Assembly (NCBI GenBank): GCA_014376695.1
Contig: JACMRA010000001.1
Coordinates: forward strand, 1 to 64,000
DNA length: 64,000 bases
Reading direction: 5' to 3'
Source: Minisyncoccota bacterium
Lineage (GTDB): Bacteria; Patescibacteriota; JACMRA01
The notes under the pieces were generated by a model. It ran no database searches. It was not told where the DNA came from and saw only the letters and a program-made list of their open reading frames with translations. The number at the start of each line of letters is the position of its first letter. The stretch's first letter is position 1. The position numbers and the translations under genes are program-made. Below, one piece after another: positions 1-64,000 of this stretch.

Positions 1-948
1 AAATCCTGGAAGATCTTTTGGAGTAACTGTAATCTTATCTGGTGTATCTTCTTTATCTCGTGGTTGTACTGTAACTGGGAAGCTACAAGCTTGACCTCGG
101 ATACAAGTGATTTCTGAACCGTTGATTGTTGGTGGGGTGTTAACTTCAGCTGGTATGACACCGATTTGGCTAAGAATATAACCGTGACCTAGGAATCCAG
201 CTTCGAGACCAGCGGGCTTGAAATTAAATCCAGATGCGCTGGCAAGAGTTTGTCCTGCAAACCGTGAATAGATTGGGTTAGAGTTACCGGTTGAATTGTC
301 AGGGATTTCGTCGGATGGACTTGCTCCTGTGGCTTCGGCAGTTTCTTTTCGTTGAATTGCGTTTGGCCAATTGTTGGTCTGATTCTGGACAATTTGAAGT
401 TTGGTTCCAGCTGGGACATTGACAAATAAGTCGCCGCCATCAGATACAGATGCCAGAGTTCCAACATTACCGCCTGATAATTGAGCGGAAATCTTGAATT
501 GAGTCTCTGAGATTTTGTCTACGTATACTTGTACATTAGGATTAGCAACAGCGGCTGATCCAGGGTTGGCAGTATTCATATAAGACAGCATAATTGAAAT
601 ATTGCCGTTATCTCGACTTACGCTTCGAGGATTGCCGTTAATTGTATCCACCGGGAAAAATGATAGCAGTGGCATATCACTACAAGTAGCAGCGGTTGGG
701 TTTGGCGTATTAAACTTGGTTGTGTACCCGTTGAATGTTGGGGTGGCGGCGCTTGGTGACGGACAATTAGCCGGTTCGCTAGCAGCCAAAGCAAGTTTTG
801 CTCGGTTGGCAATTGAGTCACTTGTGATTAAGTTGACTGCAAAAGTAGAAGTAATTACGAAGAAAAGCATTAGAGCTGCAATACAAACAGCAGTGAATGG
901 ATTTTTCTTATAAAGACTAGTGATGCGATTAAGGATATTTAAGGACAT
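1..948 (-). CDS. Secreted or membrane-anchored protein with Ig/cadherin-like end, partial
   Basis: This reading frame is open from the ATG at 948 to the left edge of the window, so the C-terminus lies outside (at least 316 residues). The N-terminus has a short basic stretch and one strong hydrophobic segment at about residues 18-38, which looks like a signal anchor. The middle is rich in Ala, Thr, Asn, Ser and Gly, as in surface proteins. Close to the window edge the protein has a Pro-Pro-Thr-Ile linker followed by a pattern typical of cadherin-like or Ig-like putative binding domains (alternating hydrophobics, then DLPGF), with a CIRGQAC cysteine pair. A good promoter precedes it (972-1000). 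I infer a cell-surface protein exposed outside the membrane; the specific function cannot be told. Confidence 0.75.
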   Translation of the reverse strand, partial: MSLNILNRITSLYKKNPFTAVCIAALMLFFVITSTFAVNLITSDSIANRAKLALAASEPANCPSPSAATPTFNGYTTKFNTPNPTAATCSDMPLLSFFPVDTINGNPRSVSRDNGNISIMLSYMNTANPGSAAVANPNVQVYVDKISETQFKISAQLSGGNVGTLASVSDGGDLFVNVPAGTKLQIVQNQTNNWPNAIQRKETAEATGASPSDEIPDNSTGNSNPIYSRFAGQTLASASGFNFKPAGLEAGFLGHGYILSQIGVIPAEVNTPPTINGSEITCIRGQACSFPVTVQPRDKEDTPDKITVTPKDLPGF

Positions 949-971
949 ATATAGTAATGGTTTACCATTCT

Positions 972-1000
972 ATCGTAGCACATTTTTAGGAGTCGGTCAA
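972..1000 (-). promoter_or_regulatory. Promoter of the left-edge surface protein gene
   Basis: On the minus strand TTGACC (1000-995), a 17-base spacer and TACGAT (977-972). Predicted start of transcription is near 965, giving a leader of about 17 nt before the ATG at 948. Confidence 0.6.
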
Positions 1001-1073
1001 ATTTATGGCCTTTATCAGTGTTAATTCTAACTATGTTATAGAAATAGCTTTGAGCTTTATTAATATATTAAAC

Positions 1074-2099
1074 CTATTTTATCAGCCCGAGAACTTTTTT
1101 GACTCTGGTAAGTACTATCTCGGCTTGAAGATTGGCTATGACCTCTCCTTTTGCCACGGCTTGAAGAATTACTTCGTCAGTTACGGCCTTATACTTGATT
1201 TGGAACTCAGTCAAAAATTGACCGATGGAGAATGCTACTTCTTTTTTTAGGTCGCCGTAGCGGGTCTGGCCTCGCCATTTGTCGATGATTTGGGCTGTGG
1301 GAGTATCGGTCACAAGAGAGAGGATTTGAAGGAGGTTGGTAATCCCTGGTTGATTATCCCAATCCCAGTTGATTAATTCAAGCGAATCGGTGGTGGCCGA
1401 CATAATTTTTTTGGTGGCAATTTGAGGACTATCGGTTAACAAAATTTTGGAACTCAGATCCGTGCTGGATTTACTCATTTTATTGAGTGGGTTGGTCAGT
1501 GACAAGATATTGAGCGGCTTGTCCATACCGAAGTAGATATTTTGATCTTTGGTAGATTTGGGGACTGTCAAAACCGGCTGGTCAAATTTGTTATTGAAGC
1601 GGATTGCCAAGTCTCGAGCAAGTTCCAAGTGCTGAGTCTGGTCGTAGCCAACTGGCACGTACTCGGCGTCGTAGAGGAATATATCGCCTGCCATAAGAAT
1701 CGGATAAGTAAATAAACCCACATTGATATTCTGATTATTATCAGAGGATTTGTCCTTGAATTGAGTCATCTTGCTAATTTGCCCAAAGTACGAGTAGCAG
1801 CTTAAAAACCACTGCATTTGGGTATGGGCTGGCACGCGACTTTGTCGAAATGTACAAATATTCGGTTTAGTCGTATCGAGACCCGAAGCTAGGTAGATAC
1901 GAATATTATCAAGAACCGCATCATAAAACTTAGCATGGTCAATATCGGCGGTCAAAGAATGTAAATCAGGGACAAAGAGATATAAATTATCTTCGGGGCG
2001 AAGAGTATTGGATTTTTGGACGAGTTGCTTAATACTGCCAAAATAGTTGCCGATGTGGAGCGTGCCAGTGGCTTGTAAGCCAGTTAAAATATTAGTCAT
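1074..2099 (-). CDS. trpS: Tryptophanyl-tRNA synthetase
   Basis: Class I aminoacyl-tRNA synthetase that charges tRNA-Trp with tryptophan. The 341-residue length is normal for bacterial TrpRS. The HIGH-type signature appears as HIGN at residues 15-18 after the usual TGLQATGTLH context, and KMSKS is intact at residues 207-211. The family features GDQTQHLELARD (here GYDQTQHLELARD) and the AGDI region are present. The start codon overlaps the 3' end of ftsW by 8 bases, so the two genes are translationally coupled and share the ftsW promoter. Nothing unusual in the catalytic core. Confidence 0.96.
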   Translation of the reverse strand: MTNILTGLQATGTLHIGNYFGSIKQLVQKSNTLRPEDNLYLFVPDLHSLTADIDHAKFYDAVLDNIRIYLASGLDTTKPNICTFRQSRVPAHTQMQWFLSCYSYFGQISKMTQFKDKSSDNNQNINVGLFTYPILMAGDIFLYDAEYVPVGYDQTQHLELARDLAIRFNNKFDQPVLTVPKSTKDQNIYFGMDKPLNILSLTNPLNKMSKSSTDLSSKILLTDSPQIATKKIMSATTDSLELINWDWDNQPGITNLLQILSLVTDTPTAQIIDKWRGQTRYGDLKKEVAFSIGQFLTEFQIKYKAVTDEVILQAVAKGEVIANLQAEIVLTRVKKVLGLIK

Positions 2100-3441
2100 A
2101 GGTCGGGTTGGTTTTTCTAAAAGTGGGTGTTGTCAGATTATTTGTCAAGATGGTCGGTCGTTGGCTACTGATATTAAGTAGAATCCCCATTGCCAGTAAA
2201 TTTAGCACCAGTGCGGTTCCGCCTTCGGAGACAAATGGTAAAGGAGAGCCTTTGAGCGGGAGAAGGCCAGTGATGCCAGCAACATTTAGAATAACTTGGA
2301 GAAACAGCCAAAAGGCAATTCCCGAGGCCAAAAACTTGCCTTGGATATCGATAGTTTGGTCAGCGATCTTGAGTGAATGGTTAAAAAGTAGTAGATAAAG
2401 TAGCAACAAAAAAGCCACCCCGACAAAACCCAGCTCCTCGCCAACAACCCCAAGAATAGCATCGCTACTGACCTCGGGGATAACCGATTTGGTTTGGGAG
2501 TTGCCGTAACCCTTGCCCCAGAGCCCCCCGGCACTAAGAGCTGAGCGAACTTTGCAAACCTGAAAATTATTGCCCGTGGTATCATTAATACAAGCGGTAC
2601 TAGAATTATTAACAAAATCCAAAAAACTGTTAATTCGGTTAAGTCGATAGGTGTAGTTGGCAATCAAAAGACTAGAAAAGACGATAGCCACCAGAAGGAC
2701 ACCCCCGAGGATTTTGATATCAACACGGGTTATCCACATGGCTCCGATAATTAGCCCCAGCATAAGCAAAGCATTGCCAAGATCCGGCTGAAAAATAACC
2801 AAACCAACAATTGCGGCCAAAATTATAAATGGCGTTTTGAGTTCTTGCCAGTGGATAGTTTCTTTGGTTTCTTTCCAAGAATATCGAGATGGGTTGGCAG
2901 TTACAGTCTTGCCGATGGAGCCAGCGAAAAAAATCAAAATACTAAGTTTAGCTAGTTCCGATGGTTGAAAAGTAGGTAAAAAACTTATATTAATCCAGCG
3001 AATTGCCTGATTGGCATAGACGGGTTTGAACGGTAGCCAACCAAAAGCTTGATTAAAATTTCTGACATTTAGACCAAGAGGGCTTTTGGTAATCAATGAA
3101 TATATAATGAACAAAAATAGATAACTCAAACAAACTAGAGTTACAATTATAAATAAATTCTTGACTTTGAATAGGTTTTGGTAGGGTAAAATGGTGAATA
3201 AATAACACAGGCCGCCCCCAATCCAAATTCCAAAAAAAAGTTGCTTGAGAAACTCGGTAAAATAAGTGGCTTGCGACTGAATAGAAAGGCTTGAGGCCAG
3301 CATAATCAAGCCAAAGATTAGTAAAACCGCTAATAAACCAATTAAATACCAATCAAAATTAAATGGCTGTTTGGTGGCTTCGATTTTGGTATTTGTTTTT
3401 TTTGGGAGTCCAAAATTTAGTTTTAGATTCGGTAGTTTCAT
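2092..3441 (-). CDS. ftsW: FtsW/RodA/SpoVE-family cell-wall glycosyltransferase
   Basis: Polytopic SEDS protein (449 residues, about ten membrane helices) that polymerises lipid II into peptidoglycan glycan strands together with a class B PBP. Family signatures seen: FQPSELAKLSILIFFAG, FQPDLGNALLMLGL, and near the C-terminus PLPFVSEGGTALVLNLLAMG, the hallmark of FtsW/RodA. The N-terminus is short and basic and the C-terminal tail after the last helix is about 30 polar residues. It is the first gene of a two-gene unit with trpS. Whether the division (FtsW) or elongation (RodA) form is meant cannot be settled from sequence alone; the PFVSEGGT wording favours FtsW. Confidence 0.88.
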   Translation of the reverse strand: MKLPNLKLNFGLPKKTNTKIEATKQPFNFDWYLIGLLAVLLIFGLIMLASSLSIQSQATYFTEFLKQLFFGIWIGGGLCYLFTILPYQNLFKVKNLFIIVTLVCLSYLFLFIIYSLITKSPLGLNVRNFNQAFGWLPFKPVYANQAIRWINISFLPTFQPSELAKLSILIFFAGSIGKTVTANPSRYSWKETKETIHWQELKTPFIILAAIVGLVIFQPDLGNALLMLGLIIGAMWITRVDIKILGGVLLVAIVFSSLLIANYTYRLNRINSFLDFVNNSSTACINDTTGNNFQVCKVRSALSAGGLWGKGYGNSQTKSVIPEVSSDAILGVVGEELGFVGVAFLLLLYLLLFNHSLKIADQTIDIQGKFLASGIAFWLFLQVILNVAGITGLLPLKGSPLPFVSEGGTALVLNLLAMGILLNISSQRPTILTNNLTTPTFRKTNPTYD

Positions 3442-3457
3442 AATTGCGATTTATTGG

Positions 3458-3486
3458 ATTGTCGGCGTTCTTGACCGTCTTGTCAA
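3458..3486 (-). promoter_or_regulatory. ftsW-trpS promoter
   Basis: Minus strand TTGACA (3486-3481), 17 bases, GACAAT (3463-3458). It overlaps the oppositely directed promoter of the HIT gene: each -35 hexamer lies in the spacer of the other promoter. Confidence 0.6.
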
Positions 3487-3499
3487 ACTCCGTTAGTAT
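3471..3499 (+). promoter_or_regulatory. Promoter of the HIT-family gene
   Basis: TTGACC (3471-3476), 17 bases, TAGTAT (3494-3499). The predicted transcript starts only a few bases before the ATG at 3508, so the mRNA is probably leaderless or nearly so. Confidence 0.6.
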
Positions 3500-3507
3500 G
3501 GGTAATT

Positions 3508-3903
3508 ATGACCGAATCAATATTTACAAAAATTATTAGAAAGCAAATTCCTTGTCATTTGTTGTACGAAGATGATCTCGTGATAGCATTTCTGGACATT
3601 AATCCAGTGCGACTTGGACATAGCTTAATCGTACCCAAAATTCAAGTGGATTATTTTGTCGATGTTCCGGTCAATTACTATCAAGCCGCTTTTAGTCTAG
3701 CTCAAAAACTAGCCCCAGCTATACAAAAAGCCCTAGGAACAACTCGGATCGGCCTATCAGTTGTTGGAACGGAAGTCCCGCACTTTCACCTACATTTAAT
3801 ACCTATCGAGCAGGATCGAATCGAAGGGATTAGGACTTTTGGGAACGCTGCGGTTCTTGCCCGGCAAGCTGAGTTAATAAGGTCAGTCCTTAATCAAGCT
3901 TAA
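3508..3903 (+). CDS. HIT-family nucleotide hydrolase
   Basis: Small (131 residues) histidine-triad protein, a nucleotidyl hydrolase/transferase family acting on nucleoside phosphoramidates or dinucleoside polyphosphates. The diagnostic HxHxHxx motif is HFHLHLIP with histidines at residues 92, 94 and 96. The N-terminal half has the usual IPCHLLYEDDLVIAFLDINPVRLGHSLIVPK pattern of the family in shortened form. The expected Gly-Gln before the triad (GQ.V.H.H) is replaced by GTEVPHFH, so the family's Gln is missing. The last 21 bases overlap the 3' end of the convergent dnaG-like gene. Exact substrate unknown. Confidence 0.9.
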   Translation: MTESIFTKIIRKQIPCHLLYEDDLVIAFLDINPVRLGHSLIVPKIQVDYFVDVPVNYYQAAFSLAQKLAPAIQKALGTTRIGLSVVGTEVPHFHLHLIPIEQDRIEGIRTFGNAAVLARQAELIRSVLNQA

Positions 3904-4503
3904 ATCTTTAGCGACTTGAATTTGACTATCTCGCCCGCTCAAAAGCTGGCTTATAATTGAACTGTCAGGAGCCAGGCCGAGTTGAAATTTAATAATAATT
4001 TCTCGGGTTAAACCTCGCTTATAGCAGTATTGACTGACTGGGTGATCGGGATCTTGCAGGGTTTGGAGTAGCAATTTGTGATATAATTGACTTGTCCATT
4101 CGAGCAAATCGTAGCCCTGACTGAGGCTGGATTCTGAATAATTTGGATCTTGGTCAATTTGTTCTTGATGGTCGCCCGGGAGACTCGAATTGCTCGGGTT
4201 GATTTTTTTGGGCAATCTCTTGAGCGGTTCTAATTTAACATTGGCTTTGGCTGCGAGTTTTTGGAGGACTTCTTGTTTGGATAGATTTTCGATTAATTCT
4301 ACAAACCCAAAGATATTGCCACCAGCTCCACAACCAAAACAATGCCAAATTTGCTTTTCTGGTGAGATAATAAGGCTTGGAGTCTTTTCGTTATGGAAAG
4401 GGCAGTTACAAGTAAAATTTACTCCTTTGGGCTTGATGGGGATGTAGTCAGATATAACATCTTCTACGCTTAATCTATTTTTGATATCTTCCCAAACTGA
4501 CAT
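3883..4503 (-). CDS. Truncated DnaG-type primase (zinc-binding part plus start of catalytic core only)
   Basis: 206 residues against about 600 for complete DnaG. Residues 1-75 are a clear CHC2 zinc-binding domain with ligands C34, H37, C55 and C58 (NCPFHNEKTPS and WHCFGCGAGG). After a Pro/Ser/Gln-rich linker, residues 130-205 match the N-terminal subdomain of the primase core (YCYKRGLTREIIIKFQLGLAP). The protein stops just where YDRFR..R..FPI and then the TOPRIM fold should follow; no metal-binding catalytic residues are present. The gene runs into the convergent HIT gene, leaving no DNA for the rest. It follows the NUDIX gene by 16 bases and is probably co-transcribed with it. It cannot synthesise primers alone; it could bind template DNA, act with a separately encoded partner, or be a decaying copy. 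Confidence 0.85.
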   Translation of the reverse strand: MSVWEDIKNRLSVEDVISDYIPIKPKGVNFTCNCPFHNEKTPSLIISPEKQIWHCFGCGAGGNIFGFVELIENLSKQEVLQKLAAKANVKLEPLKRLPKKINPSNSSLPGDHQEQIDQDPNYSESSLSQGYDLLEWTSQLYHKLLLQTLQDPDHPVSQYCYKRGLTREIIIKFQLGLAPDSSIISQLLSGRDSQIQVAKDLSLIKD

Positions 4504-4519
4504 ATTCTAGCCCCTGTTC

Positions 4520-5317
4520 TTAGTTACCGCTTCGGCTATTGTTACGCCATGAATTAGTTGAATGACGCTGACTACTAATTTGGTCGAGCGATTGATCTAT
4601 GCTACCCACTAGATTACTCCTGTTGTAATTGCCGTTTCTTGGACTTTGCCTGTTACGATTATAGTTATTTTGATAATGGCTAAAGCCTTTTGATCGCTCA
4701 TTTGGATTATTGCGGGGCAAAAGATTGCCTTGGCTGGGGTTCTCGAATCCAAGGATCGGGGCGTATTTGGAATTTTCGGTTGGGTTAAAATTAATTCGTT
4801 GGTGCTCTTTGAGCCATTGGCGAAACATTTCGAGGACTTGATCTTGGCCAGCGGCTAACTCAATTGGAGTTTTGTTGACGGGGACATACCAGCATTCCAA
4901 ATTTTGGGCAGACTTGTCGGTGTCGGTGTGATGCCATTTGCGGCGAACGTCAACTGAGTAAATCGGTCTGACAATGTAATATATTTCGACGCGTGAGTAA
5001 CTTTTGGAGGGATTGTTGAGGTAAATCAAGCCCAGTGGGCAGACTATGTTGGTTTTGACGCCCGTCTCTTCTTCTACTTCGCGGATAACTGTATCTGCCA
5101 CATTTTCTAGCTTTTCAACCCGTCCTCCTGGTAACTGAATACCTCTCATTGGCCGACTAAAAGACTTAAAGACCATATAATAATCTAAGCCCGTATTTTT
5201 GTCTTTTGCCCATACGATGGCTCCAGCTCGAAAACTATGACGAAGAGAGAATTTTTTGGTAATGATGGTTTGCTGCGAAGTGTCAATCGACGAGAGCTTG
5301 CTGTTGTAATTGTTCAT
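4520..5317 (-). CDS. NUDIX hydrolase with disordered Asn/Arg/Ser-rich tail
   Basis: NUDIX-box protein that hydrolyses a nucleoside diphosphate linked to another moiety. The box fits GX5EX7REUXEEXGU exactly: GRVEKLENVADTVIREVEEE followed by TGV, at about residues 66-90. The fold spans residues 25-170; the last 90 residues are low-complexity, rich in N, R, S, Q and G, with repeated NYNRN-type patterns, which suggests a flexible nucleic-acid-binding tail. I take the ATG at 5317 rather than the GTG two codons upstream, because GGGAG lies five bases before it, one of the few Shine-Dalgarno sequences in the window. It heads an operon with the truncated primase gene. Substrate unknown. Confidence 0.88.
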   Translation of the reverse strand: MNNYNSKLSSIDTSQQTIITKKFSLRHSFRAGAIVWAKDKNTGLDYYMVFKSFSRPMRGIQLPGGRVEKLENVADTVIREVEEETGVKTNIVCPLGLIYLNNPSKSYSRVEIYYIVRPIYSVDVRRKWHHTDTDKSAQNLECWYVPVNKTPIELAAGQDQVLEMFRQWLKEHQRINFNPTENSKYAPILGFENPSQGNLLPRNNPNERSKGFSHYQNNYNRNRQSPRNGNYNRSNLVGSIDQSLDQISSQRHSTNSWRNNSRSGN

Positions 5318-5350
5318 AAGCACTCCCTAATGATGTTGGTATATAATAAT

Positions 5351-5379
5351 ATACTAAATTGCTTATTTTGGATTGTCAA
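5351..5379 (-). promoter_or_regulatory. Promoter of the NUDIX-dnaG' operon
   Basis: Minus strand TTGACA (5379-5374), 17 bases, TAGTAT (5356-5351). Predicted leader about 27 nt, long enough to hold the Shine-Dalgarno sequence that precedes the ATG at 5317. Confidence 0.65.
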
Positions 5380-5410
5380 GACTGTTACAGTCGCTTCCTA
5401 AATCAACGCC

Positions 5411-5437
5411 AAAAACCCCTCAAAATTAATTGAGAGG
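5411..5437 (-). terminator. Rho-independent terminator of the 5463-6482 gene
   Basis: On the minus strand a CCTCTCAA / TTGAGGGG stem with a short AT loop followed by TTTTT, about 25 bases after the stop codon of the surface protein gene. Confidence 0.75.
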
Positions 5438-5462
5438 CCGAGTTACATATAAAATTTTGGGA

Positions 5463-6482
5463 CTAGAAACTAGCCACCACAGTGTATGTAACTTTTTGAG
5501 TATAGACACCAGCTCGGGTATTGGCACCGATAGCGGCCCTGTGATTAACCAAAATTGTGTTAGTTGTATCACCTGAGGTTGCAGGGGCGTTTGGAGCAGT
5601 AGCAGTTGCAAGGGTAGCTGAAGTTGTATTGTTATATTTGACAACATTACCAACAGCAGTTCCGTAAGCTGTTGCTAGGGCGATAGTTCCTGGGGTACCT
5701 GTAATGGCACCAGCAGAAGCAGAAACTCCATACATCTCCGTTCCAGCGGCGATTGTAGTTCCTGCGGCACCAACTGCGGCATTAGCAAAAACGTTTGGAG
5801 TGCTAGTGAAGTCACCTGATGTTAGTACGCTAACCACATATCCGTTGGTTGCATTAGTTCCAATCTTAAGCCTGTAATTACAGTTTCCGATCGCAGTGGT
5901 TGCCAAAACTCCCATATCGCAAGTGTTGGTGTTGACAGTATCAGCGCTGTCTCTAATAACGAAGCTTAGACTAAGAGGGACAAAGGCTGTTACATTTACT
6001 GCATTGGCATCTCCGACATATTGAAAGTTAGCTCCGTAATCGCCTTTATTTGTGTAGATTACAAAACTGTAATTACCGATAAGGCTAGGAGTTGTGAGAC
6101 CGTTAAAGACTATTGTGATAACGGTACCAATAGGAAGAACGGCTGGGTTGGTCAAAGTTGCCATTGTATTACTAGCTCCGCTTGCGGCTGAGACCACTGT
6201 GGTTGGGGCGGCCGCGTTTATAGTAGTATTAGCAGTTGTTGTAGTTCCAGTGTAAGTATTAGGATAAATAATATTAAACGACGACCCGACTGGATGAGCC
6301 ACTGTACTTGTAAAGGTCAAGGTAATGGAACCAGGAAGGCTTACAGCTACAGCACTTGGAGTTATTGTGACTGGTACCCCTGCGGCCAAGGCTGGCATAG
6401 AGTTTCCAAAGCTTGTCAGGATAAGTCCAGCGACAAGGGCAAACGTGGTTATATTTTTGGTAAAATTCTTTAAGTTATACAT
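5463..6482 (-). CDS. Secreted Ala/Thr-rich surface protein
   Basis: 339 residues with a clear signal peptide: basic start, hydrophobic core about residues 12-28 and an ALAAG cleavage region near residue 34. The mature protein is almost all Ala, Thr, Val, Ser, Gly and Asn, with alternating hydrophobic residues that predict beta-sandwich domains; two cysteines occur as TCDMGVLATTAIGNC. The end (GVYTQKVTYTVVASF) resembles the C-terminal strand of WxL-like or fimbrial-type surface proteins, but I do not see the WxL motif, an LPxTG motif or a membrane anchor. It has its own promoter and terminator, so it is a single-gene unit. Likely an abundant envelope or matrix protein; the specific role is unknown. 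Confidence 0.8.
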   Translation of the reverse strand: MYNLKNFTKNITTFALVAGLILTSFGNSMPALAAGVPVTITPSAVAVSLPGSITLTFTSTVAHPVGSSFNIIYPNTYTGTTTTANTTINAAAPTTVVSAASGASNTMATLTNPAVLPIGTVITIVFNGLTTPSLIGNYSFVIYTNKGDYGANFQYVGDANAVNVTAFVPLSLSFVIRDSADTVNTNTCDMGVLATTAIGNCNYRLKIGTNATNGYVVSVLTSGDFTSTPNVFANAAVGAAGTTIAAGTEMYGVSASAGAITGTPGTIALATAYGTAVGNVVKYNNTTSATLATATAPNAPATSGDTTNTILVNHRAAIGANTRAGVYTQKVTYTVVASF

Positions 6483-6514
6483 ATATGTTGTTGTTTTTGT
6501 TTTGCTTTACAATA

Positions 6515-6543
6515 ACTATAACCTAGATACTAAACTTGGTCAA
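6515..6543 (-). promoter_or_regulatory. Promoter of the surface protein gene
   Basis: Minus strand TTGACC (6543-6538), 17 bases, TATAGT (6520-6515); close to consensus, as expected for an abundant protein. Leader about 26 nt. Confidence 0.65.
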
Positions 6544-6632
6544 AAAAGTTATGAACTGGTTCTAGTTTTATCAGGGTGGTTTAAGAATTATTGGATTGAC
6601 TTAAAAAAAAATCATAAGTTAGCTAAAATTGT

Positions 6633-7601
6633 ATGACTCAACTAATAATTCAATCGTGGAATATTAATGGCATCCGAGCCGCTATCAAAAAAGGCTTTTG
6701 GGACAAGCTAACCGAACTCAAAACTGACATAATCGGACTACAAGAAATCAAGTGCGACTATGAATCAATGGCCGAAATTCTCGGGATTAAACTGCCAAAA
6801 GGCCCAGTAAATACCAATCAGGAGCTTTTACTCGATGAGTCTCCCAGCCCAAAACTTGATTATATCGATTACAATGGCTTTCGGGTTTTTTGGCATTCGT
6901 GTAGCTACAAAAAAGGTTATTCGGGAACGGCAATTTTGGTACGACTTAGTTTGATTGAGTCTGGGTTGATTAGCATCGATCAGTTTGTTCAGAGCCTTGG
7001 CATAGAACAATACGACTGCGAAGGTCGCATTACAGGCCTGGCTATTACGGCAGACCAAACCAAATTATTCTTACTTAACTGTTACTATCCACAAGGCGGG
7101 CGAGATGGGCGTATTCCATACAAGATTGGTTTTTACAAGGAAATTAATAAACTATGCCGAGATTGGGAGAGTCGGGGCTATAAGCTCATTCTAACTGGAG
7201 ACTTCAACACTACGGTTACCGATATTGACCTTGAGCGGCCCAAACAAAATCGCAAAACCACAGGTTGCCTACCGGAAGAACGGCTAGCCCTTAACTGGCT
7301 ACTTGAGACACAAGCTTTTGACCCGTTACAACTTAAGTCTATCGATCCAGAATTTGAACGGCAGGCTTTGACGGTTTCGGGGTTAAATTTGGTGGATACT
7401 TTTCGATTTAGAAATCCAGAGATGGGAGGTGCTTACAGTTACTGGGATCAAATCACCCGAGCCAGAGATCGAAACGTTGGTTGGAGAATTGATATGTTTT
7501 TGATTAGTCAGTCTCTAATTGCAGGGTTATACGAAGCCTCAATACACAACCAAATGATGGGTAGCGATCATTGTCCGATCGAAATTACTTTGGTGGTTTA
7601 G
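6633..7601 (+). CDS. xth: Exodeoxyribonuclease III-type AP endonuclease
   Basis: Endonuclease/exonuclease/phosphatase-fold enzyme of base excision repair that cuts DNA 5' to abasic sites. Motifs seen: SWNINGIRAA, the metal-binding LQEIK (E38), YYPQGG with the catalytic tyrosine, LTGDFNT, and C-terminal SDHCPIEI; the DTFRFRNPE...YSYWD section is the typical ExoIII substrate-binding part. It is 322 residues against about 260 for ExoIII, mainly because of an extra segment at about residues 43-95 between the QE motif and the next strand. It lies upstream of gpmI on the same strand, but gpmI has its own promoter. Confidence 0.94.
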   Translation: MTQLIIQSWNINGIRAAIKKGFWDKLTELKTDIIGLQEIKCDYESMAEILGIKLPKGPVNTNQELLLDESPSPKLDYIDYNGFRVFWHSCSYKKGYSGTAILVRLSLIESGLISIDQFVQSLGIEQYDCEGRITGLAITADQTKLFLLNCYYPQGGRDGRIPYKIGFYKEINKLCRDWESRGYKLILTGDFNTTVTDIDLERPKQNRKTTGCLPEERLALNWLLETQAFDPLQLKSIDPEFERQALTVSGLNLVDTFRFRNPEMGGAYSYWDQITRARDRNVGWRIDMFLISQSLIAGLYEASIHNQMMGSDHCPIEITLVV

Positions 7602-7604
7602 GCG

Positions 7605-7633
7605 TTGACCATCTGATAATAATCAGATATCCT
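7605..7633 (+). promoter_or_regulatory. gpmI promoter with a palindrome filling the spacer
   Basis: TTGACC (7605-7610), 17 bases, TATCCT (7628-7633). The spacer is an inverted repeat, ATCTGAT (7611-7617) and ATCAGAT (7622-7628) around AATA, which is the position expected for a repressor site. The transcript would start at or next to the ATG at 7642. Confidence 0.45.
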
Positions 7634-7641
7634 AGAGTTAT

Positions 7642-9402
7642 ATGACCAAAATTCTAACTATCTTAGACGGTTTCGGACTCAAACCAATTGACAGCAATAA
7701 TTGCAACGCCCTGGCCAAAATGCCAAACTTCAGGCGACTACTTGCCAAATATCCCTGGACAACTCTAGATGCCAATGGCGAGGCCGTTGGCCAAGAGGCG
7801 GGATTGGTCGGTAACAGCGAAGTTGGGCATATGAATATCGGCGGGCTTAAGCTTGTCCCGCAACTTAATTACCAGATAACCAAGAGTAGCCAGAACGCAT
7901 TCAAACTCGATAGCAAGCTGGCGCCTAATCAATTAATCGATACCACCAAATGGCTATCCAAATGTTTCCAAACTAATAATCAGACGGTTCACCTTATCGG
8001 GTTATTTAGTACGGGGACTATTCATTCTGATTTGCGACACTGGGCTGGTGCCATCGAGTCAGCTGGGTTGGCGGGCGCTACTAGAATAATCTTGCATATT
8101 ATCAGCGACGGGCGAGATAGCGATAGGCAAAGCCTACTGGCCACATGGGAACACTTCGTTGAAAAATACAAGCAGCGATTAAAGCCTTATCAAGAGCTGA
8201 TTTTTCTTGGGTCGCTAGGTGGGCGTTTTTACGCGATGGATAGGGACAATAATTGGGAACGGGTAGCAATGGGTCTTTTGTTGATGCTAGATTTTGGAGC
8301 GAGTAGTTCTGTTGAATCGCATAAATCAAAGCTATCCAATTATATATTTAAGAAATACAATATCAAATTAAACAATATATTTCACAATCAAAGTCATTTT
8401 AATGGTAACAGTCAATACTTAAATATCAAACAAATTTTTCAAAAACTTACTGACAATTCGTACAGGTTAGGTAAGTTCGATGAAAATATAGGGCCAACTT
8501 TAATTCAAGAACATGATTATTTATCTTTAAATCATATTCAAAAAAATGATGTTGTATGGCTACTAAATTTCCGTGCGGATAGGATGAAACAGTTCGAGGC
8601 TATGCTGTGTGATATTAATTCGCAGTTTGAGTTGGGTCTCCAGATTTTGACTATGAGCGATTACGGTCAGAGCGATTACGGTCGCAGTAGCAAAGTGACT
8701 CCAGTTTTTCGGGCAAGTTTGGTACCAAATACACTGGCTGAGACGATTAGCCAGATGGGAAAAACTCAACTCCATATTGCCGAAACCGAAAAGTATGCCC
8801 ATGTCACTTATTTTCTTAACGGAGGCAATCCGAGCAAGCACGCGGGAGAAGATTGGGCCTTGATCCCAACTAACAAAGTCCTATCGCACGCCCAAAAGCC
8901 CGAAATGCGAGCTGGGGCCATCACTGATTATATATTAGAACACGGATTTAATAAGTACGACTATATCGTGGTCAATTACGCCAACCCAGATATGCTTGGC
9001 CATACGGGAGATATTCAGGCTGGGATTGAGTCGATGGAGTTCTTGGATAAGCAACTGGGGCGATTGATAGAGGTGATTGAAAAAGAGGGTCATAGCATGG
9101 TTCTAATAAGTGATCACGGCAACATCGAGAGAGTCGGGGCCTACACGTTGCACGGCCATAGTCTAATCGATACCGAACACAACCCAAGTGCTGTCCCGAT
9201 GATAATTGTCGGTGGCGACATTGGGCAAATCCAAAAAAATCTAGAACCGCAACTAGATATACAGTTATACGAAGTCCTAAAAAATAATCTTATTTGCAAT
9301 AATAATCTAAAGCTAGAAGGTGATCAATGGCTTACTAACGAGCAAATACCAACACCAGAATTACCCTTGTGGGTAGCTGGGGTGGTTTTGCTGGGGTTGT
9401 AA
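7642..9402 (+). CDS. gpmI: 2,3-bisphosphoglycerate-independent phosphoglycerate mutase
   Basis: Cytosolic glycolytic enzyme interconverting 3- and 2-phosphoglycerate, alkaline-phosphatase superfamily with two Mn ions. Signatures: ILDGFG (metal-binding D9), LVGNSEVGHMNIGG with the phospho-acceptor S59, ISDGRDSD, GRFYAMDRDNNWERV, LLNFRADRMKQ, AETEKYAHVTYFLNGG, NYANPDMLGHTGD and ISDHGNIE. At 586 residues it is longer than the usual 510 or so: there is an AT-rich, Asn/Lys/Ile-rich expansion at about residues 225-300, in the lid domain, and an extra 40-residue tail ending in hydrophobic residues. Its motifs are intact, so it should be active. It has its own promoter and a terminator at 9425. Confidence 0.96.
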   Translation: MTKILTILDGFGLKPIDSNNCNALAKMPNFRRLLAKYPWTTLDANGEAVGQEAGLVGNSEVGHMNIGGLKLVPQLNYQITKSSQNAFKLDSKLAPNQLIDTTKWLSKCFQTNNQTVHLIGLFSTGTIHSDLRHWAGAIESAGLAGATRIILHIISDGRDSDRQSLLATWEHFVEKYKQRLKPYQELIFLGSLGGRFYAMDRDNNWERVAMGLLLMLDFGASSSVESHKSKLSNYIFKKYNIKLNNIFHNQSHFNGNSQYLNIKQIFQKLTDNSYRLGKFDENIGPTLIQEHDYLSLNHIQKNDVVWLLNFRADRMKQFEAMLCDINSQFELGLQILTMSDYGQSDYGRSSKVTPVFRASLVPNTLAETISQMGKTQLHIAETEKYAHVTYFLNGGNPSKHAGEDWALIPTNKVLSHAQKPEMRAGAITDYILEHGFNKYDYIVVNYANPDMLGHTGDIQAGIESMEFLDKQLGRLIEVIEKEGHSMVLISDHGNIERVGAYTLHGHSLIDTEHNPSAVPMIIVGGDIGQIQKNLEPQLDIQLYEVLKNNLICNNNLKLEGDQWLTNEQIPTPELPLWVAGVVLLGL

Positions 9403-9424
9403 AGCTGATTTTGGCAATTAAAAA

Positions 9425-9454
9425 CCACCTAGAATAACACAGGGTGGATTTTTT
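9425..9454 (+). terminator. Rho-independent terminator after gpmI
   Basis: Stem CCACC (9425-9429) with GGTGG (9443-9447), loop of 13 bases, followed by a run of six T from 9449. It lies 22 bases after the gpmI stop codon. Confidence 0.7.
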
Positions 9455-9543
9455 ACAGGTTATTGATATACTTTAAGTCTGGCTTGCCCCTGCTTTTATT
9501 TTTATTCGCGCGATATTGTCAACCATAACCAATACCTTGACTC

Positions 9544-9572
9544 TTGACGAGATAATCAATTTTTTGGACAAT
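9544..9572 (+). promoter_or_regulatory. Promoter of the phosphoribosyltransferase-uvrC' operon
   Basis: TTGACG (9544-9549), 17 bases, GACAAT (9567-9572), with a leader of about 32 nt before the ATG at 9611. No regulatory element visible in the rest of the 9455-9610 gap. Confidence 0.5.
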
Positions 9573-9610
9573 AGGTCATAGCAATAATCAACGCAAAACA
9601 ATAATATCCT

Positions 9611-10078
9611 ATGACTTCTACAATTTTAACTACTCGGGCTCAAATCATTGATAAACTTGGTCAATTTGACTGGTACGTCGCCCTTTCGCGCGGCGGGTTG
9701 CCTGTGGCCGGATTCCTCTCTTATATTACTGGTATTAAGCAGATTGACACTCTAAATATCTGGAGCTACGAGGACAAATCGCAAGGAGAAATACATTTTA
9801 TCGACAAGGATTTTGGTCATATTCAGGCTATGCGAGTCTTGATTATCGATGACTTGGTTGACAGTGGCAAGACATTACTAGAGGCCAAGAGTCATCTTGA
9901 GAGTTTCGGGCCGAGTAAGATTGAGACCTTTGTAATGATCAAAAAAACTTGCACTACGGTTGAACCTACCTTTTATCTAGAGGAAGCAGAGCCTGATAAA
10001 TGGATTAATTTTATTTGGGACGATAAGTCCAAAAACTTGCTTGATCTCGTAATCCCCCAAGCAGATGATAGAAACTAA
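9611..10078 (+). CDS. Phosphoribosyltransferase, xanthine/hypoxanthine type
   Basis: 155-residue type I phosphoribosyltransferase, which transfers the ribose phosphate of PRPP to a base. The PRPP loop is VLIIDDLVDSGKT at residues 76-88, with the two adjacent aspartates, and an upstream ALSRGGLPVAG loop (residues 24-34) corresponds to the SRGGL pyrophosphate-binding loop of Gpt-like enzymes. Size and SRGGL favour a purine salvage enzyme (xanthine/guanine), which would suit a reduced genome that lacks de novo purine synthesis; this substrate is an inference. Its 3' end overlaps the following uvrC-like gene by 14 bases, implying coupled translation. Confidence 0.85.
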   Translation: MTSTILTTRAQIIDKLGQFDWYVALSRGGLPVAGFLSYITGIKQIDTLNIWSYEDKSQGEIHFIDKDFGHIQAMRVLIIDDLVDSGKTLLEAKSHLESFGPSKIETFVMIKKTCTTVEPTFYLEEAEPDKWINFIWDDKSKNLLDLVIPQADDRN

Positions 10079-11072
10079 CCGAAGCCTAGACAGGCTAAAA
10101 ACCATAATCAAGAGCATTCCACATAAGTCAGGGGTGTATCGCTACTACGATACTTCAAAAAATCTCTTATATATCGGCAAGGCCAAAGATCTCAAAAATC
10201 GGGTTGGTTCTTATTTTCAGGATTCTCTAGATATGTCAACGCGTATTCGATTGATGGTTTCTCAAATTGAGAGTATCGAGTACAGCCTCGTCAACAGCGA
10301 CAAAGAGGCTATTTTGATGGAGGCAAACTTAATCCACAGTCTGCAACCGCGCTACAACATCTTGCTTAAGGACGACAAAAGCTATAGCTATGTTCGAGTA
10401 ACTCGAGATCCGATTCCAAGTGTCTACTTGACCCGTCGCAAGTACGACCCGAATTCACGATACTTTGGACCCTTTACGCGCCAGTTTGCCATCTCGGATG
10501 TTCTCCGAACGCTAAGAATTATTTTTCCGTTCTGCCTCGAAAAAAAACCTACGGGCAAACCCTGTAACTATGTCAGTATCAAGCAATGCGATGGAATATG
10601 CTGCGGTTGGGAGGAAATTGAGATCTATAATGAGCGAATGGAGCAACTTGTCAACGTCCTGTCGGGGCGAACTAATATTGCCGTTGATTGGATTAAGATG
10701 AGAATGCAGGGAGCCGTCGAAAAAGGGAACTTTGCCTTAGCTAGCCTGTGGCGGGATAAAATTAGACTATTAAGCGACACAATCGCTGACCAAAAAGTTG
10801 TTTTACCGCAGGCTCAAGATATCGATATAATAACTCTAGTTACCAAGGCCGACACTGAGGGGATGCAATATGGCAGCGTCTATCTTCAAAATATTCGGGC
10901 TGGCAAAATTACTAACGTCAATAACTTTTTGATGACGGGGACTGAGGTAATCGACGAGCCGGAAGATGGAGGACTGCAAATGCACTTCTTGACCCGGTTC
11001 TTAGCCAGCTACAAGTCCGGGCAAAACGAGGAAGTCCCGATACTTTTGGAGGTGTTTGAGGGGGCAATCTAA
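10065..11072 (+). CDS. Truncated UvrC (GIY-YIG and UVR parts, second nuclease half missing)
   Basis: 335 residues compared with about 600 in complete UvrC. The N-terminal GIY-YIG nuclease domain is intact: GVYRYYD, LLYIGKAKDLKNRVGSYF, and the metal-binding glutamate in MEANLI. Next come the linker with cysteines (PCNYVSIKQCDGICCGW) and a UVR motif (about residues 215-240) that in the family contacts UvrB. The chain then enters the first strands of the RNase H-like domain (about residues 255-330) and stops; its catalytic residues and the C-terminal HhH pair are absent. A convergent gene begins 5 bases later, so nothing follows. By homology with Cho and UvrC domain studies it could make the 3' incision but not the 5' one. 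Translation is coupled to the upstream phosphoribosyltransferase. Confidence 0.88.
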   Translation: MIETNRSLDRLKTIIKSIPHKSGVYRYYDTSKNLLYIGKAKDLKNRVGSYFQDSLDMSTRIRLMVSQIESIEYSLVNSDKEAILMEANLIHSLQPRYNILLKDDKSYSYVRVTRDPIPSVYLTRRKYDPNSRYFGPFTRQFAISDVLRTLRIIFPFCLEKKPTGKPCNYVSIKQCDGICCGWEEIEIYNERMEQLVNVLSGRTNIAVDWIKMRMQGAVEKGNFALASLWRDKIRLLSDTIADQKVVLPQAQDIDIITLVTKADTEGMQYGSVYLQNIRAGKITNVNNFLMTGTEVIDEPEDGGLQMHFLTRFLASYKSGQNEEVPILLEVFEGAI

Positions 11073-11076
11073 AAAG

Positions 11077-13653
11077 CTACTTCTCAAAACTTACTCCAGT
11101 CAAAGTACCACTGTTTGGGGCCTCGATTGTCATTGAGATTTTGATCGTGGTGCTATCTTTAGTGCCGGACTGATTGGCTTTATAAATCTGACTATTTTCA
11201 AAGCTTATACCTTTTTCGAATTTGTTGAGATAATCTTCGGTACTAATTGTGTATGAGGTATCGCAAATTCGACCCGTGAAGTTCTTGCAACCAGCGTCTC
11301 TCAATATTATTTTTGAGCTGGTAACCGATGAGGTGTTCATTGGTGTGTTTTCAAGCTTAGTTTTGGGAGTTAGTTTGCCGATGGCGATATTTTTTGGGGC
11401 ATTTGGATGATCCTTATTTGGAATGTTAGTTTCGTAGCTAAAAATAATCTTATCACCAATTTTGTTGTAATTTGCTTCCCAGATTGGGTACTCACTATTA
11501 TTTGATGTGTAGTAAAGTCCGACCCGACGATATTCAGGCCCAGCCGATGAAGGTATCCTGTCCATTTTTAGGTTGGCCGCTTCGTAGCTTACAACACCGA
11601 CATTTACAAAGTTAAGGTCATTAGCCTTATCAAAATTGCTTACATTGATCAAATATAAATTGCTATCCGCATTATTGCCATAAAGCTTAGCCTCGCCTGT
11701 CTCAATCGCAACTCCCACCTTATCGCTGAAGTAGCTGTAATCCGTCTTCTCTTTGGCCAAGAGCTGTTCAACGGTGAAATCAGTGCAGTTAATTGCTTTT
11801 GGATTGACGGAATCGTAGTCTTGGGTTCGCCCCATCCAAACTTCGCCTTTGATATTTTTGGTCTTTTTTAGCTGATCAAAATTCGGTTTATCGTAATCGT
11901 AATTATTGTACAGTTTCCTAGAGAAGCCGCCCAACACCGAGTTGTATAACCTCATACCCTCGAGTAGTTTTAGATCCGCTTCCTTAATTCCATCCTTGGC
12001 AACGACTTTTGAGACGTTGAACCCTAGTAAATTAGTTTCCTTTTGGAGGTCTTGGATTTCGTTAACTAATTGATTGCTACCAGTGATTTCGTTACATCGG
12101 TAATAGACTTGACCATCCAGATTGTATTTGCGATAAATATCCATAACTTTGGCAAGGCGTGCGCCAGTGGATAGGCTGTCAATACCAGTATCCCAATTTG
12201 CGTTAAGACTGGAAGAATTGGTATAGCTTTTTTGGTCGTATTTTGGGTTGAGATGGTAGATAATGTAATTGAAGTTGAGTCCTGAGATAAGAGCCAAAAC
12301 CAGAGCCAGCCAAATAGTTATGGTGCGAAGTTGAATTACCAAATTGGTGTACAAACGCTGACCAAAGTAGGCAGCCAACCCAAGTAAGAAAAGTACAACA
12401 AACAATCCGTAGAGGCGTTTTTGGGTAAAGCCTTGACTTGTAATATAGACCCAGTCTGAGCGAAGGGCGAACAAAGCCAGGAGAATAACCTGCGCCAAGA
12501 GAGCTATGGATACATAAGCACTGAGTACAGTTTTGCGTAAATTAAAGTAAAGAATACTAATAATTATCGTACTAACTACGGATAGTTGGAAAAAGATTTC
12601 GTTACTGTATTTACTCAGATTATAGCCCATTTTGACCAAGTTCTCGGCTGGTGAAATGTAAAGCTGGAGTTGAGCTACGATAAAAAGGGCGACAATTGCC
12701 CCGATCGCAATCTTTGGGATAAGCCAGATTAGATCTCTTGTTGACTCAGGTTTAATCACAGTAGATTTGAGACTCTGGGCGTCTTTTGTGGCTTGTTCTC
12801 GTGTGGCCAAACTAACTAGAGTTCTGGGGCTTCGGTAAGAACCGGCTTCGTAACTATCAAAATCACCGTAATTAACTAATCGAATAATCCGCGGTAAGAA
12901 GAACCAAACTAGAGCAAATATAATTACCCGAACAAAGAAATACCAATTAAAAATCTCGCGAAGAATATCAGTAAGCCAGCTAAGTCGATTGAACAAATCA
13001 TACAACCAACTAAAGTTCCAAAACTTAAAGAAATTATCAATCCAAGTTGCAAATATCGGATTAGCAAAATACAAGAGAGGTACAACAACAACCAAAATAA
13101 AGAAACTAAGAATAAGCCCAACGACTATTCCGCTATAATCTCGATTATAGGTTTTTGGAGTAGGTTTTTGTACAGGTTCGACTGTCGAATTAGTTTGATT
13201 AGTTAATTCTTGAACAGCAGGCAAGATGCGTTTTCGAGGTTGATCGAATAAAATAGCCATTATAACAAGAGGTGCAAACAAGAAAAAAGCCAAGTTATTC
13301 TTAAATCGCTTATCAAATTCAGGCAAAATAGCCCAGCTAAGACAATACATCCAAGATACAAAGGCAAAGACAAGTACCAAACTATCAGTTCGAAGCCCAA
13401 AGATTAGGCTATTGATTATTGCGATACCTATTAGGATATTAGATTGAACGCTTGGAACTGACTTGAATCGCCAAATAATTGCGGTCAAAGTAACTCCAAT
13501 GAGCATCCACCCGAAATATGGAAAGGACTGACTATTAATAGCCATAATCGCAAATAGAAGGCTATAGGCTATGTACATCAAACGAGTTTGAAGTCTAGAC
13601 GAAAATTGGAGCCATTTTGGTAGCTGAATTAATTGATCGGAGTTCGGGTTCAT
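11077..13653 (-). CDS. Large polytopic membrane protein, DUF4173/DUF4153-like
   Basis: 858 residues. The first 520 or so hold about a dozen hydrophobic helices in two blocks (about 20-150 and 175-520) with a basic loop between them; the remainder (about 520-858) is polar, predicted outside, with an internal Cys pair (AGCKNFTGRICD). The layout and several helices resemble DUF4173/DUF4153 proteins, whose role is unknown. I place the start at the ATG at 13653, because the upstream ATG at 13686 lies inside the -10 hexamer of its promoter (13685-13690) and could not be in the transcript. It converges on the uvrC-like gene with 4 bases between stops. The family call is moderate and function is not assignable. 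Confidence 0.7.
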   Translation of the reverse strand: MNPNSDQLIQLPKWLQFSSRLQTRLMYIAYSLLFAIMAINSQSFPYFGWMLIGVTLTAIIWRFKSVPSVQSNILIGIAIINSLIFGLRTDSLVLVFAFVSWMYCLSWAILPEFDKRFKNNLAFFLFAPLVIMAILFDQPRKRILPAVQELTNQTNSTVEPVQKPTPKTYNRDYSGIVVGLILSFFILVVVVPLLYFANPIFATWIDNFFKFWNFSWLYDLFNRLSWLTDILREIFNWYFFVRVIIFALVWFFLPRIIRLVNYGDFDSYEAGSYRSPRTLVSLATREQATKDAQSLKSTVIKPESTRDLIWLIPKIAIGAIVALFIVAQLQLYISPAENLVKMGYNLSKYSNEIFFQLSVVSTIIISILYFNLRKTVLSAYVSIALLAQVILLALFALRSDWVYITSQGFTQKRLYGLFVVLFLLGLAAYFGQRLYTNLVIQLRTITIWLALVLALISGLNFNYIIYHLNPKYDQKSYTNSSSLNANWDTGIDSLSTGARLAKVMDIYRKYNLDGQVYYRCNEITGSNQLVNEIQDLQKETNLLGFNVSKVVAKDGIKEADLKLLEGMRLYNSVLGGFSRKLYNNYDYDKPNFDQLKKTKNIKGEVWMGRTQDYDSVNPKAINCTDFTVEQLLAKEKTDYSYFSDKVGVAIETGEAKLYGNNADSNLYLINVSNFDKANDLNFVNVGVVSYEAANLKMDRIPSSAGPEYRRVGLYYTSNNSEYPIWEANYNKIGDKIIFSYETNIPNKDHPNAPKNIAIGKLTPKTKLENTPMNTSSVTSSKIILRDAGCKNFTGRICDTSYTISTEDYLNKFEKGISFENSQIYKANQSGTKDSTTIKISMTIEAPNSGTLTGVSFEK

Positions 13654-13684
13654 AGGGTTAGGTATGCTTTGTGATAATACTCGC

Positions 13685-13713
13685 ATTATAAATACTAGTT
13701 CTTATATTGTCAA
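13685..13713 (-). promoter_or_regulatory. Promoter of the DUF4173-like gene
   Basis: Minus strand TTGACA (13713-13708), 17 bases, TATAAT (13690-13685): a full-consensus promoter. Transcription should begin near 13678, which decides the start codon at 13653. It lies back to back with the tRNA-Arg promoter. Confidence 0.75.
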
Positions 13714-13719
13714 TCGAAT

Positions 13720-13753
13720 TTGACAAAAAAACGATAATCTCACTTGCTATAAT
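13720..13753 (+). promoter_or_regulatory. Promoter of tRNA-Arg
   Basis: Extended -10 TGCTATAAT ending at 13753. A TTGACA at 13720-13725 is 22 bases away, too far for a usual -35, so the extended -10 may be the main element. Confidence 0.5.
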
Positions 13754-13806
13754 AGGTAGTTCTGATTTCGCTGGAATTACCAACTTAATAAATATCAATT
13801 TTAATT

Positions 13807-13883
13807 GTACTCATAGCTCAGCTGGATAGAGTATTGGTCTTCGGAACCAAGGGTCGGGGGTTCGAATCCCTCTGAGTACACCA
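13807..13883 (+). tRNA. tRNA-Arg (anticodon UCG)
   Basis: Complete cloverleaf of 77 nt with encoded CCA end. Acceptor stem GTACTCA pairs with TGAGTAC (13873-13879), discriminator A at 13880. The D stem is GCTC/GAGT; the anticodon stem TTGGT/ACCAA encloses the loop CTTCGGA, so positions 34-36 read TCG (codon CGA and other CGN by wobble). The T arm has the GGTTCGAATCC core. Confidence 0.95.
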
Positions 13884-13900
13884 ACTATATAACACATATG

Positions 13901-13927
13901 ACTTCCTTAATCAAGGAGTTTTTTTTT
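13901..13927 (+). terminator. Terminator after tRNA-Arg
   Basis: CTTCCTT and AAGGAGT flank an AATC loop, followed by eight or more T. It begins 18 bases after the tRNA. Confidence 0.7.
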
Positions 13928-13998
13928 GTTTGACAATTAATTACTATTTGTCTTTTATTTGTACAATCACATCCGATAATTTATAACGCATTACTTTT

Positions 13999-14862
13999 AT
14001 GAATGACAACATATCTAACCAGAGCAAATCTCTTGAATTCAGCCATATTCTTGATAGTGTAATTACTCAATACCGAGCTAATATTGGCAATCTTTCGCTT
14101 AAGTATATTCTAGTTTCGGCAATACAATGGATCGGGTTGATAATCTGCACTGTCGGAGTTGCTGGTATTGCATTCCTGAATCCTACTATTAGGGACAGCT
14201 TAGTAAATTTCACTGGTCTAGATTCTGAATATCAAAACGGAGTCTATAACGGAACTAATGAAATATTTCATGTAGTTGTTAAATCGCTACCGACACTTGC
14301 GATTGTCTTGCTTTCGTTGGTCGTTGTCCTAGTAATCCTTTCTTCTATTTTCTACTCCTTCCTCCAACGCTCAACTAATCAACTAGCTCGGGAGAATAAG
14401 GTCGTTCCTATTGTAGACCTATTCCGATTTAATCAGGGTTATTATCTTAATTATGCACTGGCTAGCGTCCTTGTTGGCTTATCTGTATTTGCCGGAATAA
14501 TTTTGTTTATTTTACCTGGTATTTATCTAGCGGTAAGAATGCAATTCGTATTTAATCTGATTGTTGATGGCAAGCATTCTGCTCTTGAAGCTATTTCCGA
14601 GTCTTTTCGGCTAACGGCTGGAGATAGGTTTTGGTCAATCCTTCTAATTAATATTATATTTGTGGGGCTTTATATTGGCTTTAGTTTGATACTTGGGATT
14701 GTCCTTACTATAATTGAGTCGGTTACTAACACTAATGCCAGCACTCCTATTAATATTTTAATTGGTATATTTATTGCTCCATTATTCCTGCTTATTAATT
14801 CTCACGTCTATGTACGGCTTCAAAATCTAGTAGGTGCAGTGCAAGTAGGTGAGGCGGAGTAG
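13999..14862 (+). CDS. Polytopic membrane protein, DUF975 or GDPD-membrane-domain type
   Basis: 287 residues with about six hydrophobic segments (about 40-65, 95-120, 145-180, 210-240, 248-275). The pattern ILPGIYLAVRMQFV...DGKHSALEAISESFRLTAGDRFW in the second half is typical of the loosely related DUF975 and glycerophosphodiester-phosphodiesterase membrane-domain proteins, where a helix pair is followed by a conserved A..AI..S...T.G..W motif. No catalytic domain is attached, so no enzymatic role is suggested. Its gene stands between two tRNA genes and is followed after 70 bases by tRNA-Val, which has its own promoter. Confidence 0.65.
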   Translation: MNDNISNQSKSLEFSHILDSVITQYRANIGNLSLKYILVSAIQWIGLIICTVGVAGIAFLNPTIRDSLVNFTGLDSEYQNGVYNGTNEIFHVVVKSLPTLAIVLLSLVVVLVILSSIFYSFLQRSTNQLARENKVVPIVDLFRFNQGYYLNYALASVLVGLSVFAGIILFILPGIYLAVRMQFVFNLIVDGKHSALEAISESFRLTAGDRFWSILLINIIFVGLYIGFSLILGIVLTIIESVTNTNASTPINILIGIFIAPLFLLINSHVYVRLQNLVGAVQVGEAE

Positions 14863-14884
14863 GCCTTAGTCATACTTCTTTCCC

Positions 14885-14914
14885 TTGACAAAAAATCCTA
14901 CCTATTTCAATATA
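14885..14914 (+). promoter_or_regulatory. tRNA-Val promoter overlapped by an inverted repeat
   Basis: TTGACA (14885-14890), 18 bases, AATATA (14909-14914). An inverted repeat, ATCCTAC (14895-14901) and GTAGGAT (14922-14928), spans the spacer and the start point. It lacks a T run, so it is more operator-like than a terminator of the preceding gene. Confidence 0.55.
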
Positions 14915-14932
14915 CGGTTAAGTAGGATACAA

Positions 14933-15007
14933 GCGCAGTTAGCTCAGCGGTAGAGCACTTCTTTGACGTAGAAGGGGTCACAGGTTCAATTCCTGTACCG
15001 CGCACCA
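14933..15007 (+). tRNA. tRNA-Val (anticodon GAC)
   Basis: 75 nt with encoded CCA. Acceptor GCGCAGT pairs with ACCGCGC with one A-C mismatch at the fifth pair. D stem GCTC/GAGC, anticodon stem CTTCT/AGAAG with loop TTGACGT giving GAC at 34-36, T stem ACAGG/CCTGT with TTCAATT loop, discriminator A then CCA. The 15008-15131 gap downstream holds nothing I can identify. Confidence 0.94.
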
Positions 15008-15131
15008 TTTATTACCTACTCATACTTATCATCAGGCTCCCACGAATGTAGTTTTATAAGTACAAAATTTATTTTTTTATCGTTAAAATTATATGGACCG
15101 ACACAGGTAAGTACAGCTAGTAAAGAGAAGT

Positions 15132-16892
15132 CTATACACTCTTCCCAATCCCATTAAAATCAAATGCAAGCAAATCTTCAAATTCAAATTGATTACTAGT
15201 TGAATCTGGTTGTGTGGGGTCGTTTAATTGCCATTTTATATTTAGATAAGCTGTATTAGTTCGCTCACTGGCTTGAAGTATTGCTTGACACCCCGATAAT
15301 TGATCATAAGTTTGGCTAATGCCAATTTGTCGCCATATAAGACTGTAATAATCCTTAACTAGTAGCTTACAGTTCCAGTTTATTGGCTGACTTGTACCGA
15401 GAGTTTGGATATTATTTAGGCTAATGGTTACTGCGCTCGCAGTGTTATACTTGGGTAGATTATCTCGAGTTGGAGCATATATTAAGTTACTAGATATGAT
15501 CTGAACAGGAGGGTTTTGATTAGTTATGTCCAAGGTCGAAAGCTTAGACACAAGTGATTCCGGATTAAGACCCATTCCTAGCTGATTAATAAAGGTCGGA
15601 TTTGCCGAATTAAGGTTAGTAAGCAAGGTTGCATTGGTTAGGACCCCACGGATTTGAGCTGCTGTAATATTGGGGTACAAGCTCGTAATAAGACCAATTA
15701 TACCACTAACCACAGGACTTGCAAACGATGTCCCGAGAGCGCGCAGGCTCCAGAGATCGACCCCTTGATTGTTGCGGTAGACTGGAGCTACCAAACCACC
15801 GTCAACTTGTATCGATATATCAACTTGGGGTCCATAATTGGAGTACGAACTTTTGACTAGGTTACTGTTAATCGAAGTTACGCTTATCACCGAATCAAAG
15901 CTAGCTGGCCAAAGAGGTGTATTAGTATTTTCATTACCGCTTGATGCCACCACTATAACACCTTGGTCGCGAGCATAATTTACCACTTCTTGATAAACAC
16001 TCGAATAGACCTTGGAACCAGCAGAAATATTAATAATTTTTATCCCGCGGGTAATGGCGTTATATATGGAGGCAATCATCGAATCTTGATACAATCCCGG
16101 GGCGACGGTATTACCGAGGGCGTCCGTGGTAATCTCGGCGTCGCTAGAAGTCTTGTAGGGCTTGACTTTGCACCAGGGACAGATACCCATTCCACCGGCT
16201 CCATTACTACTTGCGACGATAACTCCAGAGACCATACTCCCATGAAACAAACTCCGGTTAGTAATATTTTGGTTATCGGTGCCTGTTTTGTAGATGCTTG
16301 GAAGATTTACATCCATATCTCCATCAGCAAAGTCAATCCCGTCCAATAGGTTCGAGTTAAGGTCAATATGACTAACATCAAAGGCCGAATCTATGACCGC
16401 GATTGTAGGGCTAGACTTAACTAGAGGCTGAATCCTATCTAAGAGATTATAGTAATTTTGATTAATAATGCTGGTGGGATAGCTAGTTATAAAGGGGTCT
16501 TGAATAAGCGCTTGAGTCTTTTCTATTGGGTTGAGGGCCACTGAGGCTATCCAATCTTGAGTCTCGAGGTAGCTGATAAGAGTTGGGTTGATATCTTCGT
16601 TGAAGACTAATTTGTAGATTTTGCCGTTATCTAGTTCGCGGATTTTGGCAATACTCAGGGTAGGAGCTAGGTTTTGAAGTGTTGCTCGGTTGGTTGGATT
16701 TTTGGTTTTGGCCGAGATAATTAGTTGATTAGTTGCTATGATTTTTTTGTCTGTTGTAATAATATTTTGGCTGGCTATTTGATGGTTTAAGCCTACTGGA
16801 AGGGCCTCAGCCTGGGCAGGGAAATGACTTAACAATGATGTAAATATGAGGGCAAAGATAAAACCGAAATTGATATAGCGAATAAAAAACAT
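15132..16892 (-). CDS. Secreted subtilisin-like (S8) serine protease
   Basis: 586 residues. Residues 1-30 are a signal peptide ending in AQAEA; residues 45-130 look like an inhibitor-type propeptide; the peptidase domain runs from about 160 to 450. The catalytic triad is complete: D168 (TIAVIDSAFD), H217 (FHGSMVSG), S389 (GTSFASP), with the oxyanion asparagine N320 (SSGNEN). The last 130 residues form an extra, probably beta-rich domain. It is therefore an exported endoprotease, useful either for nutrient scavenging, for processing surface proteins, or for contact with a host cell; which one cannot be told. It is transcribed apart from the two-component genes behind it, although on the same strand. 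Confidence 0.94.
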   Translation of the reverse strand: MFFIRYINFGFIFALIFTSLLSHFPAQAEALPVGLNHQIASQNIITTDKKIIATNQLIISAKTKNPTNRATLQNLAPTLSIAKIRELDNGKIYKLVFNEDINPTLISYLETQDWIASVALNPIEKTQALIQDPFITSYPTSIINQNYYNLLDRIQPLVKSSPTIAVIDSAFDVSHIDLNSNLLDGIDFADGDMDVNLPSIYKTGTDNQNITNRSLFHGSMVSGVIVASSNGAGGMGICPWCKVKPYKTSSDAEITTDALGNTVAPGLYQDSMIASIYNAITRGIKIINISAGSKVYSSVYQEVVNYARDQGVIVVASSGNENTNTPLWPASFDSVISVTSINSNLVKSSYSNYGPQVDISIQVDGGLVAPVYRNNQGVDLWSLRALGTSFASPVVSGIIGLITSLYPNITAAQIRGVLTNATLLTNLNSANPTFINQLGMGLNPESLVSKLSTLDITNQNPPVQIISSNLIYAPTRDNLPKYNTASAVTISLNNIQTLGTSQPINWNCKLLVKDYYSLIWRQIGISQTYDQLSGCQAILQASERTNTAYLNIKWQLNDPTQPDSTSNQFEFEDLLAFDFNGIGKSV

Positions 16893-16964
16893 AATAGAAA
16901 CGCTTGTCTAACAGCGATAGTATTAAGTAGAACGGATTTTATTTTTTGGTCAAAGTCCAGTTCA

Positions 16965-18005
16965 TTACGCGACGTTTATTCGCACTACGAACTTATCTCC
17001 TCCCCCCTCAATTGTAATCGCCCACCAATACAATTCTGTACAAATATCTTGACAAATTTTTAGACCCTGGGTTTTTTGCTGGCTTCTTTCTTTTTCAAGT
17101 TTGTACAATTTTTTAGAATTACTAATGATGATTTGGTTATCTTGGGCTTCTATAATCACTGGCTGACTATTGTCGCCGTGCTTGAGACTGTTATCAAGAA
17201 GGTTCCAGAATAATTCTTCGATTAAAGCTCTACGATTAGCACTCATCACATTCCAGTCCTGTTGATTAAGTTCTTGGATTGAAATCTTGAATTCCTGTTG
17301 ATTAGGATTAGACTTAGTTAGACGATTCCAAATGGTTTGAATTAGTTCGGCATTTGACGGGATAAAATCTTCGAGCTGACTTGGGTAAATCTGATGACTG
17401 TCTTGATTGAGTAGATTATTAGCTAGGTTTTGAAGGCGTTTTACCTCATCTTTGCTTTCGGCAAGAATTTGTTGAATTGGTTCGATTTTGGTGAGTACCG
17501 ATCCCAGGCTTAGCTCACTATACAAAATAGCCAGTGGAGTTCGTAGTTCGTGACTTGCCCGTGCCACAAAGTCTTCTCTCTGTATAATACCATCACTTAG
17601 CGGCTTGAGTAGATAGTAGAGAGCCAAATAACTTAAGACCGTCAGAATTATCAAGATTAAAAAATTGGTTTGGAATGTTTCTTGTTCAATTTTTTGCTTT
17701 AGGTCGTTTTGAATATTTTTCTCGTATTCTTCGTATGATTCAGTTTTTCTTATTGGGTCCGGACACATTCCGCTTCGACATGGCGGATTTTCACGGCTGC
17801 TAATCTTGGGTAATCGATCTTGATTATTTTTGCGAATATTTTGATTTCCGCGATACAAGTTACTGGCAAGTATAAAACCGTTGCAGACTAAGACCAGCCC
17901 AACTACAGCAAAAATCAAGGCGGTAATAATTAGTCTAAGTTTTTTGAATTGGGGGCTAAGCTTTGAGCCGGTAACCAAGTCCGCGATGTGTTGTAATGGG
18001 GTCAT
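16965..18005 (-). CDS. Sensor histidine kinase with a shortened ATP-binding domain
   Basis: 346 residues. Two membrane helices (about 25-48 and 114-134) enclose an extracytoplasmic loop of about 65 residues containing a PPCRSGMCPDP cysteine pair. The dimerisation domain has the phospho-acceptor H152 in ARASHELRTPLAI. The ATP-binding part is small: the N box is present (ELFWNLLDNSLKHG, about 240-253), but the usual DxGxG box is reduced to ISNSKK and only a QGLKI remnant of the G2 box remains. The start codon lies within the response regulator gene (50-base overlap), so the two are coupled. It probably phosphorylates that regulator; the unusual nucleotide-binding site leaves the strength of kinase activity open. 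Confidence 0.9.
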   Translation of the reverse strand: MTPLQHIADLVTGSKLSPQFKKLRLIITALIFAVVGLVLVCNGFILASNLYRGNQNIRKNNQDRLPKISSRENPPCRSGMCPDPIRKTESYEEYEKNIQNDLKQKIEQETFQTNFLILIILTVLSYLALYYLLKPLSDGIIQREDFVARASHELRTPLAILYSELSLGSVLTKIEPIQQILAESKDEVKRLQNLANNLLNQDSHQIYPSQLEDFIPSNAELIQTIWNRLTKSNPNQQEFKISIQELNQQDWNVMSANRRALIEELFWNLLDNSLKHGDNSQPVIIEAQDNQIIISNSKKLYKLEKERSQQKTQGLKICQDICTELYWWAITIEGGGDKFVVRINVA

Positions 18006-18633
18006 AGGGTAATTTCTTGCGAATGGATTTTATATGTCGTTCTATAACATTACTAAATGGATTAGTCTCTCGTTCCCATAAGGCTCGGATCAAACTAGTT
18101 TGATTAATAATGCGATTAGGGTTATCCAAGAAATATTTTAGGATTTTGTACTCGGTGTCGGTCAAATCGATTATTTGCTGATTGTAAGTAAAGTATCCCA
18201 TTTGCCGATTAAGAATTATTGGTAGGACCTCACCTTGGATAATTATTTGATTAACTTCGCGAAGTTGAGTGGTCGATCGCCTGAGTAATGCGCGGATGCG
18301 AGCCAGTAATTCGTCCCACTCGAAGAATTTAGCTATATAATCATCGGCGCCTGTTTCAAGTGCTAGGACTTTATCCTTGACTTGATTCTTGGCCGTGAAC
18401 ATAATCACGGGGGTAGTTATTTTATTTTTTCGCCAGTAATGCAGGATATCCAGGCCAGATATCTCAGGGAGCATCCAGTCCAATATGACCAAATCTACTC
18501 CCTCAAGGTTACTTGCTTTGGCGGTTAAGCCGTTACTTATGACACTTGTTATCATACCCGCTTGCTCAAAGCCCTTAGTTAGAGTGCTAGCAATTTTTGC
18601 TTCGTCGTCAACAATTAGGATATGGTATGACAT
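17956..18633 (-). CDS. OmpR/PhoB-family response regulator
   Basis: 225 residues. Receiver domain (1-120) with the acidic pair D9-D10, phospho-acceptor D52 (VILDWMLP), switch T79 (MFTAKN) and the conserved lysine near residue 101; the usual Lys-Pro is Lys-Phe here (AKFFEWDELLARIRALLRR). The C-terminal winged helix (about 135-225) is of the OmpR/PhoB type, with LTDTEYKILKYFLDNPNRII and RKKLPYD...HRGLGYRL. Third gene of a four-gene unit. The promoter of that unit carries two direct repeats in the place where a PhoB-type regulator would bind, which suggests autoregulation. Confidence 0.94.
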   Translation of the reverse strand: MSYHILIVDDEAKIASTLTKGFEQAGMITSVISNGLTAKASNLEGVDLVILDWMLPEISGLDILHYWRKNKITTPVIMFTAKNQVKDKVLALETGADDYIAKFFEWDELLARIRALLRRSTTQLREVNQIIIQGEVLPIILNRQMGYFTYNQQIIDLTDTEYKILKYFLDNPNRIINQTSLIRALWERETNPFSNVIERHIKSIRKKLPYDPITTHRGLGYRLKA

Positions 18634-18645
18634 AGGTTGTATATT

Positions 18646-19035
18646 TTATCGACCGCCAATAAATGACTTTTTGGGAACGAAGATTTTGTATCCGTCTTCA
18701 AATTCCGTTTCAAGACCACTTTCAAGCCAATTTATTTTAATTTTCTCTTTAGATCTCTTGTAACCAGCCGGGCAAGCGACACTATGACCATAACTTAATT
18801 CAATTTTTTGGGTTATAAATAATTCACACCCCCCTCCAAATTGAGATTTTAGAGATACAACATAGGGATCCCTACTTTGATAGGAGATTGCATTTGGTTG
18901 CTGCGATATTATAGAAGACCCCTCAACACTTGTATCGATCCAATTAATCACCCTGTACGGAATTAACAACATTAATATACCTGTACAAACTGCACCGTAA
19001 ATTACCAAAACTACAGTAAAAAAAGATTTAAACAT
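18646..19035 (-). CDS. Small membrane-anchored protein of a two-component operon
   Basis: 129 residues that match no family I recognise. One hydrophobic helix at about residues 5-28, then an outside-facing polar domain containing two cysteines (GGGCELF and VACPAGY) that could form a disulfide, and a C-terminal stretch of alternating charged and hydrophobic residues. Twelve bases separate it from the response regulator downstream and three from the secreted protein upstream, so all are co-transcribed. From its position it could be an accessory or sensor partner of the kinase; this is inference only. Confidence 0.75.
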   Translation of the reverse strand: MFKSFFTVVLVIYGAVCTGILMLLIPYRVINWIDTSVEGSSIISQQPNAISYQSRDPYVVSLKSQFGGGCELFITQKIELSYGHSVACPAGYKRSKEKIKINWLESGLETEFEDGYKIFVPKKSFIGGR

Positions 19036-19038
19036 AGT

Positions 19039-19620
19039 CTACATTCTCTCTCCGTGGCGGTGATTATTTTCTCTTACTCCCATTTCTGGTAGGCTTCCAT
19101 CTTTTTTGAACTTGGCTACTTGCTCATTGTATCGAGCTTGTAATTGTTCGGCAGTCTGGGCTGGTCGATCCATTTTTGGCTTTAATGGCTTTGGAGTTTC
19201 CCCGTCCGCTGTGTCTCGAGCGGCTCGCTTCTCTCCCTTCTCTTTGTGGATAGAATCTCGCAAAACCTTATTGTCGCCTAATGCTTTTTTATAGTCGTCG
19301 AACTTATCACCAGCCTTGATACTGTCGGTCATTCGAGTATGGATAGCTTGCATTTTGGCGTTGTTATCGCTCATCGCGTCGAGATCGCCTTGGGTTAATT
19401 TGTCAAGGCGGGCTTGATCGTGCTTGGTATCGGCAGTTAGAACGGCTTGCTTGTAGGCATTAAGATCCTTGGCTTGGAGAGCTTTTTGGACTTCTGGATT
19501 CTTAGCAAAAGATTGCATTCCGTGAGCGCTAGCTGTGATTACTCCAGCAACAGCAGCTAAGCTGAGTCCACCGATAATAGCAAAAGTAGCTGTGTATTTA
19601 GTTATTTGGTTTTTTGTCAT
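19039..19620 (-). CDS. Secreted charged helical protein, first gene of the two-component operon
   Basis: 193 residues. A signal peptide or signal anchor covers residues 8-33 (hydrophobic, ending in TASAHG). The rest is almost wholly charged and helical, rich in K, D, A and Q, with two related segments (LNAYKQAVLTADTKHDQARLDKL and FDDYKKALGDNKVLRDSIHKE types) and a His-containing tail (NNHRHGERM). No enzyme motif is visible. Being the promoter-proximal gene of a regulator operon and exported, it resembles in arrangement the CpxP-like accessory proteins that feed back on a sensor kinase, but there is no sequence similarity that I can see to support that. Metal binding through the His-rich end is possible. 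Confidence 0.8.
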   Translation of the reverse strand: MTKNQITKYTATFAIIGGLSLAAVAGVITASAHGMQSFAKNPEVQKALQAKDLNAYKQAVLTADTKHDQARLDKLTQGDLDAMSDNNAKMQAIHTRMTDSIKAGDKFDDYKKALGDNKVLRDSIHKEKGEKRAARDTADGETPKPLKPKMDRPAQTAEQLQARYNEQVAKFKKDGSLPEMGVRENNHRHGERM

Positions 19621-19676
19621 AATAGGATTATGGTTGGTTTATAATTTTTTTTGGGTAACTTAATTCTTACAATAGT

Positions 19677-19708
19677 ATTATAAGATATTCAAATGACCTT
19701 AAAATGAC
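19677..19708 (-). promoter_or_regulatory. Promoter of the two-component operon with direct-repeat regulator boxes
   Basis: Minus strand TATAAT (19682-19677). In place of a -35 hexamer there are two GTCATT repeats (19708-19703 and 19697-19692), spaced exactly 11 bases, ending 9 bases before the -10. This is the geometry of PhoB/OmpR-type boxes at activated promoters. Confidence 0.6.
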
Positions 19709-19719
19709 TTTGGCCTAAG

Positions 19720-20490
19720 CTATAACCCCAGAAGCCCTTCTATCTGCGTAATTCCGTACATTAAGCCAACCCCAAAAACAAAACTTGCAAACACCCAGAA
19801 TCGAAAAGTCTTGTGATGGTGCATATTTTCTTTGTTACCTTCTGGTATTAAATCAGCTAGGGCAATATAGATTAGACTACCAGCTGTCAATAAAACAATT
19901 GGAATTTCAAATGACTCCCAAGTCTTGAGGAGAAATATTCCAACAACAGAACCAATAACCGATGTTAATGCCGAAAGAAAATTAATCAAAAGGGCTTTTT
20001 TTCGAGACCAACCAGAATTAATAAATATCGCAAAGTTACCAAGCTCGTGCGGGATTTCATGAAATATAAAGGCAATAGTTGTTGCTACACCAACCGCGGG
20101 ACTTATTGCAAAGGCCGCCGCAACTCCAAGTCCATCAAAAAAGTTATGCAAACCGTCTCCTACAACCGCCATAATTCCAATATGGTGGGGCTTGTCAGAA
20201 TCGTCCCCGCTGTGTTGATGATGCCAATGAAGGACAGTCTCAAGCAAATAGAAGCAAATAATCCCAACAATTATCCAAACAAAACTATCTGGATTGAAAT
20301 CCGCTTTGCGATCTTGAATAATGCGGGGAATCATATGTAAGAAAACATCACCAATCATACCGCCAGCCGCCAAAGCAATTATCAGGGGGATTGTTTTTTT
20401 GATTTTGGTAAACGGGATTGAGAGAACTCCGACAAACGAAACCAAGCTTATAACGAAAGCTGCAAAGACTGGATATAAATATTGGGGCAT
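19720..20490 (-). CDS. ZIP-family divalent metal transporter
   Basis: 256 residues and eight predicted membrane helices, a membrane importer of zinc or another divalent metal. The two metal-site motifs of the family are present: GDGLHNFFDGLG in helix 4 and HEIPHELGNF in helix 5. A His-rich cytoplasmic loop (HWHHQHSGDDSDKPHH) and HMIP/NMHHHK provide further histidines. The gene follows dedA by 5 bases and is probably in one transcript with it. Confidence 0.93.
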   Translation of the reverse strand: MPQYLYPVFAAFVISLVSFVGVLSIPFTKIKKTIPLIIALAAGGMIGDVFLHMIPRIIQDRKADFNPDSFVWIIVGIICFYLLETVLHWHHQHSGDDSDKPHHIGIMAVVGDGLHNFFDGLGVAAAFAISPAVGVATTIAFIFHEIPHELGNFAIFINSGWSRKKALLINFLSALTSVIGSVVGIFLLKTWESFEIPIVLLTAGSLIYIALADLIPEGNKENMHHHKTFRFWVFASFVFGVGLMYGITQIEGLLGL

Positions 20491-20495
20491 AAAAA

Positions 20496-21143
20496 TTAGG
20501 CTAGTTTACTTTTTTGATTAGATTTCCATAGATGGTAAATAGCCGGGACAATTGAGCAGACCACCACGCCAAGAATAATCGGTTCAATAAATTTTTCGAT
20601 ATGAGCATTAGGAAATAGCCCCGTAACCATGTAGCCAACCAAAGTCAGGCCAACAGTCCAGAGGCCGCCGCCGATTAGGTTATACACCAAAAATGTTGAG
20701 TATTTCATATTTCCCATACCGGCAACTGTCGGTGCAAAAGTTCTGACAATAGGCACAAATCGAGCTAATATAATCGTCTTGACGCCGTGCTTAGCATAAA
20801 AATTCTCAGCATTGATTAGGTGCTTTTTGTGGAAAAAGACTGAGTCTTCCCGTTGAAATAGTTTTTTGCCGTAGCGTTTGCCAAGCATATATCCAACGCT
20901 ATCACCAATTACCGCCCCAGCAAAACAGGCAAGTATCACGAACCAAATATTGATAATCCCAGCGTAGGCTAATATTCCAGCGCCAAGGAGTAGCGTATCC
21001 CCAGGCAAAAAGAAGCCAACCAGTAAGCCACTCTCGGCAAATATAATCCCAAAGAGCAAAGCGTATACCAAAAACGAACCCGAGTTATTATATAAGAGTT
21101 GTTCAAAAAATCCCAAAGTCTTTGGGTCGATATTATTAGTCAT
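20496..21143 (-). CDS. DedA-family membrane protein
   Basis: 216 residues from the ATG at 21143; a longer frame to 21338 is possible but overlaps the upstream gene and has no membrane or DedA similarity. Signatures of the family: an N-terminal FAESGLLVGFFLPGDTLLLGAG and the ARFVPIVRTFAPTVAGMGNM motif with the arginines and prolines important in DedA/SNARE-associated proteins. Members have been linked to undecaprenyl-phosphate or phosphatidylethanolamine flipping and to membrane homeostasis. About five helices. Likely the first gene of a dedA-ZIP unit. Confidence 0.93.
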   Translation of the reverse strand: MTNNIDPKTLGFFEQLLYNNSGSFLVYALLFGIIFAESGLLVGFFLPGDTLLLGAGILAYAGIINIWFVILACFAGAVIGDSVGYMLGKRYGKKLFQREDSVFFHKKHLINAENFYAKHGVKTIILARFVPIVRTFAPTVAGMGNMKYSTFLVYNLIGGGLWTVGLTLVGYMVTGLFPNAHIEKFIEPIILGVVVCSIVPAIYHLWKSNQKSKLA

Positions 21144-21201
21144 ATCCAAAGTTTGTGTAAAAATAATTAATTGGTCAATTACTAGAGGGGTAACGCGCCA
21201 A

Positions 21202-22185
21202 CTACTTTGTAAATAGGAAACTGTAGAGCTTGGGATTTTCGGCGATTTTGGCTTGTTTGTATTCGAGTTTGAATTTGGACGCTTCAAAATAATTAAGATC
21301 AAACCAACGCAGACACAGAAAGTCGAGAAACTGTTCACAGTCTTTATTTCGTAGCTCTTCGATACTGAGGCTGTTGATTAATTGCCAAAAGGATGTGTAA
21401 CCGAAGGAGCTAGATAAATGAATATTGGGAACCGATCCCTTTTCAAAGTACTTTTCCATCTTACTTTGATCCAGTAGGTTATTAACAATGGTTGACTCCA
21501 TTTCGCTCAAGAGGCTGTATTTGATTTCGGGCATTATGGCAAAGACATCAATTTTCCCGAGCGGGTCAAAGATAAACAGGCTAAATTCGTCTCCCCCGTC
21601 AATACTAAGCTTGTATTCGAGGCCCGCGTTTCGAATAATTGTGGCCGTGTGAGACGTCTTGAGCAGGGTCACGAATTTGCCAATGGTCTTCGATAAGCTG
21701 TGGAAAGGCCTCCCTATGAGATTAAGTTTGCCAACCCCGTTCATATCCATAAAGATGCGAACTGCAGTTTTGGATTTGCCCAGAGCCTCTTCAATCGGTA
21801 GTTCAAAAAAACTTTTTAGCCATTCTTTGATCACCAAATTGCCGTAATTACGAGAAAAAGATTGTGCGTATTCGGGCTTCGGTTCGATGTATTTTTCTAG
21901 GATTAATTGACTTAATTCGGCTATTGAGCGGGTGATAGCTGACTCAGGGATAGCTTGCCAGCCAGTTCCAAAAATATCATGAATTTTTTTGTAGAGTTCC
22001 AATCGAAGCTGGTCGGTTAAGCTTGTGTCGTCCAGTGTTACTTGTGAAATAATATCAAAAAGTTGTTGGTCAAAATCCTGACTCTGATTAATTGGATTTT
22101 TGATTGGTTTGAGATGCTTTCGAATAAGAGTGACTTTGGATAAGAATTGCTGGTTAATTAGGAGTTGGCTTGTTATATGGTTCAT
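21202..22185 (-). CDS. GGDEF-domain-like protein, divergent
   Basis: 327 residues, no membrane helix. Residues about 140-215 match the core of a diguanylate cyclase: AVRIFMDMNGVGKLNLIG corresponds to the metal-binding D.D.FK..N..G segment (D147 retained) and IDGGDEFSLF carries an intact GGDEF motif at 197-201. The usual fixed 50-residue distance between the two is kept. No RxxD inhibitory site lies five residues ahead. The other parts (1-130, 230-327) are helical and not recognised. By family it would make cyclic di-GMP, which is uncommon in reduced genomes; the overall divergence makes an inactive or re-purposed domain possible. Stop codon lies 58 bases before the dedA start. Confidence 0.65.
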   Translation of the reverse strand: MNHITSQLLINQQFLSKVTLIRKHLKPIKNPINQSQDFDQQLFDIISQVTLDDTSLTDQLRLELYKKIHDIFGTGWQAIPESAITRSIAELSQLILEKYIEPKPEYAQSFSRNYGNLVIKEWLKSFFELPIEEALGKSKTAVRIFMDMNGVGKLNLIGRPFHSLSKTIGKFVTLLKTSHTATIIRNAGLEYKLSIDGGDEFSLFIFDPLGKIDVFAIMPEIKYSLLSEMESTIVNNLLDQSKMEKYFEKGSVPNIHLSSSFGYTSFWQLINSLSIEELRNKDCEQFLDFLCLRWFDLNYFEASKFKLEYKQAKIAENPKLYSFLFTK

Positions 22186-22419
22186 AAGGCTTGTTGCATG
22201 TTAGAGGTATGGTCATACAAGTTTGCAGTATTAGTTGTCTACTTGTCAAATATCACGAAATTCAACTTTGTCTTGCACATAATTAAATACCAGATGTTTG
22301 AGACTAGCGATGGACTCTTGAGAAGAGTATCAAATTAGAATAAAGCCAAGCCAAGCCCCAATCTCCGAAAAAAATACCCACCCAAAATATTGACCAAAAA
22401 TCCCTAAAAAGATTCTATC
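22186..22419. other. Intergenic gap with no recognised gene
   Basis: Between the divergent GGDEF-like gene and the toxin-antitoxin promoter. I find no reading frame with protein character, no tRNA and no strong hairpin. A TTGACA on the minus strand (near 22235-22240) may belong to the GGDEF-like gene, but I see no well-placed -10. Confidence 0.5.
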
Positions 22420-22448
22420 TTGACAAAAATTCTACTAATTAATACAAT
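22420..22448 (+). promoter_or_regulatory. Toxin-antitoxin promoter
   Basis: TTGACA (22420-22425), exactly 17 bases, TACAAT (22443-22448), with a leader of about 27 nt before the antitoxin ATG at 22482. The AATTAATACAATTAG surrounding the -10 is partly palindromic, which would suit RHH autorepression. Confidence 0.7.
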
Positions 22449-22481
22449 TAGTTAAATATTTCGTTTTTTATATATAAATGT

Positions 22482-22775
22482 ATGGCAACTTTAATCAAAT
22501 CAAAAACAATTAGTACCAAGGCCTCTGTTGTAAAAAATAAAGTTTTAACTTTTCGTTTTAGCGCTACTCCACGTATGTTGAATGATTTATCAAATCTCGA
22601 AAATGAGTATGCAATGCTGGACAGGACAGAAATAGTCAAATTAGCCCTCTCAGAATTAATCAAAGCTCATCGAAATGGATCTAATGCAAAAGCTGGGGCT
22701 AGCCCTGCAAGTTTCGAGACTCAAGAAGAAGCTATGGAATGGCTGTTACAAGACAAAAGTTTGTACCGAGCCTAA
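22482..22775 (+). CDS. Ribbon-helix-helix antitoxin-like protein
   Basis: 97 residues. A short basic N-terminus is followed by a ribbon-helix-helix fold at about residues 20-65: a strand (VLTFRFSAT), a first helix (PRMLNDLSNLENEYA) and a second helix (RTEIVKLALSELIKAH). The last 30 residues, acidic and aromatic (TQEEAMEWLL), would wrap the toxin as in other type II antitoxins. Its stop codon is two bases from the PIN start codon. I infer that it binds and neutralises the PIN protein and represses the shared promoter. Confidence 0.8.
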   Translation: MATLIKSKTISTKASVVKNKVLTFRFSATPRMLNDLSNLENEYAMLDRTEIVKLALSELIKAHRNGSNAKAGASPASFETQEEAMEWLLQDKSLYRA

Positions 22776-22777
22776 AT

Positions 22778-23191
22778 ATGCAAAAAATAATCATTGACAC
22801 AAATGTAATAATCAGCCACCTAATCAGTAAGAATATTAGTCCAACCGATAAAATTTTTGACTTAGTTTTTGGTGGTAAGATTAGAGCTTTTATTTCTGAG
22901 GAAGTCTGGTCAGAGCTAATCGAAAAAATTCAATCTCCGAGAATAAAACCGATACTCAATCGAAACACTGCCAAATTTATTGCCCAATATAAGTACGCTG
23001 TAACAAAAATTCAAGCCGCAACCAAATTGTCAATCTGTCGAGACCCAAAAGACGATAAATTCCTAGAATTAGCCCAAGATAGTCAAGCAGATTACTTAAT
23101 TACAGGCGATCAGGATTTACTAATATTGAGAAATCATCTTTCAACTAAAATTATAACCATCACGGAATTTACACAATCTTTAATTACATAA
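22778..23191 (+). CDS. PIN-domain toxin (putative ribonuclease)
   Basis: 137 residues from the ATG at 22778. PIN fold with the conserved acidic residues: IIIDTNVIISHL near the start, SEEVWSELIEKI, CRDPKDDKFLELA and YLITGDQDLL, the order found in COG1569-type toxin components. Members are Mg-dependent RNases that cut tRNA or mRNA. A longer frame from 22739 exists, but its extra residues overlap the antitoxin and precede the standard PIN start. It forms a pair with the RHH protein and reaches within 4 bases of proS. Confidence 0.88.
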   Translation: MQKIIIDTNVIISHLISKNISPTDKIFDLVFGGKIRAFISEEVWSELIEKIQSPRIKPILNRNTAKFIAQYKYAVTKIQAATKLSICRDPKDDKFLELAQDSQADYLITGDQDLLILRNHLSTKIITITEFTQSLIT

Positions 23192-23195
23192 CCCT

Positions 23196-24473
23196 ATGAA
23201 ACTCTCCCGTAATTTCACCCGAACTACCAAGGATATCCCAAGCGACGAGGTATCCAAAAATGCTCAATTGCTAATCAAAGCCGGCTTCATTCACAAGACT
23301 ATGGCTGGAGTTTATAGCTATTTACCGCTGGGACTTAGGGTTATAAATAAGATTGAGAATATTATTCGCGAAAACCTCGATCAAATTGGTGGCCAAGAAG
23401 TCTTGATGAATTCCCTCCATCCAAAGGAGTGGTGGCTCAAGACCGATAGATGGGACGCTGACAAAGTCGATGTACTATTTCGACTGCAATCTCAAACCAA
23501 ATCCGAGTACGCCCTAGCCTGTAGCCATGAAGAACAAGTTACTCCAATTGCCAAGGATTATATCAAGTCATTCAAGGACTTGCCACTATATACACCGGAG
23601 ACAATGAGCGACGAAATCTTGACAAATTCTACCTACCCCCTAGCCATTTATCAAATTCAGACCAAGTTCCGTGATGAACTACGATCCAAGTCTGGGATTA
23701 TGCGTGGTCGCGAGTTCCGGATGAAGGATATGTACGACTTCCACCAAAATCAAGAGTCGGCCGACAGTTACTACGAAGTAGTCAAGCAAAAATATTTCGA
23801 AATTTATCAAGATCTTGGCCTAAAAGCCTATTCAGTGCACGCCACCGGCGGAATGTTCACTGATAATGATAGTCATGAGTTTCAGGTGGTTTGCGACGCT
23901 GGGGAGGATGTGATTTATTATAATAATCAGGGTTACGCGATTAATGAGGATATTCGAGAGGATTTAATCAAGCGAGGTGAGCAAATTCCAGAAGGCTTAA
24001 CCAAGGCCAAATCGGCAGAAGTTGGCAATATTTTTAAGCTCGGAGATAAGTATACACAAGCCTTTGATCTCAAGTTCACTGATACGGACAACACCCAAAA
24101 GTACCCTATTATGAATTGCCATGGTATCGGTACATCTCGCTGTATGGGCGTTATAGCCGAACTCCACAGCGACGAAAAAGGTCTCAAATGGCCACTCAAT
24201 GTGGCTCCATATCAAGTTCACCTTATCACCCATTTAGGTAAAGATGAGGAAATCAACCGCAAAATCTTAGCTGAGGCTGAGGCCATTTATAGCGGAATTG
24301 GCAAGCAAGTTGGCGACGTAAAAATATACGCTGGCGAGGTGCTTTGGGATGATCGCGACAAGCTAAGTCTTGGAGTCAAGTTTGCCGACGCGGATTTAAT
24401 TGGTTGCCCTGTCCAGATAGTTATCACCGAGCGAACCATCGCCAGCGGCGAACCAGAAGTGCGAGTGCGGTAA
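23196..24473 (+). CDS. proS: Prolyl-tRNA synthetase, short form
   Basis: Class II synthetase charging tRNA-Pro. Motif 1 is in the MAGVYSYLPLGLRVINKIE region, motif 2 shows RDELRSKSGIMRGREFRMKDMYDFH, and motif 3 is IGTSRCMGVIAELHSDEKGLKWP. The C-terminal anticodon-binding domain covers about residues 325-425. At 425 residues it lacks the large editing insertion that most bacterial ProRS have between motifs 2 and 3; such short forms occur in alphaproteobacteria, mitochondria and small genomes, and cannot remove mischarged alanine themselves. It starts 4 bases after the PIN toxin, so it may be partly read from the toxin-antitoxin promoter. Confidence 0.96.
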   Translation: MKLSRNFTRTTKDIPSDEVSKNAQLLIKAGFIHKTMAGVYSYLPLGLRVINKIENIIRENLDQIGGQEVLMNSLHPKEWWLKTDRWDADKVDVLFRLQSQTKSEYALACSHEEQVTPIAKDYIKSFKDLPLYTPETMSDEILTNSTYPLAIYQIQTKFRDELRSKSGIMRGREFRMKDMYDFHQNQESADSYYEVVKQKYFEIYQDLGLKAYSVHATGGMFTDNDSHEFQVVCDAGEDVIYYNNQGYAINEDIREDLIKRGEQIPEGLTKAKSAEVGNIFKLGDKYTQAFDLKFTDTDNTQKYPIMNCHGIGTSRCMGVIAELHSDEKGLKWPLNVAPYQVHLITHLGKDEEINRKILAEAEAIYSGIGKQVGDVKIYAGEVLWDDRDKLSLGVKFADADLIGCPVQIVITERTIASGEPEVRVR

Positions 24474-24570
24474 CCGCCCTATGCAGGTTATAGCCATAAG
24501 TAAATCCAGACTTGTCAAAAAATAAATTTTAGGTTTAGATAGAGATATTATAATCAATTTAGTATATTGT

Positions 24571-25263
24571 ATGCGAGAATCTCTTACTCAAAACTCATCT
24601 AATGAACAGCAAATTAATCACGGCTCAATATTCTTTGACCTTGCAAACCGATGGATGGATACTCTCGATATCTTTAGTATAGATCCTACGGTAATCGAAA
24701 GCAAAATTAAATCTATAAGATCTGATATAGATAAAGGATATTTACTTGAGATGCTGTTGACTTTGACTGATATAAAAAGACTACATCTCGTAAATTTTAC
24801 TGGACAGAATGCTTCAAACGATAGAAATATTAATTTAATTGCCTATCATTTACTTCGGGAAAAATTTGGAGACGGTGATAAAATATTAAGTGGGTTAAAA
24901 AAACTAGAAAGCATGCACCTGCAAGAAGCTAAAGCTAGATTAGAATTTCAATACAACGTTGAACCCTTAGAAAAAGCCAACTCATTACCTTCTGCAATTC
25001 ATCCAGATATAATTGAGAACTCTGCTGGTACAGTATTTAGAAACAAGGTCAATTTAATAAAGGCGAAGATTAGTCCTGTTTTACATTCTAATCATAATTT
25101 GACCCCAGATTTTGCGAAGGGGAAATTGAGGGAGGTTATGGCCAGTGGGGTTAAGGCCAGGGAGAAATTGTCAAATCGCATTGCGGACTTTGGATTAAGC
25201 TCATTAGCCAAAATAGCAACACTCAACCTCAAAGGTCGCTTCGGTACTAAAAACAAAAAATAA
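24571..25263 (+). CDS. Hypothetical soluble protein
   Basis: 230 residues that I do not recognise. No signal peptide or membrane helix. Helix-rich, with a leading acidic half (MDTLDIFSIDPTVIESKIKSIRSDIDKGY) and a basic C-terminus (SLAKIATLNLKGRFGTKNKK). A TATAAT-like -10 lies about 20 bases upstream of the ATG and separates it from proS. The following pirin gene begins 25 bases later on the same strand. Confidence 0.7.
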   Translation: MRESLTQNSSNEQQINHGSIFFDLANRWMDTLDIFSIDPTVIESKIKSIRSDIDKGYLLEMLLTLTDIKRLHLVNFTGQNASNDRNINLIAYHLLREKFGDGDKILSGLKKLESMHLQEAKARLEFQYNVEPLEKANSLPSAIHPDIIENSAGTVFRNKVNLIKAKISPVLHSNHNLTPDFAKGKLREVMASGVKAREKLSNRIADFGLSSLAKIATLNLKGRFGTKNKK

Positions 25264-25287
25264 ACTAACTTGAGACCGATTTTCGAT

Positions 25288-26184
25288 ATGCCCATAATCA
25301 AACAAATCATCAAGGCTCCAACTAAGCATTGGGTTGGTAATGGATTTAATGTTCATGGGTATTTTGATGAGTTCACTGAGGCTACTAGCCCTTTTTTGAT
25401 GCTTGACTTTGCCGCAAAGAAGTCTTTTGAACCGTCGACTCTTCAACGCGGAGTTGGCGACCACCCGCACCGAGGATTTGAGACGGTGACTTTTGCTTAT
25501 CATGGCGGCGTGCAGCATCGAGACAGCGCTGGTAATGTAGATGTGATTAACGCTGGCGATGTCCAGTGGATGACGGCTGGATCAGGGATTATTCACCAAG
25601 AATTTTTTGAGGAGGGGTTTAATTCGCAGGGGGGAGATTTTGAGATGATACAGCTGTGGATAAATTTGCCTGCCAAGCACAAGATGACGCCACCAAAATA
25701 TCAAGCACTCAAAAGCTCTCAAATCCCAAAAATTATAATTGATAATGTCGATATAAGCGTAGTCGCAGGAAGTTTTAGTACCGGGACCAAGGCGTCCCTT
25801 GATGCAACCAAGGGAGTTGCCAAGACTTTTTCGGATCTTAATGTCTATCAATTAAACTCCACCCGTGACCAATCAAGTTTAGTCGAGTTCCAAATTCCCG
25901 CCACTCACAGGTCAATGATGTTGGTACTAAACGGCCAAGTCGAAGTTGCCGGCAGCCAGATAGACCAAAAAAGCCTAGTTATCTTCGGTGATAACTCTGA
26001 CCACATTTCAATTAAATCTAATACTCAATATCAGATACTATTCTTGTCGGGAGAACCCCTGAATCAGCCAATTGCCCATTACGGCCCATTTGTAATGAAT
26101 ACACAAGACGAGCTAATTCAGGCTTTTGCTGATTACCACGGCGGTAAATTCGAAGGAGTCAAACTCGCGAGTCCCAAGTCTTAA
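25288..26184 (+). CDS. Pirin-family cupin protein
   Basis: 298 residues. Two-domain cupin of the pirin family with the N-terminal metal-binding motif complete: GDHPHRGFETVTFAYHGGVQHRDSAG, giving three histidines and a glutamate, followed by the family hallmark WMTAGSGIIHQEF. Pirins bind iron; some act as quercetinases, others as regulators. I take the ATG at 25288, since the extra residues upstream start with TTG and are not conserved in the family. Its last four bases overlap the convergent glycosidase gene. Confidence 0.93.
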   Translation: MPIIKQIIKAPTKHWVGNGFNVHGYFDEFTEATSPFLMLDFAAKKSFEPSTLQRGVGDHPHRGFETVTFAYHGGVQHRDSAGNVDVINAGDVQWMTAGSGIIHQEFFEEGFNSQGGDFEMIQLWINLPAKHKMTPPKYQALKSSQIPKIIIDNVDISVVAGSFSTGTKASLDATKGVAKTFSDLNVYQLNSTRDQSSLVEFQIPATHRSMMLVLNGQVEVAGSQIDQKSLVIFGDNSDHISIKSNTQYQILFLSGEPLNQPIAHYGPFVMNTQDELIQAFADYHGGKFEGVKLASPKS

Positions 26185-27665
26185 TCAATTAACAGGGCTA
26201 CTACATAAGCCATTACACTCCAGCCTTGCAAGGGTTGGCCAGGTTGAACAATTCGATTAAGCGTGTTATCGGACGTGTCCAAAATATCGATTATCACTTC
26301 GTTGTGCCCGTATTTACCAACTAGTTCGGGGTATAGATGAGTTTGATTGATGACATTAATGGTTTTGTAGGCAAGTAAGCGCGACTGTTCTATATATCCA
26401 AGATCAAGTAAGTTGAGGCTTGCGAGCATGGTGTCAAACATCCAGATATTACCCGTATGATATCCGCACGGGTGATAACGGTTACTCTCGGGACTTAGCG
26501 TCATTAAACCGTAATCGGATTCAAGATTTTTTAGTATGGTATCTACGTATTTGTCCAGGTTGACCTTGCTGGGGTGGAGTTCTTTGAGTAAAGGGATGTC
26601 AATTTGCGACAGATTACTAGAAGAGAGGGCGTCAAAAAGAATTTTCTGACCGTTATTTTGACTTTGGTAGGCTTGAGCAAAATAGCATTGTTGAGGCAAC
26701 CAGAGAATAATTTTTATGGCCTGCTTTAGTTGGGTTTGATTTTTGTCGAGGTTGATTGATCTAAGATTGGCTGGTAGTTTTTGGTAGTTTTCCATGGCTT
26801 GGAGAGCTGTAATTTGCAAATCATAAAGGGCTATTGGCAGTTCGAAGCTTGGCAAAAGGCCTGCGACTTTGGTGGAGATAGAGTCAAAAGAATCTCGCCA
26901 TGATTGGATTTCAATACCGAGCGGATTTTGCCGCGTATAATAAATCAGCCCATCGGAGGCTTGCCAATTTAGAATACATTTAACGGCCATATCAAGGCAC
27001 TCGAGCAAAGTATAATCACGTTTATCGAAATAATTTTTGATTTTGACGGTAGCGATATTATTATCCTCCATGATTAAATCGGTAAGTAGACTTACATACT
27101 CGCAAGTTGCGTCAATCGATCCAAAATATGGCCATTTCCATTGCCGAGCCGTAGCTAACTCGATGGCAATTCTATCATCATTGTAACGAAATTCATGAAG
27201 TATTTTACCTGAGCCCTCCTCGCTATCTAGATTGGTTTTTCGCCCTTGATAGATTGAGAGAAATTTAATTGCATCGAGTGGAATTTGAGAATTTAGAGAT
27301 TGAATTAGTTCGGTCGATCTTAGGTCTAATTTGTGATTTTGATGGTTTTTTATTAATTGTATGGCCCGTCTAAGAAATTTGATTTGGATTAACATATCCC
27401 GTCCAAAAACTGTATTAAATAAATTAGCCTCCTCGATTGTCTCAAACTCAGGATGAACTCCGGCCGCCAGAAACAGTCGAAAAGTCTGATCAGAAAATCT
27501 ATCAACAAAGTTGGAACTTATTAGCTCGAGGGCTGAACTTAACGGCAATAATGTATTTGGTTTTTTGATATTTGTTGGGATAAAATTGGTAATTTGTTCG
27601 TTTCGTTTGTAACTAAGATATTGACTTAGGTCGATTTTTGCTTCATTTAGGCTTGTTAAGAACAT
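26181..27665 (-). CDS. Glycogen-debranching-type (alpha/alpha)6 glycosidase
   Basis: 494 residues, no signal peptide. The repeated helical pattern and three motifs point to the amylo-alpha-1,6-glucosidase / GH15-like six-hairpin fold: VFGRDMLIQ, PYFGSIDATCEYVSLLTD and IQSWRDSFDSI, in the usual order, and a late HPCGYHTGNIWMFDT that resembles the catalytic GxVWPHDN region. It should act on an alpha-glucan or a related disaccharide; the exact linkage is unknown. The N-terminal non-catalytic domain of full debranching enzymes is missing. It follows the aldehyde dehydrogenase by about 60 bases on the same strand and may share its transcript. Confidence 0.75.
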   Translation of the reverse strand: MFLTSLNEAKIDLSQYLSYKRNEQITNFIPTNIKKPNTLLPLSSALELISSNFVDRFSDQTFRLFLAAGVHPEFETIEEANLFNTVFGRDMLIQIKFLRRAIQLIKNHQNHKLDLRSTELIQSLNSQIPLDAIKFLSIYQGRKTNLDSEEGSGKILHEFRYNDDRIAIELATARQWKWPYFGSIDATCEYVSLLTDLIMEDNNIATVKIKNYFDKRDYTLLECLDMAVKCILNWQASDGLIYYTRQNPLGIEIQSWRDSFDSISTKVAGLLPSFELPIALYDLQITALQAMENYQKLPANLRSINLDKNQTQLKQAIKIILWLPQQCYFAQAYQSQNNGQKILFDALSSSNLSQIDIPLLKELHPSKVNLDKYVDTILKNLESDYGLMTLSPESNRYHPCGYHTGNIWMFDTMLASLNLLDLGYIEQSRLLAYKTINVINQTHLYPELVGKYGHNEVIIDILDTSDNTLNRIVQPGQPLQGWSVMAYVVALLID

Positions 27666-27726
27666 AGATCTAAATCTATAACCACGAAAATTAAGTTTGT
27701 AAACCCAAAAATTATTATCAAAGCTA

Positions 27727-29088
27727 CTAACTAATTACAACCGACTTAATATTCACAAATTCTTTGATTCCGTAATGGCTAAACTCTCGGCCGAAGCCAG
27801 TTTTTTTGACCCCGCCAAATGGCAGGAGTGGATCACCTCGAACCACTGAATTAATATACACATTACCTGACTCAATCTGTGGGATTAAGGTTTTGGCAAA
27901 TTCTATGTCAGCTGTCCAGATACTAGCTCCTAGACCATACTTGGAGTCATTGGCAAGTCTTACCATATCAGATCGGCTGGCCCGAATCAGGCTAATAACA
28001 GGCCCAAAGCACTCTTCAACAAATACCGGCATACTTTGGGTCACTTCCCCGAGAATTGTTGGTTCCATATAATTGCCTGCGCGATCGATAGCTTTGCCCC
28101 CGAGTATTAAAACAGCTCCAAGCTTAATAGATTGATCAATCATTTCTAGGACTTCTGTTCTAGCACGTTCGGAACTAATCGGCCCCATTTGGGTCTCTGG
28201 AAGTAGTGGGTCACCGATGATAATCTGACTGACCTCGATCTTGAGTGACTCGACAAAATTCTCATAGACCGAATCCTCAACAATTATTCGTTTAGGTGCG
28301 TTACAGCTTTGACCACAGTTACGCATACGTGAGGCCATAATCCCGTCAATTACTTTGGTAATATCGCTATCAGCATAAACTAGCATTGGATCGTTTCCGC
28401 CAAGTTCCATTACAGTTTTTTTGATGTGCTTTCCTGCAATTGCTCCGACAGCTGAGCCCGCCCTTTCACTGCCGATAAGACTAATTACTTGCACTGCATC
28501 GTGACTAATTATTTGTTCAGTCATCGTAGTATCGACAAAAATCGTCTGCATAACCCCGGCCGGAAAGCCGGCCTCTTCGAATAGTTCTTGAAGTTTTTGA
28601 CCGATCAGTCCAACATTGGAAGCCGGCTTGAGAACTAGGCTATTGCCAGCTAGGATTGCCGGAACGATCGGCCTAAGAGCTAGATAGAATGGATAATTCC
28701 AGGGTGCAATATGAAATAGCGTGCCAACAGGGTCAAAATGTACGGCCATAAGTTTGGGTGTAGTCTGCACAATTTCGGGAGCCAGCCACAGCTCAAAGTT
28801 ATCAGCAAAGCTATCCGTCATTGAAGCGCACTTATCAATCTCAGCCAAAGCCTGTGTAATAGGGCAACCCATCTCAAGCGTAATTAAACTGGCTAATTCT
28901 TGTCGTTTGTCCCGGAATAATTGGGCTAGAACCTTTGTTAGGGTTTTTCGCTCCGGTAGAGTTGTCTTTGACCAAGACTTTTGGGTGGTTTGGGCAATTG
29001 ATAGTTTGGCTTGAAGCTCGATTGAGTCGATAGTTGGAATTGTGCTAACGACTTGATTATTGGCAGGATTGGTTGAGATATAGGGCAT
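27727..29088 (-). CDS. Aldehyde dehydrogenase, succinate-semialdehyde type
   Basis: 454 residues from the ATG at 29088, the typical length of the short SSADH subfamily. Signatures: PWNYPFYLALRPIVPAILAGNSLVLKPAS (cofactor binding), the catalytic glutamate in VMELGGNDP and the catalytic cysteine in RNCGQSCNAPKR, plus FGPVISLI and the C-terminal PFGGVKKTGFGRE. It oxidises an aldehyde to the acid with NAD or NADP; the substrate is not certain. A frame continuing upstream to 29286 would read through a palindromic repeat and lies ahead of the promoter at 29098-29126, so it is rejected. Transcript nearly leaderless. Confidence 0.93.
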   Translation of the reverse strand: MPYISTNPANNQVVSTIPTIDSIELQAKLSIAQTTQKSWSKTTLPERKTLTKVLAQLFRDKRQELASLITLEMGCPITQALAEIDKCASMTDSFADNFELWLAPEIVQTTPKLMAVHFDPVGTLFHIAPWNYPFYLALRPIVPAILAGNSLVLKPASNVGLIGQKLQELFEEAGFPAGVMQTIFVDTTMTEQIISHDAVQVISLIGSERAGSAVGAIAGKHIKKTVMELGGNDPMLVYADSDITKVIDGIMASRMRNCGQSCNAPKRIIVEDSVYENFVESLKIEVSQIIIGDPLLPETQMGPISSERARTEVLEMIDQSIKLGAVLILGGKAIDRAGNYMEPTILGEVTQSMPVFVEECFGPVISLIRASRSDMVRLANDSKYGLGASIWTADIEFAKTLIPQIESGNVYINSVVRGDPLLPFGGVKKTGFGREFSHYGIKEFVNIKSVVIS

Positions 29089-29097
29089 AGTCTTAGC

Positions 29098-29126
29098 AAG
29101 ATAACGGGCAAAGCAGAGTTTGTCAA
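29098..29126 (-). promoter_or_regulatory. Aldehyde dehydrogenase promoter
   Basis: Minus strand TTGACA (29126-29121), 17 bases, TATCTT (29103-29098). Transcription would begin about 3 bases before the ATG at 29088. Confidence 0.6.
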
Positions 29127-29168
29127 AGGCGGTGTTATTGCTTAAAAATGTTGTCCTAGCTCTTGAAT

Positions 29169-29275
29169 TTATACCCCGTCCACTGCGTGTCCACCCCTTT
29201 AGAAAAGGGGAATTTTTGAACAGTCCCAATTCCCCTTTTTCAAAGGGGTGGCAGTCGTAGACTGACGGGGTATAA
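29169..29275. repeat. Nested palindromic repeat, REP/MITE-like
   Basis: About 107 bp with 12-bp perfect terminal inverted repeats, TTATACCCCGTC (29169-29180) and its complement (29264-29275). Inside are two further inverted pairs: CCACCCCTTT (29191-29200) with AAAGGGGTGG (29242-29251), and AAAAGGGGAATT (29203-29214) with AATTCCCCTTTT (29229-29239 region). The whole can fold into a cruciform or long hairpin. The CCCCTTT/AAAGGGG core looks like repetitive palindromes seen in many environmental genomes; no transposase is present here. Confidence 0.75.
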
Positions 29276-29284
29276 CTTGCCAAC

Positions 29285-29312
29285 AAAACAAAAAACCAGC
29301 CTTTAGAGCTGG
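29285..29312 (-). terminator. Terminator of the small gene at 29386-29613
   Basis: Minus strand stem CCAGC (29312-29308) and GCTGG (29300-29296), loop TCTAAAG, followed by TTTTTTG. It ends a roughly 75-base structured 3' untranslated region. Confidence 0.8.
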
Positions 29313-29385
29313 AGGTCTTGAAAACACCCTAACTGCAAATTGCTTTGCAGGTGTAACTTTACAGTTACGAAGGGGTTTAGGAGGA

Positions 29386-29613
29386 TTAACTTTGATGGAA
29401 GGTGTCGCCACTTTGTTGGGCGCTTAGCTCGAATTTATATACACCTCCTTCGCGGTCGTGAATCCGACCAATGCTGCCTGAAATATCTACGTGTTTGATC
29501 CCTGTTCGAGGGAGGATTATCAGTGGGACTGTGACACAGTTTGAGTTTGAGCTTATAAAAGTGCATTCACGGATGAACCAAATATCTAAACAAATTCTTT
29601 TGTTATCAAACAT
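29386..29613 (-). CDS. Small protein with strong Shine-Dalgarno and own terminator
   Basis: 75 residues, no family recognised, no signal peptide. It is mostly beta-type (FISSNSNCVTVPLIILPRTG, GGVYKFELSAQQ) with three cysteines in the first half. Although short, the case for a real gene is good: AGGAGG lies five bases before the ATG, a very rare feature in this window, and a clean terminator follows (29285-29312). A TTGACA occurs upstream on the same strand near 29680, without a convincing -10. The stop codon is followed by a CCTCCTAA segment exactly complementary to the TTAGGAGG that contains the ribosome binding site. Confidence 0.65.
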   Translation of the reverse strand: MFDNKRICLDIWFIRECTFISSNSNCVTVPLIILPRTGIKHVDISGSIGRIHDREGGVYKFELSAQQSGDTFHQS

Positions 29614-29709
29614 TGAAACCTCCTAATCTAGCGCAGATTTGCTACCTAGATACTCCAACCGTAACACACACACGATACTGTCAAACATAAATATAAAAGC
29701 AATATCACC

Positions 29710-29859
29710 TTGCCAAAAACCACCATTTCGGCGATTACAACCGCGGAAGTTGAACAAATTCTAAGTTCGGGGATCGTCCCCACTGAAATATGTTATTTGT
29801 ATAATTTACACCCAAATTCAAGCTTAAAAGAATTGTTTCAAGTTGCCAAAAAAAGCTAA
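29710..29859 (+). CDS. Possible 49-residue protein with TTG start
   Basis: A frame of 49 codons that could only start with TTG. The sequence has protein-like character (TTAEVEQILSSGIVPTEICYLYNLHPNSSLKELFQVAKKS), but there is no Shine-Dalgarno sequence and no clear promoter. It stands in an otherwise empty stretch. It could equally be the remnant of a longer gene, since the frame is open upstream to 29665 without an ATG. Confidence 0.25.
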   Translation: MPKTTISAITTAEVEQILSSGIVPTEICYLYNLHPNSSLKELFQVAKKS

Positions 29860-29919
29860 CAGATATAAGAAAATAAAAGACTAAAAATTGCTCTAAACCT
29901 GATTAAACAGCTATTTAAC

Positions 29920-30013
29920 TTGACAAATTAAAAAAAGTAATCCATTGATTAATGTACTTACATTACTATTAAAAATCAAAAATGTAAGTCCCAAAAAATT
30001 AATACATACGCCT
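29920..30013 (+). promoter_or_regulatory. Upstream region of the 30014 gene with inverted repeat
   Basis: TTGACA at 29920-29925 and, downstream, a perfect 9-bp inverted repeat, ACTTACATT (29956-29964) and AATGTAAGT (29981-29989), 16 bases apart. It may be an operator or an mRNA hairpin. The -10 is weak (ATTGAT near 29944). Confidence 0.35.
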
Positions 30014-30274
30014 ATGTACTCCTCCTCTTCAACTACCACTCAACCTGGTCTTCGAGCTCTGCTCAAATTAGTTGTTTTTGGTCGTAACAGCGGTCACTTT
30101 ACAACGGACGAAATGATCTTTATCCAAGACGCCAAATCGGTGGAACAGGATATCGTAGCAAGCCTTGACGAAGCTCAACTTCCGACAAGTGTGCTGAAAA
30201 GACCAAATCGTTCTCGGTTTCGCCAAAAACTCGAGGCTTTCAGTGGAAAATTCCAACGAAAAAGCAAAAAATAA
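30014..30274 (+). CDS. Hypothetical small basic protein
   Basis: 86 residues from the ATG at 30014; not recognised. Ser/Thr-rich start, a mildly hydrophobic segment (LRALLKLVVFG), an acidic middle and a strongly basic end (FRQKLEAFSGKFQRKSKK). An upstream TTG at 29945 would extend it, but the added residues run across an inverted repeat and are not needed. Downstream a small hairpin, ATTATCC/GGATAAT (30298-30315), lies in the gap to the next gene. Confidence 0.5.
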   Translation: MYSSSSTTTQPGLRALLKLVVFGRNSGHFTTDEMIFIQDAKSVEQDIVASLDEAQLPTSVLKRPNRSRFRQKLEAFSGKFQRKSKK

Positions 30275-30434
30275 AGCAAAGCAGTAGTAGTAAATATATT
30301 ATCCGGTAGGATAATTACACAGTAATAATTTCAGCATCTAACCCTATTTTGGGGTTTGTTTGCGCGACTAGACAAAAGATTTATCCTTAGTCAGAATACA
30401 AAAATAAAAAACAAAAGGAGATTGATTTAATTAT

Positions 30435-31574
30435 ATGGACAAAATACAACAGTACTGGGATTATTTTTTGGAGTGGCTCGCCACTGGGCGTTACGCACGG
30501 GCAATTTTTGGAGGGATTGTGGTTGGAGGTCTGTTTATTATTTTGCTAGTTGTGGTTATCGTGGCCAGCTTTTTTAATAGCATAAGTCCCAAAATTGATT
30601 CTGGGACAGTAATTTCCACTCCCGGCCTTATCGATAAAAAGTCTTTTGATGACACCACCCGCCTCGAAAAAGTTTCGCAAGTAGGCCTGGGTAATACTCA
30701 AAGTATGTTAATTGAGGATGCTTCTCAAGTTTTTTTGGACACCAACGGCAAGATTAATTACAATAATCAGGCAATCACCAGTTCGCCAGAATTTTTGCCA
30801 TACACAATATTTAAGTTCAACAATAAGATTATTTTTAATGAGGAGTCCAAAAGCACAATTTTCGACCCAGCCAATAACAGCTTTCGAACCATTGATACCG
30901 AATTACAACTAACTCCCCAAGGCAAGCAAATCCAATATCTCCAAAAAAATGGTGATTCTTATCAAGTCAAATTAGCCAGTGATATTGATAAACTCAAGGA
31001 AGCAACTACCTTTGACAATGTAAAACCACTTCTCAAACCGGAATTGGTGGAGAGTCGGATGATTAACGGCAAAAATTATCTCTTAATGTGGCAAAGTTAC
31101 AACCGCACCGGCAATCTTGAAATCTGGATCAAAAACGAAAAAAACTACGAATTAGTCAGTACCTACCCATCGATCGTCGGAGTAAAAATCACCGACAGAG
31201 GTATAATCTATACTAAAGACATCGGGAGTAACAAAACTTCTTTGGAAGTGATTATCTTTGGCAAGGACAAATATGGGGAGGTATTCAGCCCCAAAGTGGA
31301 AGCTTTGCTCCGAGATAAGAATATCAACGGGGGCATTTCGCCGCGGCGTTGTACTCTTGATCAAAATTCGAGAATGCTCTGCCTAGTCAAGCAAAACGAC
31401 GTCGAAGAGTCGGATAGCCGGTTTAAGGATGAGATTATTGAGATAGATTATCGGGCCAACAAGTACGCTTTGCCGTTTCAAGGTATCAAAATTTCGGGGG
31501 CCTCGCTCCATAATAACGGTCAAGCTACATATCTAATCTCACAAGACGAAAAACTTCTTTACAAAATCAAATAA
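30435..31574 (+). CDS. Membrane-anchored extracytoplasmic protein, possible beta-propeller
   Basis: 379 residues with a short amphipathic cytoplasmic start, one strong membrane helix at about residues 24-48 and a large outside domain. The outside part consists of repeated short strands with GKxxY, Y.L...G.. and similar patterns, as in beta-propellers or WD-like repeats, but I cannot assign a family. One cysteine pair lies near the end (RRCTLDQNSRMLCLV). An AGGAG lies about 12 bases ahead of the ATG. The next gene starts 15 bases after the stop and is probably co-transcribed. Confidence 0.75.
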   Translation: MDKIQQYWDYFLEWLATGRYARAIFGGIVVGGLFIILLVVVIVASFFNSISPKIDSGTVISTPGLIDKKSFDDTTRLEKVSQVGLGNTQSMLIEDASQVFLDTNGKINYNNQAITSSPEFLPYTIFKFNNKIIFNEESKSTIFDPANNSFRTIDTELQLTPQGKQIQYLQKNGDSYQVKLASDIDKLKEATTFDNVKPLLKPELVESRMINGKNYLLMWQSYNRTGNLEIWIKNEKNYELVSTYPSIVGVKITDRGIIYTKDIGSNKTSLEVIIFGKDKYGEVFSPKVEALLRDKNINGGISPRRCTLDQNSRMLCLVKQNDVEESDSRFKDEIIEIDYRANKYALPFQGIKISGASLHNNGQATYLISQDEKLLYKIK

Positions 31575-31588
31575 ATTATTTAACTAAT

Positions 31589-31972
31589 ATGTATATGGTT
31601 AATAGCAACAATACGGCAAGTCTAGATACTGATCGATCTAAGCCAAAATTTATCCTTCAATATCATAACAACGCCTCCCAGATACAGCATATCCTCCCAA
31701 GCGATAGTCATTTTCTGCAAAAACAGGTCGAATTAAGCAAGGCCATTATGGCCTCTCACTTTCATATCGAGGAAATCTATATTTCGATGGATACGATAAC
31801 TCACACCAACACAACAACTCGCTATGTAAGCAAGATTCAGTTCAAGGGATCTGGTATTGCCACCTTTAGTGCCTCCAAAGAAAGTGAAAAATATCTCGAT
31901 ATTGTAATCGCAAACCTCAACGATGCCATACAGTTCATTAGAGATACCAAGGAGAGGCTGAAGGATAGGTAG
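31589..31972 (+). CDS. Small protein, possibly HPF/RaiA-like
   Basis: 127 residues without signal peptide or membrane helix. The predicted order is strand, helix, three strands, helix; the last helix (ESEKYLDIVIANLNDAIQFIRDTKERLKDR) resembles the closing helix of hibernation-promoting factors (D.Y.AID....L..Q..K.K...). The first part, with FILQYHNNASQ and LQKQVELSKAI, fits less well. If correct it would bind the 30S decoding region of idle ribosomes; the call is tentative and could be wrong. It probably shares a transcript with the preceding membrane-anchored protein. Confidence 0.45.
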   Translation: MYMVNSNNTASLDTDRSKPKFILQYHNNASQIQHILPSDSHFLQKQVELSKAIMASHFHIEEIYISMDTITHTNTTTRYVSKIQFKGSGIATFSASKESEKYLDIVIANLNDAIQFIRDTKERLKDR

Positions 31973-32012
31973 CAAACTTTACATAAACTACTAACGAAAA
32001 TGTAAGACAAGT

Positions 32013-32580
32013 ATGAGAGAAAGTCCGATGGCGCTAGATCAGTTAGGTTGTTATAAAGGAAAAGGGAATGTAATGGTGGTCTTACCAGTTTTTTTGGCCG
32101 GATTTTTACAAGGATCCCCGTTAGTTCGCTCAGCCGTCGATGGAAGTGCCTGTCGAAAAAATGGCCCTGGCAACATCAATCTTAGTAGTTATGACTTAGG
32201 TCATATGGTAATCACCAAATATAGATGGGAATCATATACCCAAATTTTTTGCTAAGATTGCTAATTGTTATAATGAAGAAGGTATTGATGGGGTTATCAA
32301 AAAAAATTTTGTAGCACCTAAAGAAGGGACTGTGTACGACTCGCTTAGATCGCAAATGAGCAGCTACTCAAAAAAATTTAAGTTTGAAGTTGACCCTAGT
32401 CTGGCTTTCGGAGTTACTGAACAAATGGTAGGGGCCACAAAGGCCGGTATAATAGGTTCGCTTTCAGGGTATAATAAATCTAGGACTTTTTTTTCAGATA
32501 ATTACGGGGGCGAGGATATTATTGGTGCTTTACTTTGGTTTAGTCTTCAAACCGCTGTTACTAAAGATAGAGGTAATTGA
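32013..32580 (+). pseudogene. Hypothetical gene broken by a frameshift
   Basis: Two reading frames follow each other and look like parts of one protein. The first (32013-32255) has a hydrophobic stretch (MVVLPVFLAGFL) and ends QIFC; the second continues in the +1 frame from about 32218 (IDGNHIPKFFAKIANCYNEEG) to the TGA at 32580. Removing one base near 32218-32222 would give a single protein of about 188 residues. The second half is glycine-rich with a DNYGGEDIIGALLWF end. No family recognised. Cause may be real decay or a sequencing error. The stop codon overlaps the -35 of the first copy of the phosphoketolase promoter. Confidence 0.5.
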
Positions 32581-32708
32581 CCCAAATCCAAAATTAGGTT
32601 ATAATAGGCCAATCTACCCCCTATGTCTCAGAATCTAGCCCACGCAAGTCAGCTTTTGGCCAAGTGGCATCGCCTGACTAATTATGTCGCCGCCGCAAGC
32701 CTTTATCT
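32576..32708 (+). repeat. Direct repeat copy 1: phosphoketolase promoter and 5' end
   Basis: 133 bp matching 33564-33696 without gaps. I count eight differences, seven of them between the -10 and the ATG and only one in the coding part. Both -35 (TTGACC) and -10 (TATAAT) are intact in this copy. Confidence 0.92.
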
Positions 32709-32775
32709 GATAAAAATTCTGTCACTAGCTCGAACAGGGAATTTGACTTATCGCTTGGTAGCGACAAGGGTTTGA
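32623..32775 (+). pseudogene. Truncated duplicate of the phosphoketolase start
   Basis: The first 29 codons repeat the phosphoketolase N-terminus (MSQNLAHASQLLAKW and onward) with one change (Ile to Val), then the frame runs into unrelated DNA for about 21 codons and stops at 32775, inside the 3' end of the methyltransferase gene on the other strand. With an intact promoter in front it may be transcribed toward the methyltransferase, producing antisense RNA. It has no catalytic part. Confidence 0.8.
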
Positions 32776-33416
32776 GTTTGTATAGTATTTTCTCCGTCGT
32801 TAATGGTAGACTTGGTATTGTTGGTTGTAGATCTTGAACTAAAGTGAGTTAAGATATTCCAACAGTCCTCACCAAAAAAATAACGAACAAAATCTGGATT
32901 GGTTCTTTGTTCAGGCTTTCTGTTGCTTATCTTGAGGCAATACCTAAGTATTATCCTTCCCTCAGGTTTGACCATTGATTGCATTTTTTTTATTGCGTCA
33001 GCTTGATCTTTGACATTTTCTAACTCTTCTAAAAGACCTGAAGATACCACTAAATCATATTGGTTACATTCCGTGTATGTTAGTATATCGGCTTGAATTG
33101 CAGTAACGACTAAGCCCTCTTCTTTGGCTCTGCGGTCAATTAAATCACGTCCTGTGCTAGATATTTCAATAGCAGTAACTACTAATTTTGGATTTCTAGC
33201 TAACTCAATTGCGTATCTGCCATTGCCAGAAGCGATATCAACCAATGTTCGTGACTGGGTTACACCTTCAAGTATATACCCCAAAATATCTTTGCTGGGA
33301 CTGCCAAATCCATCAGGATTACCTGTCCATATATCGCTATAGTCTTTTGGTACCTTTGAGTTTAAGTATTTTATATTTGAGGGGGGGGTAAAAGTGTGAT
33401 TGATTTGATCGAGCAT
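32748..33416 (-). CDS. Class I SAM-dependent methyltransferase, inserted gene
   Basis: 222 residues. The Rossmann methyltransferase core is clear: motif I LVDIASGNGRYAIELA (about residues 58-73), an acidic end of strand 2 in VTAIEIS, motif with a following aspartate (AIQADIL) and YDLVVSSGLLEEL as post II. The substrate is unknown; the N-terminal DIWTGNPDGFGSPSKDI is unlike RNA or DNA methylases I know. Codons 10-12 contain a run of eight C (33381-33388 on the plus strand as G), so slippage would abolish the protein. The gene lies in reverse orientation between two copies of the phosphoketolase 5' region, which marks it as a later arrival. Confidence 0.82.
   Translation of the reverse strand: MLDQINHTFTPPSNIKYLNSKVPKDYSDIWTGNPDGFGSPSKDILGYILEGVTQSRTLVDIASGNGRYAIELARNPKLVVTAIEISSTGRDLIDRRAKEEGLVVTAIQADILTYTECNQYDLVVSSGLLEELENVKDQADAIKKMQSMVKPEGRIILRYCLKISNRKPEQRTNPDFVRYFFGEDCWNILTHFSSRSTTNNTKSTINDGENTIQTQTLVATKR
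33381..33388 (-). repeat. Homopolymer tract C8 (minus strand) in the methyltransferase gene
   Basis: Eight G on the plus strand, that is eight C in the coding strand, within ACCCCCCCCTCA near codon 11. Long G/C runs are rare in such AT-rich DNA. Confidence 0.9.
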
Positions 33417-33563
33417 ATAAACTATATAAACACCATAAACTGTATATAGTCAATAAATATTTTCAACTTGTTGTAAGTAATTGATTAAAATCAGCTAAAC
33501 GCGAACTATAACTTAAAATAAAAAACAAAACTTTGTTAGCAATTATTTAGAATATTCAATATC

Positions 33564-33696
33564 ATTGACCCAAATCCAAAATTAGGTTATAATGAGTCAA
33601 TCCATCATCTATGTCTCAGAATCTAGCCCACGCAAGTCAGCTTTTGGCCAAGTGGCATCGCCTGACTAATTATATCGCCGCCGCAAGCCTTTATCT
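33564..33696 (+). repeat. Direct repeat copy 2: functional phosphoketolase promoter and 5' end
   Basis: Partner of 32576-32708, offset by exactly 988 bases. This copy continues into the complete phosphoketolase gene. Confidence 0.92.
33565..33593 (+). promoter_or_regulatory. Phosphoketolase promoter
   Basis: TTGACC (33565-33570), 17 bases, TATAAT (33588-33593), leader about 11 nt. The same hexamers are kept in the duplicate at 32577-32605. Confidence 0.75.
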
Positions 33697-35977
33697 CCAA
33701 GATAATTTTTGGTTAGAGACCCCGCTCAAGTCTGAGCATATTAAGCCGCGTATTCTGGGCCATTGGGGAACTGTTCCTGGAATCAATCTGATTTACGGCG
33801 GTTTAAATTTGCTAATCAAAACAACTAATCAATCAACAATTTTTGTTGCGGGTCCTGGGCATGGGGCGCCTGCGGTTTTGGCTAATTTGTTTCTCGAGGG
33901 GACGCTTAGTCGCTTTTATCCTAATATTACTTACGATAAGCAGGGTTTGGAAAAAGTTATCAAAGCCTTTTCTTGGCCAGGTGGCTTTCCATCGCATACT
34001 TATCCAGGTCTTCCTGGGTCGATTAACGAGGGCGGGGAGCTTGGGTATTCGCTTGGCGTGGCTTTTGGGGCGGTGATTAACAAGCCTGATTTGATGGTGG
34101 CTGTGGTTATTGGCGATGGTGAGGCCGAGACTGGAGCTTTGTCAGCCTCGTGGATGTCGAATCGTTTCTGGAACCCAGTTGCTGATGGATTTGTGCTGCC
34201 GATTGTCCATATTAACGGTTATAAAATCTCCAATCCGACCATTTTTGGGACTATGCAGAGCGATGAATTGATCAAATATTTTGAGGGTTTTGGTTATGCC
34301 CCGATAGTTGTTGATCAAGATAATTTAAGCGGGCCTGATATTTATAATGAGTATCTAAGTAGCCTCGGCGAGGCTTACAATCAGCTGCAGAAACTTCGCT
34401 CCAATTATTCCAAAGGCCGAGTTAAATCGCGTATCCCAGTAATTCTTCTGCGGACACACAAGGGCTGGACTGGCCCAAACTACAACGGTCAAATCAAGCT
34501 CGAAAACAACAATTATTCCCACGGCATACCCCTCCAAAAACCAAAAAAAGATCAAGATGAACGCCAAATCTTAGAAAACTGGCTCAAAAGCTACAAAATT
34601 CAAGAACTTCTGACCGAGGAGTTTATCCAATCCAATCTCTTGGAAATTTTGATGACCAATCCTGACTTGCTAATGGGCAGTAACCCACTCTCTGGTATAA
34701 CGCCCGTTGCGGAGTTAATTTTGCCTGATATTGATGACCTTTATATCCAGATTGACAAGCCCGGCCAAAAAGCCACTAGTGAGCTCAAAGAGTTCGGGAT
34801 TTTGATAACTCGACTTCTTGAGAATAGTCATAATCGGCAAAACTTTGTGGTATTTAGTCCCGACGAATCGGAATCCAACAAGCTAGAGGGGTTATTCGAA
34901 GTCACTTCCAAAAAATTTTTGTGGCCAATTCGAAACTGGGACAAAGACATTGAGGACACTGGAAATGTCCTAGAAATCCTAAGCGAACAAACCCTCCAGA
35001 GCTGGATGCAGGGCTTTGTGATGACTGGTGGTTACGGGGTGTTTATTAGCTATGAGGCTTTTTTGGTGATCATAACCAGCCAAATAGACCAGTACATAAA
35101 ATTTACTCGCCAGTGCAACGAGTTTGAATGGAGGCAGCCAGTGGCCAGCCTTAATTATATTGCGACCTCAACGCTCTGGAGGCAAGATCACAACGGTTTT
35201 ACTCATCAAAACCCTAGTTTGATCAACAGTTTATTAACCAAAAAAAGTCCAATGATTGATGTTTATTTTAGTCCGGATACTAATTGCATGCTAGCTATCG
35301 GCCAAAAAATACTACCCTCTAAGTCCAAAATTAACTATGTAGTTGCGGGGAAAACTGATATTGCCGACTGGCTGACAATGGATCAGGCTCGCGAGCAAGT
35401 TGAGGCAGGGATTATGGAATGGGAGTTTGCTAGTAATTACAGAGGCTGCGAGCCAGATATAATTATTGGGGCTGCTGGTGATTATCAGACGCTTGAGACC
35501 CTGGCTGGGATTAGCTACCTCAACGACAAGTACCCAAAACTCAAAATCCGTTACCTCGGAATTAGTAGCCTTCATTGTCAAGGGTTTGGTACCAGCGATA
35601 AGCCGCTCAAAAGCTCAGATTTGGGTCAGTATTTTGGGGTCGCCAGTACGCCAGTTTTGATTAATTTTCATGGTTATCCAGAAGCCCTTGGGCAATTAAT
35701 TTACGGTACAGAACTCAGTATGCGGACAAAGATTATTGGTTATAATGAGTGCGGAACTACAACCACACCATTCGATATGCAAGTTCTCAATGGAACAAGT
35801 CGCTGGCATGTGGCAATTCTAGCACTGCAAACAATCAAGGAGCCGAATTTAAGAGTCGGGGAATTAATCCAGGAGTTAGAAGCCAAGTTAGACGCCCATA
35901 GAAAATATATCAAAAAATTTGGCGATGACTTGCCTGAGCTTAAGGATTGGCAGTTTAGCGCCATTACAAGTGCATAG
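33611..35977 (+). CDS. xfp: Phosphoketolase (xylulose 5-phosphate/fructose 6-phosphate)
   Basis: 788 residues, the full length of the family. A thiamine-diphosphate enzyme that splits xylulose 5-phosphate, and often fructose 6-phosphate, with phosphate to acetyl phosphate plus a C3 or C4 sugar phosphate. Signatures: HWGTVPGINLIYGGLN, the GPGHGAPAVLANLFLEGT segment, FSWPGGFPSHTYPGLPGSINEGGELGYSL, and the thiamine-binding GDGEAETG...N. The central E for cofactor activation lies in the second domain. No acetate kinase is next to it in this window. It would be the main fermentative entry of pentoses in a genome with a reduced glycolysis; gpmI at 7642 is consistent with use of the lower glycolytic branch. 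Confidence 0.97.
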   Translation: MSQNLAHASQLLAKWHRLTNYIAAASLYLQDNFWLETPLKSEHIKPRILGHWGTVPGINLIYGGLNLLIKTTNQSTIFVAGPGHGAPAVLANLFLEGTLSRFYPNITYDKQGLEKVIKAFSWPGGFPSHTYPGLPGSINEGGELGYSLGVAFGAVINKPDLMVAVVIGDGEAETGALSASWMSNRFWNPVADGFVLPIVHINGYKISNPTIFGTMQSDELIKYFEGFGYAPIVVDQDNLSGPDIYNEYLSSLGEAYNQLQKLRSNYSKGRVKSRIPVILLRTHKGWTGPNYNGQIKLENNNYSHGIPLQKPKKDQDERQILENWLKSYKIQELLTEEFIQSNLLEILMTNPDLLMGSNPLSGITPVAELILPDIDDLYIQIDKPGQKATSELKEFGILITRLLENSHNRQNFVVFSPDESESNKLEGLFEVTSKKFLWPIRNWDKDIEDTGNVLEILSEQTLQSWMQGFVMTGGYGVFISYEAFLVIITSQIDQYIKFTRQCNEFEWRQPVASLNYIATSTLWRQDHNGFTHQNPSLINSLLTKKSPMIDVYFSPDTNCMLAIGQKILPSKSKINYVVAGKTDIADWLTMDQAREQVEAGIMEWEFASNYRGCEPDIIIGAAGDYQTLETLAGISYLNDKYPKLKIRYLGISSLHCQGFGTSDKPLKSSDLGQYFGVASTPVLINFHGYPEALGQLIYGTELSMRTKIIGYNECGTTTTPFDMQVLNGTSRWHVAILALQTIKEPNLRVGELIQELEAKLDAHRKYIKKFGDDLPELKDWQFSAITSA

Positions 35978-36042
35978 CATAACTAAATACAACTCGTAAA
36001 TAGTTAGTCAAATACCTGCTTCCTAACATCCTAATTTACACC

Positions 36043-36477
36043 TCACCGCGAAACTTGGGAATAATTATTTCCAATATGTGACTCTGTCAGGGCTGTTTTA
36101 ACAATTGTAACGATATTTTCTGGCAAGCTATCGAGGGTAACCCATTGAATATCATCGCATTTATCTGGCTCATTGATAGCAGCTTCACCCTCCCACTTAT
36201 GGCAAAGGAAGAAAAAATCAATTCTTTCTGGATCCGAAATTAAATTATTAGATACATGTACCAGCTCTATATCTTCAGGCAAAATTAAAATATTAACCTC
36301 TTCTTTTGCCTCTCTTATCATAGCTTCTTTAAGACTCTCCCCGCCATCAAGGTGGCCTGCTGGCAATGAATAATATCCGTCCATATAGTCTGTGTTAAAT
36401 CTACGGGTAAGACAGTATTGACCCTGAACATTTTTTAGAATTAAATATACTGCTGGAATTATTGAATGTCTGGTCAT
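36043..36477 (-). CDS. NUDIX hydrolase
   Basis: 144 residues covering one NUDIX domain. The box reads GHLDGGESLKEAMIREAKEE followed by V, matching GX5EX7REUXEE. The N-terminal strand HSIIPAVYLILKN and YYSLPAGHL are typical of MutT-like or ADP-ribose-type members. It lies 41 bases downstream of ddl on the same strand, so it is probably the second gene of a two-gene unit. Substrate unknown. Confidence 0.92.
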   Translation of the reverse strand: MTRHSIIPAVYLILKNVQGQYCLTRRFNTDYMDGYYSLPAGHLDGGESLKEAMIREAKEEVNILILPEDIELVHVSNNLISDPERIDFFFLCHKWEGEAAINEPDKCDDIQWVTLDSLPENIVTIVKTALTESHIGNNYSQVSR

Positions 36478-36518
36478 AATTTTCTATTGCTTATTTTTTA
36501 TGGATATGTTAAACTGAA

Positions 36519-37457
36519 TTAGTAACAATTTAGCATTTCTTTAACTAGCCTATCAAAATCCCACCCGTAAGCCAGTGCTGACCTTGGAGACAGGCTACCG
36601 CTTGTCATGCCTGGGCTTGTATTAATTTCTAAGAATACAATTTCTCGCGTCTCAGGATTATAAATAAAATCAGACCTTGTGAGTCCACGGGCTCCGATAA
36701 TATTATGCACTTGCACGGATAATTCTTGAGTTCTCACCAACACTTCTTGGGGTAAATTGGCTGGGAATATCTTTTGAGTAAGCTTGGAATTAAACTTTGC
36801 ATCATAATCAAAAAAACTATTAGAGCTGTCGATGGTAATCTCCCCAACTGGTAATGCCAAACCGTTAATAACAGGGCAGGTTATCTCGACTCCTTGTATA
36901 AACTCTTGGATTATTGCCGTATTAGAAGATGCAAAAGCAATCTTCAGAGCGTTTTCTAGGTCTTTCCAATCCGTAACTTTAGTTACACCAATACTTGAAC
37001 CGCCTTCATTTGGTTTAACAATAACTGGCAAAGCGAGCTGAGCTTTAATCGCCAAAACTTGTTCTTTTGTACTTTCTGGATAAAGCACCTTGGTCTGTGG
37101 AACTCGAAGCCTATACTGACCTAGAATATCGTATAAACGAGCTTTGTCCATACCTAAACTACTAGCCAAAACCCCGGATCCCGCATAAGTAATTTCAAGA
37201 GTATCCAGCATTGCCTGTAAATGCCCATCTTCGCCAAATTCTCCGTGTAAAGCGTTCACTACCAAATCAGTATTAGCATCTTTTAGGAAGTTTATAACCT
37301 GCTCCAAAACCTGACTTTTATCATTTACTAAAATTAGCTTTGTCGCCTTGTAACCTTGTCTAACCAGCGATTCAAAAATATTCTCTCCAGTCTCCATCGA
37401 GACTTCACGCTCTGTTGAGTAACCACCATAAATCACTAGTATATTTTTGTTGAACAT
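36519..37457 (-). CDS. ddl: D-alanine--D-alanine ligase
   Basis: 312-residue ATP-grasp enzyme that joins two D-alanines for peptidoglycan precursors. Signatures: ALHGEFGEDG near residue 70, the ATP-binding VKPNEGGSSIGVTKV, SDFIYNPETREIVFLEINTSPGMT with the metal-binding ENxxPG-type end, and SGSLSPRSALAYG. GYSTEREVSMETG at the start is the substrate-binding loop. All key elements present and length is normal. Together with ftsW it shows that the organism makes its own cell wall. Upstream, 37458-37637 contains only an unclear TTGACT on the minus strand. Confidence 0.95.
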   Translation of the reverse strand: MFNKNILVIYGGYSTEREVSMETGENIFESLVRQGYKATKLILVNDKSQVLEQVINFLKDANTDLVVNALHGEFGEDGHLQAMLDTLEITYAGSGVLASSLGMDKARLYDILGQYRLRVPQTKVLYPESTKEQVLAIKAQLALPVIVKPNEGGSSIGVTKVTDWKDLENALKIAFASSNTAIIQEFIQGVEITCPVINGLALPVGEITIDSSNSFFDYDAKFNSKLTQKIFPANLPQEVLVRTQELSVQVHNIIGARGLTRSDFIYNPETREIVFLEINTSPGMTSGSLSPRSALAYGWDFDRLVKEMLNCY

Positions 37458-37637
37458 ATGCTTTAAAAATCTATGAAAAAATCAAAATAGTCAATCAGTT
37501 ACGCCCTACTATTTGATCTCGGATAGTTTATGTGCAATCTAGTTAACTCGTATGTCAATTTCCACATTTACAAAACCCCAAAAATGATTTATTCTATACG
37601 GTAATATCAACCTACTCACAAAAGAAAAAATTAAAGC

Positions 37638-40430
37638 ATGGCAGGAGATCTCTACAACAATAATAGCAATGCCTCAAAACCCGTGATCTCGGATACTTCC
37701 TCCAAGAATAACCAAAATGGGGTTAATAGCCGGTCAACTGAGACTCAAAATACCGCGGGCAATAATTTGTTACCTTCTTACGGCAATCCCGCTGCCGATA
37801 CTGGGCAGTTTTTTGATGGGATAAATTCTGGGTTAGGTAGCTTTGGGCCTTCTGGTTTGATTATTAATTTGCTATTGGTCGGTATTGGTTTGAGTGCTTT
37901 TGTGGCCGTGGCTATTCGGGTTTATCGCTATTTTATCTACCGAACTACCAAGGTTGATAAGTGGCGGGATAGGATAGTCCTTGAGATTCAAGTTCCGCGC
38001 GAGACCTCCGAACAAGTCCAAAAATCCCATGGTAACACGGCAACCAAAGATGCCAAAGAATCACTGGCCATCTGTGAGCAAATTTTTCTGGTGATGGCTG
38101 AATACGCCAAAAAAGATTGGAAGTCTTGGTTATTTGGATCGGAGACTTTTAGCCTCGAGATTGTTAATGTCAAACAGGAAATTCGCTTTTGGGTCGTCTG
38201 TTCCAAAAAGACGGTTGATGTTCTTGAGCGCCAAATCGTGGCCATTTATTCGAGCGCTCATATTACTAGGCTAGACAAAACAAGCCTATTTGCCCCTAAC
38301 TCGCAAGTTTACGCCGAAGAATTAACCCTTAGTACCAGATTCGAGCTACCTTTTCGGACTTATAAGAATTTGGATGTCGAGCCACTTAATGTTTTGACTA
38401 ATGCGCTCAGCGGATTAACTTTGGAAGAAACGGGAGCTATTCAAATGGTCCTTACCCCAGTCAAAGGTGGTTCGTGGCAAAAAAAAGCCCAATTACTAGC
38501 CCTAAAAATCCAACAAGGCCAAAATCCAAAAGATATTTTGTACCCCGAATTTAATTTTTGGAAGGAGTTTTTCAAGTTTTTTGGTAGTGTAATAAGCGTC
38601 CTAAAAGGCCCAGATAAAGACGATGAAAAAAAGCCAAAAAAGGAGCGAGATATTGATTTATCAGGTAAAAAATCCCAAATTAGCCTTACGCCTCAACAGC
38701 AAGAAATGATAAAGAAACTCGAAGAAAAAGCTAGTAAGCCTGGATATTATTTTACGCTCCGTATCGCCGGTTCAGCCCCGACTCAAGAGCAAGCCAAAAA
38801 AATTGTAAATAACATTATCCCAAGTTTCCAGATTTTTGATTTTCGACCGTTTAACAGCTTCAAGAAGACCAAAACTAATACTAAGCAATTGATATACAAC
38901 TTTATCACTCGGTCGCAGAATTTTGACCCGGCCAACATAATTAACACCGAAGAAATTAACTCAATTTGGCATCTTCCATCTTGGCAAGTAGAAACCGCTT
39001 CGATCAAGTGGCTTGCAGGTCGAAGGCCACCAATTCCGCTCAACGTCCCGCTCAAAGCCGATAATACTCTCTATGTCGGGCGCGCTTCTAGTCGAGGAGT
39101 TACAAAGGACATATATATGAGTACCGAGGATAGGTTTAGACATATTTATAGTCTGGGCGGTTCTGGTTCTGGTAAATCGGTTACTATGGGCGAAATTGTC
39201 CTGCAGGATATTGCTATGGGACATGGAGTTTGCGTGGTGGATCCCCACGGCGAAACGGTTGATGATATTTTGAGGCGGATGCCACCAGAGAGGATCAAGG
39301 ATGTTATTTATTTTAGTCCGGCAATCACCGATAGGCCGCTGGCTCTAAATATGCTTGAGTTCGATCCACGCAAGCCCGAGCAAAAAACCCTTTTGATTAA
39401 CACGCTTTTTAGTATTTGGGATAAGTTGTACGACCTCAAAAAAACCGGAGGGCCGATGTTTGAGAACTATATGAAAAACGCCATGCGGCTTGTAATGGGC
39501 CACAAAGAATCTGGGGCGACCTTGATGGAAATTTCCAAGGTTTTGACCGACGATGATTTTCGGGCTTTTAAGCTTGCGATGTGTAACGAGCCAGAAGTAG
39601 TAGATTTTTGGGAGAAAGAGGCCACCAAAGCCGGTGGAGATGCCAGTCTCGAGAATATGGTACCTTATATCACCTCCAAGCTCTCACCTTTTGTCAATAA
39701 TGACTTTATTCGCCCGATGATAGGTCAGAATTCTTCGGTAATTAACTTTCGCGAGGCCATGGATAATAATAAGATTGTCCTGGTTTCATTGTCCAAAGGG
39801 TTGATTGGTGAGGAGTCAGCTTATTTGATTGGTATGGTATTAGTTGGCGGGCTTTTGGGGGCTGGTATGGGACGCGCCGACGGATTGGTCTATAGCGAAG
39901 ATGGCTCAAGCAAAGTCGCCCTACCTAGTGAGCGGCCGCCGTTTTTTGTGTATATTGATGAAATGCAGAACTTTTTGTTTGACGCTATTCCAAAAGGGCT
40001 TGAGGAGGTTCGAAAATACAAAGTAGGTTTTTATTTAGCCCACCAATATATCAAGCAAGTAGTCGTTGACGGCTCCGAAAAAATCAAAGACTCGATTATG
40101 GCCAACTGCGCCACCAAATTTATCTTTAGGTGTGGGGCGGACGATGCTAAGTATCTCGAGGCCGAGTTTTATCCATTAAATGCCCAAGATATTGCAAGTC
40201 CCGAGTCCCGCACTTTTAATGCTATATGTTTACTCAACGATCATAAATCAGCTCCGTTCAATATTGCGGCCTATTATCCAGAATATATGCGAGTTGCCAA
40301 AGATCCAGAACTCAAAAAAGCCGGCGAAAAACAACGTCAAGAAATCATCGAAATGATCAAGCAAAAATACGGCAGGCCAAAAGAAGTCATCGAAAAAGAG
40401 ATAAGGGACCGAGCCAAGATTTTCTTCTAG
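37638..40430 (+). CDS. TraG/VirD4-like membrane ATPase of a type IV or pilus-like system
   Basis: 930 residues. The N-terminus is a long polar Asn/Ser-rich stretch (1-65) followed by a membrane helix at about 75-95. The C-terminal half is a FtsK/HerA-type motor: Walker A GGSGSGKS at about residue 507-514, VVDPHGETVDDILRR, and Walker B FFVYIDEMQNF at about 770, followed by LAHQYIKQ. The section between (about 110-430) is variable. Proteins with this layout are widespread in CPR genomes and annotated as type IV secretory system conjugative DNA transfer ATPases. No other secretion gene, relaxase or pilin lies next to it here. It may energise DNA uptake or transfer of protein or DNA to a host cell; this is inference. 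Confidence 0.85.
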   Translation: MAGDLYNNNSNASKPVISDTSSKNNQNGVNSRSTETQNTAGNNLLPSYGNPAADTGQFFDGINSGLGSFGPSGLIINLLLVGIGLSAFVAVAIRVYRYFIYRTTKVDKWRDRIVLEIQVPRETSEQVQKSHGNTATKDAKESLAICEQIFLVMAEYAKKDWKSWLFGSETFSLEIVNVKQEIRFWVVCSKKTVDVLERQIVAIYSSAHITRLDKTSLFAPNSQVYAEELTLSTRFELPFRTYKNLDVEPLNVLTNALSGLTLEETGAIQMVLTPVKGGSWQKKAQLLALKIQQGQNPKDILYPEFNFWKEFFKFFGSVISVLKGPDKDDEKKPKKERDIDLSGKKSQISLTPQQQEMIKKLEEKASKPGYYFTLRIAGSAPTQEQAKKIVNNIIPSFQIFDFRPFNSFKKTKTNTKQLIYNFITRSQNFDPANIINTEEINSIWHLPSWQVETASIKWLAGRRPPIPLNVPLKADNTLYVGRASSRGVTKDIYMSTEDRFRHIYSLGGSGSGKSVTMGEIVLQDIAMGHGVCVVDPHGETVDDILRRMPPERIKDVIYFSPAITDRPLALNMLEFDPRKPEQKTLLINTLFSIWDKLYDLKKTGGPMFENYMKNAMRLVMGHKESGATLMEISKVLTDDDFRAFKLAMCNEPEVVDFWEKEATKAGGDASLENMVPYITSKLSPFVNNDFIRPMIGQNSSVINFREAMDNNKIVLVSLSKGLIGEESAYLIGMVLVGGLLGAGMGRADGLVYSEDGSSKVALPSERPPFFVYIDEMQNFLFDAIPKGLEEVRKYKVGFYLAHQYIKQVVVDGSEKIKDSIMANCATKFIFRCGADDAKYLEAEFYPLNAQDIASPESRTFNAICLLNDHKSAPFNIAAYYPEYMRVAKDPELKKAGEKQRQEIIEMIKQKYGRPKEVIEKEIRDRAKIFF

Positions 40431-40464
40431 GGTTTAGCGAAGGCTCACAGCTTTTTTGCAGATT

Positions 40465-41160
40465 CTACCACTGAACTTCCGCCAGTCCATTTGCCTTGAG
40501 GAATTGATTACATTCTTTGAAGTGTCCGTTACCAAAGAAACCGTTATGGGCCGAAAGGGGAGAGGGATGGGTCGACTCCAGGACTAAATGATTGTTGCCT
40601 TGATTAGAGAGACTGTTTATAATCGCTTCTTTTTTACGGGCGTTAGCTCCCCATAATATAAATACTACATTTTCTTTTTGGGCGGCGATTATCTCGATTA
40701 CTTGGTCTGTGAACTTACTCCAGCCGTATTTGGAATGTGAATTAGCCTCGGCTTCTCGGACCGTAAGGGTGGTATTTAGCAGCAAAATTCCCTGCTGGGC
40801 CCAGCGGGTAAGGTCAGGATCTTTGAGATAAGGATATTTTTGTGTTTTAAATTCGTCAAATTCATTAATTATCTCTTTGTACATATTTTGCAGGCTTGGC
40901 GGCACTCGATTGCCAGGTAAGGTCGAGAAAGCCAGCCCATCAGCAACTTTGGGTGTGTGGTAGGGATCTTGGCCGAGAATTACGACCTTTACCTTGTCAA
41001 ACGGGGTCAAATCAAAGGCTCTAAAGATATTGCCAGGAGCTGGATAGATTATACTTGAGGAGTATTCAAGCTTGACTTTGGCTACCAAATCCTCAAAATA
41101 TTTTTGATCGAATTCTGATTGTAGGACGCGTTGCCAAGATGGATGGATTTTTACTTGCAT
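40465..41160 (-). CDS. ung: Uracil-DNA glycosylase, family 1
   Basis: 231 residues. Removes uracil from DNA at the start of base excision repair. The catalytic water-activating motif is GQDPYHTPKVADGLAFS, the uracil recognition and Asn parts are LLLNTTLTVREAEANSH, and the leucine-intercalation loop is HPSPLSAHNGFFGNGHF. All catalytic residues of family 1 are intact. It pairs functionally with the AP endonuclease at 6633. Separated by 37 bases from the next gene upstream on the same strand. Confidence 0.97.
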   Translation of the reverse strand: MQVKIHPSWQRVLQSEFDQKYFEDLVAKVKLEYSSSIIYPAPGNIFRAFDLTPFDKVKVVILGQDPYHTPKVADGLAFSTLPGNRVPPSLQNMYKEIINEFDEFKTQKYPYLKDPDLTRWAQQGILLLNTTLTVREAEANSHSKYGWSKFTDQVIEIIAAQKENVVFILWGANARKKEAIINSLSNQGNNHLVLESTHPSPLSAHNGFFGNGHFKECNQFLKANGLAEVQW

Positions 41161-41197
41161 ATTGATTTGATAAGTTTATTTAAGGCTTAACATTTTT

Positions 41198-41803
41198 TTA
41201 TTGTTCAAAACCGCTGCCTTTTAGCCGGCCTTTTCCTTTGAGAATGTGTGGCTCAGAGAGATTGATCCGGTCTTGGCGGGTCTTGGGTAGCTTTGCACTA
41301 CTAAAATATAACAAGTATCCGCGTTGCCGCCCAGGTGTAAGTGCATAAAATGCGTCGGCTAAGAGACTATCTTGAGCTAACTTTTCTTTGAATTCTTCTG
41401 GGAATTCGTATTGATTAATTGCCTTGAATACAACTTTTTGACCGGAGTTTTCGACATTGATAGCTTCTTGAATATACTCTTTTATTGTATCTTTCATAGC
41501 TTGAATTTGCTCAACGTTATCAAATCTTAGCTGCCGCGCGGCTTGGACATTGGGCGTTTGCTGCGTCAGGATTTTGGCTGGATCTTGCATAAGAGATCCT
41601 TTGAAAAATAGAACGGCAATATAATCCTTAAAAGTATGTATCAAGAACAATTTGCCTTTGAGACTTGCATAAGTCGGCTTTCCGTAAGCTAGCCCCTCGG
41701 ACAAGTCACAGTCTAAGGCAATTTCTCTAATGGCGATTTTTGCTTTTTGCCATTTATCGTTGTCTTTTTGGAAATACCAATCGGCGCTGAATTTTACTTG
41801 CAT
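41198..41803 (-). CDS. DUF1801/YdeI-type protein
   Basis: 201 residues in two parts. Residues 1-115 fit the DUF1801 fold (EGLAYGKPTYASLKGKLFLIHTFKDYIAVLFFKG); residues 130-195 are the short YdeI/OmpD-associated helical domain (PEEFKEKLAQDSLLADAFYALTPGRQRGYLLYFSSAKLPKTRQDRI). The molecular role of these families is unknown; some members have been linked with resistance to cationic peptides or bacteriocins. Forms a same-strand series with ung and the copper ATPase gene (17 bases to the latter). A second YdeI-type gene is at 45321. Confidence 0.85.
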   Translation of the reverse strand: MQVKFSADWYFQKDNDKWQKAKIAIREIALDCDLSEGLAYGKPTYASLKGKLFLIHTFKDYIAVLFFKGSLMQDPAKILTQQTPNVQAARQLRFDNVEQIQAMKDTIKEYIQEAINVENSGQKVVFKAINQYEFPEEFKEKLAQDSLLADAFYALTPGRQRGYLLYFSSAKLPKTRQDRINLSEPHILKGKGRLKGSGFEQ

Positions 41804-41820
41804 ATCTGAGTTTGTCGTTT

Positions 41821-43800
41821 TTATTGGCTTTTATCCGTTTTTAGTTCCAGGCGTTGAGCATTTATAGATACAACAACACTACTGAATGCCATCAATAAGC
41901 CAGCAACAGCAGGACTAACAGATATTCCATAACCGTTTAACAAGCCAGCGGCAAGCGGAATAGTAATAATGTTGTACCCCGAAGCCCACCACAGATTTTG
42001 CTGCATCTTGATGTAGCTGGCTTTGGATAAATTAATAAGAGTTGGGATATCGAGCGGGTTATTGTTGACCAATATGATGTCCGCGGTTTCTACTGCTACA
42101 TCGGTACCAGCTCCAATAGCTATGGCCACATCGCTAGCTGCCAGGGCTGGAGCATCATTGACACCATCGCCCACCATAGATACTGTAGAATTTGAGTTTT
42201 TGAGAGCGGTGATAAAGTCGCTTTTGTCTTGTGGCTTAACTTCGGCTTTGTAAGAATCTAAGGCTAATTGCTCGGCCACGGCTTTTGCTACATTCTCAGC
42301 ATCTCCTGTAAGCATAGATACTTTGATTTTCATTTCGTGGAGTTTCTTGATGGCTTGCTTGGACACTTCTCTGACAGTATCACCAAGAACAACCATCGCT
42401 AAAATTGCCTTTCCTTCTAAGAGATACACCGTAGTCCCGACCTGTTTTGGCATTAAATCTTGAGTTAGTTTGAATTGCCCTTGTTTTACGTAAGCTGCGC
42501 TTGCAACTAGATATTGCTTTTGATTAACAGTTCCTTGGATGCCTGTTCCAGGTAGTGATTCGATTTTGGTTGCCTCTACCCTTTGCTTAGAAAGACTACT
42601 AAGTGCCTTTGCAACTGGATGCTCGGACGCTGATTCGAGAGTTGCTATTACTGACGCCAAGTAATTTTGGTCTTGTTCTTTGGCATATATTATTTCCGTC
42701 GGTACAAAAACACCCTCGGTCAAAGTCCCAGTTTTATCAAAGATGATATTGGTAATATTACGCGCGGATTCAAATGCCTGGCGGTTCCGGATTATCAAAC
42801 CGTTGGCTGCGGCGATAGATGTGGTGCGAGCGATTACGAGCGGAATAGCTAGGCCAAGGGCGTGCGGGCAAGCAATTACAAGCACGGTTACAGCATGTGC
42901 AATAGCAAAATTAATACCTTTGGGATCAATCCAAGTCCAGTAGATAAAGGTCGATGTAGCTACGGTCATCGCAATTATGGTCAAATACATTGCGGCGGTG
43001 TCACTAAGGGTTTGGAGTTTAGACTTGCTGGCTTGAGATGAAGAAACGAGCTTGGATACCTGAGCCAAAAATGTACTTTCGCCTACTTTTTCGATAACGA
43101 TGTCAAAAGCGTTTTGCTGGTTTTGAGAGCCTCCGATGACTTGATCGCCAATAGTTTTTTCGGTTGGCTTGGATTCTCCTGTTACCATTGATTCGTTGAT
43201 TGTCGAACTACCTATAGTTACTCTACCATCAGCTGGAATTTTTTCAAAAGGCTTAATCAAGACGTGGTCGCCGACAATCAAGCTGGCTATTTCAACTTCA
43301 ACTGTATTACTATCGTCGGTATACTTGTGAGCAGTTTTTGGAAGGAGGGCGGCTAGTTTGGATAGTGAACTTGAAGCGCCTTCTGTGGCGCTCATCTCGA
43401 GCCAGTGACCAAAGAGCATTACTGAAATCAAAGTTGCCAGTTCAAACCAAAACGGCTCACCTTGCAGACCAAAAACTGTGGCTAGTGAGTACAAAAAAGC
43501 TGCAGTGATAGCCACGGCAACCAAAGTCATCATCCCAGGCTTTCTACGCTTGAGTTCATTTGTCAGTCCAACCAAAAATGGCTTACCACCAATATAGAAT
43601 AATACAGTAGATAAAAACGCCAAAACGTACTGCTGACCTTGGAATACTATCATGGAAACTCCGCGCAACATACCTACAAAGTCAGAGAGAGTTACTATTA
43701 CAATTACAAGAGGTAGTGTTTTATAAAACAGGTTCTTGAACATGGTTGCGTGTCCCATATGTTCTGGTTGATTATGTTGTGAGTGATTGGTCATATCCAT
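41821..43800 (-). CDS. Copper-transporting P1B-type ATPase, CopB-like
   Basis: 659 residues. P-type ATPase with the ion-binding motif CPH ([15 protein letters not shown]), diagnostic of the CopB/P1B-3 subgroup and distinct from the CPC of CopA. Other parts are complete: TGES phosphatase motif ([11 protein letters not shown]), phosphorylation site [12 protein letters not shown] locus (SEHPVAKAL), and [10 protein letters not shown] hinge. The N-terminus is His/Met-rich ([21 protein letters not shown]) instead of a heavy-metal-associated domain, as usual in CopB. It would export copper and so protect from host or environmental copper. No copper chaperone or CopY is next to it. Confidence 0.95.
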
Positions 43801-43858
43801 AGGTCATTAGTTTATAATTTAGCTTGTGATTTTATATGCGGTAAGTAAATTAATTTTG

Positions 43859-44296
43859 TCAATTAGAATTATTAGAATTATTAGAAAAACAAGAGCTGCC
43901 TCGAGCAAAATAATCCCTATAAGCCAAGAGTCCAAAAACAACCATTAAGGCACCTCTAATACTGTCAAAAAGAAGCAGGTCAACGCGATTAAATTCGAGA
44001 AAAAAGGCAACACCCAAAGCAAATAACAAAATACCTACAGTTATCCCTGCTTGAATTCCTGCAATATTTGAGTTCTTTATCCAGATGAGGCTCCACAAGC
44101 AAATACTTGCCGATATAACGAAGCCATAAATTATTAGAAACTGCAAAATCCCAAGCTCCGGTTGATATTTCAAACCTAATTGTTGGACCAAAGAAGGAAA
44201 ACCTACAGTCAATAATCCTACTATCACCAAAGCGATAATAATTTGAATGATTAATAAAATGACTAGACCGAAACTCCAAGTTAATTTTTTTGGCAT
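43859..44296 (-). CDS. Small four-helix membrane protein
   Basis: 145 residues with four hydrophobic segments (about 8-30, 45-68, 75-98, 104-125), short loops, and a Ser/Asn tail encoded by tandem TTAGAATTA-type repeats (CFSNNSNNSN). No family recognised. It ends with TGA, 58 bases ahead of the copper ATPase gene, and may share a transcript with it. Its promoter is part of a 114-bp repeat that also occurs before the APH-type kinase gene. Overlapping frames in this area, including one of 171 codons, are not protein-like. Confidence 0.7.
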   Translation of the reverse strand: MPKKLTWSFGLVILLIIQIIIALVIVGLLTVGFPSLVQQLGLKYQPELGILQFLIIYGFVISASICLWSLIWIKNSNIAGIQAGITVGILLFALGVAFFLEFNRVDLLLFDSIRGALMVVFGLLAYRDYFARGSSCFSNNSNNSN

Positions 44297-44323
44297 AATA
44301 CTGTAAGTTAATTAGAATGGTTT

Positions 44324-44437
44324 TAATACTCGAATCGTATTGCGATTTCCCCCAAACTGTCAAAGTTTTGGAATACCCTCGAAAATACAATAAACTTGCA
44401 CACTTGAATTTTTTTAGGTATTTTAAGTTCAGGATTT
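44324..44437 (-). repeat. Dispersed promoter module, copy 1
   Basis: Imperfect repeat of 46614-46728 in the same orientation. It contains, on the minus strand, TTGACA (44363-44358), then GTTTGGGGGAAATCGCA and a TACGAT -10 (44339-44334). The best conserved part is the 13 bases GGGGGAAATCGCA inside the spacer and the sequence on either side of the -35. Confidence 0.7.
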
Positions 44438-44533
44438 GGATCAAAGAGGCGACACTGTTTTTATAGAATTTATTTTTTTGGCAGGTGGGGCAATCCCATT
44501 TCAATTGACAGTTTAGAAAGTTAAAAGTAACTT

Positions 44534-45328
44534 ATGGACATGCAATACCTATTACTAATTCCACAAGCATTCAGATTTTTCGCCGTAATCACTGCAGTTA
44601 TTATAGTTATTTATAGCTTGGCAATACCTATATGGCCTATGTTTTGGGCTAGTTATTATTCTCCAACTTTTCCACCCAAAAATCCAGGAGTAATAAACCA
44701 CATTATTCATCCCGACCAAAAGTCAATTTTTCGAGTGGTGGTTATAGGTGATAGTACAGCTATAGGGCAAGGAACCAATTCTGTCGAGGAGAGCTTTGGT
44801 TATCAGTACCTACTGGCTAATAGTTCACTCAAAAATCAAAATTGGAGCTTTGAGAATCGGGCAAAAAGCGGAGTCAAAATTAACTATGTTGTTGACCAGC
44901 AATTAGACTTTGAACCAGCAGGTTTGGTTATGGTATCCATCGGAGCAAATGACGTAACTGGTGGTACGAAGTCTGCTGAATTTCGCGCATCCGCGGAGGA
45001 TCTAGCCAAGAAACTTAGAAGTTTATCAAAACAAGTCATCTGGCTAAACATCCCTGATTTTGTTACCAGCCCTATTTTGTTACCGCCGTTAAATTATATT
45101 TTAAGCAGCCGGGCTAAGAAGATTAATCAAATTCTTGATAGCATAGTCCCCCAATCTGGTTATCAGCTAATAGATGTCTACAACGGTGCTAGAGAGCCAT
45201 TTAAACGTGATCCTGATCGGTTTTTTGGCGCAGACAAATATCACCCTTCGGTTTATGGTTACGGTGTCTGGGTAAAAGTAATCGAAAAAACTCTCCAACC
45301 TGAAATCCAATTTTCTCAGTTCAGATAA
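44534..45328 (+). CDS. SGNH/GDSL-type hydrolase with N-terminal membrane anchor
   Basis: 264 residues. A hydrophobic helix at about residues 12-38 anchors the protein; the rest is an SGNH hydrolase. Block I is VVIGDSTAIGQG with the nucleophilic serine, block III is VSIGANDVTGG with Gly and Asn, and block V is DKYHPSVYGYG with the catalytic Asp and His. Such enzymes are esterases or deacetylases acting on lipids, glycans or cell-wall sugars; being membrane-anchored, it presumably works on the envelope or on host-derived material. The last 8 bases overlap the convergent YdeI-type gene. Confidence 0.93.
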   Translation: MDMQYLLLIPQAFRFFAVITAVIIVIYSLAIPIWPMFWASYYSPTFPPKNPGVINHIIHPDQKSIFRVVVIGDSTAIGQGTNSVEESFGYQYLLANSSLKNQNWSFENRAKSGVKINYVVDQQLDFEPAGLVMVSIGANDVTGGTKSAEFRASAEDLAKKLRSLSKQVIWLNIPDFVTSPILLPPLNYILSSRAKKINQILDSIVPQSGYQLIDVYNGAREPFKRDPDRFFGADKYHPSVYGYGVWVKVIEKTLQPEIQFSQFR

Positions 45329-45593
45329 CGAGGGAAGTATAGACTTTTTTTGGGGCGTCTGGTCGATGTGGACAACCAGGCCAACAACAAGGTCGCCGTT
45401 TGCCACGAAGTAGATCTTCTCTAAGTCTAATCAAATGTTCTGTGCGTGTCTCAGGTTTTTTGAAAAAGGTAATCCAGCAGATCCACTCGTTTTGGGTCAG
45501 CGGGGTCAAAGTATCCCATATCGTAGCAACATCAGGATTAAGATCTAAGACTTTCTGAATATCAGGGGTGATTGTATGTGGGATAATTGGCAT
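45321..45593 (-). CDS. YdeI/OmpD-associated small protein
   Basis: 90 residues covering just the YdeI-type domain: a helix with VATIWDTLTPLTQNEWICWI, the FFKKPETRTEHLIRL segment (normally AKKPETR) and a CCWPGCPHR end. The family's role is unknown; one idea is protection from bacteriocins. It ends with TGA. Upstream region 45594-45715 contains nothing that I can recognise except AT-rich sequence. Confidence 0.88.
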   Translation of the reverse strand: MPIIPHTITPDIQKVLDLNPDVATIWDTLTPLTQNEWICWITFFKKPETRTEHLIRLREDLLRGKRRPCCWPGCPHRPDAPKKVYTSLVI

Positions 45594-45715
45594 TGTTAGT
45601 TGGTTTTAATATTATCTAAGTATGTTTGAAATGACGTATGATTAAGTTTTATATTTTGCTTTCTGTTTTTTATCAAGTTATAGTCTGAATATTGGAGCTG
45701 GTCCAGACTGGGCTA

Positions 45716-46610
45716 TTAGACATAGCTTGTGTGCAACTTTTGATAAGTTTGTTTCACTAACAAATCTAAATTTTTTACCATACCTGAATATGCATATCTT
45801 TCAACGCCTCTAATTAAAATATAATAATTCAATTGTTCAAAATCTATTTTACCATAACCTTCCAAAAATGACTCAAAATACAATTTATCACTACCCCTTA
45901 GATCTAAAATAGGATCAAAAAACCCGGGAAAATCAATTGCGACAATTGCTAAATCTATATAGGGCGATCCGAATAAGACTGTGCCATTTGGATCCATAAT
46001 TACCGGGTTGTTTTCTACTAACATTATATTCCCACTATGCATATCTCCGTGCAAAAAGCTAACGGTAGAATCTAGCATATGCCTATCCATAATATTTTTT
46101 ATAAAATTAATAGTTTTTTTTACGAAATCTTGCTCTTCGGGGGGTATTTTTTTTAACCTATCAGACCCCAATTCTAAAAAATAACTAATAGTATCGCTAA
46201 AACTACATTGTCGAAATTCTAAAGCGCTAGATTGAAGGGATATCCTATACTCGTCGCTGGTATTATTATGAATTTTTTTTAATTGAACTCCCCAATCATA
46301 CATTAATTTGAGCGTTAGATTTTTTCTAAATTTTGCCTGCTCTAGAACTTTTTCCATAATCATATAATTACTATTTATAAATACAACAGGTAAATATTGA
46401 ATGCCGATAGCTTGTTGTAATTTGGATAATAATCTTTGATGTTCATTTGCATTTGATTTTGTTTGATCAAATTTAGCTAGAAAGTTTTTATTATCTTTTG
46501 TTAGCTGGTAGATTGTTGAAGAAAAAGTTTTTATTGGCCCCCCCAATTGTATATCCGTACGACTGAATTTCCTGAATTTCGGGTTTTGTTAGCTGATAAA
46601 TATCTGACAT
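45716..46610 (-). pseudogene. APH/fructosamine-kinase-type phosphotransferase, out of frame at a G7 tract
   Basis: The main frame (45716 to about 46537) encodes an aminoglycoside-phosphotransferase-fold kinase: the catalytic loop is LHGDMHSGNIML and the metal-binding aspartate lies in VIMDPNG, followed by SPYIDLAI. Its natural N-terminus (MSDIYQLTKPEIQEIQSYGY, start ATG at 46610) is in another frame. The two frames meet exactly at a run of seven G on the coding strand (46538-46544): with six G the protein would read YTIGGPIKTFSSTIYQ, the expected nucleotide-binding start. As given, translation from 46610 stops at 46491. So the gene is either off by slippage or affected by a sequencing error. 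The substrate may be a small molecule or a sugar-modified protein. Confidence 0.75.
46538..46544 (-). repeat. Homopolymer tract G7 (minus strand) at the frameshift of the kinase gene
   Basis: Seven C on the plus strand. A change to six restores one continuous reading frame from 46610 to 45716. Confidence 0.9.
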
Positions 46611-46613
46611 AAT

Positions 46614-46728
46614 TAATACCCAAACTCTACTGCGATTTCCCCCAACTGTCAAAATTTGAGAACACCTCAAAATTACCAGCAAACTAGTTATATGTCGACA
46701 TGTTTTTTTTGGGTATTAAGTCAGATTT
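46614..46728 (-). repeat. Dispersed promoter module, copy 2
   Basis: Partner of 44324-44437. It holds TTGACA (46652-46647), the GTTGGGGGAAATCGCA spacer and TAGAGT (46629-46624), 17 bases apart, ahead of the kinase ATG at 46610. The remaining gap 46729-46863 shows nothing else. Confidence 0.7.
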
Positions 46729-46863
46729 TATGAGCAAATCAAAACTCGGGTGGCCTGCACCAGAAATCCAAATTTGTTGATGCGCCCAGAATTTTGGCTT
46801 GTGTCAAACAACCCTTGGATAGCAAGAAGACCTAACTTTTACTCAAATTTTTGTTCCTAATTC

Positions 46864-46892
46864 TTGACAAGATAATATACAAGATTAATTAT
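46864..46892 (+). promoter_or_regulatory. Probable promoter of the crtI-like gene
   Basis: TTGACA (46864-46869), 17 bases, AATTAT (46887-46892). Leader about 50 nt, longer than at most genes here. The -10 is weak. Confidence 0.4.
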
Positions 46893-46951
46893 GTGTTTAT
46901 ACCCCTGCCAACAAAAAACTCAATCAGACAGACAACTAATAACAAATTTCA

Positions 46952-48610
46952 ATGAGCAAAATAATAATAATCGGTAGTGGATTTGCGTCGCTATCCTCGG
47001 CATGTTACTTGGCCCAAGCCGGCAATGAAGTCATCGTCCTCGAAAAAAATGCAGACCTTGGTGGCCGAGCCAGGAGTATGGATATTCCAATTCCTGGATA
47101 CTACGATACCAACGATAATCTAATTGTTTTTGGTAAAGGGGCCAAAGGAAGCAAAGGTAATCACCACGATAAAACCCCAAAATTCACCTTTGATATGGGG
47201 CCGAGTTGGTATTGGATGCCAGGCGTTGTGGACAGGTTTTTTGCCGATTTTGATAAGTCGGTTAGTGACTATTATGTCCTCAAAAAATTGGAACCATCCT
47301 TTCGAATGTTTATGGCGGACGGAGTTCAAGTCGATTTACCAACGGATTTCAAGGACATACTAGCTTTCTTTGATGCCCAGGAACCCGATGGCAAGGGGGC
47401 AAGCAAGCTCCTTCAGTTAATGAAAGACGGTGAGTTCACCTATTCCAAGTCAGTCAACGATTATATGCTTAGGCCGTCGCTGAGTTATAAGGAATTTATG
47501 AGTCCCGAGTTTATTTTTGGGGTAATTAAAGGCGGTTTATTATCTAGTTACCAAAAGAAAATTCACAAGTTATTCGAAAGCCCGATCCTTAGAACTATTC
47601 TAGATTTTCCAACTCTATTTCTTGGGGCAACCCCAGCCAAAACCCCGTATCTCTACAATATGATGGCTTACACGATGTTGGTTCATGGAACTAGTTATCC
47701 GATGGGTGGAATGAATCAGATAGTTAAGGCAATGGTTTCTCTCGGGGAAGAGCTTGGAGTTAAGTATTATACGCAGTGCCAAGTCAAAAAACTAGAAGTC
47801 GAGAAAGGTGTAATTAACTCAGTTTTCGTCCATGATATATCAAAAGGGGCTAATCAAGAGCTATTCAATCAAAAAGAAAATGACCCCGAAGGTATCTTTG
47901 GTAAGATGAGTATTACTGATTTTTACGATCTAAACTGCGATTATGTTGTTGCTGGGGCTGATTATCATTTTGTTGAGCAGACATTATTAGATCCTCGATA
48001 CAGATTATATAGTGAAGACTATTGGGACAAGCGGGTTTTGGCCCCCTCAAGCATCATATTTTATATTGGGGTTAACAAAATTCTGCCTAATTTACAGCAT
48101 CACAATTTATTCTTTGACTCGGATTTTGATCAGCATGCCAAGCAGATTTACGATACACCCGAATATCCAATCGACCCCTTATTTTATCTCAGCGTTACTT
48201 CTAAGACTGATAGAACCGTTGCGCCAAAGAACTGCGAAAACTTGTTTGCATTAATCCCGATCGCCCCTGGCTTGGAGGACACCGAAGAAATTCGGGACAA
48301 TTATTATCGCCAAATTATTAAGCGAATTAGTCAGCGAGTTGGCTTCGATATTAAACCACATATTATTTGCAAGCAGAGTTACTCAGTCAAAAATTTCGAA
48401 GACGACTATAATTCCTACAAGGGCAATGCTTACGGTTTGGCCAACACACTGGATCAAACAGCTATTTTTAAGCCCAAAATGCACTCCAAAAAAGTCGCAA
48501 ACCTTGTCTACGCCGGTCAGATGACAGTACCTGGTCCTGGTATTCCCCCAACTATCTTTAGCGGGAAGATTGCCGCCGAACTGATCGCCGCTCTAAAAAC
48601 TCAAAAATAA
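46952..48610 (+). CDS. crtI: CrtI-type phytoene desaturase family flavoprotein
   Basis: 552 residues. FAD-binding start IIIIGSGFASLSSACYLAQAG with EKN and GGRARS, and the C-terminal second FAD-binding motif GQMTVPGPGIPPTIFSGKIAAELI, the known CrtI signature (..T.PG.G.P....SGK.AA..I). The DMGPSWYWMP segment agrees with the substrate-binding DxGPt of the family. It is longer than the usual 500 residues because of an insertion at about residues 48-75 (DTNDNLIVFGKGAKGSKGNH). CrtI introduces double bonds into phytoene to give lycopene, with FAD. A lycopene cyclase domain gene is encoded on the opposite strand with overlapping 3' ends. No crtB or crtE is in this window. A related desaturase for another isoprenoid cannot be excluded. 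Confidence 0.85.
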   Translation: MSKIIIIGSGFASLSSACYLAQAGNEVIVLEKNADLGGRARSMDIPIPGYYDTNDNLIVFGKGAKGSKGNHHDKTPKFTFDMGPSWYWMPGVVDRFFADFDKSVSDYYVLKKLEPSFRMFMADGVQVDLPTDFKDILAFFDAQEPDGKGASKLLQLMKDGEFTYSKSVNDYMLRPSLSYKEFMSPEFIFGVIKGGLLSSYQKKIHKLFESPILRTILDFPTLFLGATPAKTPYLYNMMAYTMLVHGTSYPMGGMNQIVKAMVSLGEELGVKYYTQCQVKKLEVEKGVINSVFVHDISKGANQELFNQKENDPEGIFGKMSITDFYDLNCDYVVAGADYHFVEQTLLDPRYRLYSEDYWDKRVLAPSSIIFYIGVNKILPNLQHHNLFFDSDFDQHAKQIYDTPEYPIDPLFYLSVTSKTDRTVAPKNCENLFALIPIAPGLEDTEEIRDNYYRQIIKRISQRVGFDIKPHIICKQSYSVKNFEDDYNSYKGNAYGLANTLDQTAIFKPKMHSKKVANLVYAGQMTVPGPGIPPTIFSGKIAAELIAALKTQK

Positions 48611-48890
48611 TAACATTGAGACTAACGAGGGCAATTCCGAAGCCGTAATTCTCAAGAGGGGTGTGCCAAATCTTAATTCCGCTAAAAAATTCTGGATTAT
48701 AAGGGCCAACAATTGGATTATTAGCCAGCCACCGACCGTTGAGATAATTATCGACAATAGTTTGGAGAATTACAACAGCCAACAAAAACCAGCCAAAGCG
48801 GCGAGTCAAAAGTACCTTTGTTTTTAGCCAGTATTGGTCAGTTATTAGAACCAAAATTAGAGACAGGACGGTGAGTTGGGTATAAGTCAT
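48558..48890 (-). CDS. Lycopene cyclase domain protein (CrtYc/CrtYd type)
   Basis: 110 residues with three hydrophobic helices. The membrane-type lycopene cyclase domain is recognised by the NPEFFSGIKIWHTPLENYGFGIALV segment, which corresponds to NP...G....G.PIEE..F in CrtYc/CrtYd and CarR. A full cyclase needs two such domains, either as a heterodimer or a fusion; only one is here. It would cyclise the ends of lycopene to beta-carotene or a related product. Its last 53 bases overlap the 3' end of crtI in antisense. Basic C-terminus (ERRSVRRQSSR) in the overlap zone. Confidence 0.75.
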   Translation of the reverse strand: MTYTQLTVLSLILVLITDQYWLKTKVLLTRRFGWFLLAVVILQTIVDNYLNGRWLANNPIVGPYNPEFFSGIKIWHTPLENYGFGIALVSLNVIIFEFLERRSVRRQSSR

Positions 48891-48952
48891 TGACTAAATT
48901 TGTTTTTTTGATAATAGATTTTAGGCGTAAGACTTAAAAGAAAAATTTCAAT

Positions 48953-49861
48953 ATGTATAAAAATCTCCCTGAATTAACCTGTTATCGGCTAAATATTTTT
49001 TATGATAAATTATTCGGAGGCAATCCAGCGAACGTGGTTTTTAGCCAGACTCCGCTCAAAGATGAATTAATGTTCAAACTAAGTCAAGAACTGGCCTTGC
49101 CAGAGACGGTTTTTATCTCCAATCTTCAAACTGGGAAAAACTGTTCCATCGATGCTTCGTTTTTTACGATCAATGGTTCGGAAATAGATTTCTGTGGGCA
49201 TTTGGCTATAGGTACTATTTATTCAGCCTATTTAGAATCCGACAAAAAATTCAAAAATTGGACTCTCAACACCAAACAAGGCGTATTGAAGGCCGTAGTC
49301 GAACCGACCAAAAATGGAAAGGTCAACATATCAATCCAATCCAATCCACCGAAATTATACCCAGTAACCCTAAACGTCTCCGAAAAAATCTATCTGCAGA
49401 CCAAATTTGGGGTAAGTATAAATTCTCCTTACTTGCCAATGATTAATCCCGAACTCGAAAATATGTATATCCACCACGATAACCTCGAGATGATGAATTT
49501 TGAACGGGTCGATTTTGTGCCATTTATTTCTGAGCGTAATTTACTTGGCTTGGTATTTATTAACGCCTCCCAGAATTTAAAATCCCAAAAAGATTATCTT
49601 GGTCGGCCAATTGATATTGAGGTGCGGGCCACCTATCCAGGCCTCGGAATCAAGGAGGATCCTCAATCTGGGTCTGCTCCAGCTTCTGTGATTGAGTTTG
49701 CCCTGCACAACCACCTTATCCAGCCTCGCACACGCTACATCATCAGCCAAGGAGCTTACATTAATCGCCCCGGGTCAATGGAAGTCTTTATTAAAGACGA
49801 TAGTTATTGGATACGAGGTTCAGTAGTATTATTCCACAAAAGCAAGCTCGAAGTTAAGTAA
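48953..49861 (+). CDS. PhzF-family isomerase-like protein
   Basis: 302 residues, two-domain fold of the PhzF/diaminopimelate epimerase superfamily. Signatures: FGGNPANVVF at the start, the catalytic glutamate in LALPETVFI, EIDFCGHLAIGTIY (FCGHATL in relatives) and EDPQSGSAPA (EDPATGSA). Most members are isomerases of unknown substrate. The gene starts 62 bases from the divergent lycopene cyclase gene, so the two may share a control region, but there is no evidence that it works in carotenoid synthesis. Confidence 0.92.
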   Translation: MYKNLPELTCYRLNIFYDKLFGGNPANVVFSQTPLKDELMFKLSQELALPETVFISNLQTGKNCSIDASFFTINGSEIDFCGHLAIGTIYSAYLESDKKFKNWTLNTKQGVLKAVVEPTKNGKVNISIQSNPPKLYPVTLNVSEKIYLQTKFGVSINSPYLPMINPELENMYIHHDNLEMMNFERVDFVPFISERNLLGLVFINASQNLKSQKDYLGRPIDIEVRATYPGLGIKEDPQSGSAPASVIEFALHNHLIQPRTRYIISQGAYINRPGSMEVFIKDDSYWIRGSVVLFHKSKLEVK

Positions 49862-49874
49862 ATCGGTACCAAAG

Positions 49875-51026
49875 CTACCTATCCTCGAGTAGTAAAATGC
49901 TATTTTCGATTTGCCCGAGACTTCTGGTTGTGGCGTCGTAGTTCTGTTGGGCAAGCCTTATCTTATCTCCAAGCTTAGTGTATTCATCCCTAAAGCTCTT
50001 GATATTTCGACTGATCTCTTTTAGTCCGTCTATAATCTTTTGGGCATTATTACTTACGGTAATATTAAATTGATAGGACTTGATAAACACCAGTTGAGGA
50101 TAGAGTGTGTTCGGCGAGACCAGACTTATCTTATAACTGTTGAGTTTGCGGTGAAATTCCTGATCCTCGAGGCAGATTAAATAGATAGAATCACTCGGTA
50201 TATATAACATAATTTTGGCTAGGTAATTGTGCTTGTAATATTTGCTCGACATTTCTTTGGCCATATTTAGAATTCCGTTTCTTAGGGCTTTTTTGTGGGC
50301 GTCGCTATCGGGGCTGGCGAGCATATCTTCGTATTTGGTAAGGGGAAATTTGGAGTCAATTCCAATTCGCTGATCCCCAAGCGTAATCACAAAATCAATC
50401 TTGTCCGAGGTACCAGGGATACCCACCTGCGACTCCCAGCTACTGGCCGTCAAGTGATCGCGAAGCATACTCTCAAGATAATCTTCTGCAAAACTACCAA
50501 AGCTCTTGGAACTAGTTCGACTAAAAATCGCATTAAGTCTATCGATACTTTTGGTTGAGTCGACCATTGACTGGGCTTTTTGACTTAACTCACCGAGATT
50601 TTGGCTAACTTTATCAAAGGATTGAAGATTGCGGGCAAAGTTTTCATCGAGTCGTTTTTGGACATCGTGATTGATAATTTCCAGTTGATTTTTGGTGATT
50701 AGATTAATCTTTTCTAGTTCAAGTTGCGTGCTGTTGAGTAGATTATTGAGACTAAGATCGAGTTTAGCCTGGATTTGGATTTGGGATTCTTGGGTCTTGG
50801 TATTAAAAACTTCTATGAGCTTGTTGTGATTACTATTTAGGAGGCTGCTTTGGCGATCTTGGACGCTGTTGACTTGGGTAAGTAGACCAATAAGGACTTC
50901 TTGGGCGATACTTTGCGTGTCAATTTGACTTTGAGATCGCTGGATATTATTGAGCGTTAGGATAATATAGATACTAGATACTAGAGTAATTAAGCTGAGT
51001 ATAAGAGCGATGAGGGATAAGTCCAT
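49875..51026 (-). CDS. rmuC: RmuC-family DNA recombination protein
   Basis: 383 residues from the ATG at 51026; the longer start (TTG at 51053) is next to the -10 hexamer and so is not transcribed usefully. One N-terminal membrane helix (about 3-25), a long coiled coil (about 35-170) and the RmuC nuclease-like domain (about 175-350) with GSFAEDYLESMLRDHL, SDKIDFVITLGDQRIGIDSKFPL. RmuC limits inversions between short inverted repeats in E. coli; the domain is related to restriction-endonuclease folds and the D/E-x-K element here is D...DSK. Single-gene unit with its own promoter. Confidence 0.93.
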   Translation of the reverse strand: MDLSLIALILSLITLVSSIYIILTLNNIQRSQSQIDTQSIAQEVLIGLLTQVNSVQDRQSSLLNSNHNKLIEVFNTKTQESQIQIQAKLDLSLNNLLNSTQLELEKINLITKNQLEIINHDVQKRLDENFARNLQSFDKVSQNLGELSQKAQSMVDSTKSIDRLNAIFSRTSSKSFGSFAEDYLESMLRDHLTASSWESQVGIPGTSDKIDFVITLGDQRIGIDSKFPLTKYEDMLASPDSDAHKKALRNGILNMAKEMSSKYYKHNYLAKIMLYIPSDSIYLICLEDQEFHRKLNSYKISLVSPNTLYPQLVFIKSYQFNITVSNNAQKIIDGLKEISRNIKSFRDEYTKLGDKIRLAQQNYDATTRSLGQIENSILLLEDR

Positions 51027-51053
51027 AATAGGGCAATTTAAGTCTTTAATCAA

Positions 51054-51082
51054 AATCTAAATCGATTAAGATAGCCTGTCAA
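51054..51082 (-). promoter_or_regulatory. rmuC promoter
   Basis: Minus strand TTGACA (51082-51077), 17 bases, TAGATT (51059-51054). Leader about 20 nt. It directly follows the terminator of the preceding gene. Confidence 0.6.
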
Positions 51083-51086
51083 CCCA

Positions 51087-51112
51087 CAAAAAAACACCTC
51101 GCGCTGAGATGT
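51087..51112 (-). terminator. Terminator of the exopolysaccharide unit
   Basis: Minus strand ACATCTC and GAGGTGT (one G-T pair) around AGCGC, followed by seven T. About 25 bases after the GH16 stop codon. Confidence 0.75.
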
Positions 51113-51137
51113 TTAAATATTTTGAAATCTAAAACCC

Positions 51138-52010
51138 TTAATTATAATGCCCGACAAATATTTCCAAAACTTCCATAATCCCAGGTAGTTGCTTTGGGTC
51201 GACTGCTTTGGCCCAACCTTCGTGAACGGCAACATTGAGAACTAATGTCATTGGTTGATTGAGAGGTACTTGGCCATTAGGTTGTCTAGATATCTCGGGA
51301 TTGAACTCATAAACCAAAATTCCATCATAAAGAATTACAACCAGGTCAGGAAAACGGTATATGTCATAATAATGAAATTTAGTTCCGATATTATTTATAG
51401 TTTTCTCTTTATATGCACTGGTTATGTCAGTTGGGTTATCCCCATAGTGAATGGTTGCATAGGCACGATTATCATTACCTGGGGCTTCTGCGATGTCTAT
51501 CTCACCGTATCCTTGACTGCCGTCCCCAATTAGCCAAATAGCTGGTAGAAGCCCTGGGTTATTAGGGAGTTTGGCTTTGATTTGGATATGTCCGTATTGA
51601 AATTTCTCTTTTAGCTCCAGTCGCCCGCCTGAGTAGATGGCTTGAGACTTATTAATTCGTGGGTCATCTGAATTTGGGTCATATAGTGGATTTTGTGGAT
51701 AATCTTGCCTAGCTGATAAAAGGAGACCTTGAGCACTTGATTCATAGTTATTGTATGTATAAACTTGCTTAAACTCTTGACTATAATCAAAACCAAGAAA
51801 AGTGTCCCAGTTAGACAATGCCAAAGGATACCTTTCACGTGTCAGCGGCCGTTTGAGACTTGCTTGATTGTAGACTGTTTCGGCCGATACGACTAGACCG
51901 CCTGGCAAAATTGCAGATAGCCCAATGGTAATCATCAAAATTAAGTTTTTAAGACTGCTTTGCATTGCTAGGGGTTTTGAGCTGGTGGAGTGTGGTACGA
52001 GATTAATCAT
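51138..52010 (-). CDS. Secreted GH16-family glycosidase
   Basis: 290 residues. Signal peptide at about residues 15-43 (an ATG at residue 16 would be an equally good start). The GH16 jelly-roll is recognised by YSGGRLELKEKFQYGHIQIKAKLP, the catalytic GEIDIAEAPG with nucleophile and acid/base glutamates, and HYYDIYRFPDLVVILYDG. Family members cut beta-1,3/1,4-glucans, agars, carrageenans or xyloglucans, or transfer glycans. It follows the polysaccharide synthase gene by 52 bases, so it may trim or remodel the polymer, or degrade host glucan. Confidence 0.92.
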   Translation of the reverse strand: MINLVPHSTSSKPLAMQSSLKNLILMITIGLSAILPGGLVVSAETVYNQASLKRPLTRERYPLALSNWDTFLGFDYSQEFKQVYTYNNYESSAQGLLLSARQDYPQNPLYDPNSDDPRINKSQAIYSGGRLELKEKFQYGHIQIKAKLPNNPGLLPAIWLIGDGSQGYGEIDIAEAPGNDNRAYATIHYGDNPTDITSAYKEKTINNIGTKFHYYDIYRFPDLVVILYDGILVYEFNPEISRQPNGQVPLNQPMTLVLNVAVHEGWAKAVDPKQLPGIMEVLEIFVGHYN

Positions 52011-52062
52011 ATCGTTGTTAAATTGGTTTAATCCATTATGAGCTAACCGAGAGCTATATTAG

Positions 52063-55000
52063 TTAATCTGTCAACAGTTCCATTTTATTTGTTCTTTGTA
52101 AATGGTTCCAGCCCTGGGCTTTTCCACTCAATATTTTTACATACACTATAATTTGTACATAAACTCGGAAGTAGTTATACAAAAAAATCGAGATCGGCAA
52201 TAGCCACATTAATTGATATTTACCCTTACTCTTATCTCGATATAAAGCATAGAGAGTTATTAATGCTTCGATAAATATAAAGGCAAAGTACATATATAAG
52301 TGGCCGGTTAAATTACCGATATCGGCACTAGTGAGCGAGGTAGATGGATAAAACAGAGACGCTGTGTACCGGATTATATAATAAATTAAAGGTAGAGTGG
52401 ACAGGAAGCTGACCAACATCAAACATTGACTCAAAAGATACATCGGTAGCTCATACATTGAAAACATAGTGTTTTTACCTTTGAATAGTAGATCTGTGTT
52501 TTTAGCAAAGACTTGATATCCTCCATACCCCCATCGAATTCGCTGCTTCCAAAGTTGGTGCATAGTCTCAGGAGCTTCGGTTATAGAAAAAGCCTCGGGT
52601 TCGTATTTAATTTTCCATCCGGATCGTATTACATCAATTGTTAGATCCATATCTTCGGCCAATGTATTAGTTTTATATCCACCAGATATATCAACAATTG
52701 ATTTTTTAAATGCTCCAATAGCTCCCGCTATTACAAGGATTGAATTAAAAGTACTAGAAGCTTGTTTAATAAAATTTTGCCCAGTTGTGTACTCTAGTCT
52801 CTGCAAGCCCGTCCAAATATTAAAGTTTCCCCAGAAGCTAATTTTGGGATTATTCGCTTTCATACCAAAGTATTCATTACCAATTTGCACGTTACCAGCA
52901 ACAGCGCCAACTTTCGGGTCATTAAAGTGTTGCATTAATTTATATACGGAGTTTTTTTCAATGATACTGTCAGCGTCGACGCAAATAATATATTCATCGG
53001 AAGTGTTTTTAAGCCCGAAATTTAGTGCCGAGGCTTTACCACCATTGGTTTTAGTCAGAATTCTCACCGTTGGATTACCGGAATATTTGGCAATTAAGTT
53101 ATCTAAAGTACTGTCAGTTGAGCCGTCATTTATGACTATTATGGTTTGATTTTTGTAAGTAGATCTCAGAAGGGATTCAACAGTCTTGATGACTCCTTGC
53201 TCTTCATTATAAGCCGGGACTAGCACAGTAACGTGTTCCAAAAACTCTTTGTTGAAACGGTGTTTTTTTGTAAAAATTAAACCTAATATTGTAATAGCAA
53301 ATTTTAACAATGCGATAAACAGAAACACGGTCAATATCCAGTAAACGACTGTAAATAGATTATAAAAACTACGCTTATTAATATCTATATTATATTTACC
53401 TGTTGTAAAAAACTGAGAGAGAACTAAAGGTAGTTTCAAATCTTTAATTTTGTATATTTCAGGCGAGGCTATTTTTTGGTATCCATCTTCATCTAGTTTA
53501 TCTACCGTGACAATGTTATACCCCGAAGTTTGTAGTCGTTCAATAATGATCGGTAATGCTTCAATTGTAGGTACTCGAGTTTTACCTCCACTATCGTGCA
53601 TAATTATTTGAGAACCAGTATTTTTAAAAACATAGTCAACAATTGACTGACTAGTGACACCTTCATAATCATGAGTATCTGTGTCAGACTCGGCAATCTT
53701 CATACCTATATTTTTGGCAATCCGCAAAGTACGTATATCGTTTTCATACTCGCGAGTGCTATTGTCATTAAAAGGTGTTCTAAAATAAGAAGGATTCACA
53801 AGTGTCAATTTATTAATTTGATTGTTGGTTTTTATCAATTCTTCTTTGATAGTTTGGTCACTACTATTGTTGACTGAGATATGAGTCTGTGTATGATTTC
53901 CTATCAAATGCCCTTCTTTGACAATCCTCTCTGCCAAATCTGGGTTTTCAATTAAGTTTTCTCCAGTGGTAAAGAAGCTAGCTTTTACATTATACCTTTT
54001 TAAAATATCCAAAATCTTGCCAGTGTATTCGACATTTGGGCCGTCATCAAAAGTAATAGCGATCGTTTTCTCTTTCACTCCGCTTTGTTTAACTTTTGAA
54101 AGCGTCGGAGCATTTTTAAATTTAATTGCGCCGATTGAGCCATCATTTGATCTGGATAGTTGTAAGTTTGCAGGTGTAGATTCATTGATTAATTCAAATA
54201 TTTCCCCGCTACCATCTATCTTAATTTTGTCAGTAATTCTAAATTTATTTTCGAGTAAATTGTTTTTAAAAGTATTAATATTGCTTTGCAAAAAAGCTAA
54301 TCCATTCGGACTAGTTTGAAGTAAATTGTCAGTGCCTACGCTGCTGAATCTGCCATTAATATTAATTTTTGCCATTTGACGCTCAAAATTATTAAATAAG
54401 AATTCATTCGTAAGATACCTTTTTAATCGTGTATTTTTTTGGTCGGTCTCAACAAATGGAAAAAAATTATCATCGAATTTAATTTCATCAACCTGTCGGC
54501 TTTCAAACATTTCTTGAACACCGTCAAGAGGGAGGCTTGGATAGAGTAAATTTAGAGGTTTTGATCCGGTATTTTTGGCTAATTCTTTGATGATTTCAAG
54601 TTTGTAATTAGTGTCCAAATTGCCGTCTTTAGTGAAAGAAATTGGAACAATATATAATTTAGACGCAATATTCTTGAGCCAAGATAGGGTCTTTAAGCTT
54701 TGATTTGTCCCTGCTACGAAGTCCAATTGAATACCTTTTTTGGTTAAATTATTGTTTAGTTGTTCGAGCTTTTGCGTATTTAGCTGATTCAAATCGATAC
54801 TATTTTTGTTAAGGTCGATCACAATTCTAGAAGCCGAGATACTATATAAAAGGTCAAGATCGCCAAGATTTTCGGTAGCTAGCTTAATGTATTGATATAC
54901 TGGAACAATTTTATTGTCTGGATTATTAACAAGATAGCTTAAACTTAATTTAAGGTCACTATTAGATTTGGCATTATCTATAAGCTTGCCACCTTTTATG

Positions 55001-55332
55001 GTGTAACATTCGCACAAGACATAATCCAAATTTGCTATCTTATCTCGCACTTGGGAATAATTTCCATATTCAACCGGGCTGATTATACTATAGGTTAAGT
55101 GATTACCGTCAGTGATAGTATTAGCCTTGGCATTAGAGATGGGATAAATTAGAGATTTAAATGAGCCTTTAACCCCTTCAAGCGCACCGGATTGGTTATA
55201 GTAATTTGTAACTAATGTGCCAAGTAATAGCAAGTTTATCAAAATAATCGCAGTAATGATCTTAGTAAAAAGCCAGCGTCTACCACTAGCATCAAAAAAA
55301 ATAGGTGGGTTTTTCGCATCAAATTTGGCCAT
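52063..55332 (-). CDS. Polysaccharide synthase fusion: GH18-like, NodB deacetylase and GT2 domains
   Basis: 1089 residues. A membrane helix (about 22-45) is followed by an outside part: residues about 70-410 look like a GH18-type barrel without an obvious catalytic DxxDxDxE motif; residues about 420-620 are a NodB polysaccharide deacetylase with TFDDGP and GNHTQTH metal and catalytic motifs, then RTPFND and IIMHD. A second membrane segment (about 660-690) leads to a cytoplasmic GT2 synthase with VLVPAYNEEQGV (about 702), ICVDADS and the processive QRIRW motif (about 930), ending with four or five helices. This layout combines the roles of PgaC and PgaB and should make and partly deacetylate a beta-linked N-acetylglucosamine type polymer while exporting it. 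It is the first gene of the unit with GH16. Confidence 0.9.
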   Translation of the reverse strand: MAKFDAKNPPIFFDASGRRWLFTKIITAIILINLLLLGTLVTNYYNQSGALEGVKGSFKSLIYPISNAKANTITDGNHLTYSIISPVEYGNYSQVRDKIANLDYVLCECYTIKGGKLIDNAKSNSDLKLSLSYLVNNPDNKIVPVYQYIKLATENLGDLDLLYSISASRIVIDLNKNSIDLNQLNTQKLEQLNNNLTKKGIQLDFVAGTNQSLKTLSWLKNIASKLYIVPISFTKDGNLDTNYKLEIIKELAKNTGSKPLNLLYPSLPLDGVQEMFESRQVDEIKFDDNFFPFVETDQKNTRLKRYLTNEFLFNNFERQMAKININGRFSSVGTDNLLQTSPNGLAFLQSNINTFKNNLLENKFRITDKIKIDGSGEIFELINESTPANLQLSRSNDGSIGAIKFKNAPTLSKVKQSGVKEKTIAITFDDGPNVEYTGKILDILKRYNVKASFFTTGENLIENPDLAERIVKEGHLIGNHTQTHISVNNSSDQTIKEELIKTNNQINKLTLVNPSYFRTPFNDNSTREYENDIRTLRIAKNIGMKIAESDTDTHDYEGVTSQSIVDYVFKNTGSQIIMHDSGGKTRVPTIEALPIIIERLQTSGYNIVTVDKLDEDGYQKIASPEIYKIKDLKLPLVLSQFFTTGKYNIDINKRSFYNLFTVVYWILTVFLFIALLKFAITILGLIFTKKHRFNKEFLEHVTVLVPAYNEEQGVIKTVESLLRSTYKNQTIIVINDGSTDSTLDNLIAKYSGNPTVRILTKTNGGKASALNFGLKNTSDEYIICVDADSIIEKNSVYKLMQHFNDPKVGAVAGNVQIGNEYFGMKANNPKISFWGNFNIWTGLQRLEYTTGQNFIKQASSTFNSILVIAGAIGAFKKSIVDISGGYKTNTLAEDMDLTIDVIRSGWKIKYEPEAFSITEAPETMHQLWKQRIRWGYGGYQVFAKNTDLLFKGKNTMFSMYELPMYLLSQCLMLVSFLSTLPLIYYIIRYTASLFYPSTSLTSADIGNLTGHLYMYFAFIFIEALITLYALYRDKSKGKYQLMWLLPISIFLYNYFRVYVQIIVYVKILSGKAQGWNHLQRTNKMELLTD

Positions 55333-55454
55333 AAAAATATAATCTTCTTTAGAAAAGGGTAAGTCGAATATCTTCGCTAAATTATTAAAAGTTTAGTAAG
55401 AATTCTCATTGTGATTAGAAAAAGTAGGTGTTAAGGTTAATAACAGTCAGTTGA

Positions 55455-55484
55455 ACTATAAACAAGTTTATTGCAAATTGTCAA
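55455..55484 (-). promoter_or_regulatory. Promoter of the exopolysaccharide unit
   Basis: Minus strand TTGACA (55484-55479), 18 bases, TATAGT (55460-55455). The leader of about 115 nt to the ATG at 55332 is the longest I see in the window and could hold regulatory structure, though I find no known riboswitch. Confidence 0.55.
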
Positions 55485-55488
55485 ACAA

Positions 55489-55510
55489 CAAAAGAACCTC
55501 TTGCGAGGTG
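55489..55510 (-). terminator. Terminator after the 55542 gene
   Basis: Minus strand ACCTC, loop GCAA, GAGGT, then TCTTTTG; a short stem with an imperfect T run, placed about 30 bases after the stop codon. Confidence 0.55.
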
Positions 55511-55541
55511 TTTAATAATTGTATCAGGATACTTAGACTAA

Positions 55542-56252
55542 CTATTTAGTCTTAATACTATTAAATAGTTCCAAAGTATCCTTGAGTAAGACTTCGTTTT
55601 CAGGCAGGTTTGCGGAGTTTCGACTCGCCAAAAGGTAATATAAGGTATCTTGTAGTTTGAAACTAGCTAAATACATTATTGTAGCCTGATTATTTGTATT
55701 TATTTTAGATTTTCGTAGGTACTTTGTGACAATAATGCTTTGATTCAGCTTTTCAGATTTAAGGTTTATATCCTCAATTTTATCGTAATCTTCAGTTGTA
55801 ACTGGAGTTCTACCTATCGCTATCGCTGATGTGTCTATACCTGAGCATCCATAGCAACCCTGCTGATTTTTTTCTATAAGAGCTAATACGAGAGGATTTT
55901 CTTTTTCGCAATTTATCTTTTGACTTATTTCCACCTGAGCTTTTGCCTCTTCCAAAAGCTTCGGTCGCCCGACCGCATACTCTTGGGAAACCTTCTCATA
56001 CCCTAATTGATATTTCGAGGCATTAAAGCCAATCTCGAAACTTGGACAGGAAAGAATTTGAGTATTACTGGCGACTGAGACAGGGTTTGACACCACGGCA
56101 TTGGAACTCTCGGACTCCCGGTTTGCTTTAACAATTTCGTTCAAGCTGTGGACGTAATAAAACCCAGCAGCAACCACCATACCAGCAATTATAGCAATAT
56201 TTACAACTACTACAAGAACAGCTAGTCCTATAGATTTTATATTTTTATTCAT
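55542..56252 (-). CDS. Membrane-anchored hypothetical protein
   Basis: 236 residues with one strong hydrophobic helix at about 8-33 and an outside domain. The outside part has cysteines in ILSCPSF, INCEKE and GCYGCSG, and a predicted alpha/beta content, with no family I can name. It lies 28 bases downstream of the gyrB-like gene on the same strand and probably belongs to its transcript. Followed by a terminator. Confidence 0.75.
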   Translation of the reverse strand: MNKNIKSIGLAVLVVVVNIAIIAGMVVAAGFYYVHSLNEIVKANRESESSNAVVSNPVSVASNTQILSCPSFEIGFNASKYQLGYEKVSQEYAVGRPKLLEEAKAQVEISQKINCEKENPLVLALIEKNQQGCYGCSGIDTSAIAIGRTPVTTEDYDKIEDINLKSEKLNQSIIVTKYLRKSKINTNNQATIMYLASFKLQDTLYYLLASRNSANLPENEVLLKDTLELFNSIKTK

Positions 56253-56280
56253 ATTTTTGGTACTTTTTTGAGAGTGAGTT

Positions 56281-57849
56281 TTATATCATATCAATCTCAG
56301 CGTACACGGCGTTGCGTTCGATAAACTCCTTACGGGGAGCCACTTCAGACCCCATAAGATGATCAAATACTTGGGAAGCAACGACTGCATCTCCAACGGT
56401 AATTTGGTATAGGGTTCTAGTTGATGGATCCATTGTGGTAGTCCAGAGTTCTTCTGGGTTCATTTCTCCAAGCCCCTTGTACCGCTGGATTTTGTAAGCT
56501 GGCCCTTTTGGTTTGATAATTTTGCTACCGGTTTCAAGTTCGGCGGTTAGCTCGTTCCCAGTCTCAATTTCTTCATCGTCAATTTCGAGTTGAAGGGTTA
56601 GATTTGGGTCAATTTTGGTAATTTCAGCCAAGATACTATCTCGTTCAGTTTCATCGAAGGCGTACCTAATTTTTTTCTTATAGGTAATACCGTAAAGAGG
56701 CGGGCAGGCCATATAAATAAAACCGCCGTCAATTAGTTCGGGCATATATCGGTACAAGAACGTAAGTAGCAAAGTCGAGATATGGGCGCCGTCTACATCA
56801 GCATCGGTCATTAAGATTATTTTATGATACCGGAGCTTTTCGATATCAAACCGCTCACCAATCCCAGTCCCAAAGGCCGTAATCATATTCCGAATACCCT
56901 CGTAATTCATTATACGATCCAGGGTGGCTTTTTCGGTATTGAGAACCTTGCCCCTAAGCGGTAAAATAGCCTGAGTCTTGCGGTCACGACCTTGCTTTGC
57001 ACTGCCTCCAGCAGAATCCCCCTCAACAATATAAATTTCTGAATTTTCGGGATTTTTTGAGCTACAGTCAGCTAACTTACCGGGCAGAGAAGTGCTTTCT
57101 AATACCGATTTTCGAAGCACCGAGTCCCGAGCGGCTTTGGCAGCCAGCCGAGCTTTCATCGCTAGTTGGGCTTTTGAGACTATTTGACTGACGACTTGTG
57201 GATTCTCCTCAAAATAAATACCGAGTTTGTCGAAAATTAGCTTATCGGTACTGGTTCTAGCACTTGTGGAGCCAAGTTTGACTTTGGATTGGGAAGTGAA
57301 TTGTGGATCAACCATCTTAATACTAAGTACCACTCTTAGACCTTCCTTAAGATCATCAAAGCTAAATTTATCAGTTTCTTTTTTGAATATTCCTTTGGCG
57401 ATGCAGACATTATTGATTAATTTGACCAAAGCGGTTCGAAATCCAGTCACGTGGGCTCCGCCTTCTGGGTTGATGATACCGTTAGTAAAGGCAAAAAACT
57501 TTTCGGAATAATCTGAAGCGTAGCAAATCGAACAATCTAATTGAAACTTACTATCACCACCATGAACCCGAATAATTGGGGTAATCTTAGTGTCTCGATA
57601 GGTCAATTCTTGCAGATAACTCAAAATACCATCTGGAAAGTAGAACTCCCGGGTGTTGCTATTATTAATTTGGTCACTAAAAATCGGTAACTTGGACTCA
57701 ATCCCTGACTGTAAGACGGTTCGGATTTTTTCGCAGACGACATCGATATCTTTGCCTTGTTGAATTTGGTCAAGATATTTCTTGATCTCAGGGCTATCGC
57801 TAAAAGATTTGATGTAATTAATCAAAAAAGGAGTGTTATTAATAATCAT
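56281..57849 (-). CDS. GyrB/ParE-like protein lacking the ATPase domain
   Basis: 522 residues from the ATG at 57849. From about residue 65 the chain matches type IIA topoisomerase B subunits: transducer domain with EFYFPDGILSYLQ, NGIINPEGGAHVTGFRTALVKLIN and the QSKVKLG lysine loop, then TOPRIM with YIVEGDSAGGSAKQGRD (Glu near 276) and LMTDADVDGAH (Asp near 349-353), and the end GEMNPEELWTTTMDP. The GHKL ATPase domain of about 220 residues is absent; in its place are about 65 unrelated helical residues. A TTG codon at 57873 would extend the frame but lies in the -10 box. The upstream DNA contains the promoter, then rplJ, so the missing domain is not simply nearby. Without ATPase it cannot power supercoiling; it could work with a separate ATPase subunit or be a regulatory or defunct copy. 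Confidence 0.9.
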   Translation of the reverse strand: MIINNTPFLINYIKSFSDSPEIKKYLDQIQQGKDIDVVCEKIRTVLQSGIESKLPIFSDQINNSNTREFYFPDGILSYLQELTYRDTKITPIIRVHGGDSKFQLDCSICYASDYSEKFFAFTNGIINPEGGAHVTGFRTALVKLINNVCIAKGIFKKETDKFSFDDLKEGLRVVLSIKMVDPQFTSQSKVKLGSTSARTSTDKLIFDKLGIYFEENPQVVSQIVSKAQLAMKARLAAKAARDSVLRKSVLESTSLPGKLADCSSKNPENSEIYIVEGDSAGGSAKQGRDRKTQAILPLRGKVLNTEKATLDRIMNYEGIRNMITAFGTGIGERFDIEKLRYHKIILMTDADVDGAHISTLLLTFLYRYMPELIDGGFIYMACPPLYGITYKKKIRYAFDETERDSILAEITKIDPNLTLQLEIDDEEIETGNELTAELETGSKIIKPKGPAYKIQRYKGLGEMNPEELWTTTMDPSTRTLYQITVGDAVVASQVFDHLMGSEVAPRKEFIERNAVYAEIDMI

Positions 57850-57871
57850 AGAATTCTGTTGTTTATACTCC

Positions 57872-57901
57872 AATCTAATAATATTCTCGAGGCTTTGTCA
57901 A
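57872..57901 (-). promoter_or_regulatory. Promoter of the gyrB-like gene
   Basis: Minus strand TTGACA (57901-57896), 18 bases, TAGATT (57877-57872). It puts transcription start near 57865, about 16 nt before the ATG at 57849. Confidence 0.65.
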
Positions 57902-57930
57902 TGGCGCGCGGTCTAATCAGTATTCAAATA

Positions 57931-57960
57931 TTGACAAAAGAGTATATTTTTAATTATCAT
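57931..57960 (+). promoter_or_regulatory. rplJ promoter
   Basis: TTGACA (57931-57936), 18 bases, TATCAT (57955-57960). The leader of about 50 nt contains an inverted repeat TTTCGAA (57971-57977) and TTCGAAA (57986-57992), which may be a site for autogenous control by L10, though no match to the known L10 leader was sought beyond this. Confidence 0.6.
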
Positions 57961-58019
57961 TATGATATTATTTCGAATAATTATTTTCGAAAACCTAAAA
58001 CGACCTGAGATATAAGATT

Positions 58020-58544
58020 ATGGCTATTACCAAAATTCAAAAACACGATATTGTAAGTTATTTAAACGATAATGTTGCTACCCAAAAAGCAGTTGTATTA
58101 ATCACGACTCGTGATACAGAGGCCACTGTCAACGCCGACCAGAACTTTGCCTTTCGAAAAAACTGCTACGACCAGGGCTTATCTGTCCAAGTAGTCAAGA
58201 ATTCCCTAATTCAAGTTGCCTTCCCAGCAGTCAAAGATTTGACCGGACAAACCTACCTAGTCTTTATGACAGACGGAGCTAAAAGCGACGAAGTAACCGG
58301 ACCAAAAGTCATCGCCAAAGCCGTAGAAAAAGACTTCAAAGATAATTTTGATATTATTGGATCCGTGGTCAATGGAGAGTTCTATGACAAAGCTTCAACA
58401 ATTGCACTATCGAAGGTACTAAGTTTTGATGATTCTATGGCTATGATTGCCGGAACCATTAATCAAATCACTGCCAAGATTGCCATGGCAATTAAGGAAA
58501 TTCCTACAGGTATCGCTCGAGGAGTTCAAGCAGCCAAGGCCTAA
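58020..58544 (+). CDS. rplJ: Ribosomal protein L10
   Basis: 174 residues, the usual length. L10 forms the base of the ribosomal stalk and binds L7/L12 dimers through its C-terminal helix. Seen here: KHDIVSYLNDNVATQKAVVLI at the start, VVKNSLIQVAF, GQTYLVFMTDG and the C-terminal helical ends MAMIAGTINQITAKIAMAIKEIP and GIARGVQAAKA. In most bacteria rplL follows rplJ at once; here rnhA follows after 95 bases, so the L7/L12 gene must be elsewhere. Confidence 0.93.
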   Translation: MAITKIQKHDIVSYLNDNVATQKAVVLITTRDTEATVNADQNFAFRKNCYDQGLSVQVVKNSLIQVAFPAVKDLTGQTYLVFMTDGAKSDEVTGPKVIAKAVEKDFKDNFDIIGSVVNGEFYDKASTIALSKVLSFDDSMAMIAGTINQITAKIAMAIKEIPTGIARGVQAAKA

Positions 58545-58638
58545 AAGCATATAATCCCTATACGACTATTCTACAGATCAAGTTACAGAAATTATTCAGA
58601 GCTGTAGGAATGACAGTTGGCAATGGGACGGGTATCAA

Positions 58639-59130
58639 ATGGAACAGATTCAATCAATTATGACTAAACTAATTTTAATGGCTGATGGTGGCTCACGAGG
58701 CAACCCCGGCAAAGCTGCTTTTGGGGTCTTAGTTTGGACTGGCGGTCATTTCGTTATATCTAATAGTGTGATTGAGGCTAGCTCTTACCAAACCGTTTGT
58801 GCCTGCGACTCTACTTGGTCGGATGCCGAGTATATTGGGATAGCTACCAACAATGTCGCTGAGTGGCAAGGGCTGATTCATGGGTTAGAGTGGATTGCTA
58901 GTAACTATGAACTATCTCAAATACATCTTCAAATAGTTCTTGATTCCAAATTAGTTATCGAGCAAGCCCGAGGCAAATGGCAAATCAAGCAAGATCATCT
59001 TAAGCCGCTAGCTAGCCAAGCAAAAGAAATTTTGGTTAAGATAGGTCGAGTGGAATATCAACATATATTTAGAGAATACAATAAGCTTGCCGATGCATTA
59101 GTCAATAAGGTACTGGATCAAGTGAAATAA
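58639..59130 (+). CDS. rnhA: Ribonuclease HI
   Basis: 163 residues (156 if the ATG at 58660 is used, which begins directly before the first strand). Hydrolyses RNA in RNA-DNA hybrids. The catalytic carboxylates are present: first Asp in ADGGSRGNPG, Glu in NNVAEWQGL, Asp in VLDSKLV and the last Asp in NKLADAL. An insertion of about 20 residues (EASSYQTVCACDSTWSDAEY) lies between strands 2 and 3. The NNVAEW form is typical of the short bacterial/archaeal RNase HI group rather than of E. coli. Followed after a C8 tract by the 59150 gene. Confidence 0.92.
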   Translation: MEQIQSIMTKLILMADGGSRGNPGKAAFGVLVWTGGHFVISNSVIEASSYQTVCACDSTWSDAEYIGIATNNVAEWQGLIHGLEWIASNYELSQIHLQIVLDSKLVIEQARGKWQIKQDHLKPLASQAKEILVKIGRVEYQHIFREYNKLADALVNKVLDQVK

Positions 59131-59138
59131 CCCCCCCC
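59131..59138 (+). repeat. Homopolymer tract C8 in the rnhA-59150 gap
   Basis: Eight C directly after the rnhA stop codon and 11 bases before the ATG at 59150. A length change here would alter spacing, not a reading frame. Confidence 0.9.
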
Positions 59139-59149
59139 GATTATTATTT

Positions 59150-59524
59150 ATGACTACCAAAGACTTGAGTAATCCCGTTGACTTGTCAGAGATGACTGGC
59201 AAACTGGCTTTGATTGATTTTCAAATGATCAAGCTTTTGGCCCAGCGCTCAAACCTACTAGAAGGACTAAAAAGTACCGAACTAGCAAATTGGCCAGTAA
59301 CTAATTTACTGGAGCTGCACAATATTTTGATGGTGCCGCAGACTCAATTTTACTCGCAGGCCAAAGGCCTCGGTCTTAAAGGTGATTTTGTTCGGCGAAT
59401 ATATCGACAGATCCTTCATTACTCACTTAGTCTAGTTTGTCATAGATTGACCACCCCAAATATTCAATCTATCAAAGCAACAACCAAAATTCAAAAAAAG
59501 AAGTCCAAATCTAACAAAAAATAA
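59150..59524 (+). CDS. Chorismate-mutase-like (AroQ fold) small protein, tentative
   Basis: 124 residues. Residues 12-92 resemble an AroQ-type chorismate mutase helix bundle: KLALIDFQMIKLLAQRSNLLEGLKS corresponds to ID..i..LL.qR......K, and the last helix GDFVRRIYRQILHYSLSLVC matches ....v..i...I...s. However, of the active-site residues only the arginine of QRS and a possible lysine of LKS seem conserved, and there is a basic Lys/Ser tail (IQKKKSKSNKK). It could be a degenerate copy with another role, for example in nucleic-acid binding. It lies 28 bases upstream of argS and is likely co-transcribed with it. Confidence 0.4.
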   Translation: MTTKDLSNPVDLSEMTGKLALIDFQMIKLLAQRSNLLEGLKSTELANWPVTNLLELHNILMVPQTQFYSQAKGLGLKGDFVRRIYRQILHYSLSLVCHRLTTPNIQSIKATTKIQKKKSKSNKK

Positions 59525-59551
59525 GCCACTTAGTCTAATAAACAGTACATT

Positions 59552-61426
59552 ATGACAACTCTCAACTTTGACTACCAATTTTTTGATTCACTAGAAACTA
59601 TTCTCGGTGCAGACTATAATTGGCAACCTGCGCCAAATTTGAGCCTTGGATGCTGGTCCACCAACTCGGCCTTTGTAACTGCCAAAGAAAAAAAAGCCAA
59701 CCCTAATCAAATTGCCTTAGAGCTTACTGTATATCTAAACTCGAAGCTTACTGCCTCAAAGCTTAATTATCTAGTGGCCGTGCAATCAGGGCCATATGTT
59801 AATCTCCAGCTAACTGATTTGGGACTGACTCAGTACCTTGGAACGGGAGTTAATAAGATATCCCAGCCACACCAATCTCAAAAATTGATACTTGAATATA
59901 TCTGTCCCAATATCGCCAAACCCCTGCATGCGGGTCACTTATTACAAGCAAATTACGCAATTGCCCTTCAGCAGATTATGATGATGTCTTTTAGGGCGAT
60001 GCACGCTCGAAGGGCCGTACTTACCAATAATTATTGGGGAGATTGGGGTGTGCAATTCGGTATTTTAATTTGGGCTTGGAAAAGACTCCAAGGTCAAGTG
60101 GTCAAAGTTAGTATCAACGGCGTAGAAGAAAGCCTAGATATTAGCCAGTACGATACAGATCCGGTTATGACCTTGGTCAAGCTCTATGTCTGGGGATCTA
60201 ATCAAAAAGAAAAGGTCGAGAATTGGAAAGATTTAGTTAGGCAGGAACATAAAGCCCTGGAGAGCGGAGATGCGACAAATCGAGAACTGCGGAACAAATT
60301 CTTTGAGGATTCTAAGGTGGCCGTGGAAGCTACAATTAAGCGACTAGATATCCCAAAATTTGATTATAATCTTTCGGAGAGTTCCGTGGAGCCGATTATC
60401 CCCCAAGTTCTCAATTACATCAAAGCTAATAATATAGGTACGGCCGATGGACTAGGTTGGTATGTGGATAGTGATTTTTTTGTGAGTAAAGGCGTGGAGA
60501 TACCGAATTTTGGTCGTTGTTATCTGGTCCAGTCCAAAGATGGTTACACGACTTACGCCCTTCGAGATATTTGCGCCAAAATAATGTTTGCCGAGAATTT
60601 CAATTATGATAAATATATTACCTTTGTTGGCAATGAGCAAATTCACCATTTTAGACAGGTTTATGGTATATTGGATTATATGAATTTATTGCCTGATTTT
60701 GAGACTGAGTTTGGCAAAACGGCCAAAAAAGCAACCAAAAATGGTAATTTAGAGACCATATATAACGGGATGGTGACCCTCCCATCTGGTAAAATGAAGA
60801 CCCGAGAAGGTAAGTTCATTACAGCCAACGACATACTCGATACACTAGAAGCCGAAGCCAGGCGGGTAATCGAGACTAAGCAAATTGAGTTGGGGAACCC
60901 ACAGATAGATCCAGAGACACTAGAAACTCGGACTCAAGCCATTGCCCTATCCGCGATCAAATGGTTCAATCTCAGTCGAGATATCGCAGGCGAATCAATA
61001 TTGGATATGCAGACTATTCTTAAATTTGAGGGTAATACGGGAGTTTATCAATTGTATACTTATGCGCGTCTAAATAGCATTCTAACTAAGAATAATTATC
61101 AGTGCAGAGGCCAAGATGAGGAATTTGTTGATATATCTAAATTTGATGTATCTAAGCTTAATGAGCTAGAAAAGCAATTACTCACCAAAACTATCTATCT
61201 CAACGACACGGTTAGTAAGATCACCAAGAACTATAAAGTCCATCTCTTAACTAATCACTTATACGAAGTCTCAACGATGATTAACAACTGGTACGCCAAA
61301 CATTCGGTAAGCACCGAAACAGATCCAAGTCGCAAAGCCTCAATGTTAACTATGTGCGAATTACTCAAGAATCACTTAGGAGTATGTTTGAGCCTTCTCA
61401 GGATTAGAGTCTTAAATGAGTTGTAG
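59552..61426 (+). CDS. argS: Arginyl-tRNA synthetase
   Basis: 624 residues, class I synthetase charging tRNA-Arg. The N-terminal Add1 domain is followed by the HIGH region PNIAKPLHAGHLLQANYAIAL (HAGH) and NNYWGDWGVQFG, typical of ArgRS. The second signature is the MKTREGKFIT type that replaces KMSKS in many ArgRS, and the C-terminal part has QLYTYARLNSIL and the LYEVSTMINNWY helix. Length is somewhat above the usual 560-580. It presumably serves the tRNA-Arg at 13807 among others. Confidence 0.95.
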   Translation: MTTLNFDYQFFDSLETILGADYNWQPAPNLSLGCWSTNSAFVTAKEKKANPNQIALELTVYLNSKLTASKLNYLVAVQSGPYVNLQLTDLGLTQYLGTGVNKISQPHQSQKLILEYICPNIAKPLHAGHLLQANYAIALQQIMMMSFRAMHARRAVLTNNYWGDWGVQFGILIWAWKRLQGQVVKVSINGVEESLDISQYDTDPVMTLVKLYVWGSNQKEKVENWKDLVRQEHKALESGDATNRELRNKFFEDSKVAVEATIKRLDIPKFDYNLSESSVEPIIPQVLNYIKANNIGTADGLGWYVDSDFFVSKGVEIPNFGRCYLVQSKDGYTTYALRDICAKIMFAENFNYDKYITFVGNEQIHHFRQVYGILDYMNLLPDFETEFGKTAKKATKNGNLETIYNGMVTLPSGKMKTREGKFITANDILDTLEAEARRVIETKQIELGNPQIDPETLETRTQAIALSAIKWFNLSRDIAGESILDMQTILKFEGNTGVYQLYTYARLNSILTKNNYQCRGQDEEFVDISKFDVSKLNELEKQLLTKTIYLNDTVSKITKNYKVHLLTNHLYEVSTMINNWYAKHSVSTETDPSRKASMLTMCELLKNHLGVCLSLLRIRVLNEL

Positions 61427-61443
61427 ACTAAGAGGCCTACCTC

Positions 61444-62889
61444 CTATCGCTTGTATCCAAGATTAAAAATTAAATTCTCGAAGTCTTTGATAGTTGTAGT
61501 CTTAATAAGCGAGCTCACGAATACCGTGTACAACTCGTCGCAAACCTCACCAGTTCCAACAAAACCCAAAATTTGCTTGTTATGTTCATTGTATATTACT
61601 TTGACAAATCCCTCTTTGTCGTCGTTAAAAATTATATTAAAACGGATAATAGGGCCGTATTTACCAACCGCTTTTTTGTAAGGGAGACCGACTGTAACGA
61701 CTGGGCGATTTAGATTGATATATTCATAGTCAAAACTAAAATCAATAATTTCGGTCGCGTTTTGGTTGTTGACAGGGTTAAGCATTACAAGCGATCTGGA
61801 TAGATTGGCCTCGAGGGCGTTGTTTGACTTGTATTTTTCGACGAAGTTATGGAGTTGCTGATCCATGCTTACCTTGCGAAAACTGTTGCTGGCCGAACCA
61901 AATGTCCAGATATTTTTTTGGGTAGTTTGGCCCGTACTAGTGCAATAAATCCCCTTATCACTAAATTTGACACCGACTAATTCGAGCCCTAAACTTTCGC
62001 TATAACTCTCAATAGCTTCGGCGTAAAGATGACTAAAGGTGTAGTTGTTTTCTTCGTCGTCTTCAATCTGGATTAGGGTCGTTGTTTGAGCAGGTGTTTG
62101 GCTCAATGGGTCTTCAGTGACCTCTTTGTCATCGGTAATTTGACCAGGCTCTGATTTAACATTACTGATTTTGCGGATACCGAGGTTGAAATAGAACTCA
62201 ATGCCCTTACGTAGTAGGTTTTGGAGGATGTAGTTAATTCCAGTCGTGTCTTGATTGGGTAGAATTTGCTCTGGAGCCCCCGAGTCAAAAATTGTTACGG
62301 CAGTTCCAAGGTTCGTAAATATTTCGGCAATTTCTAGATTTTGCTTACTGACTCCAAGTATAGCCAGCGATTCAGGAATAACCTCCCCAAAAAAACTATT
62401 ATGTTGATGTAGAAGATTTACATTTTCAATACCTTTGTAATTTGGGAGTGTCATCTCGCTTTTACCAGCGCAGATTAGGCAATGCTCGAAGGCCACGTTA
62501 ACTTCTTGGCCGTCTTTTTGGGCTATTGATAGGATATTTTTGGTGTTAAATTTAGCCCGCCCATAAATTATTTCTAGATTTTCGTATTTGCTAAGGATAT
62601 TTTTTAGTTTTCGATAGCGGTAAGAGACTCGCTTTTTGACCCTTTGACTCAAAAAATCAACGGTTTGATCCTTATCTAGATTGAGATTTGGATATGTCTG
62701 ATTGACTTGGACATATTGTTTGGCCTCGCTACTCAAAATCTCTTTTGGGTAGTCATACGAAAAAAGGTAGGAACCACCAATATCATTAGCTTCTACAAGA
62801 AGAACATCGAGGCCTTGTGAGGCAAGTCTTTGGCAGACATCTAGACCGGTTTTACCGGCTCCAATTATTACAAATTTGTGAAATAGCAT
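61444..62889 (-). CDS. Flavoprotein of the disulfide oxidoreductase family, redox cysteines missing
   Basis: 481 residues with the full layout of lipoamide dehydrogenase/mercuric reductase relatives: FAD-binding FVIIGAGKTGLDVCQRLASQG, EANDIGGS, the NAD-binding LAILGVSKQNLEIAEIFTNLG (normal GxGxxxxE becomes GVSKQNLE), IWTFGS and a C-terminal dimerisation domain. Where the family has GGTCxxxGCxPSK, this protein reads GGSYLFSYDYPKEILSS, so both redox-active cysteines are gone. It is therefore unlikely to be a disulfide reductase. It may oxidise NAD(P)H with another acceptor or have lost activity. An acidic insertion near residues 255-285 (DDKEVTEDPLSQTPA) is also unusual. Convergent with argS, 17 bases apart. 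Confidence 0.85.
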   Translation of the reverse strand: MLFHKFVIIGAGKTGLDVCQRLASQGLDVLLVEANDIGGSYLFSYDYPKEILSSEAKQYVQVNQTYPNLNLDKDQTVDFLSQRVKKRVSYRYRKLKNILSKYENLEIIYGRAKFNTKNILSIAQKDGQEVNVAFEHCLICAGKSEMTLPNYKGIENVNLLHQHNSFFGEVIPESLAILGVSKQNLEIAEIFTNLGTAVTIFDSGAPEQILPNQDTTGINYILQNLLRKGIEFYFNLGIRKISNVKSEPGQITDDKEVTEDPLSQTPAQTTTLIQIEDDEENNYTFSHLYAEAIESYSESLGLELVGVKFSDKGIYCTSTGQTTQKNIWTFGSASNSFRKVSMDQQLHNFVEKYKSNNALEANLSRSLVMLNPVNNQNATEIIDFSFDYEYINLNRPVVTVGLPYKKAVGKYGPIIRFNIIFNDDKEGFVKVIYNEHNKQILGFVGTGEVCDELYTVFVSSLIKTTTIKDFENLIFNLGYKR

Positions 62890-62980
62890 ATCATTAGTTT
62901 TGGTATTGTCTTAGTTTTGAGGCTGAATTAATCAATTAATAATCAACGGCTAACAGTGTATTTACTTAGTCTAAATAAAA

Positions 62981-63856
62981 TTACATTTTTCGTAAAGCCT
63001 CGACTCGTTCTTCGATTTTTGGGTGAGTACTAAACCAGCCTTGAATATTTGCTCCAAAGGACTGTTTTGGCGGCGCTATATAGAAATGATTGGTCGAAGC
63101 TGAGTAATGCTCGGTCGGCACAGGGGAAATATAGAGCTTTTCGAGGGCTGTTATTAGCCCTTCTGGGTAGCGGGTCATAGTGACAGCAGTTGCATCGGCC
63201 AAAAATTCTCGCTCACGAGAGACCGACATGGCAATTAAACTTGCGGCAATTGGAGCTAAAATGCTAAGTATAATGTAAAATACAAAAACCAGTGGCGACT
63301 TATTATCGTTGTCATCGCCGCCCCACATTATAGCCCGAAAACCAAAATCCGTGACAAAAGTAATCACCCCAGCAAGAATGGCAACCATAGTCATAATCAG
63401 GGTGTCCCGATTTTTGATATGCGACAATTCGTGGGCGATAACTCCCTCTATTTGGTTCTTGTCCAAAAGATCTATTAAGCCTTGGTTAAGGCAAATACTA
63501 GCGTGTTTGGGATCTCGACCGCAGGCAAAAGCGTTAGCCGAAGGATCTGGCGAAACAAAAATCTTTGGAATGGGAATGCCTCCAGTTCGACTTAAATTTT
63601 CGACTAAGTTATAGATTTGGGGATTACTGGCTTCGGTGATTTCTTGACCTCCTGCCATTGAAATAGCTATCCCTTCACCAAAAAAGTAACCAACAAAAGA
63701 TTGGCCGATTGAGATAGCCAACCCAACAAAAATCAGTGACGGTTGCTTAAGAACAGTAGCCAAGGCATAGAAAAGCCCACTAATTAAACTAACGAATATT
63801 ATCATTAAAAACCAGGTACGACGGACATTGGAGGCTTGTTGACTATAGACAGACAT
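62981..63856 (-). CDS. htpX: HtpX-type M48 membrane metalloprotease
   Basis: 291 residues. Zinc endopeptidase of membrane quality control. Two N-terminal helices (about 14-36, 40-58), the zinc site AHELSH (H142, E143, H146), third ligand E217 in SREREFLADA, and two more helices in between (about 153-178, 187-210). Other family signs: SPDPSANAFACGRDP and the C-terminal STHPKIEERVEALRKM. All active-site residues present and length is normal. The 63857-64000 end of the window contains no recognisable gene start. Confidence 0.95.
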   Translation of the reverse strand: MSVYSQQASNVRRTWFLMIIFVSLISGLFYALATVLKQPSLIFVGLAISIGQSFVGYFFGEGIAISMAGGQEITEASNPQIYNLVENLSRTGGIPIPKIFVSPDPSANAFACGRDPKHASICLNQGLIDLLDKNQIEGVIAHELSHIKNRDTLIMTMVAILAGVITFVTDFGFRAIMWGGDDNDNKSPLVFVFYIILSILAPIAASLIAMSVSREREFLADATAVTMTRYPEGLITALEKLYISPVPTEHYSASTNHFYIAPPKQSFGANIQGWFSTHPKIEERVEALRKM

Positions 63857-64000
63857 ATATTAAAAATCAAAAAAATCACTGATTGGATATCTAGATTCTA
63901 GCCGATATATATTAGTTTGGTCAAATCCAAAAATAATCCGTTGAATCATAAATTGGCATATAAGCTTATAGCTATAAGAAAAAATACTAATAATAACTGC

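Follow-up and report, generated by a model that had tools for sequence, protein, structure and literature searches.

How a lone methyltransferase gene came to lie between two copies of the beginning of a phosphoketolase gene is the question raised by this locus, which sits in a 64,000-nucleotide stretch of DNA (hereafter the window) from a probably metagenomic draft assembly of 956 kb in 16 contigs, estimated to be 78% complete; the window belongs to contig 15. Alignment and BLASTN reproduce the gap-free 133-bp pair with eight differences that a sequence-only reading had described: the copies, at 32576-32708 (copy 1) and 33564-33696 (copy 2) on the plus strand, are direct repeats spaced 988 nt apart and 94% identical (E = 4e-52), and a search of the whole draft genome finds no other such pair. 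Their edges are sharp, as the DNA flanking both copies fails to align. Each copy starts one base ahead of a promoter and extends as far as the second base of phosphoketolase codon 29, a leucine codon in both; the earlier reading was right to place a promoter in each, but its "first 29 codons" are in fact 28 complete codons plus two bases of the next. Copy 1, comprising the promoter, a 17-nt leader and the first 28 2/3 codons, halts there as a truncated gene, while copy 2, with the same promoter, leader and first codons, runs on into the intact phosphoketolase. Between them lie 855 bp of insert-specific DNA (32709-33563; 35.0% GC vs. 40.0% for the window), in which the sole open reading frame of at least 75 aa, at 32748-33416 on the minus strand, is the reverse-oriented methyltransferase already recognized as the only gene there. 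Counting one repeat, the added unit amounts to 988 bp; neither the ORF list nor the Pfam domains reveal an integrase or transposase in the 855 bp, and no inverted repeats are found at the insert ends.

The flanking genes suggest which copy belongs to which side of the older locus. Upstream, a gene here called X (32013-32580, plus strand, with a reading frame taken from the sequence and one frameshift near 32220) has no match in Pfam, NCBIfam, PHROGs or PADLOC, and its C-terminal part is without a relative; its stop codon (32578-32580) shares bases with the -35 hexamer of copy 1, as if gene X, promoter and phosphoketolase had once been contiguous, so that the original left flank would adjoin copy 1 and the original right flank copy 2. 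Downstream, the full-length phosphoketolase (Pfam XFP, 788 aa, 33611-35977, plus strand) is followed by a Nudix-type and a D-Ala-D-Ala-ligase-like open reading frame, both named from their sequences. Since both the promoter and the coding sequence of phosphoketolase are complete from copy 2 onwards, the insertion, judged from the sequence, is self-restoring and leaves that gene intact. Elsewhere in the window, an imperfect palindromic repeat of ~110 bp at 29166-29282 overlaps the first codons of a long aldehyde-dehydrogenase-like open reading frame (27727-29286); it has further copies on contigs 2, 5, 13 and 14, with 15 matches counting both strands, and appears to be a MITE or a comparable small dispersed element.

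The cargo encodes a 222-aa class I SAM-dependent methyltransferase by its Pfam match (Methyltransf_25/11, E about 1e-12), with an intact motif I (VDIASGNGRYAIEL) and, at 33439-33466 on the same minus strand, a weak candidate promoter recognized by consensus match (TTGAAA-16-TACAGT, 9/12). Its GC content of 37.8% is not unusual for the window, where 27% of same-sized segments are equally low, and its GC3 is 31% vs. 46% for phosphoketolase. The gene is single-copy in its own genome; 10 relatives give only weak matches of at most 30% identity, a search of 380 genomes of the phylum returns nothing but the gene itself at E 1e-10 or better, and no close relatives appear in plasmid, phage, IMG/VR and genome collections at the sensitivities used. 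We regard it as foreign-looking and presumably acquired from outside. With respect to substrate, NCBIfam, PHROGs and PDB yield only generic class I matches, far under curated cut-offs. A role in defence was considered and rejected: the PADLOC match to mad2 (E = 7e-15) spans only residues 54-180, which correspond to the generic methyltransferase fold, and none of the methyltransferase's neighbours supports such a role.

The differences between the two copies provide further insight into their origin. They fall at repeat positions 31, 32, 34, 40, 42, 44, 45 and 111, and the earlier observation that most lie between the -10 hexamer and the start codon holds: seven of the 17 leader bases differ, as opposed to none of the 29 promoter bases and one of the 86 coding bases, the last being a nonsynonymous change (V22I), with none of the ~19 synonymous sites affected. 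Uniformly placed differences would cluster this strongly with a probability of about 2e-5, and the leader stands out both against the coding part (P = 7e-6) and against synonymous sites (P = 0.002). Because the differences are too clustered for neutral decay, the copies are more likely two different alleles than the product of plain ageing of one duplicate. Furthermore, a truncated copy, once formed, is released from coding constraint; the leader patch is therefore most likely older than the insertion and reflects donor and recipient alleles that differed, or else a single multi-base change produced it. Ordinary allelic divergence does not fully explain the patch, as some synonymous differences should then be seen too. 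Template switching was also tried as a cause of the leader patch and rejected, there being no nearby 10-11-mer donor and just one direct and one inverted 9-mer match.

Together, these features lead us to consider it somewhat probable that a one-homology insertion-duplication brought the methyltransferase in beside phosphoketolase; from the two-copy structure present in the assembly we infer the event, its donor and its direction. In the older locus, gene X would most likely have been followed directly by the phosphoketolase promoter and gene. A related cell would have supplied donor DNA with the methyltransferase immediately upstream of a phosphoketolase promoter that differed slightly from the resident one, and this donor would have recombined via the common promoter and 5' region of phosphoketolase. 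Its other end, 3' of the methyltransferase, would have been fused to codon 29 of the resident gene by a non-homologous joint. Either a ~1-kb fragment would have circularized and then integrated by one crossover, or the DNA taken up would have undergone homology-facilitated illegitimate recombination (HFIR). In either case, phosphoketolase would now use copy 2, leaving copy 1 as a truncated remnant whose intact promoter faces the methyltransferase.

Both routes have precedents, and the locus carries marks of each. Linear DNA in E. coli can circularize and integrate by single crossing-over, and HFIR, a process of transformable bacteria, is described in the same paper (PMC3240628). Direct repeats of resident sequence bracket unrelated DNA here, one per flank, as a single crossover leaves them; at the same time, one end has the non-homologous joint of HFIR, in that the flanks at 32708/32709 and 33696/33697 cannot be aligned. 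At the right-hand edge, no clear instance of the 3-10 bp microhomology typical of an illegitimate joint is apparent, apart from a GATAA match displaced by 4 nt. The geometry therefore fits the single-crossover integration of a circular donor put forward in the sequence-only reading, but a linear donor with homology at one end and illegitimate joining at the other fits it equally: the two routes give the same product, and the final sequence cannot separate them. As in Campbell-type insertion-duplication, single-copy foreign DNA lies between direct repeats, with one complete and one truncated gene (PMC3240628), whereas the present case is natural and lacks a selectable plasmid backbone, its putative circle is only 988 bp, and its two copies probably come from different alleles. 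The likeness to HFIR resides in one homologous and one non-homologous end and in the acquisition of about 1 kb (PMC3240628); however, the usual HFIR product is an insertion with a deletion (PMC3240628), and in place of that deletion a 133-bp duplication is seen here. Since published HFIR products usually carry deletions, we lean slightly towards the circle route, the 133-bp duplication favouring a circle or a sister-chromosome joint. HFIR has also been proposed for effector-module displacement in Vibrio (PMC5361080), and the displacement of orphan modules in Rhs, CDI and T6SS loci resembles the present arrangement in adding genes beside a conserved homologous anchor and leaving a displaced remnant (PMC5361080); those systems exchange the 3' end of a toxin gene, whereas the present locus has gained a second 5' end of a gene for a metabolic enzyme, which itself is unaltered. 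As for uptake, competence of the source organism is plausible: the genome encodes a ComEC-type competence protein, although this family also matches in genomes with no known transformation, and natural competence has been demonstrated in Saccharibacteria (PMC10633639).

Several other origins have to be weighed against insertion-duplication. Transposon insertion was discarded, in agreement with the earlier argument that the repeat is too long for a target duplication: 133 bp stands against the ~2-14 bp that transposons leave, and neither transposase nor terminal inverted repeats are present. It is also very improbable that the structure is an artefact joining two metagenome strains at the promoter. 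An incomplete 16-contig draft, probably from a metagenome, leaves room for such joins, but the two copies have no exact run in common longer than 65 bp, and every 66-mer of the region is unique. Two contigs of the assembly are identical over exactly their first 141 bp, from which the assembler can be taken as a de Bruijn one with a final k of about 141; at that k the copies have no common k-mer and could not be confused, which largely removes the worry of an assembly duplication raised beforehand. In addition, a homology-driven misjoin would not make the unrelated junction at 32708/32709. Tandem duplication of a segment running from the promoter through a downstream methyltransferase, followed by loss of most of the first phosphoketolase and of the second methyltransferase, is the strongest rival and still an unlikely one. 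It dispenses with a foreign donor, and partial tandem duplications are common in bacteria (PMC3784515), but it takes at least three events, phosphoketolase is now without a downstream methyltransferase and the genome without a second copy of that gene, and the clustered differences misfit plain ageing. Among the distant relatives compared, we found neither an empty site nor a donor arrangement with the methyltransferase beside phosphoketolase and no copy 1. These genomes of the phylum are mostly 0.5-1.4 Mb and up to 2 Mb in size; the nearest phosphoketolase-bearing ones, all from outside the genus, show about 50% protein identity and different gene neighbours, and six relatives with a phosphoketolase at 40-50% identity have neither the methyltransferase nor a duplicated 5' end beside it. 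A search of the genome contig collection likewise returned no close phosphoketolase relatives.

Site-specific integration of a small target-restoring element, with its recombinase lost or acting in trans, would account for the exact rebuilding of the target promoter and gene start, and the slight differences between the copies resemble element-borne restored ends. The dusA islands are known to integrate where a protein-coding gene begins, at its 5' end (PMC4482086), and the locus is like them in this respect; those islands carry their own integrase, however, and the unit here has none. With no recombinase gene in the 855 bp, no second integration of the unit in the genome, and, by eye, no common recurring attachment sequence in the other gene-end duplications described below, we judge such an element improbable. 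Finally, the arrangement might have been selected for regulation, with copy 1 retained as a promoter that sends transcripts antisense across the methyltransferase. The copy 1 promoter (TTGACC-17-TATAAT, 11/12 to consensus, 32577-32605, plus strand) is perfectly conserved, being identical to that of copy 2 (33565-33593, plus strand), and is aimed into the antisense strand of the methyltransferase. Antisense transcription is possible, since the intact promoter faces that gene with no terminator-like site found between them. Nevertheless, promoter identity is equally expected from a recent origin, no structured RNA was found after copy 1, and the fold between copy 1 and the methyltransferase is unremarkable; that the arrangement was selected for this purpose thus seems a far-fetched reading, to be ranked as low as the assembly artefact.

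If insertion-duplication gave rise to the phosphoketolase locus, the process appears to recur in the genome and its relatives, as similar gene-end duplications around cargo occur elsewhere in both. We took a census of direct pairs of at least 45 bp and at least 85% identity lying 0.4-6 kb apart, in the window and sixteen further stretches (357 kb, about 37% of the genome), and found seven pairs, as well as 15 in 760 kb of five relatives. Several of them copy a gene end with cargo between the copies, so that what the sequence-only reading had suggested other loci might hold is indeed present within this part of the genome, at comM, PIN and polymorphic-toxin genes. On contig 16 (stretch L040), a second copy of the last 46 bp and stop codon of a comM-like (Mg-chelatase ChlI) gene lies 1.9 kb downstream (15055-15103 and 16936-16984, 92% identity), with three minus-strand open reading frames between, one of them encoding a TPR protein. 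On contig 8 (L032, 11842-14771), a PIN-domain gene has 75 bp of its 3' part duplicated at a site 2.8 kb upstream (91% identity), and at least three genes of no known function lie between the copies. A polymorphic-toxin-like locus on contig 14 (L038, 11257-13545) has an identical 136-bp direct repeat (12158-12293 and 13121-13256), where a conserved segment (MAFSHPDVFLGITQVA) reappears as the beginning of another C-terminal module that differs from the first, an arrangement resembling Rhs/CDI orphan modules. In the relatives, three loci (L059, L060 and L077) copy gene 3' ends. Integrases, paralogy or other causes may account for some of the repeats at these other loci. Two further arrangements were noted in passing: on contig 9 (L033, 546-1244), two tandem open reading frames have an 84-bp, 87% identical 5' segment, comprising the leader and first codons of the likely starts, and different bodies, and L040 also contains a long tandem array of ~0.3-kb repeats (148-3690) near a contig end; contig 12 begins with a match to this array.

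With other loci positive, the phosphoketolase case becomes less special, and we regard it as a clear but largely ordinary gene acquisition, probably through a known kind of insertion-duplication. A broader proposal is that members of the phylum with small genomes repeatedly gain one to a few genes without a recombinase, via ~50-140 bp of a resident gene end and with each event rebuilding its target; the only homology in such a route would be that gene end, carried by the donor DNA alongside the cargo. At present we consider a general route of this kind doubtful. The locus nonetheless preserves gene acquisition as a clean fossil, in a lineage with little-studied gene-transfer routes, and its significance, modest when taken alone, would rise if a census of the phylum showed a general recombinase-free route. 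Were such arrangements common in the phylum and tied to competence, they would offer a sequence signature for counting DNA uptake events in uncultivated bacteria.
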